Shown here piece by piece: positions 1 through 27,943 of a stretch of DNA of 27,943 nucleotides. Within the stretch, counting starts at the first letter, position 1; each line of letters opens with the position of its first letter. The position numbers and the translations under genes were made by a program. Origin of the DNA: a virus; IMG/VR virus record IMGVR_UViG_3300021371_000083, positions 1-27,943 of that record. One strand, given 5' to 3'. The notes under the pieces are model-generated. The model had not been told where the DNA came from, did no database searches, and worked only from the letters and a program-made list of their open reading frames with translations.

Positions 1-2
1 AA

Positions 3-155
3 TTACCCAAGACATGGAAAGGTTACGAAGTTGTCAATGGTGACGACAACGATCTTCGCTTTCTTGACAAGCAAGGTGTTGTTGTTGGTCTTATCGAGAA
101 AGGTATGGCAAAGAAAGATACAACAGGATTTGTTCAAGAGGGGATTGACTCTTGA
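3..155 (+). CDS. C-terminal end of a phage protein, cut by the window edge
   Basis: The frame is open from base 3 to the TGA at 153-155, giving the last 50 residues of a protein that begins outside the window. The fragment starts LPKTWKGYEVVNGDDNDLR and continues with a FLDKQGVVVGL stretch. It looks like the C-terminal tail of a conserved phage protein, because a K-T-W-K-G-Y entry and a G-D-x-x-D-L-R-F-L-D core read like real coding sequence, but I cannot name the family with confidence. The stop codon lies inside the TTGACA box of the promoter for the next gene, a compaction seen elsewhere in this array. Confidence 0.7.
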   Translation, partial: LPKTWKGYEVVNGDDNDLRFLDKQGVVVGLIEKGMAKKDTTGFVQEGIDS

Positions 156-186
156 CAACTCAACTCAACTCAACTATTATTAAAAA
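152..186 (+). promoter_or_regulatory. Sigma70-type leaderless promoter for the 57-aa gene
   Basis: TTGACA at 152-157, a 17-bp spacer made of CAACT repeats, TATTAT at 175-180, then six bases to the ATG at 187. The start site would fall on or next to the A of the ATG. No Shine-Dalgarno is present. Confidence 0.75.
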
Positions 187-360
187 ATGACAGATACTTA
201 TTACGAATCAGCGGAAGCAATGACTATTAGTTATGCACGAGCAATGCAAGAACTTGACGATCACGGCATTGACGAACAGGGAAAGCAAGAATTTTTTGAT
301 GAGGTTGGCGACCTTGTCGAGTATTCAGCTCAGAAGGTTCTCGATTGGTTAGGCTACTAA
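187..360 (+). CDS. Small phage protein, 57 aa, ending in DWLGY
   Basis: The ORF runs from ATG 187 to TAA 360 and encodes MTDTYYESAEAMTISYARAM followed by an acidic helix and the end VLDWLGY. From memory, short phage proteins ending in a V-L-x-W-L-G-Y motif are common in environmental phages, but their function is unknown. The start is fixed by a near-consensus promoter whose -10 box ends six bases upstream. The gene is followed ten bases later by a palindromic repeat. It is soluble, acidic and probably mostly helical. Confidence 0.75.
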   Translation: MTDTYYESAEAMTISYARAMQELDDHGIDEQGKQEFFDEVGDLVEYSAQKVLDWLGY

Positions 361-370
361 CCCGTTGAGC

Positions 371-422
371 GTCAGGCAGTTACGCAAAGCTGCCCTGGGC
401 GATTTCGCGCAAGTCGTTGATG
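371..422 (+). repeat. Palindromic 3' element, copy 1
   Basis: Most diverged of six copies. It keeps the core GGCAGTTACGCAAAGCTGCC hairpin, a GCCCTGGGC centre and the AAGTCGTTGATG end. It lies just after the stop of a rightward gene, while the other copies follow leftward genes. A T-run follows at about 438-445. Confidence 0.7.
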
Positions 423-465
423 CGGAGGTACTTATAACTTTTTTTAATTTTATTGATTTTTAGGG

Positions 466-499
466 TTGACTCTCAGCAAGGGTCTGTCATAATGATACT
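466..499 (+). promoter_or_regulatory. Promoter of the cloverleaf RNA
   Basis: TTGACT at 466-471, then CATAAT at 488-493 with a 16-bp spacer. A start about seven bases after the -10 box falls at ~500, the first base of the closing stem of the RNA downstream. Confidence 0.7.
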
Positions 500-611
500 T
501 ACCAACACGACCTAATCAATCTGCAAATTGATGGTGGTGAAGAGAGGCAATGATTGCAGTCACCGCTAAACTCTTGGAGGTTCGATTCCTTCCGTGTTGG
601 TATGATTTTTA
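500..611 (+). ncRNA. tRNA-like cloverleaf small RNA without a normal anticodon arm
   Basis: A perfect 10-bp closing stem is formed by 500-509 (TACCAACACG) and 593-602 (CGTGTTGGTA). Inside are three hairpins: 515-532 (ATCAAT/ATTGAT, six-base loop), 534-566 (GTGGTGA/TCACCGC, seven pairs, with an inner GCAA/TTGC helix) and 576-592, which is a canonical tRNA T-arm (GGAGG, loop TTCGATT, CCTTC). The topology is that of a tRNA. However, no five-pair, seven-base anticodon arm can be found, the D-loop GG is absent, the closing stem is too long and there is no encoded CCA. A promoter starts transcription at the first stem base and a TTTTT run at 606-610 follows. It may be a tRNA mimic, a degenerate tRNA or an unrelated structured RNA. 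Confidence 0.55.
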
Positions 612-612
612 C

Positions 613-647
613 TTGACTCCAACTTTCAACTCTGTCATACTATAACC
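613..647 (+). promoter_or_regulatory. Leaderless promoter of the 648-1541 operon
   Basis: TTGACT at 613-618, 17-bp spacer, CATACT at 636-641, six bases to ATG 648. Same geometry as the leftward promoters, here on the plus strand. Confidence 0.65.
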
Positions 648-761
648 ATGATTAAGATCAGAAAAAAGATTCTCTTCACCAAGTCTCGACCACACAAGCT
701 CAAGACAAAAGTGATTCATCGCAAACTCAAACACAAAACCAATCTCACTCATGCGTCTTAA
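648..761 (+). CDS. Very basic 37-aa peptide
   Basis: ATG 648 to TAA 761 encodes a Lys/Arg/His-rich peptide starting MIKIRKKILFTKSRPHK. No family is recognised. The strong basic character suggests nucleic-acid or acidic-protein binding, which is inference only. The promoter geometry supports this start. Its last 11 bases overlap the start of the next gene at 751, so the two are probably translationally coupled. Confidence 0.55.
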   Translation: MIKIRKKILFTKSRPHKLKTKVIHRKLKHKTNLTHAS

Positions 762-996
762 CGATCCACACCACTTGCAAGTCCAAGACTTGGATGCTCT
801 CGAAGCAAACGAATTGGCAATGGCATTCATTCACGACAAACTCATCGAGCCAATGGAGCAAAACAATTTGCTTGACGAAGATGCGTTTTCACTATTAAAT
901 GTAGTTGGTGGAGCATTAAAAGCAATCGCCAACAAAGCACACTCATACGAAACACTATACGAAAACAAAACAAATGCAAGTTTCTACCGCAACTAA
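751..996 (+). CDS. Hypothetical small phage protein, 81 aa
   Basis: Encodes MRLNDPHHLQVQDLDALEANELAMAF and so on, an acidic, predominantly helical protein of 81 residues with no recognised domain. It overlaps the upstream 37-aa gene by 11 bases and the downstream gene by 23, so it is the second member of a compact rightward operon (648-1541). No Shine-Dalgarno is seen before the ATG; coupling to the upstream gene would explain expression. Function unknown. Confidence 0.7.
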   Translation: MRLNDPHHLQVQDLDALEANELAMAFIHDKLIEPMEQNNLLDEDAFSLLNVVGGALKAIANKAHSYETLYENKTNASFYRN

Positions 997-1186
997 AAAG
1001 TATCTCATAACCAAAAGCAACGATGGATGCGTTATTGCGATTCGCTCAGAAGATAAGACAGACAAAACTGATTTCTTTATTGGCGAAGCAACCATGAAAA
1101 AAAACATTGACAACAACACATTTGTTCGTCATAATCAACTAAACTATAACAATGAACCAATCTACATCTACCATGAAGACCTTTGA
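974..1186 (+). CDS. Hypothetical small phage protein, 70 aa
   Basis: Encodes MQVSTATKKYLITKSNDGCV followed by a beta-rich, polar sequence ending in YIYHEDL. No domain is recognised. It overlaps both neighbours in the operon. Alternating hydrophobic residues suggest a small beta fold. Function unknown. Confidence 0.65.
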   Translation: MQVSTATKKYLITKSNDGCVIAIRSEDKTDKTDFFIGEATMKKNIDNNTFVRHNQLNYNNEPIYIYHEDL

Positions 1187-1541
1187 TGACTTAACATTCA
1201 CTCCTCACGCAAACCTACAAGATTTGGGCGTTCAAGCAAGTTTGACTCTTGACAATGGCTACGCTTTCAGCGTTGTGGGCAATACTGAAGGTGGAGATTT
1301 TTTTAAGGGCAACCATCCCGATAATTACGAAGTTGCGATATTTAATCCAAAGGGCAACTTTGTGCCACTCTCTGTCTCGGACGATGTACTTGCTTACCAA
1401 GCTCCGCACCAAATCACTTCACTCATGCACCAATTCGAGCTTGATGGCGTATTGCACGAAAAATTACTTGCAGATATTCGACACGACTTTAATGAGAAAG
1501 TTGCTGAAAGATACGAAGAAGAAACTGAAATTAAATACTAA
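1173..1541 (+). CDS. Hypothetical phage protein, 122 aa
   Basis: The frame is open from an earlier ATG at 1152, but the ATG at 1173 (MKTFDDLTFTPHANLQDLGV) gives the short overlap of 14 bases typical of this operon, so I prefer it. The protein has a beta-rich N-terminal half with hydrophobic-alternating strands (QASLTLDNGYAFSVVG) and a helical acidic C-terminus. No family is recognised. It is the last gene of the rightward block and ends before an AAATAG-rich spacer. It faces the leftward array. Confidence 0.7.
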   Translation: MKTFDDLTFTPHANLQDLGVQASLTLDNGYAFSVVGNTEGGDFFKGNHPDNYEVAIFNPKGNFVPLSVSDDVLAYQAPHQITSLMHQFELDGVLHEKLLADIRHDFNEKVAERYEEETEIKY

Positions 1542-1547
1542 ATACTT

Positions 1548-1605
1548 AAATAGTAAATAGCAAATACAAAAATAGCAAATAGAAATAGAACAAATAGAAA
1601 TAGAA
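1548..1605. repeat. AAATAG-rich short direct repeats
   Basis: A run of degenerate units of the type AAATAG / CAAATAGAAATAGAA between the end of the rightward operon and the end of the leftward array. It is low-complexity, non-coding and lies where converging transcripts meet. Confidence 0.5.
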
Positions 1606-1683
1606 CCGCCGATATGTATTTATACTAAATGTACAAATGCACCAAAGCGGGCAAACACATAAAAAGTTATGTAAGATACTGAA

Positions 1684-1733
1684 CATCAACGAGTTACGCA
1701 AAAGTCGCCTAGGCGGTTTGCCGTAAGTTGTTG
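1684..1733 (-). repeat. Palindromic 3' element, copy 2
   Basis: Left arm CAACGAGTTACGCAAA and right arm TTTGCCGTAAGTTGTTG are imperfect inverted copies around a perfect CGCCTAGGCG centre. It lies 17 bases after the stop of the 61-aa leftward gene. Confidence 0.8.
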
Positions 1734-1750
1734 CTTGTTAAGGACTTGCG

Positions 1751-1936
1751 TTACTCCCATTGAGAGTGAAAGCCCCAGTCGATGTCGGGCTGATCTTCGA
1801 ATTCGAGCAGAGTAATTTGGTCTTGTAACTCGCCAATTTCGTTGCGTATAGCAACCCTTTGCGAGTCAGTCAAGATGCACTCCTTGAGCGTTTTGTGGAG
1901 TTCCAGGATTTCTTTTTGCATTTCAGATTTAGTCAT
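1751..1936 (-). CDS. Small coiled-coil protein, 61 aa, with DxDWGFHSQW tail
   Basis: Encodes MTKSEMQKEILELHKTLKEC and onwards: a helical, heptad-like body (about residues 3-45) followed by the tail PDIDWGFHSQWE. The tail matches the end of the 56-aa protein at 4589-4759 (DLDYGYHSQFDQ), so the two share a C-terminal module. Its own promoter ends five bases before the ATG. A palindromic repeat follows the stop. It is the last gene of the leftward array. Function unknown. Confidence 0.75.
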   Translation of the reverse strand: MTKSEMQKEILELHKTLKECILTDSQRVAIRNEIGELQDQITLLEFEDQPDIDWGFHSQWE

Positions 1937-1970
1937 ACCTAAACCTACTACACGGCAAGGGGTTTGTCAA
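1937..1970 (-). promoter_or_regulatory. Leaderless promoter of the 61-aa gene
   Basis: On the minus strand, TTGACA at 1970-1965, 17-bp spacer, TAGGTT at 1947-1942, five bases to the ATG at 1936. The stretch TAGGTTTAGGT before the ATG is identical at the 3132 promoter. Confidence 0.75.
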
Positions 1971-2002
1971 ACTTTTTTTAAATCTTTTTGTAAAACCTTA
2001 AA

Positions 2003-2054
2003 CATCAACGAGTTGCGCAAAAGTTGCCTAGGCGGTTTGCCATAAGTCGTTGAT
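2003..2054 (-). repeat. Palindromic 3' element, copy 3
   Basis: CAACGAGTTGCGCAAA, a GCCTAGGC centre and TTTGCCATAAGTCGTTG. It lies about 155 bases after the nearest convincing stop (2210). A 20-codon leftward ORF at 2119-2057 ends two bases from it and could be a gene remnant. Otherwise 2055-2209 holds nothing I can support. Confidence 0.8.
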
Positions 2055-2209
2055 ATTTAATGAGATGGGAGAAAGGTCAAACTCCGATACTCAGCGAGTG
2101 ACCTATTCCCCCAAAACATTAACCTACCATGCCCCGCTTCCGAAGTGATCGTGAATCATGCGTATAATTCCCACTATTGAACTAATGATTAAAATTGTTG
2201 TTACATCCA

Positions 2210-2401
2210 TTAACAAACAAGGCAAGGATCATTTTTTTGAAGCTTCGACTCAAGCAGATGAAGTTGCAAGTCAAGCTCTATTTGCATTCCGTGCAGATTA
2301 TGTGCTTGTTCGTGATCGCCCTTGCGAATCGCCACAAACTTTTGTTGAGTTACTTTTCGCAGATTTTCTGCGAGAACTTGTATTTTACTTTTTATTTGCA
2401 T
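2210..2401 (-). CDS. Small helical protein, 63 aa
   Basis: Encodes MQIKSKIQVLAENLRKVTQQ followed by a charged helix and the tail KNDPCLVC. The body is heptad-like and resembles in style the 61-aa protein at 1751-1936, but no clear motif is shared. The opposite strand also has an 81-codon ORF (2158-2403); I chose this one because it has a promoter of exactly the array geometry, and the other does not. Function unknown. Confidence 0.65.
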   Translation of the reverse strand: MQIKSKIQVLAENLRKVTQQKFVAIRKGDHEQAHNLHGMQIELDLQLHLLESKLQKNDPCLVC

Positions 2402-2436
2402 GATACTATTTTAGCAATTTTTGGTTGAAAAGTAAA
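2402..2436 (-). promoter_or_regulatory. Leaderless promoter of the 63-aa gene
   Basis: TTTACT at 2436-2431, 17-bp spacer, TAAAAT at 2413-2408, six bases to ATG 2401. Confidence 0.65.
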
Positions 2437-2438
2437 GC

Positions 2439-2738
2439 TTAATCTTGATCGAAGATTGCTCTCATGGTTGGACTGACCGCTTCCATGTCGTGAAGATTTT
2501 CGTCATTATCGAAGTCATCTTCTTCGTCAGAACGATCTTCTTTACTTGCAAGGTGTGAGACTTCGTCCTCAACATCTCGGTCGGTTGCTTTGAGCAAGCC
2601 ATGTTCAACAATCAATTCTTCTGCAAGAATGTCTGCTCGAAGATCTTCCACGAACGATTTGAACACAGGAGAGATTTGCGTGGCGTTATTGTTGCTCGCC
2701 ATTTGGCGAATGATTTCTAGTCTTTGTGATTCAGTCAT
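2439..2738 (-). CDS. Acidic hypothetical protein, 99 aa
   Basis: Encodes MTESQRLEIIRQMASNNNAT, a helical N-terminal half, then a very acidic stretch (SDEEDDFDNDENLHDME, about residues 69-86). No family is recognised. The strongly negative charge is seen in phage DNA mimics and regulators, but nothing here demonstrates that role. The promoter's -35 box lies inside the 3' end of the upstream 53-aa gene. Confidence 0.75.
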   Translation of the reverse strand: MTESQRLEIIRQMASNNNATQISPVFKSFVEDLRADILAEELIVEHGLLKATDRDVEDEVSHLASKEDRSDEEDDFDNDENLHDMEAVSPTMRAIFDQD

Positions 2739-2773
2739 GTTGTTAATTATGTTTATTTTGTTTAATCTGTCAA
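2739..2773 (-). promoter_or_regulatory. Leaderless promoter of the 99-aa gene
   Basis: TTGACA at 2773-2768, inside the last codons of the upstream gene, 17-bp spacer, ATAATT at 2750-2745, six bases to ATG 2738. Confidence 0.7.
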
Positions 2774-2923
2774 GGTTAATGTCATTTGATTCTGACGAAT
2801 TTCTTGTATTTCGTCAAGCTCAATTTGTGCATTTGTTACAAGAATTTTTGCACTTGCAACTCCCGCATCTGCGATTGGCGTATGAATTTCAATTATTTCT
2901 TTTAGTTCTTGTTCTTTGTTCAT
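2762..2923 (-). CDS. Small helical protein, 53 aa
   Basis: The minus-strand ORF from ATG 2923 to TAA 2762 encodes MNKEQELKEIIEIHTPIADA and continues as a charged helix to the end LTLTD. It is shorter than most automatic cut-offs. It is supported by the promoter geometry (TACTCT six bases upstream) and by the dovetail with the next gene, whose -35 box is in its last codons. Probably coiled-coil. Function unknown. Confidence 0.65.
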   Translation of the reverse strand: MNKEQELKEIIEIHTPIADAGVASAKILVTNAQIELDEIQEIRQNQMTLTLTD

Positions 2924-2958
2924 AATGAGAGAGTAAGGTAAAAGGTTAAGCTTTGCAA
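2924..2958 (-). promoter_or_regulatory. Leaderless promoter of the 53-aa gene (2762-2923)
   Basis: TTGCAA at 2958-2953, 17-bp spacer, TACTCT at 2935-2930, six bases to ATG 2923. The -35 is weak. Confidence 0.5.
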
Positions 2959-2964
2959 GCTTTT

Positions 2965-3132
2965 TTATGCAAAGAATGGATGTTTTTTTACAGAAGAAAG
3001 GGGAACGGCAACACGATCTTGCGAACGATAAATCCTTGCCAAAACAAAAGTTTCAGCTCCATCTTTTTGGAAACCCTCGACTTGGAGGATTCTGCGTTGG
3101 TAATCTACTACTACATCTTTAATTTTAATCAT
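2965..3132 (-). CDS. Small beta-rich protein, 55 aa
   Basis: The frame is open from 3150, but the ATG at 3132 (MIKIKDVVVDYQRRILQVEG) sits five bases after a TAGGTT -10 box and is the likely start; the longer reading would run through the promoter. The protein alternates hydrophobic and polar residues and ends VKKHPFFA, suggesting a small beta barrel. No family is recognised. Confidence 0.7.
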   Translation of the reverse strand: MIKIKDVVVDYQRRILQVEGFQKDGAETFVLARIYRSQDRVAVPLSSVKKHPFFA

Positions 3133-3166
3133 ACCTAAACCTAACACCAAAACGCCTACTTGTCAA
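3133..3166 (-). promoter_or_regulatory. Leaderless promoter of the 55-aa gene
   Basis: TTGACA at 3166-3161, 17-bp spacer, TAGGTT at 3143-3138, then TAGGT and ATG 3132. Confidence 0.75.
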
Positions 3167-3221
3167 GCCAAACGCAAAAAAAGATGCAATTATTTTCACT
3201 TTGTTGTAAGTCGCTGTATGC

Positions 3222-3271
3222 CAACGAGTTGCGCAAAACGCGCCTGGGCTGTTTGCCCTAAGTTGTTGATG
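3222..3271 (-). repeat. Palindromic 3' element, copy 4
   Basis: CAACGAGTTGCGCAAA, then a GGGC/GCCC inner stem, and TTTGCCCTAAGTTGTTG. It ends one base before the stop of the 53-aa gene at 3273. The flanking TTGTTGTAAGTCGCTGTAT at 3201-3219 is shared with copy 6. Confidence 0.8.
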
Positions 3272-3272
3272 T

Positions 3273-3434
3273 TTAAGGGTTTAGGTCGGGACTCAATTCA
3301 TGACTTACCCATTCCATGAGAACCGATTTTAAGTCTGAGATTGACCAACCCGAGAGCAGAGATATTTCTGCCATAGTTGTTTCCCAATGAGAGTCGAAGA
3401 ATTCTAGCACTTGATCTTTTGTCCATGTTTTCAT
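3273..3434 (-). CDS. Small protein with possible HTH, 53 aa
   Basis: The frame is open from 3560, but the longer version overlaps the nuclease gene at 3470 in an implausible way. The ATG at 3434 (MKTWTKDQVLEFFDSHWETT) follows a promoter-like TTTACA/TAATAA pair. The stretch MAEISLLSGWSISDLKSVLMEW resembles a helix-turn-helix in hydrophobic pattern, which is a weak hint of DNA binding. The stop is one base from palindrome copy 4. Confidence 0.65.
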   Translation of the reverse strand: MKTWTKDQVLEFFDSHWETTMAEISLLSGWSISDLKSVLMEWVSHELSPDLNP

Positions 3435-3467
3435 GATTATTATTAAGTATTTATTGATGCTTGTAAA
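3435..3467 (-). promoter_or_regulatory. Probable leaderless promoter of the 53-aa gene (3273-3434)
   Basis: TTTACA at 3467-3462, 16-17-bp spacer, TAATAA or AATAAT ending four to five bases before ATG 3434. Confidence 0.5.
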
Positions 3468-3469
3468 GA

Positions 3470-4084
3470 TTAAACTGAGAGACTTTTTAAATTTTTTGTT
3501 GAGATGCAGAGTGCAACTTGACGAGCTTCGCCAAGCATTTTTCCTTGCGAGTTGCTCCACCTTGACTTGCGAGAGAGATTGCTAACAAAGAATTCGCTTC
3601 GAGTGGTCGAGTTTATTTGCTTTACTTTTTCGCGAGTCGATTCAATTGAATTACCTCTGTCTTTAACAAAGCTAGAAACTTCTTTCCAAGTATTGTAGTT
3701 TTTCAGTAAAGATGTGTCAGCTTTAACTTTTATGAATTTTATATCAACAAGGTTATCAGGTGTTCCATCATAAAAGCCGATGACAATGACAAGTCCATTT
3801 TTTAAACATTTCATTTTTCTTTCGAGATCGCCAAGGATTATCACAGAGGATTTGATATTGTAGTATTTTACTTCCCAATCCGCTACCCATTCAGAAGGTA
3901 CATTTCCTTGCTCTACTATTTCTTTAGGAAAGTCTACTTTTGATTTATATTGATTATATTGTGGAAAGTTGTAGTGATCAGCAAGAAACATTTCCAAAAA
4001 CTTACCATGTCCACCTTTATTGTGAGCATTTAAATTTCTTGAGTATTTAGCGATTTCGTTCATTCTATTTTGTGCAATTTTCAT
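3470..4084 (-). CDS. Putative PD-(D/E)XK nuclease, 204 aa
   Basis: This is the largest gene of the leftward array. The N-terminal half contains, in the right order and spacing for a PD-(D/E)XK nuclease, a Glu in a helix (GGHGKFLEMFLADHY, E31), an Asp after a strand (KSKVDFP, D51) and an E-x-K (ADWEVKYY, E71 and K73), followed by hydrophobic strands (SSVIILGDL, GLVIVIGFYDG). This resembles restriction-endonuclease-like folds; a role in host DNA degradation or phage competition is inference. Unlike its neighbours it has a short leader of about 28 bases and a GGA Shine-Dalgarno seven bases before the ATG. Assignment rests on motifs only. Confidence 0.5.
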   Translation of the reverse strand: MKIAQNRMNEIAKYSRNLNAHNKGGHGKFLEMFLADHYNFPQYNQYKSKVDFPKEIVEQGNVPSEWVADWEVKYYNIKSSVIILGDLERKMKCLKNGLVIVIGFYDGTPDNLVDIKFIKVKADTSLLKNYNTWKEVSSFVKDRGNSIESTREKVKQINSTTRSEFFVSNLSRKSRWSNSQGKMLGEARQVALCISTKNLKSLSV

Positions 4085-4118
4085 TTTGTGTCCTTTGTTT
4101 TAGTAATTTATAATTTTA

Positions 4119-4146
4119 AGAATATATTAGTGTGATTAAAAGTCAA
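4119..4146 (-). promoter_or_regulatory. Promoter of the putative nuclease gene
   Basis: TTGACT at 4146-4141, overlapping the TGA stop of the upstream 47-aa gene, 16-bp spacer, TATTCT at 4124-4119. Predicted start near 4112 leaves a leader that carries AAAGGA before ATG 4084. Confidence 0.6.
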
Positions 4147-4286
4147 GCATTATTTTTGCAAATTCTTACTGCTTCTGCATCCCAAATTTCTGAAAGTAAA
4201 AGCAAGATCCAATGTTGGCGATTTTCGAGGCGAGCTTTCCTCATTGTTGCGGTGATTTTTTGTAGTCTTTCTTGTTTATCGTTCAT
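4143..4286 (-). CDS. Small protein of the WIL-IWDAEA family, 47 aa
   Basis: ATG 4286 to TGA 4143 encodes MNDKQERLQKITATMRKARL, then HWILLLLSEIWDAEAVRI. It is clearly paralogous to the 56-aa protein at 4589-4759: both have L-x-K-I-T-x-x-M-x-x-A-R, then W-I-L-x-x-L-x-x-I-W-D-A-E-A. This copy lacks the D-x-D-x-G-x-HSQ tail and ends early, so it may be a truncated duplicate. Its promoter is one of the best in the array. Function unknown. Confidence 0.75.
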   Translation of the reverse strand: MNDKQERLQKITATMRKARLENRQHWILLLLSEIWDAEAVRICKNNA

Positions 4287-4321
4287 AAGTATAACCTATA
4301 CCCAAAACGGGCTCGTGTCAA
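4287..4321 (-). promoter_or_regulatory. Leaderless promoter of the 47-aa gene
   Basis: TTGACA at 4321-4316, 17-bp spacer, TAGGTT at 4298-4293, six bases to ATG 4286. It starts ten bases after the terminator of the preceding unit. Confidence 0.75.
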
Positions 4322-4330
4322 GCCTAACGC

Positions 4331-4355
4331 AAAAAAAAGTGAAATTATTTTCACT
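4331..4355 (-). terminator. Factor-independent terminator of the 5357-4432 unit
   Basis: On the minus strand a perfect hairpin AGTGAAA-ATAA-TTTCACT is followed by at least seven T. It lies just beyond palindrome copy 5. A decayed version lies at 3178-3200 beyond copy 4 (AGTGAAAATAATTGCATCT then T-run). Confidence 0.75.
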
Positions 4356-4377
4356 TTGTTGTAAACCGTTGTTGTTT

Positions 4378-4426
4378 AACGAGTTACGCAAAACTCGCTT
4401 GGGCCGTTTGCCCTAAGTCGTTGACG
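4378..4426 (-). repeat. Palindromic 3' element, copy 5
   Basis: AACGAGTTACGCAAA with inner hairpins CGAGTT/AACTCG and GGGC/GCCC, then TTTGCCCTAAGTCGTTGACG. It ends about six bases before the stop of the gene at 4432. Confidence 0.8.
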
Positions 4427-4431
4427 TTCAG

Positions 4432-4587
4432 CTACTTAGAAGAAAGTATTGGAACTTTGCGTTTTACGCTTATTTTCTTTGCCAATTCCATTGCCTTGGT
4501 ATAGTGGCGAGCGTTGTCAATTATTTTGCCGTTTAGTACAACATTGTACCAATTGGCAAAGTTAGGGTTTTTGTATACATTAATCAT
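4432..4587 (-). CDS. Small hypothetical protein, 51 aa
   Basis: The frame is open from ATG 4617, inside the upstream gene, but the ATG at 4587 starts one base after the upstream stop (TAA-G-ATG), so coupling makes MINVYKNPNFANWYNVVLNG the likely start. The C-terminus is basic (KKISVKRKVPILSSK). The stretch LNGKIIDNARHY recalls LNGNIVDPSDW in the 99-aa protein at 5622-5921, perhaps a shared small fold. Function unknown. Confidence 0.65.
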   Translation of the reverse strand: MINVYKNPNFANWYNVVLNGKIIDNARHYTKAMELAKKISVKRKVPILSSK

Positions 4588-4588
4588 C

Positions 4589-4759
4589 TTATTGATCAAA
4601 TTGAGAGTGATAGCCATAATCCAAGTCGGCTTGTTCGCGAAAGCCTTTTAGAGCTTCAGCATCCCAAATGGCTATGAGTGCATCGAGAATCCACACTTGG
4701 CGTTTTTGTTGACGAGCTTGGCTCATTACTTTGGTGATCTTATCTAATCTTGTTTCCAT
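4589..4759 (-). CDS. Small protein of the WIL-IWDAEA family, 56 aa
   Basis: ATG 4759 to TAA 4589 encodes METRLDKITKVMSQARQQKR, then QVWILDALIAIWDAEALKGF, and the tail DLDYGYHSQFDQ. The body matches the 47-aa protein at 4143-4286 and the tail matches the 61-aa protein at 1751-1936, so this protein joins two modules found separately elsewhere in the array. Mostly helical. The promoter -10 box TAGTTT ends six bases before the ATG. Function unknown. Confidence 0.75.
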   Translation of the reverse strand: METRLDKITKVMSQARQQKRQVWILDALIAIWDAEALKGFREQADLDYGYHSQFDQ

Positions 4760-4794
4760 ACTACTAAACTACTACTAAACCTAATTTTACGCAA
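4760..4794 (-). promoter_or_regulatory. Leaderless promoter of the 56-aa gene
   Basis: TTGCGT at 4794-4789 (weak), 17-bp spacer, TAGTTT at 4771-4766, six bases to ATG 4759. Confidence 0.5.
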
Positions 4795-4802
4795 GAAAAA
4801 AG

Positions 4803-4964
4803 TTAATTATTTTTGCTATCCTTGAATTCTTTTAGGATTTGATCGAGATTCCAAATGTTGCCACCAACATCTTCAAAAAGGTCTAATCCTTCGAGAGGAT
4901 CAGTTCCGAGGCGATCAATGATGCCGAGTTCTTCTGTCATGAATTCTTCTAGTTCTTCTGTCAT
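4803..4964 (-). CDS. Acidic small protein, 53 aa
   Basis: ATG 4964 to TAA 4803 encodes MTEELEEFMTEELGIIDRLG, then DPLEGLDLFEDVGGNIWNLD and a lysine-rich end. The repeated MTEELxEF/MTEELG start is a direct duplication of eight codons. The LDLFEDV motif also occurs at the end of the 37-aa membrane peptide at 6532-6645 (IDLFEDV). Function unknown. Confidence 0.7.
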   Translation of the reverse strand: MTEELEEFMTEELGIIDRLGTDPLEGLDLFEDVGGNIWNLDQILKEFKDSKNN

Positions 4965-5001
4965 AATTATAGAGTTTATTGATTAAAGGTTGAAAGGTCA
5001 A
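4965..5001 (-). promoter_or_regulatory. Near-leaderless promoter of the 53-aa gene (4803-4964)
   Basis: TTGACC at 5001-4996, 17-bp spacer, TAAACT at 4978-4973, eight bases to ATG 4964. Confidence 0.65.
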
Positions 5002-5009
5002 GGTTTATT

Positions 5010-5357
5010 TTACCAACCGCAAGGTGCAAGTCCATGATCAAGAAAAGCAACTGCTTCACGAACCGAGCAACGCATATCATCGCAGATGTCTGCAAGCTTT
5101 TGGTCACGAACGCTATTGCGACTAACGAAAGTTTTCTTTTGAAAGCGTGGATCTTTTTTAGTGAGTGCTAATGACTTTGCTTCAGCGAACAAGTCCCAAG
5201 AGAGCTTGCCTTGTTTGCAAAGATTAAAGATTGCTTGCTTGCGAGATACACCGACTGAGGAAACTGACTCACAAGCACTATCCTCTGTGGAGTAGTACAA
5301 GTGTGCGGATACTTGGTTGTCATTAGTGGTGAAGAATACAATGTCTATAATTTTCAT
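5010..5357 (-). CDS. Hypothetical protein, 115 aa
   Basis: Encodes MKIIDIVFFTTNDNQVSAHL, with a strand-rich N-terminus (about 1-25) and a helical remainder including DPRFQKKTFVSRNSVRDQKL and the end DHGLAPCGW. No family is recognised. It has five Cys, three of them in the last third. It is expressed from a promoter about 50 bases upstream with a leader of roughly 42 bases but no obvious Shine-Dalgarno. Confidence 0.75.
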   Translation of the reverse strand: MKIIDIVFFTTNDNQVSAHLYYSTEDSACESVSSVGVSRKQAIFNLCKQGKLSWDLFAEAKSLALTKKDPRFQKKTFVSRNSVRDQKLADICDDMRCSVREAVAFLDHGLAPCGW

Positions 5358-5405
5358 AATTTTAATTTGGTTAATTGTTAAAGTCTTATCTTATCTTATA
5401 TATAC

Positions 5406-5434
5406 AATCTAAACACATAATCCGCAAAAGTCAA
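5406..5434 (-). promoter_or_regulatory. Sigma70-type promoter of the 115-aa gene
   Basis: TTGACT at 5434-5429, 17-bp spacer, TAGATT at 5411-5406. Unlike most of the array it leaves a leader of about 42 bases. Confidence 0.65.
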
Positions 5435-5554
5435 GCCCATAGCAAAAAAACTTTGTGTCATAAACTATTGATTATCATGTACTTATGTAAACACGCAAAA
5501 AAAAGTTGTTTTATTTTAAGAAAAGTTTTAGGTTTGTTGTAAGTCGCCGTATAC

Positions 5555-5604
5555 CAACGAGTTACGCAAAACTCGCGTAGGCGGTTTGCCCTAAGTTGTT
5601 GATG
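5555..5604 (-). repeat. Palindromic 3' element, copy 6
   Basis: CAACGAGTTACGCAAAACTCG (inner hairpin CGAGTT/AACTCG), then TAGGCGGTTTGCCCTAAG and TTGTTGATG. It lies 17 bases after the stop at 5622 and shares its outer flank (TTGTTGTAAGTCGCCGTAT) with copy 4. Confidence 0.8.
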
Positions 5605-5621
5605 CTTAGGGCTTTACGCCA

Positions 5622-5921
5622 TTACCCGAATGCGGGACCTTGCTCGACTGCGAACCAATCGGATGGGTCAACTATGTTGCCGTTTAGCATAGGTTCGAAG
5701 TTCTTCTGATGAAAGCCCAATCCTGTTATTCCATTGACTCTTTCTCTCGTGGTTGGCGTGTTCCAACCTGCGAGGCTACCAAGTACAAGCCCGTCCTCAG
5801 TGCGTTGCACTATCTTATTACCATGCAACCAAACAGCGTTGCCGTCTGTCATGGTGTTGCCAACCGACTTGGCTTGGCGTTGTTCGAATGCTTGTTTAAT
5901 TTGTTGTGTTACTTTTCTCAT
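5622..5921 (-). CDS. Conserved-type small phage protein, 99 aa
   Basis: Encodes MRKVTQQIKQAFEQRQAKSV, then GNTMTDGNAVWLHGNKIVQR and GSLAGWNTPTTRERVNGITG. From memory, short phage proteins with an N-T-x-T-x-x-N-x-x-x-L-H-G-N-x-I core followed by L-A-G-W-x-T-x-T-T-R-x-R-x-N-G are widespread and of unknown function; this fits well, but I give no family name. The residues are well conserved in the core, so it is probably a real folded domain. Palindrome copy 6 follows the stop. Confidence 0.8.
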   Translation of the reverse strand: MRKVTQQIKQAFEQRQAKSVGNTMTDGNAVWLHGNKIVQRTEDGLVLGSLAGWNTPTTRERVNGITGLGFHQKNFEPMLNGNIVDPSDWFAVEQGPAFG

Positions 5922-5958
5922 GATGTATTTAGTCTAAAGGTTTAGCTTACCAAGTCAA
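5922..5958 (-). promoter_or_regulatory. Promoter of the 99-aa gene (5622-5921)
   Basis: TTGACT at 5958-5953, inside the last codons of the upstream gene, 16-bp spacer, TAGACT at 5936-5931, nine bases to ATG 5921. Confidence 0.6.
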
Positions 5959-6166
5959 GCCTTTTCGCGGCTTCTTCTTTTTGTTTTGTTATTACTTCTG
6001 CCCAATGCTTGCGTGCTTGTTGTACTGCGTGAAGTGCTTCAAGTACTGATTCGCCTTGCGTGAAGGTTGCAAGTTCAGCCTGTGCAAGAAACTTTAAGTT
6101 TCCTTCTGCCTTGCTTAATGCGAGGCTAAGATCTAGTTCGGGAAAGTTATTTATTTCAGTTGTCAT
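5942..6166 (-). CDS. Helical hypothetical protein, 74 aa
   Basis: Encodes MTTEINNFPELDLSLALSKA followed by alanine-rich helices to the end AAKRLDLVS. No family is recognised. The start codon is one base after the TGA of the upstream gene, with TATAAT four bases before the ATG. Confidence 0.75.
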   Translation of the reverse strand: MTTEINNFPELDLSLALSKAEGNLKFLAQAELATFTQGESVLEALHAVQQARKHWAEVITKQKEEAAKRLDLVS

Positions 6167-6176
6167 ATCAATTATA
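6167..6176 (-). promoter_or_regulatory. Consensus -10 box before the 74-aa gene
   Basis: TATAAT at 6176-6171, overlapping the last codons of the upstream gene and four bases from ATG 6166. No -35 box is seen, so it may be accidental. Confidence 0.3.
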
Positions 6177-6488
6177 GTTCCATTTTTCGCAATCAGCGTA
6201 AGCGTGATCGTAATTCATTTCGCCTGTTGGCTCAGGCAATTCATTTATGTTCAAGATGTTGCCAAGCTTGCGTTCGATTGTCACATATTCACCACCAAAC
6301 ACGCTACCGCAAGCAGGTTCGTAAACTTCTTTTGTTCCTTCTTTGATCAGATGGGAAGCACGGGAAGCAACTGTTTGTCTGTTTACTTCACCTGTTATAG
6401 TGGTAAATTCTTGTTTGTTTTCGTGAAGATCTCCGTTGCGATAGGTTAAAACTTCGAAGGAAACTGCGTATCTTTTATTCTTAATCAT
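6168..6488 (-). CDS. Hypothetical protein, 106 aa
   Basis: Encodes MIKNKRYAVSFEVLTYRNGD, a beta-rich N-terminus (residues about 5-35), a helix (RASHLIKEGTKEVYE), then GSVFGGEYVTIERKLGNILN and an acidic, aromatic C-terminus. No family is recognised. Its promoter has the standard leaderless geometry. It is followed one base later by the 74-aa gene. Confidence 0.75.
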   Translation of the reverse strand: MIKNKRYAVSFEVLTYRNGDLHENKQEFTTITGEVNRQTVASRASHLIKEGTKEVYEPACGSVFGGEYVTIERKLGNILNINELPEPTGEMNYDHAYADCEKWNYN

Positions 6489-6523
6489 GTACTTAATTTA
6501 CTGAATTTTTTCGTAAAAGTCAA
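6489..6523 (-). promoter_or_regulatory. Leaderless promoter of the 106-aa gene
   Basis: TTGACT at 6523-6518, 17-bp spacer, TAAATT at 6500-6495, six bases to ATG 6488. Confidence 0.7.
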
Positions 6524-6531
6524 ACTTTATT

Positions 6532-6645
6532 TTAGTTTTTTTTCGATACATCCTCAAAAAGATCAATGCTCTTTGATGTCATGCATTTGTAAGCAAAAAA
6601 GAATACGAAGGAAAAGTTGATGATGAATAGTATTTCTAAGAACAT
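6532..6645 (-). CDS. Membrane micropeptide, 37 aa
   Basis: ATG 6645 to TAA 6532 encodes MFLEILFIINFSFVFFFAYK and a short polar tail SIDLFEDVSKKN. Residues about 2-19 form one hydrophobic segment, so this is a single-pass membrane peptide with a polar C-terminus. The tail motif (I/L)DLFEDV is shared with the 53-aa protein at 4803-4964. It is the first gene of the leftward array. Possible roles include a membrane-directed early effector, but this is speculation. Confidence 0.6.
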   Translation of the reverse strand: MFLEILFIINFSFVFFFAYKCMTSKSIDLFEDVSKKN

Positions 6646-6684
6646 GATATTTTATTTGTTATTATTTGTTATTGTCTATGATGT

Positions 6685-6714
6685 AGAGTATGACATGACA
6701 CAAACAAAAGTCAA
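6685..6714 (-). promoter_or_regulatory. First promoter of the leftward array
   Basis: TTGACT at 6714-6709, 18-bp spacer, TACTCT at 6690-6685, then a leader of about 33 bases to ATG 6645. Confidence 0.5.
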
Positions 6715-6962
6715 CCCCTAAGACAAAAAAAGTAAAAAAACTTTACGGCTACCCCCTCCCCCCATGGTGACCCTACCCATTAAATGGATTCATTTTTCGA
6801 TCGAATTGTACAATAGCGGCGGGGGGTGCCTTTTTTCAATATGAAATTCACATTATATAATTTACTACATATGCTCGATCCAAAAAAAATCGGCGGCCCT
6901 TTCTAAAATAACCTATTTATAATTATTTAAAGACTAGACCGCCTCAAAAAAAACTTAAAAAA

Positions 6963-6992
6963 AGTGTACAATATTGTACAATAATATATATC
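6963..6992 (+). promoter_or_regulatory. Control site before the phoH-like gene
   Basis: AGTGTA at 6963-6968 starts a perfect 16-bp palindrome TGTACAATATTGTACA (6965-6980), which overlaps a second one, TATTGTACAATA (6972-6983). AATAATATATATC and the ATG follow. The RGTGTA start matches the candidate late promoter; the palindromes suggest a dimeric regulator. A third TTGTACAA lies at 6806-6813. Confidence 0.5.
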
Positions 6993-7727
6993 ATGCCTCG
7001 ACGCAAGAAAAAACCAGAAATCGTGAATGAAGCGGAAATTGAAAAAATTCGTAAATCATTAACCAAAACAAACATCAAGCTTAAAAAAATTGCACTCACT
7101 GAAAAACAAAAGCAATTGTTACAAATCATCTTTGATAATGATAGCAAAATAATATTCATAAGTGGCCCTGCGGGCACAAGCAAGACATACGTGGCCATAT
7201 ACGGTGCTCTACAGCTTTACAATATGAATAATGAGCGCGGCATCACATATGTACGCACCATCGCAGAGAGCGGCGAGAAGAGCCTCGGCGCGCTGCCTGG
7301 AGAAATGGCCGAAAAAATCAATCCTTACATGATGCCAATGAATGAAAAGCTCGACGAGCTGTTGATTCCTGGCCAAGCCAGCACAATAAAAGAAAAAGAA
7401 ATAGTAAAAGGCATGCCCATCAACTATCTTCGCGGTGCAAGTTGGCGAGATGAAATAGTAATCGCCGATGAAAGTCAAAACTTTACATTCAAAGAATTAA
7501 CCACATTAATGACTCGTTTGGGCGAGGGTAGCAAGTTGATCATCTGCGGCGATCCAATGCAAAGCGACATCAATGGCAAAAGTGGATTCGCGGACATGTA
7601 TTCAATCTTCAATGACCAAGAAAGTCAAGCTCGCGGCATACACACATTTCATTTTGGAGCAGAAGACATACTAAGAAGCAAAATATTAAAATTTGTAATT
7701 GAAAAAATAAGCAAGAAAAAGGTGTAA
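6993..7727 (+). CDS. phoH: PhoH-like ATPase, 244 aa
   Basis: A P-loop ATPase of the PhoH family, common in phages. The basic N-terminus MPRRKKKPEI precedes a helix and then the Walker A motif GPAGTSKT (residues 58-65). Walker B is IVIADESQN (D159, E160) with the PhoH-type ES-Q sequence, followed by sensor-like strand KLIICGDPMQSD. Length is normal for phage PhoH. Cellular PhoH proteins are ATPases linked to RNA metabolism; the phage role is not settled. It is the first rightward gene and lies nine bases before the giant virion gene. Its stop codon is part of the next promoter-like motif. Confidence 0.92.
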   Translation: MPRRKKKPEIVNEAEIEKIRKSLTKTNIKLKKIALTEKQKQLLQIIFDNDSKIIFISGPAGTSKTYVAIYGALQLYNMNNERGITYVRTIAESGEKSLGALPGEMAEKINPYMMPMNEKLDELLIPGQASTIKEKEIVKGMPINYLRGASWRDEIVIADESQNFTFKELTTLMTRLGEGSKLIICGDPMQSDINGKSGFADMYSIFNDQESQARGIHTFHFGAEDILRSKILKFVIEKISKKKV

Positions 7728-7735
7728 ACTAGCCC
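7722..7735 (+). promoter_or_regulatory. Candidate late promoter before the giant virion gene
   Basis: GGTGTAAAC starts at 7721; GTGTAA lies exactly 14 bases before ATG 7736 and overlaps the phoH stop. No -35 box. The AAAAAGGTG just upstream could also act as a Shine-Dalgarno, so this copy is ambiguous. Confidence 0.35.
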
Positions 7736-10700
7736 ATGGCGAAATTCCAAACAGAAGGCCCGGTTAGTGTCAACAGCTTTATTAATTTTATCAATGACAA
7801 TACTGCGCAACTTCGCGGAAGTTCATTAAAAAATAGCTTTGATAGCGCAAAGCTTGGTGGTACATTTTTGCCACAAGGAGATTTTGTTGCTCCGCATGCA
7901 CTCAGCGAAAGTTATGGTGCGGAAGCAGGTTTTCGTTTTTGGGTAAACAATGATGCCTTGGGTACTCCCAATTACAGCTCTTCTCGCGCGCTTGCATTGG
8001 ATGGCCATTTTTATTCTGAATTTAAATGGGCGATGGAGATTGGAAATGTTGAGCATAGCATGGTTTTTCCATATCGAAACTATATGTATGACATTTCGCA
8101 AAGCGCAAGTGCGAATGGATGTTTTGGCAGCGGCGATCAAACATATCGTAAAATTGATTGTAAATTGTATCATTCTGATGTTGATACAAAATCGAGAGAA
8201 AGAGAGGTTTATTTTGGCTTAACCTCTCCTGAAGGGATGAAATCATATTTTGGTGATGGTTATTGGGCCTCTGCAACTTTATTTTTTCTTACACCCGAAA
8301 CTTTACCCCAAGAAGATCAAGACCAGCTCGAGCGGGTTCAATCAAGACTTACTGTTGGTGCGAAAATTGAATTAGATAATCAAATATATACAATCAATGA
8401 AGTTGAATTTAAGCCAAGTAAAAAAATCATCTTGGATAGAAATGTTCACCAAGTGGACCAGCCCCAGCAATTATTTTTAATTGAAGACTACGCGGTGGTT
8501 GCAACTTCGGCAGATTATAGCAATGCCAACGTTTCTCCCGCAAATGAAGACTATACTTACATACTAGATCCTTGGGTTACATATCGCGCAAAAACTTATT
8601 ATAGTGATCATTTTGATCAAATGATTTTTCCTCAAGAATCAGCTTTTCAGAAAACTGGCGCGAATTATTTGATGGCCGCGTCAGTTACTGGAGATGGCTA
8701 TTACAAAAAAAATGCCTCTGGTTTCACATCGGGTACAGCTTATTGGGGGCTAATGGCAAGAATGCTGTCTTTACCTACTTTTAAAAAACCCGTATTTCGA
8801 TATTTGTGGGATTTATATACTGGTTTGCGAATCATAGTAACCTATGAATGGGTTTATATTCGTCGACCATATTGGCCAGGTACAGACTCGCAAGGATCAA
8901 ACTACGTTTTTTACAATGCACCTGCGGCTCAAAGCAGCTTACAGTTTGATGCTCCTTCGATACGTGGATTGTATGAATACTCAACTTTTGCTACAAAAAA
9001 TGCCAGTCACGACGATCGAAATATTAACGCTTCCTATAGCTGGACTTGGCTGTCTGGGTTTAGTGGCAATTATCCAATGCTTAAACTTCCAGAGACATAT
9101 TTATATTTAAGTGATGTATATAATAGAATACATAATCCTCAAATTTGGATTGATAATTTATGGAATTATAATACTATTTGGCATGATACTTTATTGAATA
9201 ATAATGACGATTATTTTTCTCGACTACCAAATCAGGATCCAAGATGGGGTTCGTGGGGTCTTAGAAGAAATTCTAGTCCATCTAATTTGGGTGTTACTTC
9301 TGTAGATAATTCAAGATTGAGATTGATTGATCCCGGCAATTCTGTAACTGATCAAAATGAAAAAGTGATAATGATTGATGATGGTACTGCTGAATTTAAT
9401 AAAACAGCATCTTCTGGAGAAATAGGCAAAACTTTTGACCATTGGAATGGTTGTGATTGGCAATTATTTATGACAAGATTGAGTGAATATCCGGAAAAAG
9501 TGCCAGTATATCTGCGCGCAGGAGATCATGGTCATGGATACATTGAGGTTACCCCTGAATCAACCCTCAGATATCATATAGAAAAAGTTGATAGTGCATA
9601 TAAAATATTTGAAGAATCTAGCATACTGCTGAGTGAGAATTATTGGTCGAGCACAGTATATGGAACAGACGCAGATGGTGATCCTATTGTAAATACGCCA
9701 GATAACTGGAATTCTTCATTATTTCCTGATTCTGCATTTTTTTATATTCACGATGGAATTTTTAATTACGATAGAGAAGGTTTCTTTATGGATATTTACC
9801 GAAACAATACTGATGAATTCTTGAATTCGGATGTGTTTTTCACGTATATTAATACAATACCATCAAAAAAAACAGTTATCACTGGATCTTTGTTGTATGG
9901 AACTGCTTTAGTTTATATAAATGATGTTTTGTTCTTGTCGATATCGGATACTTTTTCTTTTTCTTTTATTCCAAATGAATATCAAATAAAATTATCGATA
10001 TGCCCACGCTTCGCAGGTATTAAATTAACAATGCATTATTTAAAAGTTGCGCAAGAAGGAGCCGAATTGCCTGAACAATATTTTGAAAAAAGCGAAGCTA
10101 TTGAAGCCTGGAGTAAGCTACATTATAATGAGCACGACTATTATTATAACAATAGTTACAATGCCGCAGAATCTATTGATTCTCAAATAACTTGGGGTCC
10201 GTTTGATGTAACATATGAATCCTTAAATTCAAATCCAAATGGTTATTTTTTTACACAAAACCCACTATATTATCTTAAACTTGAGAATATGGTTATTTCT
10301 GAGTCATTTAGCCCTGCATCTACGATCAATCTTGAACTTCAAGCTTACATTAAAAAAACTAATGGTCAAAATGCTATAGCAACAAAAAAAATATCTTTAA
10401 GTTCTTATGCTCCTGCAAAAATAACAAAAGGAGTTGATTTGGAGAAAGATTCCCAGCGAGACGTTGCAGATATTTTACGGTTAAATCTGAATCTAGTTAA
10501 AAGGGGTAACAATGCAACAGGAACAATATCAATATCACAAAAAAGCAACATAGTCACAGGACAAGGCACTTTATTTACGGAAGAAATAGAAAAAGGGGAT
10601 TTTTTATCGATTTTGAGTAACACAAATTATCAATTTGAGGTTGACTCAATTCAATCAAACACACAATTAACTTTAAAGAGCCACCATATTTTTAGCGATT

Positions 10701-13700
10701 TAACTAATGAGGTTGTGCGTATTGAAAAGCATAGTTCAATCAATGCTGTTCCTTACGATTCGTCTGGACAAACAAGTGTTGATGGTATACAGCTTTTTTG
10801 CATAGCTGATGGTGATTATTTTGGTGACGATAAAATTGCAATACTTGAACACTCCTTAAACTCTAAGGACTGGACTAGGGTACAAACTTTCTCAATACCA
10901 AGTCAAGGTCAAGATAGGTATGCTTATTCATCCACTTTAAGTGGAACAATTTCTGTTACAGCTGGATCTAAAGATGTTTATGGAGTTGGCACAAAATTTT
11001 TAAAAACAATATCAGGACAAACTATTTATGATGAAATTCATGCAGGAGATATAATATTCATAGATGCAAGTAGTTATCATGTAGATCAAGTGCTATCGGA
11101 AACTCACTTAACAATTTCAAAAGAATCTTCAGTGACAGTCACTGACAGTAAGGCTGATGTTGGCTCTTGGAGATACGTTCCCGTTTTTTATATACCAAAC
11201 AACTCCCCCCTTTTTCCGCAATCAGAAAATCAATACACTTATTATAGAATTCGATGGGCTGCTGGATATAATGCAGATGATTTGCTTGCAGGAACAATTA
11301 TTGCGCAAGATATTATTGAGTGTGCATCAATATCTCCGGGAAATAAAATAACTTTTGCAACAACAAATAATTTTAATTTTTTTAGAGTAAATAAAGATTT
11401 TATTCCCGCAAGGCCAGATGGAACAATCTCTCCAAGATTGGATGTTTTGGCTCAAAGTCATGGGTCAATAGTAATTTTTGAAGGATTAACATGCTTAAAG
11501 CCAAACATAATGAATACTTTAACTTTTGAATATCCAGACGATCAAAATTCAAATTACTTTGAAGAGGGTAATATTGTTCCTGGCGCTGACTATATGTGGC
11601 AAATAAAATTTCCAGAAACCCAAGGAAAAAATATTGAATCATTAAGAAATTGGGATTTAGATTCTGATTGGACCAACATAAAAAAACCAAACAAAAGAAT
11701 ACATCAATCAGCTTGGCAATTTATTCATAATTTGAGAGTTCAAGGTGCAGGTATAACTTGGACTGATAGCCGACTTGGAAAATACAATGCCTATCCAGGA
11801 ACAGAAGAAGAGGAAGCATATACTTTGGGAAATATCAGAGGGCCATTCACCAACAAACCTAAAAGCTCGCTTTCTCTTATAAGATTTGAAGCTTTAAGAA
11901 GGTCAATAACAGAGTATGCCGTCAAGCCTGAACTGCCTGGCAATGAATTAATTATTCTTTTTAAGAGATCAATTACAGGTACTGTAGGAACTCCAGATCC
12001 TGATGGATCTGAGTCAAACGATTGGTTTTATACTTTGCCAGAAAAGAGGTTAATTGGCGGTACCGTTTCAATTTCGCCAGATAACACACACCAAGAAGGT
12101 TCTAATATTTTCTATAAAGTAGAGGGTACTTCCACAAATTTCTTGAGAGATGTTTTGGGTTTTGGTTCTGAAGTGCTAGATGATTATTTGCCGAGTTTTC
12201 CGTATGAATTTGGAACTAATAGTTTTTATATTGAGATCTTGGGAGTTGAATATGAGATAGAAAGAATTCATAGTAATACGGAGCTATGGCTTCGAACAGA
12301 AGTTGTTGTTTCTGCAGGTTTAGAACAAGCCTATGTGGATTATAACGCGAATCAATTGACAGATTTTTTGAATCAAAATATATGGATGCGAATGGGAGTT
12401 AAAACTTCCAATTCAAATTCTTATCATTGGTTTACCGCACAGGATATTGGAGATGCAGCTTCAGTTTGGCAACAGGGAGATGATCCTCCAGATGGAACAA
12501 ATGAAGTGCCCGCACCTGGCACATTTAAAAACTTTGCAAAAGCCGTAATGATTTCCGCTTATTATATTTCCGAGACATCAACAGAGCCCAATCAATCTAT
12601 TTCAGGAACTTATGATTTCGCAGATGTATCGAATGCTTCTCCGATTCAAATCAGTACATCTGGTTGGAGCCTGACTCCACAGAAAGTTATTAATCCAGTT
12701 GATAAAATTTGGAAACGTATGGGATATGCATATTCTTTGACTGGAAATGATACGGCTGCTACTATAAATTGGATTCGTGGCGCTTATGAATTTTCTGCCA
12801 CAGATACTGAACTTGAAGATGACCTGCCAACTGGAGCCGCTCAAATAGGTTCAATTTTTGGACCTGTTTATCAAAACATAAAATATCTCCCAAAATCTAA
12901 TGACGGTTTAAAGCTTAATATTCATTACTTGATAGATTTACCAATGGTAGATAGATTGCAAATAGAAATGGCAGCAAGATTTTGGGAGTCTATAATTTTA
13001 GATGATATAGAAATGGATGTTGTTGTGATGCCTCATCCTACTCGTTCTGTTGGTGGCACATTGGCTAGCGCTGCTCCATCAGAGTATATTATTGGTGAAG
13101 ATAGTGCGTTTCACGCTCAAAATCGCGCGCAAATAAAAGAAATATATGTTTATTTGGACACAGATGATATTATCCCCGGTGCAGCTCCAGATTCTTCGTA
13201 TACAGCAACAGGTAGGGAGATTGTTCTGGATGGCGTGGTTCCAGGTGGTAATCGATTGTGTCACATATTGGTTCACGAAATTGCTCATGGTTTAGGCGTA
13301 GGCACAAATTGGAATGTTGAGTTTGTTGGATATTATGATGATCAATATCAGTGGGGTTTTGCTAATGAATTTGGTTCTCAATACAGTGGGCCAGAAGCAG
13401 TTGCTCAGTATCAAAACATTATAAATTCTGCAACTCACATCATGCTTTACAATAATCAAACTAAAAAAATCGAAAAAACATCCATAACATCCAGTATGCG
13501 ATCAAATTTCTATACCAATTCAGTGCCAATAGAAGGAGGTAGTTTTGCGCAAGAATTTCAAAGTTGGCAAGATGGAGATGTTGCAGGTGGACACATTGCA
13601 GAATACGCAAAAAAAGCTGGAGGCAGAACTCAACCAACATTCGTAGAATTGATGAGTCCAATATATGATGTCGCAAATTCTCCGATTACTCGTTTGACTA

Positions 13701-14080
13701 TTGGATACCTTGCCGACTTGGGATATCAGGTAGATTATAATCAAGCCCAATCAATAGGCAAACCTGCTATGACCACTCAGTCTTCTGGCGAACAAATTTT
13801 AATTGGTTATACTGGCACAGAATATTACAAATGGATTTTTTATAATCCGGGTGGAGATGCAGACAATTTCGGAGGTTTTACCGCTCAACAGAGAGCTGAA
13901 TATGGAATGGATCCAAATTCAACAGAAGATAGTTTATCTGGTGTCCATTTATACTTGTCTCAAATATATGAAGAAGTAAAAGACCGCCTGACTGCACCAA
14001 AATTAGTTTCTTGTAATTGTAAAACACACAAAATTAATGCAACTAAAAATCCAATCATGCCTTACGGAATCTCCGAGTGA
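7736..14080 (+). CDS. Giant virion protein with C-terminal leishmanolysin-like metalloprotease, 2114 aa
   Basis: This single ORF occupies nearly a quarter of the window. The first ~900 residues are aromatic- and Asn-rich, as in phage fibre or baseplate adhesins. Three copies of a beta module (pattern G-T-x-S-(I/V)-S/T...V-x-G-x-G-T-x-F...G-D-x-I...(T)-x-L-x-(L/I)) start near residues 925, 1065 and 1440. Near residue 1780 a metalloprotease begins (GGTLASAAPSEY), with HEIAHGLGVG at 1847-1856, a candidate third zinc ligand H1953 in GGHIAEYA and a Met-turn in ELMSP (M1973), then TIGYLADLGYQV. That order and the ~100-residue gap to the third His fit M8-type enzymes. It probably acts outside the cell, cleaving host surface protein or its own fibre. 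The role is inferred. Confidence 0.85.
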   Translation: MAKFQTEGPVSVNSFINFINDNTAQLRGSSLKNSFDSAKLGGTFLPQGDFVAPHALSESYGAEAGFRFWVNNDALGTPNYSSSRALALDGHFYSEFKWAMEIGNVEHSMVFPYRNYMYDISQSASANGCFGSGDQTYRKIDCKLYHSDVDTKSREREVYFGLTSPEGMKSYFGDGYWASATLFFLTPETLPQEDQDQLERVQSRLTVGAKIELDNQIYTINEVEFKPSKKIILDRNVHQVDQPQQLFLIEDYAVVATSADYSNANVSPANEDYTYILDPWVTYRAKTYYSDHFDQMIFPQESAFQKTGANYLMAASVTGDGYYKKNASGFTSGTAYWGLMARMLSLPTFKKPVFRYLWDLYTGLRIIVTYEWVYIRRPYWPGTDSQGSNYVFYNAPAAQSSLQFDAPSIRGLYEYSTFATKNASHDDRNINASYSWTWLSGFSGNYPMLKLPETYLYLSDVYNRIHNPQIWIDNLWNYNTIWHDTLLNNNDDYFSRLPNQDPRWGSWGLRRNSSPSNLGVTSVDNSRLRLIDPGNSVTDQNEKVIMIDDGTAEFNKTASSGEIGKTFDHWNGCDWQLFMTRLSEYPEKVPVYLRAGDHGHGYIEVTPESTLRYHIEKVDSAYKIFEESSILLSENYWSSTVYGTDADGDPIVNTPDNWNSSLFPDSAFFYIHDGIFNYDREGFFMDIYRNNTDEFLNSDVFFTYINTIPSKKTVITGSLLYGTALVYINDVLFLSISDTFSFSFIPNEYQIKLSICPRFAGIKLTMHYLKVAQEGAELPEQYFEKSEAIEAWSKLHYNEHDYYYNNSYNAAESIDSQITWGPFDVTYESLNSNPNGYFFTQNPLYYLKLENMVISESFSPASTINLELQAYIKKTNGQNAIATKKISLSSYAPAKITKGVDLEKDSQRDVADILRLNLNLVKRGNNATGTISISQKSNIVTGQGTLFTEEIEKGDFLSILSNTNYQFEVDSIQSNTQLTLKSHHIFSDLTNEVVRIEKHSSINAVPYDSSGQTSVDGIQLFCIADGDYFGDDKIAILEHSLNSKDWTRVQTFSIPSQGQDRYAYSSTLSGTISVTAGSKDVYGVGTKFLKTISGQTIYDEIHAGDIIFIDASSYHVDQVLSETHLTISKESSVTVTDSKADVGSWRYVPVFYIPNNSPLFPQSENQYTYYRIRWAAGYNADDLLAGTIIAQDIIECASISPGNKITFATTNNFNFFRVNKDFIPARPDGTISPRLDVLAQSHGSIVIFEGLTCLKPNIMNTLTFEYPDDQNSNYFEEGNIVPGADYMWQIKFPETQGKNIESLRNWDLDSDWTNIKKPNKRIHQSAWQFIHNLRVQGAGITWTDSRLGKYNAYPGTEEEEAYTLGNIRGPFTNKPKSSLSLIRFEALRRSITEYAVKPELPGNELIILFKRSITGTVGTPDPDGSESNDWFYTLPEKRLIGGTVSISPDNTHQEGSNIFYKVEGTSTNFLRDVLGFGSEVLDDYLPSFPYEFGTNSFYIEILGVEYEIERIHSNTELWLRTEVVVSAGLEQAYVDYNANQLTDFLNQNIWMRMGVKTSNSNSYHWFTAQDIGDAASVWQQGDDPPDGTNEVPAPGTFKNFAKAVMISAYYISETSTEPNQSISGTYDFADVSNASPIQISTSGWSLTPQKVINPVDKIWKRMGYAYSLTGNDTAATINWIRGAYEFSATDTELEDDLPTGAAQIGSIFGPVYQNIKYLPKSNDGLKLNIHYLIDLPMVDRLQIEMAARFWESIILDDIEMDVVVMPHPTRSVGGTLASAAPSEYIIGEDSAFHAQNRAQIKEIYVYLDTDDIIPGAAPDSSYTATGREIVLDGVVPGGNRLCHILVHEIAHGLGVGTNWNVEFVGYYDDQYQWGFANEFGSQYSGPEAVAQYQNIINSATHIMLYNNQTKKIEKTSITSSMRSNFYTNSVPIEGGSFAQEFQSWQDGDVAGGHIAEYAKKAGGRTQPTFVELMSPIYDVANSPITRLTIGYLADLGYQVDYNQAQSIGKPAMTTQSSGEQILIGYTGTEYYKWIFYNPGGDADNFGGFTAQQRAEYGMDPNSTEDSLSGVHLYLSQIYEEVKDRLTAPKLVSCNCKTHKINATKNPIMPYGISE

Positions 14081-14351
14081 GATAAGTTGTTTTCGCGATG
14101 TTACGTTATTCGCGCGAACTTATATTTTTGAGGATGTATTGTTGGAATGTGAACCTGGCACGCGAAGTGCATATTGGGCTTGGCTCAAACGTCACGGCGC
14201 ACATGATTTTATCAGTGACTTGATACTTTCCGACACAAAAGAGCCCGGGTATAGTATAGGAACTACCCCGGGCTACAATATAGTAACAGACCGTATAGCC
14301 TGCTATAACCTTAGCGAAATTATTAGCTCGCTTCAGCGGTTTCGCTTGTAA
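14037..14351 (+). CDS. Uncertain ORF overlapping the end of the giant gene, 104 aa
   Basis: The frame is open from an ATG inside the giant gene to TAA 14351. The central part (CEPGTRSAYWAWLKRHGAHD) reads like true protein sequence, but the ORF has no promoter or ribosome site, overlaps the giant gene by 44 bases, runs through a terminator hairpin and overlaps the opposite-strand gene at 14323 by 29 bases. Without it, 14081-14322 has no gene. It may be a small protein or a decayed remnant. Confidence 0.3.
   Translation: MQLKIQSCLTESPSEISCFRDVTLFARTYIFEDVLLECEPGTRSAYWAWLKRHGAHDFISDLILSDTKEPGYSIGTTPGYNIVTDRIACYNLSEIISSLQRFRL
14237..14274 (-). terminator. Hairpin terminator between converging genes
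   Basis: AGCCCGGGTA at 14242-14251 pairs with TACCCCGGGCT at 14264-14274 (one bulge), loop of 12 bases. On the minus strand it is followed by CTCTTTTG, so it probably ends leftward transcription of the 106-aa gene; it may also stop readthrough from the giant gene. Confidence 0.6.
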
Positions 14352-14643
14352 CTTCGTCTACTGCTTGTTGAGCAGTAGATTCTGCTTCTTGACGGCTTTT
14401 TTGTACTGCCTCAAGAAGTTCTGTTACTTGTTCGTCGCTCATACCTTTGACTTCTTCTTTGCCTTGCTGTAATGCACGACTTTGAGCCAATTGTAGAATT
14501 GCATTGAGAGAAACCTGAGATAGCGCTTCACCTAGTGTTGCGCGACTGAGAAATTCATTCGCTAGTGCAACCGCAGCGTCATTACGCTCGGCTGATACGT
14601 TATCTTCAGAACTGTTACTATTTTGGATATTTTCGTCTGTCAT
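14323..14643 (-). CDS. Acidic helical protein, 106 aa
   Basis: Encodes MTDENIQNSNSSEDNVSAER, then helices with FLSRATLGEALSQVSLNAIL and a Glu/Ala/Gln-rich C-terminal coiled coil (EAVQKSRQEAESTAQQAVDE). It is rich in Ala, Glu, Gln and Ser, with no Cys or Trp. The function is unknown; small acidic helical proteins in structural regions can be scaffolds or chaperones, but nothing here proves it. It is read leftward among rightward genes. Confidence 0.75.
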   Translation of the reverse strand: MTDENIQNSNSSEDNVSAERNDAAVALANEFLSRATLGEALSQVSLNAILQLAQSRALQQGKEEVKGMSDEQVTELLEAVQKSRQEAESTAQQAVDEVTSETAEAS

Positions 14644-14671
14644 ATATAATAATATTGTAGGTTATATTTTT

Positions 14672-14869
14672 TTAAAGTATTTTTTTGTGAATTGGATTTT
14701 TTTGTTGTTGTTTGATTGCTTCGATGATCATTGCATTGTAAAATGATTCGGTTTGTAGGTTGCGTATTTGTTCGCGTTGATGTTCAATAATTTCATTTTG
14801 ATCCCACATAAACCAAGCCATATAAAAAAACAAAAGTAAAACACTGATTCGAGTTAATGCGTCATTCAT
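14672..14869 (-). CDS. Single-pass membrane protein, 65 aa
   Basis: The frame is open from a TTG at 14884, but ATG 14869 (MNDALTRISVLLLFFYMAWF) is the natural start. Residues about 7-23 form one transmembrane segment, followed by a charged helix with heptad spacing (QNEIIEHQREQIRNLQTE) and a basic tail. The N-in, coiled-coil-out layout is the layout of an inner-membrane spanin subunit, although it is short. Its neighbours include membrane proteins at 15731-16975. Function not established. Confidence 0.65.
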   Translation of the reverse strand: MNDALTRISVLLLFFYMAWFMWDQNEIIEHQREQIRNLQTESFYNAMIIEAIKQQQKNPIHKKIL

Positions 14870-14921
14870 AATACATGATAACAAGTAAATCGCGCAATTC
14901 TATATAAAAACTTTTAATCGG

Positions 14922-14935
14922 GTGTAATATAAGTC
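14922..14935 (+). promoter_or_regulatory. Candidate leaderless late promoter
   Basis: GTGTAATATAAG begins at 14922, exactly 14 bases before ATG 14936, preceded by G. No -35 box and no Shine-Dalgarno. The same 12 bases occur at the same distance before the leftward gene at 15682. Confidence 0.65.
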
Positions 14936-15481
14936 ATGGCAACAAGAAGAATCGAAGATCTACCCACATTACCAACAGAAACGCAATCATTCGATCCGAA
15001 TGCAGATTATATCATCATCCAAAAACCTGGTGGTGCATCATACAAAATGACTGCCAGTTCATTTTTGAGTCAAGCCATAGGTCTGCGGCAATATTCTGAT
15101 GCATCAAGCGTTTTGATCAATACAAATGCTAATGCTGGTAACAGAATTCGATTTCAATCTGATGATTTATTATCAACCAATACAAATTTTACAATCAATA
15201 TTTTTGCAGGTTCCAACATGTCAACAATCGTAAAGCAGTCTGGTGATTTATTGATAAATGGAACGGATGGATTTATTCCTTCCACTAGCGAGCAATTGCA
15301 ATTGATTGGTGGTGGGGATTTTTATGTTTATGCGGATGTTACATATGATGATACCGCCCATAGTATTTTGTTTGATAACATTTATTATTCTATACTCACT
15401 GGGTCAACATACAGTTCTACTTTCAACGCTCTCGGAAGTCAGCCATTAAATATGTGCATACAAGCTAATATATCAGCTTGA
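14936..15481 (+). CDS. Tail-fibre-like structural protein, 181 aa
   Basis: The N-terminus MATRRIEDLPTLPTETQSFD, then ADYIIIQKPGGASYKMTASS, matches the usual opening of phage tail-fibre or baseplate-attached proteins, where an R-I-x-D-L-P head is followed by a small beta domain carrying a K-M-T element. The remainder (about 60-181) is beta-rich, with Ser, Thr, Asn and Tyr, like a short fibre head. It probably sits on the virion; no catalytic motif is seen. It is preceded by a clear GTGTAATATAAG motif and meets the leftward 64-aa gene at its end. Confidence 0.7.
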   Translation: MATRRIEDLPTLPTETQSFDPNADYIIIQKPGGASYKMTASSFLSQAIGLRQYSDASSVLINTNANAGNRIRFQSDDLLSTNTNFTINIFAGSNMSTIVKQSGDLLINGTDGFIPSTSEQLQLIGGGDFYVYADVTYDDTAHSILFDNIYYSILTGSTYSSTFNALGSQPLNMCIQANISA

Positions 15482-15487
15482 TGACAT

Positions 15488-15682
15488 TTAATTGTTTTTT
15501 TTACTTTTTATTCGTTTAATTTCGTCGGGCAATATTTTTGCCACTTTATCAAGTTTATTTTCCATCATCAATTCTGCAGGAGTCGCGCCATTTAATTTTG
15601 CGTTTTCTGTTTTTAACCAACATGTTGATTGATAAGAATTTAGATTTTTACTGAGAGTTTCTAGGATGTTTCGTTGTGACAT
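15488..15682 (-). CDS. Small protein with antitoxin Xre/MbcA/ParS-like motif, 64 aa
   Basis: Encodes MSQRNILETLSKNLNSYQST, then CWLKTENAKLNGATPAELMM and a helix KLDKVAKILPDEI. The central pattern W-L-x-T-x-N-x-x-L-x-G-x-T-P-x-E-L fits the toxin-binding C-terminal domain of MbcA/ParS/Xre antitoxins (formerly DUF2384), where W...PN..L.G.TP..L is typical. Here Glu replaces Pro before Asn, and the usual N-terminal HTH is missing. No toxin is next to it. It could neutralise a host toxin in trans; that is inference. Its promoter motif is back to back with that of the holin-like gene. Confidence 0.65.
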   Translation of the reverse strand: MSQRNILETLSKNLNSYQSTCWLKTENAKLNGATPAELMMENKLDKVAKILPDEIKRIKSKKNN

Positions 15683-15696
15683 ACCTTATATTACAC
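15683..15696 (-). promoter_or_regulatory. Candidate leaderless late promoter, leftward
   Basis: Minus strand GTGTAATATAAG starts at 15696, 14 bases before ATG 15682. A TTGACT four bases upstream is too close to be its -35 box. Confidence 0.65.
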
Positions 15697-15716
15697 ACAA
15701 GTCAATAAAATTAAAA

Positions 15717-15730
15717 GTGTACATCAATAT
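15717..15730 (+). promoter_or_regulatory. Candidate leaderless late promoter, rightward
   Basis: AGTGTACATC, with GTGTA at 15717, 14 bases before ATG 15731. Divergent from the copy at 15696; both lie in a 48-bp space. Confidence 0.55.
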
Positions 15731-16165
15731 ATGGGACCAATATTAAACACTATCATAGGTGCCGCGATCAAGCTCGGCTGCAATCTACTCAACGCATGGC
15801 TAGAGCAAAAACGACAAGATCAACTCGCACTTGCTGCGCGAGATGAAACGATGCTCAAGGCATTAATCGACAGCCAACAAAAAAATAGCAGTGATTCTTT
15901 TGTTAAAGTGTCTCGTAGAATATTATTTATGAGTATCACTTTCACTATGTGTTTTTTGATGATTTATTATGCAATGAATCCACAAATAGAATACAACATC
16001 ATTGTGCCCAAAGGAGATGGAGGAAAGCTTGGCTTTGTAAGCTGGATATTTGGTGGCAAAGATTGGGAGATGGTAAGAATGACAGGAGGATTGATGTTAG
16101 CAAGTTTTATGGATTTGTGTTTTATGGTGGTTGGATTTTATGCGATACCAAGTAAACGTAGATGA
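15731..16165 (+). CDS. Holin-like membrane protein, 144 aa
   Basis: The protein has an amphipathic N-terminus (MGPILNTIIGAAIKLGCNLL), a charged helix (residues about 25-60) and two transmembrane segments, roughly 64-82 (RILFMSITFTMCFLMIYYAM) and 116-138 (GGLMLASFMDLCFMVVGFYA), ending in a basic tail SKRR. Phage holins of the GTA type have a similar N-terminal helix and C-terminal pair of membrane segments. The next gene overlaps by four bases (ATGA) and is a small lipoprotein, which supports a lysis group. No endolysin is visible nearby, so the holin call is tentative. Confidence 0.55.
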   Translation: MGPILNTIIGAAIKLGCNLLNAWLEQKRQDQLALAARDETMLKALIDSQQKNSSDSFVKVSRRILFMSITFTMCFLMIYYAMNPQIEYNIIVPKGDGGKLGFVSWIFGGKDWEMVRMTGGLMLASFMDLCFMVVGFYAIPSKRR

Positions 16166-16392
16166 GATATATAGGATTGTGTTTTTTATTATTTAGTGGT
16201 TGCGTAAAAAAGTTTATACAGAAACCGCAAGAAATAGCGGAAAAAGCTTCTCCTGGCCAAGAAAATAATGTATTATATATTAGTGATGAATTGCAAAAGC
16301 TTGATATTTATGGACCCTTGTTATGGTTCTCAATTATAATAGGATCGGTTATGCTTTTGGCCCTCTCATCGAAATTGTTTAAAAATGAATAG
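16162..16392 (+). CDS. Possible unimolecular spanin: small lipoprotein with C-terminal membrane segment, 76 aa
   Basis: The N-terminus MRYIGLCFLLFSGC is a compact lipoprotein signal with lipobox LFSGC (Cys14). After a 36-residue polar spacer comes one membrane segment (about 51-70, PLLWFSIIIGSVMLLALSSK) and the tail LFKNE. Known u-spanins such as T1 gp11 have this order, with the lipid anchor in the outer membrane and the C-terminal segment in the inner one. The spacer here is short to cross a normal periplasm, so it might instead be a small membrane lipoprotein. It overlaps both neighbours. Confidence 0.5.
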   Translation: MRYIGLCFLLFSGCVKKFIQKPQEIAEKASPGQENNVLYISDELQKLDIYGPLLWFSIIIGSVMLLALSSKLFKNE

Positions 16393-16975
16393 CGGACTTG
16401 ATGTAATTAGTGTTTTAACGGGTATAGTTTCAGCAATCACTGCTGTTGCGGGTATGTACTTTAAAATAAGGTACGATGAAAGAAAGAGTAAAGAATTTAG
16501 CTACGATCCGAATCAGCATAGTAGCATTGTCACAGCTTTAGAGTATGTTCTTGCAGAAACCGAAGCTGATAGAGCATATGTTCTTGAGTTTCATAATGGA
16601 GAACACTACTTTTCTGGAAGAAGTCAACAAAAGCTAAGCTGCACATACGAAGTGGTTAGCGAGGGAATCAGTTCTGAGTGTCATAAAATACAGAATGTTC
16701 GCACCTCAAATTTTCACGGCCTCACAAAAGATATAGCATCAGAAAAAACATTTAAGTGTCCAAATTTAGAAAAATATACTGATGATATAACATTCAAATC
16801 ATTTCTTGAAGATAAGGGTGTGAAAAGTATGTTTGCTAGGCCAATCAAAACATTAAATGGTAAGATACTTGGTATCATCATATTAGATTACGTAAAAGAA
16901 AATCGAGTATGGAGTGATGAGGCTGAAGAATTTGTCAAGAAACAAGCACGCGTAATTAGCGGTTATTTGATATAA
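16385..16975 (+). CDS. Membrane-anchored GAF-domain protein, 196 aa
   Basis: A single transmembrane segment (about residues 8-26, ISVLTGIVSAITAVAGMYF) is followed by a GAF-like domain: a helix IVTALEYVLAETEADRAYVL, then LEFHNGEHYFSG, central strands, and SMFARPIKTLNGKILGIIIL with the final helix AEEFVKKQARVISGYL. GAF domains bind small ligands or serve as signal sensors; no output domain is attached. It is the third member of the overlapping membrane-gene group and may sense or tune lysis. Its ligand is unknown. Confidence 0.7.
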   Translation: MNSGLDVISVLTGIVSAITAVAGMYFKIRYDERKSKEFSYDPNQHSSIVTALEYVLAETEADRAYVLEFHNGEHYFSGRSQQKLSCTYEVVSEGISSECHKIQNVRTSNFHGLTKDIASEKTFKCPNLEKYTDDITFKSFLEDKGVKSMFARPIKTLNGKILGIIILDYVKENRVWSDEAEEFVKKQARVISGYLI

Positions 16976-16988
16976 TTATATTTTAAGC

Positions 16989-17005
16989 TATAATATAAAT
17001 ATATT
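16989..17005 (+). promoter_or_regulatory. Possible late promoter before the zinc-ribbon gene
   Basis: TATAATATAA from 16989 shares the TAATATAA part of the GTGTAATATAAG motif but lacks GTG. Eleven bases separate TATAAT from ATG 17006. No Shine-Dalgarno is present. Confidence 0.35.
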
Positions 17006-17392
17006 ATGGCTTTCTCATATTGTCCTCATTGTGGTTTTAAAAATATGTACTCTGTTCAGGCACCAAAATTTTGCGGTGGTTGTGGAGAGGGTATAAACAT
17101 ATTATCTGCGGCTAAAACGAGTTCGACCAGCGCAAGCAAGTCGACACCCATCCGTCGAGCTCCAAAGCGACGAGCTCCTGTTCAACATACAGAGATTGAC
17201 GATCCTGATGGTACAGATGTATACGAAGTGCCTGATATAACCAAATTTTCATACAGTATCGAGCAAGACAAAAATAAATTTAGCCTCAAGGATATTATTC
17301 CTCTCGAAGAAATCGAAGCTATCAATAAAGATGATCAACCCAATCCTTCTCAAAAAAAAGCGAAACGACGTGGCCGACCAAAAAAATCCTGA
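17006..17392 (+). CDS. Zinc-ribbon and AT-hook protein, 128 aa
   Basis: An N-terminal zinc ribbon is formed by CPHC (C6, C9) and CGGC (C23, C26). A low-complexity basic linker with SKSTPIRRAPKRRAPV follows, then an acidic middle, and the C-terminus KRRGRPKKS is an AT-hook (core GRP in basic context). The architecture indicates DNA binding. Its end overlaps the sigma-factor gene, so the two are probably coupled and may act together in late transcription, which is inference. Similar zinc-ribbon/AT-hook proteins are found in other large phages, as I recall. Confidence 0.75.
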   Translation: MAFSYCPHCGFKNMYSVQAPKFCGGCGEGINILSAAKTSSTSASKSTPIRRAPKRRAPVQHTEIDDPDGTDVYEVPDITKFSYSIEQDKNKFSLKDIIPLEEIEAINKDDQPNPSQKKAKRRGRPKKS

Positions 17393-18113
17393 ATTCACTT
17401 ACGAGGACAAGTCAGAAGAAATTGATCTTGAAATAAAAAAAAGAAGAGGGAAATGGTTTTTAGATTCTTTAGCATGGTTTGATTTTGATGATGTTGAGCA
17501 GATTATTCGAGCTCATATTCATAAAAAATGGCATCAATGGGATCAAAGAAGATCTCTCAAGCCATGGATTAACAAAATCATAACCAATCAAATGAAAAAC
17601 ATTTTGCGCAACAATTACAGCAACTTTGTGAGACCTTGTCTGAACTGTCCATTCAATCAAAATTGCGCCACAAAAGATGGCGGAGAGTCATCTCTATGCG
17701 GATTCACTAAAAGCGGTTTACAGGACTCCTCCTGCCCATTGTACGCCAAGTGGGAGCGAACCAAGAAGCCTGCGTACGGAATCAAGATGGCATTAGCCCT
17801 CGAGAATCATACTCACGAGGTTGGATCCATGCGAGATTATAATTTTGATATTCTTGATGCACAAGCCAAATTAAACATTCACATGCAAAAAGAATTAAAC
17901 GAAAAACAATATCAAGTATACGAACTATTATTTGTTCAACACTTGGACGAAGAAGAGGTCGCAGAAAAAATGGGATACAAAACCAGCGAAAAAGGTCGCA
18001 AGGCTGGCTACAAACAAATAAAGAATTTAAAGAAAATGTTCAAACAAAAAGCGCAAGAAATACTCGAGCGTGAAGATGTCATATCCTTAAGAAGTGATCC
18101 ACCATGGATTTAA
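17331..18113 (+). CDS. Phage sigma factor with a Cys-rich insert, up to 260 aa
   Basis: Region 2 is at about residues 54-98: DDVEQIIRAHIHKKWHQWDQ, then SLKPWINKIITNQMKNILRN, which has the W-I-x-K-I-I-T-N-x-x-x-x-x-L-R pattern of sigma region 2.3-2.4. A Cys-rich insert follows (C103, C106, C112, C123, C135), a possible zinc site. Region 4 is at about 188-245 (LNEKQYQVYELLFVQHLDEE, an HTH of the sigma type). The true start may be the GTG at 17370, which shortens the overlap from 62 to 23 bases. Role inferred: directing RNA polymerase to the GTGTA-type promoters. It overlaps the next gene by ten bases. Confidence 0.75.
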   Translation: MINPILLKKKRNDVADQKNPEFTYEDKSEEIDLEIKKRRGKWFLDSLAWFDFDDVEQIIRAHIHKKWHQWDQRRSLKPWINKIITNQMKNILRNNYSNFVRPCLNCPFNQNCATKDGGESSLCGFTKSGLQDSSCPLYAKWERTKKPAYGIKMALALENHTHEVGSMRDYNFDILDAQAKLNIHMQKELNEKQYQVYELLFVQHLDEEEVAEKMGYKTSEKGRKAGYKQIKNLKKMFKQKAQEILEREDVISLRSDPPWI

Positions 18114-19156
18114 CAAAAAAACAAAAAGATGTTATCCGTGAGAATGCTGGTAGCATCACAGATTTAACTGAATTGACTCAATTAGTTTTTCCAGAATTAG
18201 AAAATATTGATGGTCGCAGCAAACAAGGTAGGGCCGTTAGAAAGTTTCTTGCTGATAACGAAATAAATTATGAGACTCGACACTTTGGTGCGAAAGACCC
18301 AATATCTTTAAATCAAGAACAAAAAGATTTTATTGACAACTCTATTAGTGATGGCATGACTTGCAGTCAAGTTGCGGGCATATTGTTTCCAGAAGCAAGA
18401 ATAACAAAGGTTGGTCAAGAATACGTTGCTATTCATGCATACGTTGAAAGCAATGAACACCTAACAACTCCTGCGATTGAAGACGCGGCCTTTAGGAAAT
18501 ATTCTCCGCCCAAAGCTCCAAGCAAGATCATAAAGAAAATAAATGATTATGCTCAAACCCGTATTGACGAAAATAAATTGAGTATGGCGGAAAGAAAAGG
18601 AATTGAATCGTTAGGTGGCTTTCTTGCTTCTCCCCGCTTTATACAAGTTATAAATAATTATGACAGCCAAGAAGATCGCGATTTATTTGAGGCAGAATTT
18701 GTTCGTGCAACCTGGGACAAACCAGATTTAACAAGTGATGAAATTAATTTATACATCAATGTATGCATGGATTATATACATTTAAAAAACATACAAGGTG
18801 CAATCAATAAATTGAATAGAATGTTTGATGAAGCAGAGGATCAACAAGATCTAACTGTTCGATTGGCCGAACTATTAAAAACAAAAAGCGAAGAATACAA
18901 TCAATGCGAAAAAAGAATGGAGTCACTCATTCAAAAACTTCAAGGCGACCGTTCAAAAAGAATCAACACAAAACAACAACAAAACGCTAACATTCTTGCG
19001 CTCGTACAATTGTTTCAAGAAGAAGAGGAGCGTGAAGTTATGATCAAAATTGCCGAGCTTCAAAAGCAAGCTGCGCGAGAAGAAGCCGATCATTTAGAGT
19101 CCATGCCAGACTGGAAGGCTCGAGTGCTTGGCATATCCAAAGAAGATGTCATCTAA
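18104..19156 (+). CDS. Tandem HTH-like protein, 350 aa
   Basis: Two related N-terminal units are visible: LTKKQKDVIRENAGSITDLT...LVFPE (about 3-31) and LNQEQKDFIDNSISDGMTCS...ILFPE (about 68-96). Both have L-x-x-x-Q-K-D-x-I then a helix-turn-helix-like stretch ending FPE, so they are duplicated DNA-binding-like domains. A long helical, coiled-coil C-terminus (about 230-340) follows. It lies between a sigma factor and the packaging genes; it could be a small terminase-like or transcription protein, but neither is shown. It overlaps both neighbours. Confidence 0.6.
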   Translation: MDLTKKQKDVIRENAGSITDLTELTQLVFPELENIDGRSKQGRAVRKFLADNEINYETRHFGAKDPISLNQEQKDFIDNSISDGMTCSQVAGILFPEARITKVGQEYVAIHAYVESNEHLTTPAIEDAAFRKYSPPKAPSKIIKKINDYAQTRIDENKLSMAERKGIESLGGFLASPRFIQVINNYDSQEDRDLFEAEFVRATWDKPDLTSDEINLYINVCMDYIHLKNIQGAINKLNRMFDEAEDQQDLTVRLAELLKTKSEEYNQCEKRMESLIQKLQGDRSKRINTKQQQNANILALVQLFQEEEEREVMIKIAELQKQAAREEADHLESMPDWKARVLGISKEDVI

Positions 19157-19814
19157 GGAAAAAGTATTGTATGGAAAGTATTTTGTTTGCGATTCTCCAG
19201 AAAAAGAAGAATCCGCAGCTTTAAGCTTTGGTTGGCGCCCAGGACAGCCAGAGTTTTCGTTAACAATAGATTCTTGTACAATTGATGGTGGTGGAGCAGT
19301 TGAGGGCTTGAAGTTGAGCTTTTGCAGAAATGTGATCGTAAAAAACAGTCAGATATTTGGTGGTAGTGAAGATTGCGTGGACATTGTTCGTGGAGAAAAC
19401 ATAACCTTTGATAATTGTACATTCTTTGCTAATTCAAATACAACACAACATATAACATGCAAGGGTGGTGCAAAAAATATAACATTTAAGAATTGTAAAT
19501 TTATTGGTTCTTTTAAAAATTGGTGGAATGGTGCATGTATCGATTTGGGAAATTGGACAGATTATGATGATGTTGATCGTCCAATGGTAAGAAATGTACA
19601 TATAATTGATTGTGATATGCAGCAAATTGATTGTGGTATATTGTACCGACGATTATATTCTGAGACACCTTATGTGTCAAACACTCGAGGATTTCGATTA
19701 AATATTCCAAGAATATTCGTGAATGTATTTTGGTGGTTGCAAAGAAAGGGTGTTATTGGACATAGACGGAGATTTCCTGAGAGTTGGTTAACAATATACG
19801 GATTTGAGTTATGA
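19146..19814 (+). CDS. Right-handed beta-helix protein, 222 aa
   Basis: The frame opens at 19128, but ATG 19146 (MSSKEKVLYGKYFVCDSPEK) gives an 11-base overlap like others here. Residues about 40-150 are regular beta-helix rungs: LKLSFCRNVIVKNSQIFGG, VRGENITFDNCTFFAN, KGGAKNITFKNCKFIG, MVRNVHIIDCDMQQID, with the N-x-x-I/V-x-N/D-C/S rung pattern of pectate-lyase-like folds. The C-terminus is basic and aromatic. Such folds serve in tailspikes and polysaccharide binding or cleavage. Its place among packaging genes is unusual. It overlaps the next gene by four bases. Confidence 0.7.
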   Translation: MSSKEKVLYGKYFVCDSPEKEESAALSFGWRPGQPEFSLTIDSCTIDGGGAVEGLKLSFCRNVIVKNSQIFGGSEDCVDIVRGENITFDNCTFFANSNTTQHITCKGGAKNITFKNCKFIGSFKNWWNGACIDLGNWTDYDDVDRPMVRNVHIIDCDMQQIDCGILYRRLYSETPYVSNTRGFRLNIPRIFVNVFWWLQRKGVIGHRRRFPESWLTIYGFEL

Positions 19815-20728
19815 TAACCTGTAAAATATGCTCCGAACAATTTGAAAGTGAGAAAAAATTGCACATGCACTTGCGTTCACACAAAATTACTCTTGCGGAA
19901 TATTATACTAGGTATTATCCTAGAAATAATTTACTTACCAAAGAACCTTTGCCATTTAAAAATAAAGAACAATATTTTGACCGCGATTTTGCCAACAGAA
20001 AACAATTATTAGATTGGTGCGCAAAAACACCGGATGCACAAGTAAAAGAATATATTCTTGAATTGCTTGATCGAAGAATCAAGCGTAAAGAGTTAAAGTT
20101 TGGTCCGTCGCATGTAGAACTAAAGACGAGTGACATGCCAACTGTTGATTTATATCAAAAACATTTTGGCTCATATAGCAAAGCTTGTGATTTGGTTGGA
20201 GTTAAGCCATTGTTTAGTACGCGATTGCCAGATGAATGGCAAAATCCTGTGCCAGATGATGTTAAAATATTTATTGACACTCGTGAACAGCAACCTCTTG
20301 AGTTTGACAATTCAGAATCATTAAAATTAGACTTTGGGGACTACGCCGTGGGTAGCAATCATTACGATTATACATATGTCGATCGAAAAAGTGAAACAGA
20401 TTTCAAATCCACACTAAGCAAAAACAGTCTCAACCGATTTCGCGCAGAACTACAACGCACGAAAGATTTTGACAGTTATCTTTTTGTGGTAACAGAAACA
20501 GATATGAGTACCATGGAAAAGCGTAATAAATGGTCGCCACACACATCCAATATGAAGTATATTTATCACAACATGAGGGTATTGGCGCACGACTTTTCTG
20601 GTCATTGCCAGTTTATTTTTACAGGTAGCAGAGAGCAGTCCCAACAACTAATTCCAAAAATTTTAACGTTAGGTAAGAAATTATGGAATGTTGATTTACA
20701 ATATTACATCAGCAATCAATTAATTTAA
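19811..20728 (+). CDS. C2H2 zinc finger - ERCC4-type nuclease, 305 aa
   Basis: The N-terminus is a C2H2 finger: C4, C7, H20, H24 in MITCKICSEQFESEKKLHMH. A segment near 115-131 (YQKHFGSYSKACDLVGVKP) resembles the repeat associated with homing endonucleases. Residues 152-300 form an ERCC4 (XPF/MUS81) nuclease: FIDTREQQPLEF (D156, E159), GDYAVG (D177), VDRKSETDF (D191, R192, K193). The usual E-R-K core is D-R-K here, so activity is plausible but unproved. The stop TAA and the terL ATG share one base, suggesting a packaging role or a linked DNA-processing step. Confidence 0.75.
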   Translation: MITCKICSEQFESEKKLHMHLRSHKITLAEYYTRYYPRNNLLTKEPLPFKNKEQYFDRDFANRKQLLDWCAKTPDAQVKEYILELLDRRIKRKELKFGPSHVELKTSDMPTVDLYQKHFGSYSKACDLVGVKPLFSTRLPDEWQNPVPDDVKIFIDTREQQPLEFDNSESLKLDFGDYAVGSNHYDYTYVDRKSETDFKSTLSKNSLNRFRAELQRTKDFDSYLFVVTETDMSTMEKRNKWSPHTSNMKYIYHNMRVLAHDFSGHCQFIFTGSREQSQQLIPKILTLGKKLWNVDLQYYISNQLI

Positions 20729-22599
20729 TGGCTTGGGAAACAGGAAATCAACTTTCGCGCAGAGGCGACGACGACTTTAACAAAAAACTTGGAGAGATTA
20801 AAGGTTTTATTGAAGAGAAGGAAGCTAAATTATTGTTGTATGAATTTTTAAGAGAAAATATAACATTCACTGCTGACTTGGTTAGCGGTGTGCAATTGTT
20901 TCCCTTTCAGCATATGGCAATCAAGGCTATGTTCGAGACAGATTACTTTATGGGTGTGTGGAGTCGGGGTATGAGTAAATCATTCACCACTGCAATTTAT
21001 GCATATCTTGATGCGCTATTAAACCAAGGAGTTGAGATTGGTATACTTTCTAAATCATTTCGTCAGGCAAAAATGATCTTTAAAAAAATAGAAGATATCG
21101 CCAGCAAGCCAGGCGCTGCATATCTTTCACAATGCATCACACACAAATCAAAAAGCAATGATGAATGGTTGCTAGAAATTGGAAGCAGTAGAATTCGTGC
21201 ATTGCCACTTGGTGACGGTGAGAAGCTTCGTGGTTTTCGTTTTCATAGAATCATCATTGATGAGTTTGCGCTCATGCCCGAGCGTATTTACAATGAGGTT
21301 ATCATACCATTCTTGAGTGTTGTGGAAAATCCAACACAACGAGAATCATTGTATAATTTAGAAACAGATTTAATTGATCAAGGCAAAATGAGTGAAGATG
21401 ATCGACACATCTGGAAAAACAATAAACTTATAGCTCTTTCTTCTGCCAGTTATAAATTTGAGTATATGTACAAAGCATATGAACAGTTTGAAAGTTTGAT
21501 ACGAAGTGGTAGCACAAAACAAAGTGAAGCGCATCGAGTGATCATGCAATTTAGTTATGATTGCGCGCCAAAGCAGTTGTACGATCAAAATCTATTAAAT
21601 CAAGCGAAATCAACAATGAGTCAAAGTCAGTTTGATCGAGAGTTTGGATCGATATTCACTGATGATAGTAGCGGATACTTTAAAACATCCAAAATGGCAT
21701 CTTGTACACTCAAGGAGGGTGAGTCTCCGAATATAGAAGTTTGCGGTGAGGTTGGTGCGAAATATATTCTTGCATTTGACCCTAGTTGGGCAGAAAGTGA
21801 AAGTAGTGATGACTTTGCAATGATGGTTCTCAAATTGAATGACGATAAAAAAATAGGAACCGTTGTTCACAGCTATGCACTTAGCGGAACAAATTTAAAA
21901 CAACACATTTTTTATTTTTATTATTTGCTTACTCATTTTAATATTGTATCTGTTGTTGGCGACTATAATGGAGGCGTACAATTTATCAATGCATGCAATG
22001 AAAGTAGTTTATTCAAGAAAAACAAAATCAACATCAAGTGCCTCAACACAAACTTTGATGATTTGGAACACTACCAAGATAAAATAATAGAAGGAAAGAA
22101 AGAATATAATTTAGAAGATAAAACAATTTGTTATCTGCGAAAACCTACCAGTCAATGGATACGATTAGCAAATGAATTGTTGCAAGCAAATTTTGATCAT
22201 CATCGAATCTTCTTTGCAAGCCGCGCGATTGACGATGCATACAATGAACAACGCAACAAAAAGATACCCATTCAAGACATCAAGTTTCTGAGAACATCTC
22301 AGAGTTTAGAGCGTCAAACAAATGCTGCAAAAATGATCGACTTTGTGGAACATCAATTTGACATGATGAATTTAATCAAGACACAATGTTCACTTGTTCA
22401 AATTACGACCTCTGCAAGTGGCACACAAAATTTCGACTTGCCACCAAGTTTGAAACGTCAAACCGGGCCAGAAAAAGCAAGAAAAGATAGTTATTCTGCA
22501 TTAATACTTGGCAACTGGATGGTTAAATTGTATTATGATATGATGAACGCAAAAACAGAGAATGTTGATTATAGTTTTACTCCCATGTTTATAAACTGA
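20728..22599 (+). CDS. terL: Terminase large subunit, 623 aa
   Basis: This is the motor of DNA packaging, with an ATPase and a nuclease domain. The adenine-site aromatic region is QLFPFQ (residues 56-61); the Walker A motif is WSRGMSKSF (78-86, with K84); Walker B is RIIIDEF (D178, E179). The C-terminal RNase-H-like nuclease has LAFDPSW (D351), VVGDYNGG (D412) and a late Asp in RKDSYSAL (about D587). Length is normal for a large phage. The first base is shared with the stop codon of the ERCC4 gene. A GTGTA motif follows it. Confidence 0.93.
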   Translation: MAWETGNQLSRRGDDDFNKKLGEIKGFIEEKEAKLLLYEFLRENITFTADLVSGVQLFPFQHMAIKAMFETDYFMGVWSRGMSKSFTTAIYAYLDALLNQGVEIGILSKSFRQAKMIFKKIEDIASKPGAAYLSQCITHKSKSNDEWLLEIGSSRIRALPLGDGEKLRGFRFHRIIIDEFALMPERIYNEVIIPFLSVVENPTQRESLYNLETDLIDQGKMSEDDRHIWKNNKLIALSSASYKFEYMYKAYEQFESLIRSGSTKQSEAHRVIMQFSYDCAPKQLYDQNLLNQAKSTMSQSQFDREFGSIFTDDSSGYFKTSKMASCTLKEGESPNIEVCGEVGAKYILAFDPSWAESESSDDFAMMVLKLNDDKKIGTVVHSYALSGTNLKQHIFYFYYLLTHFNIVSVVGDYNGGVQFINACNESSLFKKNKINIKCLNTNFDDLEHYQDKIIEGKKEYNLEDKTICYLRKPTSQWIRLANELLQANFDHHRIFFASRAIDDAYNEQRNKKIPIQDIKFLRTSQSLERQTNAAKMIDFVEHQFDMMNLIKTQCSLVQITTSASGTQNFDLPPSLKRQTGPEKARKDSYSALILGNWMVKLYYDMMNAKTENVDYSFTPMFIN

Positions 22600-22616
22600 G
22601 TGTACCTTTTGTTTAA
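22600..22616 (+). promoter_or_regulatory. Possible late promoter before the protease-scaffold gene
   Basis: AGTGTACC, with GTGTA at 22600, 17 bases before ATG 22617, just after the terL stop. No Shine-Dalgarno is present. The spacing is three bases longer than in the best copies. Confidence 0.4.
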
Positions 22617-24242
22617 ATGTCTAAAGAATATAAATACACAACAACTTTTGATAGCGTAGTTTTCGCATCAAGTGATATTGAGAACTCAAATATCAGCAAG
22701 GCATCCCTTGATTCTCTCAAGCCTTTGATACCTCAAAATATAGATCTTGACCGAAACATCGACCTGCTTGGCGTAGCTTTCAACGCGGCAGTAGTAAATA
22801 AATTTAATAAAAATGGAGACGGAATTGCCAGCGAAGCAGCTGTAGCAATAAAAGATTACTTCGTTCACAAGCCAACCAATATAGAGCATGATCGCGATAG
22901 AATTGTTGGACACATTGTATCCGCTGGATTTTCAAGATATGATGATTCATCTGAATTAATGAGCGATGATGAAGCTTTAATTACCGAAGGCGCTTACAAT
23001 ATCGCACTTGCCGCAGTAGTCTACAAAACAGCAAGTAAAGAGTTTGCTGATCTTGTGGTCAACTCAACTGATGCAGATAGCGATTATTATCAAACTGTTT
23101 CCACGAGTTGGGAAGTTGGTTTTAATGATTATGTAATCTCTGTTGGTGGAGATGATCTTCACGAATCTACAATTGTTTCAGATCCTCAAGAAATTGAAGC
23201 ATATTCTCCTTATTTAAAATCTTTGGGCGGAAAAGGAACATTGAAAGACGGTCGAAAAGTTAATCGCTTGATTGTTGGTGAGATATATCCATTAGGAATA
23301 GGTTTCACTTCCAACCCTGCGGCAGATGTAAAAGGTTTGGTCACTCAACAAGGTGAACCCAAGACTGCAGCATCCAGCAGAAATGAACCAATCGACAAAT
23401 TAATAACAAAAAGCAAAAAAACTTCCCATTCCTCTCAGGAAAATGTACTAAACAAAGAAACCAATAATAATACTATTATGGACAAAGACACAATCATAAA
23501 TGAATTCCGAGCAGCTTTAGACGAAAAGCTTGGCAACCAAGATTTCTCTGAAGAGAGCGTCGCAAGCATCTCAAAAGTGTTTATCGAGGCTATCCGTGAG
23601 AAAGGCGAACAATACGTTGCTGATCTCGACAAGGCTAAAGCTGAAAAAGAAGAAGCTGTTCAGGCTCAAAATTCTCTTCAAGAGAAAATGGGTGAAGTTG
23701 AACAGCAACTACAATCCACACAAGAAAAGCTTTCAGCTCTCGAACAAGAGAATACTGCTCGCGAATCTGAAGTTCGTTTCAATGCCCGCATGGAGTTGTT
23801 GAACGAAATCTATGACCTCGACGAAGAGGATTCCAAGATCGTAGCATCTGAACTTACTGACCTTGATGAAACTGAAGAAAGTTTCGCTGGTTATCAAGAA
23901 AAGCTTGCCAAGGTTTGGAAACATAAAAACAAAGAATTTATCGCTGCCGAGCAAAAGGCATTCGAAGATCGCGTAGCTGCAGAAGTTGCAAAGCGTCTTG
24001 AAACAGTCGAAGCTGCGACAGAAGAAAAAACAGAAGTTGAAGTTGAAGTTGCAGAAGCGTCTGAAATTCAAGAAGAAGTTGAAGCCTCAGAAGAAACAAC
24101 TGATGAAGTTGCTGAAGCTCTTGACGCTCTTGAAGTTGAAGAAGCTGCTGTTGTCAACAACAACGAAAGTTCTTCCGATAACGAATCGCTTCGCGATCGT
24201 CTTTCCAAGACTTTCAAAGAATCTGTTAAAATTTCATACTAA
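22617..24242 (+). CDS. Prohead protease fused to scaffold, 541 aa
   Basis: Residues 1-250 look like a prohead protease: a strand-rich core, His residues in HKPTNIEHDRDRIVGHI (H84, H91, H99) and a Ser in TVSTSWEVGF (S162 or S164), like the S-x-G-F site of herpesvirus-type capsid proteases (assemblin fold). Then comes an Asn-rich linker (NKETNNNTI). From about residue 288 the protein is an acidic coiled coil (KAKAEKEEAVQAQNSLQEKM, and a Glu/Val-rich end), typical of a capsid scaffold. An in-frame ATG at 23478 could give the scaffold alone, as lambda Nu3 lies within gene C. It is followed by the decoration protein and MCP. Confidence 0.8.
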   Translation: MSKEYKYTTTFDSVVFASSDIENSNISKASLDSLKPLIPQNIDLDRNIDLLGVAFNAAVVNKFNKNGDGIASEAAVAIKDYFVHKPTNIEHDRDRIVGHIVSAGFSRYDDSSELMSDDEALITEGAYNIALAAVVYKTASKEFADLVVNSTDADSDYYQTVSTSWEVGFNDYVISVGGDDLHESTIVSDPQEIEAYSPYLKSLGGKGTLKDGRKVNRLIVGEIYPLGIGFTSNPAADVKGLVTQQGEPKTAASSRNEPIDKLITKSKKTSHSSQENVLNKETNNNTIMDKDTIINEFRAALDEKLGNQDFSEESVASISKVFIEAIREKGEQYVADLDKAKAEKEEAVQAQNSLQEKMGEVEQQLQSTQEKLSALEQENTARESEVRFNARMELLNEIYDLDEEDSKIVASELTDLDETEESFAGYQEKLAKVWKHKNKEFIAAEQKAFEDRVAAEVAKRLETVEAATEEKTEVEVEVAEASEIQEEVEASEETTDEVAEALDALEVEEAAVVNNNESSSDNESLRDRLSKTFKESVKISY

Positions 24243-24262
24243 TATATAGAAAGAAAAAAATT

Positions 24263-24883
24263 ATGGCAAAAAGAATACTACCATACCGAGACTACAGTGA
24301 ACATGACGTTGTCAATTTGTTCGCCCTTGACGTTGATGGAGCAACTCTTTCGAGTTTTGTTTCCAACGGAACTGGCGATTTTGACGCTGGCGTTGTTGTT
24401 TCTGTAAGCGCGGGAGCTCTACCTGGTGAGGTTTCCGAATTGCGCGCGTCAACACCTGATAATCTTCGTGATTACTTGGGTGCTAGCTTCGATGGAGCGC
24501 ATATTGGATTCAACGGATACCCCGCTAATACAGGTATGACTGTTGCTCCTGCTGATGGATCCGGTCGAGCCTTAGGTATCACACTTCGTGAAACCTTAGC
24601 TTTCGACGAAAACGGAGAAAAGATGCTTTACTACAAGCAAAAATTGGACGAAGCTCAAGGCGTACTTCCTGGTCAAACAGTTCCTGTTTTGACAAAGGGC
24701 CTTATTCTTCTTTCTGGTTCTGCTTTCGCTAGCGCACCAGCTTTGGGAGACGACTTAGAGGTTTCTTCTACAGCAGGCAAGCTCGAAACAGCAACAACCG
24801 GAACAGTTGTTGGTTCAGTTATCGCTATTGGCGAAGACACCAGCGATTCATCCAAAAAGTATCTCTGCAAAGTTAGCTTCTAA
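24263..24883 (+). CDS. Capsid decoration or stabilising protein, 206 aa
   Basis: The protein is small, beta-rich and Gly/Ala/Ser-rich. The ending TGTVVGSVIAIGEDTSDSSK resembles the C-terminal strand pattern of phage head-decoration proteins, and its place between scaffold and MCP fits that role. No catalytic motif is seen. Codon choice here is noticeably more GC- and C-ending than in the flanking genes, as in the MCP, which suggests high expression. A short A-rich leader (AGAAAG) precedes the ATG. Confidence 0.75.
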   Translation: MAKRILPYRDYSEHDVVNLFALDVDGATLSSFVSNGTGDFDAGVVVSVSAGALPGEVSELRASTPDNLRDYLGASFDGAHIGFNGYPANTGMTVAPADGSGRALGITLRETLAFDENGEKMLYYKQKLDEAQGVLPGQTVPVLTKGLILLSGSAFASAPALGDDLEVSSTAGKLETATTGTVVGSVIAIGEDTSDSSKKYLCKVSF

Positions 24884-24901
24884 GAAAGGAAATTTAATAT
24901 A

Positions 24902-26047
24902 ATGAAAATTACTTTAGAAAAGACACCCGAGCAAGCCGAGCTTATCAAAGCTATGGCTTCGAAGAATCGCGATGTTGCCTATGAAGCTCAAACTGCTTTG
25001 GCTGAATTTATCGGTCCAGTTTTGGCAGAAGTTGTTAATACAGCTCCTACAGTAAGCAACATGTTTACTAGCCTTCAGTTCAACAGTGACGAAAGCCCAA
25101 GCATTCCTTTGGATCTTTATCACGACATTACTGACGAAGATTACATCCAAGTTTGGAGTCAATCAGTTCCTGGCGGACTTCCTACCAACCAAGTTGCTCC
25201 ATCACAAAGCGAGCTTAAGTTCACAACTTATACTCTCGACAGTGCATTGAGCTTCGACAAGCGTTATGCTTCTCGTTCCAGACTTGACGTTGTTAGCAAA
25301 ACATTCACACGCATGGCTCAAGAAATTCTCCTTAAACAAGAGAAAACTTCTGCCAGCATGATCATGACTGCTTTGGCTAACGCTTCAACAAATAGCGAAA
25401 AACACGTTATGCGTTCTGCTCAAACCGGACGTTTCTTACTCTCCGACCTTAACAAGTTGTTCACCAAGGCCAAAAGAATCAACACTTCTTGGACTGGTGG
25501 AACTCCTGCTGATCGTCGTGGACGCGGAATCACAGACATCTTGGTTTCTCCTGAAATCGTAGAAGAAATTCGCGGTTTAGCTTACAATCCAATTAACACA
25601 ATTGGTGGAGCTGGTGGAGTACCAACAGCTGGTGATGGAATTGCAGGTACAGACACAATGCGTGACGCTATTTTCAATAGCGCTGGCATTCCTGAGTTCT
25701 ATGGCGTATCCATTCAAGAATACAATGAAATGGGTGATGGCCAAAAATGGAACACTGTGTTTAATACAGCTGCCGGAGCAACCACTTATGCTGACAACTA
25801 TTCTGTACAACAAAATGGCGGTACTGCTCAAGCATTCCAAGCTGGTGAAGAAATTCTTGTTGGTGTTGATCTCAGCCGTGAGTCTATGATTCGCGCAGTA
25901 GCTACCGATTCCGAGTCCGGAGACGAGTTTAGTCTTGTATCCGACGACCAATTCGTAACACGTCAATCCAAGATTGGTTACTACGGTTCTCTTGAAGAAG
26001 GCCGTATGATCATCGACGACCGTGTGTTGCTTGGTCTTATCGTTTAA
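24902..26047 (+). CDS. Major capsid protein, 381 aa
   Basis: This is a protein of the HK97-fold type by position and size. Residues 1-50 are helical (EQAELIKAMASKNRDVAYEA); the N-arm continues TVSNMFTSLQFNSDESPSIP; strands and helices in the middle contain DKRYASRSRLDVVSKTFTRM; and TDILVSPEIVEEIRGLAYNP resembles the P-domain of phage capsids. It is preceded by AGAAAGGA, a good Shine-Dalgarno, and followed by a strong terminator. It is likely the most abundant virion protein. Confidence 0.88.
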   Translation: MKITLEKTPEQAELIKAMASKNRDVAYEAQTALAEFIGPVLAEVVNTAPTVSNMFTSLQFNSDESPSIPLDLYHDITDEDYIQVWSQSVPGGLPTNQVAPSQSELKFTTYTLDSALSFDKRYASRSRLDVVSKTFTRMAQEILLKQEKTSASMIMTALANASTNSEKHVMRSAQTGRFLLSDLNKLFTKAKRINTSWTGGTPADRRGRGITDILVSPEIVEEIRGLAYNPINTIGGAGGVPTAGDGIAGTDTMRDAIFNSAGIPEFYGVSIQEYNEMGDGQKWNTVFNTAAGATTYADNYSVQQNGGTAQAFQAGEEILVGVDLSRESMIRAVATDSESGDEFSLVSDDQFVTRQSKIGYYGSLEEGRMIIDDRVLLGLIV

Positions 26048-26078
26048 TTTTAATTTAAAATAAACGTTTTATAAAAGG

Positions 26079-26108
26079 TCCACCTCAGGCAACTGGGGTG
26101 GATTTTTT
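26079..26108 (+). terminator. Strong factor-independent terminator after the MCP
   Basis: TCCACCTCAG - GCAA - CTGGGGTGGA (ten pairs, one G-T) followed by six T. Confidence 0.9.
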
Positions 26109-26132
26109 ATTTTATCAATTTACTATATATTA

Positions 26133-26165
26133 GTGTATAATCCTACAAGGAAAAAGGTATAAATT
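26133..26165 (+). promoter_or_regulatory. Promoter and ribosome site of the SAP-like gene
   Basis: AGTGTATAATCC starts at 26132; it combines the GTGTA motif with a TATAAT box. Unlike the leaderless copies it lies 33 bases upstream, and the leader carries AAGGAAAAAGG as a Shine-Dalgarno. It restarts transcription after the MCP terminator. Confidence 0.6.
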
Positions 26166-26588
26166 ATGGCAAACAAAAAAACAACATCGAGCAAGTCTAC
26201 TACTTCCAAAAAAGCAACCGCAAAAAAGAAGCAAGTACAACTTGAGAATCTTCAACAAACAAACGGAAAAAGTTATGAAGACCAAGTCGCTAAGGCACGC
26301 GAACTTGAAGATATTTTAGGGATCGCAAAGATCAATCCATTTAAAACAAATGACAAACGCGTATTCGCTGACATGCTGCAAGACATGAATCTTACAGATT
26401 TACAGTCATTCGCGGTTAAAGTTGGAGTGTTTCCAGCTGGCAATAAAACTGTTTTGAAAAACAAAATCAAACGAGCATTTGATGCAAGTTTACATGGCAA
26501 AGGGAGTGTTCAAATTATGGGTGAGCCAATGAAGCTTGATCCAAACAATCCAAAACACAAAGAAGTGATTGATTATTTAAGAGGTTAA
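26166..26588 (+). CDS. SAP-like DNA-binding protein, 140 aa
   Basis: A very basic Lys/Ser/Thr-rich tail (MANKKTTSSKSTTSKKATAK) is followed at about residues 74-106 by NLTDLQSFAVKVGVFPAGNK, then a Lys-rich helix, which has the L-x-x-L-x-x-x-A-x-x-x-G-x-x-x-x-G-x-K-x-x-L pattern of a SAP domain, a small DNA-binding helix pair. The basic tail would bind nucleic acid. It might bind packaged DNA or act in head assembly. It is two bases from the next gene. Confidence 0.6.
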   Translation: MANKKTTSSKSTTSKKATAKKKQVQLENLQQTNGKSYEDQVAKARELEDILGIAKINPFKTNDKRVFADMLQDMNLTDLQSFAVKVGVFPAGNKTVLKNKIKRAFDASLHGKGSVQIMGEPMKLDPNNPKHKEVIDYLRG

Positions 26589-26589
26589 C

Positions 26590-27387
26590 ATGGCCGGAGA
26601 TCCAGAAATTGTTTCGTTTGTAGAATCGCTACCAAGTGGTTCTTCAAGCTATTTTGTAGATTTTCCAAACGATTTTGCAACCGAACCATTGGTTACTGCA
26701 TCTTTGCAAAATGATACAACATCAGAAATTGTACCATACATATTATCAAATGTATCTACTTCTGGTTTTTATATCAATTTTGGATCTCCTTTGAGCAATG
26801 ATGATTATGATCTAAATGTTAGTGCTCAGGTTGTTGGATCTCATTCTATTGGTGATGCCGCTGATTCATTTGTTCCAGGACAATACAACGGCACACAACT
26901 TGGCGTGCTTGCTACAAAGATATATGATGAAGAAATTGGCTTTCACACCTCAGGAAGCGCACGCACAACAGAAATTGGATTGATTGCCAATTGGCTGGAA
27001 GGTCATCTTGGTGAATTAAACAATTTAATTTTTACTTCGTTTAGTGGTTATAGTCCAGACGGTTTCAATCTAGAGGAACAGAGTATCATTCGTGAACTGT
27101 ATCTTAGTGAATACAACCGCAAAGCTCATCGTAGAGTATTGCGCGGAATTGATGGCAGCGATGGCAGCCCAGATTTTCAGGTTATTCGTGAAGGCGATTC
27201 GATGATACAAAAATCAAACAAAAACGTAACCGCTAAAAGCTATCGAGAAGCCTATTTAGATTCGCAAGCACGCGTCAAAGATCTTGTTTATGCATACAAC
27301 CTATATGGAGCCAAGCCTAGTCAAGTATACGGCGCTGACGCGCCTTCTACAGGACAAAATCCAAGCCTCGATGGATATTATAATTAA
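26590..27387 (+). CDS. Neck or head-completion-type structural protein, 265 aa
   Basis: The first ~85 residues (SYFVDFPNDFATEPLVTASL, then SGFYINFGSPL) are a beta sandwich resembling H-type lectin domains of virion proteins. A helical part follows: TTEIGLIANWLEGHLGELNN, then GFNLEEQSIIRELYLSEYNR. From memory, this E-(I)-x-L-(I)-x-x-W-x-x-x-H-L-G-E-L-N pattern occurs in proteins close to the major capsid gene of many phages. It probably belongs to the neck or connector. A Shine-Dalgarno (AAGAGGT) precedes it. Confidence 0.6.
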   Translation: MAGDPEIVSFVESLPSGSSSYFVDFPNDFATEPLVTASLQNDTTSEIVPYILSNVSTSGFYINFGSPLSNDDYDLNVSAQVVGSHSIGDAADSFVPGQYNGTQLGVLATKIYDEEIGFHTSGSARTTEIGLIANWLEGHLGELNNLIFTSFSGYSPDGFNLEEQSIIRELYLSEYNRKAHRRVLRGIDGSDGSPDFQVIREGDSMIQKSNKNVTAKSYREAYLDSQARVKDLVYAYNLYGAKPSQVYGADAPSTGQNPSLDGYYN

Positions 27388-27391
27388 AACA

Positions 27392-27406
27392 GTGTAATAC
27401 ATTATC
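27392..27406 (+). promoter_or_regulatory. Candidate leaderless late promoter
   Basis: AGTGTAATAC, with GTGTAAT at 27392, 15 bases before ATG 27407. No Shine-Dalgarno and no -35 box. Confidence 0.6.
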
Positions 27407-27922
27407 ATGAGCGAAATTTCAGAAAGCAATTCTAATCCCAATAAAATCATCAAATCTCAATTGTTTCACATTTGGAAAAAAGCGCGTGTGATGTATGAGA
27501 TGGTAAAAGATGATACAGTATTGGAAGATTGGGTACGCAAAAGCGTAAATGAAGCATACGAAAACATCGACAAAGCATTACAATATTCTGAGTACGAAAA
27601 AATGTTTCCTGCTCAACGCGAAGAAGCTGAAGAAGATGAAAAAAGCAAAAACAATTATCTCAGCAATGAGGACAAGCGTTATCCAACTCCCGCCGCACAA
27701 GAAACTGGCGATCAATTTATTACTCGCTGCATATTAGATGCAAACATGAAAAAACGTTATCCTATTCAGGGTGATCGTTTTAGTGCTTGTATGACTATTT
27801 TCAATGAAAAGAAAAATGATGTCAGCGAAGATCTTCACAACAATCCAGGCGAGAAGTTCGAAGATCCTATGGAAGTTAAAGATCCCGAACTTCCCGATCC
27901 CATCAAACCTCTTCTTCCGTAA
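27407..27922 (+). CDS. Small structural-region protein with F-x-x-R-C motif, 171 aa
   Basis: The N-terminal helical part (residues about 12-68) contains KSQLFHIWKKARVMYEMVKD and ends ALQYSEYEKMF. The C-terminal half has ETGDQFITRCILDANMKKRY followed by GDRFSACMTIF, a version of the E-x-x-x-x-F-x-x-R-C...R-x-x-x-C pattern, which is often found in proteins of the head region of tailed phages. The acidic, Pro-rich tail ends DPIKPLLP. Exact role unknown. It is complete, ending 21 bases before the window edge. Confidence 0.65.
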   Translation: MSEISESNSNPNKIIKSQLFHIWKKARVMYEMVKDDTVLEDWVRKSVNEAYENIDKALQYSEYEKMFPAQREEAEEDEKSKNNYLSNEDKRYPTPAAQETGDQFITRCILDANMKKRYPIQGDRFSACMTIFNEKKNDVSEDLHNNPGEKFEDPMEVKDPELPDPIKPLLP

Positions 27923-27943
27923 TTTTGTATTTTAGTTCTCCTT

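Follow-up and report, generated by a model that had tools for sequence, protein, structure and literature searches.

A compact, phage-borne RNA of about 103 nt is shaped like a tRNA and, judging from its sequence, cannot decode codons. It lies at positions 500-602 of the window, a 27,943-nt stretch of DNA that is an entire IMG/VR record, and comparative analysis confirmed that it is a real, conserved structured RNA. It belongs to a family of 17 members (16 distinct) from uncultured IMG/VR phages, all of which share one common 10-4-5-5 cloverleaf. Its anatomy is secure, and no description of the family turned up in the collections that we searched or in the literature covered, which lay largely outside subscription journals.

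The RNA locus

The window is a fragment of a phage; it carries genes that resemble PhoH (at 6993) and terminase (at 20728). In a collection of isolated phages we found only distant protein relatives of this phage, so its lineage has no close cultured member there. No ORF of at least 40 aa covers the RNA, and the fold of the window RNA has a z-score of -4.4 relative to shuffled sequence. The features of the locus, numbered along the window, are listed here.

466-493, plus strand: sigma-70-like promoter of the tRNA-like RNA (TTGACT at 466-471, 16 nt, CATAAT at 488-493), read from the sequence and kept in close relatives
500-602, plus strand: tRNA-like RNA, whole conserved structure of about 103 nt, from a 17-member alignment and covariance model
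500-509, plus strand: acceptor-like stem, 5' strand, pairing with 593-602; compensatory changes at 6 of 10 pairs
510-513, plus strand: D-stem-like helix, 5' strand, pairing with 535-538; 2 of 4 pairs covary (ACCU/AGGU to AUCA/UGAU)
515-532, plus strand: hairpin in the D-loop position, 6-bp stem 515-520/527-532; compensatory changes at 5 of 6 pairs
521-526, plus strand: hexaloop 1, CUGCAA, complement of 554-559; paired in 99% of cells, with a single compensatory change (L146)
533-534, plus strand: GG identical in every member, in a place that appears analogous to tRNA G18-G19
540-544, plus strand: anticodon-stem-like helix, 5' strand, pairing with 571-575; 100% of cells paired, compensatory changes at 3 of 5 pairs
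546-567, plus strand: hairpin in the anticodon-loop position (546-548/565-567 and 551-553/560-562); compensatory changes at 5 of 7 pairs
554-559, plus strand: hexaloop 2, UUGCAG, complement of 521-526, from loop comparison across members
576-592, plus strand: T-arm, stem 576-580/588-592 and loop UUCGAUU at 581-587; GGUUCGANUCC invariant in all members
606-610, plus strand: T-run, probable transcript end, read from the sequence; a terminator scan called none
613-641, plus strand: second promoter (TTGACT, 17 nt, CATACT), read from the sequence, for a downstream small basic-peptide gene; the other edge of the cassette

The -10 element of the first promoter ends at 493, which predicts a transcription start near 500/501 and agrees with the first-pass annotation of this DNA, in which the promoter was said to place the start at the first stem base. 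That annotation also took the T-run as the end of the RNA. A run of 3-5 T is indeed located 3-5 nt past the closing stem in all members examined, although a simple scan found no terminator at the 3' end. We infer from this arrangement that the RNA is a stand-alone phage transcription unit. The further claim that there is no leader to remove agrees with the window and its close relatives but probably not with several more distant members, in which promoter-like sequence is further upstream and a leader of about 15-25 nt is likely.

Comparative evidence for the cloverleaf

The first related loci were fetched via PhoH and a nearby small protein. The RNA is 75-93% identical in L012, L014, L015, L034, L036, L039/L040 and L042, and pattern scans, one constrained solely at the two hexaloops and the T-loop and another leaving both hexaloops free, added L081/L104, L087, L090, L095, L108, L145, L146 and L115. 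A covariance model built from 14 members, from which the most divergent member, L115, had been left out, recovered L115 with 57.6 bits (E 2.6e-11). Among the 16 distinct sequences, compensatory changes occur at 24 of 43 pairs, so the check for covariation in relatives that had been proposed at the outset came out in favor of the fold. In the same sequences 93.7% of cells are paired, a figure that falls to 39-45% when partners are slid by 1-3 columns. The 16-sequence alignment was fitted to the model, and a MAFFT-only alignment of 14 sequences agrees with it.

These numbers bear directly on the idea that the locus is a decayed tRNA gene or a functionless chance fold. Such an origin would suit the patchy presence of the RNA and the fact that neither ARAGORN nor Rfam sees a tRNA in it, but decay would not keep compensatory pairs on this scale, nor 94% of cells paired, over divergent phages. 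Decay is thus contradicted as a general explanation, and we consider this reading very improbable, even if single copies such as that of the window could be drifting.

The boundaries of the family were probed in several other collections. Isolated phages searched with the RNAs of the window, L146 and L115, and plasmids searched with that of L104, yielded short T-arm or chance matches only. Pattern matches in bacterial genomes proved on inspection of their sequences to be ordinary tRNAs or chance. Of the remaining viral pattern matches, the model was applied to 21 loci and recognized none of them; other non-members were judged by eye. Several of the weak model matches at 12-22 bits were inspected and are ordinary tRNAs.

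The stems of the cloverleaf measure 10 (mostly bulged on the 3' side), 4, 5 and 5 bp and join at a four-way junction where no more than one base is left unpaired; in length, the 4-5-5 helices correspond to the D, anticodon and T stems of tRNA. The D-loop position is filled by a single purine, a hairpin of 6 bp (one more in L115) topped by the loop CUGCAA, and then the invariant GG. The perfect 10-bp closing stem described initially is present in the window, but it is peculiar to that copy: a bulge of 1-3 nt interrupts the 3' strand in nearly all relatives, and L115 has a mismatch near the junction. Two further differences set the window copy apart from its close relatives, namely an extra A at 549 in the anticodon-position hairpin and a bulge base missing from the closing stem at 597/598, and each may reflect drift or sequencing error. 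The lowest-energy RNAfold structure of the window copy (-37.3 kcal/mol, versus -33.8 kcal/mol for the conserved cloverleaf) was rejected, and the covarying cloverleaf was preferred.

Relationship to tRNA, tmRNA and other non-coding RNAs

ARAGORN reported no tRNA and no tmRNA in the RNA region, and Rfam returned no match at its gathering scores nor, even at E<=10, any tRNA there. We therefore rejected an ordinary tRNA, and the expectation that no well-scoring isotype would emerge was correct. What the RNA does share with canonical tRNA is a T-arm with a TTCGANT loop, which is invariant in the family; together with the covarying cloverleaf, this bears out the tRNA topology that had been recognized from the loop TTCGATT. 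Canonical tRNA has a 7-nt anticodon loop, whereas all members of the phage family keep the 5-bp stem and replace the loop with a hairpin, and the RNA was accordingly well described as having no usable anticodon arm. In place of a 7-bp acceptor stem and a 3' NCCA there are 10 bp, mostly bulged, and no encoded CCA, again as first noted. Ordinary tRNA genes are present in some of these phages, and those of L070, unlike the tRNA-like RNA, do encode a 3' CCA. Linker nucleotides 8-9 and the variable loop of tRNA are both missing. A claim of the first-pass annotation that we find doubtful is the lack of a D-loop GG, because the dinucleotide G533-G534 occupies the corresponding position in every member without change. 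By analogy with the tRNA elbow, this GG could dock on the T-loop. Charging of the RNA is unlikely.

The tRNA-like domain of tmRNA, as described in PMC3929946, amounts to the upper half of a tRNA without the anticodon half. The phage RNA resembles it in this upper half but lacks CCA and is only about 103 nt long, and both the ARAGORN tmRNA search and Rfam were negative for tmRNA.

To our knowledge, stable phage RNAs that contain tRNA parts but do not decode have been recognized ever since T4 and are still unexplained. T4 RNA C and RNA D (species 1 and 2 stable RNAs) are likewise small stable phage non-tRNAs, and RNA C has a tRNA-type T-arm (CCGGG UUCGAAU CCCGG) near its 3' end, as does the present family. 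However, the T4 RNAs differ from it in length and arms and are sited inside a tRNA cluster, and a search of T4 stretch L156 with model R1 for homologs found only tRNA-Leu at 12.6 bits.

Bacterial Y RNAs with a tRNA-like module (YrlA) are also non-decoding, tRNA-mimicking RNAs. By analogy with them, the phage RNA might serve as a sink or recruiter for a T-arm enzyme (TruB or TrmA) or for RNase P rather than as a defense decoy. The T-arm sequence GGUUCGANUCC is invariant, as in tRNA, in keeping with this role. On the other hand, the Ro60/TROVE gene was found in 0 of 17 records, mostly fragments. Rfam gave no match to a bacterial Y RNA, and a look at the closing stem by eye showed no conserved sequence motif. 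A TROVE protein with a tRNA-like partner has been noted for some jumbo phages (PMC7824862). We regard a role as enzyme sink or recruiter as unlikely.

A cassette with variable neighbors

The RNA is single-copy. Not counting the window, 17 of 56 related records match it strongly (16/32 plus 1/24), in a set that was chosen partly for holding the RNA. Model search gave no strong match in related records of 126-203 kb. L064 provides an empty site, in which the upstream promoter is joined straight to the downstream gene, the RNA and the second promoter are missing and the flanks are alike. As judged from these sequences, the RNA is a clean cassette whose two edges are similar -10 regions. Across members, no fewer than five different genes follow it, and in the clade of the window the gene that follows has a promoter of its own; for both of these reasons a cis-regulatory leader of the next gene was rejected. 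Instead, its own promoter, single copy, variable neighbors and clean absence from close relatives argue for a trans-acting accessory RNA.

Several other elements were observed in these loci. Directly 3' of the RNA, window positions 648-761 contain a gene with its own promoter for a small, very basic peptide (MIKIRKKILFTKSRPHKLKTK...), which is also found in relatives without the RNA. An intergenic hairpin repeat of about 54 nt (CAACGAGTTACGCAAAA...AAGTTGTTG) is present in six window copies (366-419, 1680-1733, 1999-2052, 3215-3268, 4370-4423 and 5548-5601), the others being 63-72% like the first, and L015 and L034 have similar sequences upstream of the RNA; these could represent either terminators or a small mobile repeat. 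L104 has a manA RNA motif (RF01745, 81.4 bits) at 3527-3732, about 2.8 kb upstream of its tRNA-like RNA. In L115, at about 1000-1350, the motif CCCTTGAAAG is found on both sides of the RNA, and the region may hold further unusual RNAs.

Complementary hexaloops

A property that the earlier annotation did not include is the mutual complementarity of the two hairpin loops. The hexaloops are exact complements (CUGCAA/UUGCAG) in all members but L145, which has a single terminal mismatch. In L146 the first has changed to CUGCGA and the second to UCGCAG, restoring complementarity. Support for loop pairing therefore comes down to one compensatory change (L146) versus one mismatch (L145), and the loop-loop helix taken alone is more conserved than covarying, with 46 of 500 shuffles reaching the observed score. 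Because UGCA is palindromic, both hexaloops also fit YUGCAR, and a shared protein-binding motif of this form is a partial alternative to pairing; the L146 pair breaks the motif while complementarity is kept. The evidence is good, not conclusive, and suggests that the hexaloops probably kiss, either within or between molecules, which sequence cannot tell apart. We rejected a tRNA-Cys reading in which CUGCAA is the anticodon loop, since the loop sits in the D-arm position, has six bases and, in L146, varies in concert with loop 2.

If the hexaloops of neighboring copies pair with each other, the RNA could assemble into dimers or rings and play a structural role like that of phi29 pRNA. The loops are fully complementary and conserved. 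Six-base kissing pairs tend to be nearly coaxial, as in TAR-TAR*-type complexes, a geometry that would suit two molecules better than two arms of one junction. The paired 5' and 3' ends and the two complementary interlocking loops (99% of cells) likewise recall pRNA. Nevertheless, pRNA has a three-way junction (PMC5340915) whereas the phage RNA has a four-way junction with a T-arm, the RNA matches no Rfam family, pRNA included, and its absence from the large related records makes an essential motor part unlikely. Self-assembly also leaves the invariant tRNA-type T-loop unexplained, and we judge it improbable.

Alternatively, the exposed YUGCAR loops may pair with phage or host messages, with the tRNA-like body as a stable scaffold for a regulatory small RNA. 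Hexaloops can be seed sites, and the RNA's own promoter and variable neighbors would fit such a role. Its loops, however, are nearly invariant while the flanking stems vary freely, and the sole double change preserves their mutual complementarity, so we give this proposal little weight.

A possible tRNA mimic or decoy

Our best explanation, which we hold tentatively, is that the RNA acts in trans during infection as a stand-alone, tRNA-shaped mimic or decoy of about 103 nt. We consider this the most economical guess because the parts that have been kept are those that tRNA-handling factors read, while those that have been lost serve decoding and, probably, charging. The retained tRNA-like upper half, with an acceptor-like helix that runs straight into the T-arm and a D-stem with its GG, would be bound by a host protein or complex that recognizes the tRNA acceptor, T-arm or elbow and would keep it occupied. 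Candidate partners are a tRNA-targeting defense nuclease, RNase P or a T-arm enzyme, and the RNA would present no anticodon loop for a nuclease to cut. The earlier suggestion of a tRNA mimic that may act on ribosomes or tRNA-processing enzymes is compatible with this picture.

A mimic or decoy is consistent with the covarying fold and the recovery of L115, the invariant GGUUCGANUCC and GG, and the complementary loops with their compensatory change in L146. Also in keeping with it are the separate promoters of the RNA and the next gene, the at least five downstream genes, the single copy, the empty site in L064 and the difference from the CCA-encoding tRNAs of L070. Two published accounts give context: phage tRNAs have been proposed to counter tRNA-depleting defenses (PMC10264068), and the defense nuclease Cas12a3 contacts the acceptor stem, T-arm and tail (PMC12851939). 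Even so, the 10-bp, usually bulged stem and the lack of linker 8-9 and a variable loop might cause tRNA-binding enzymes to reject the RNA, and, lacking CCA, it would not decoy tail-reading nucleases by that route.

A bolder possibility, which we put forward as doubtful, is that the family represents a new class of viral tRNA mimics whose D- and anticodon-position hairpins lock together, or lock copies together, for use against tRNA-targeting defenses or as an assembled scaffold. Because the family is compact and strongly supported, has a well-defined anatomy and comes with a naturally empty site as a control, the function of a phage tRNA mimic becomes open to direct testing.
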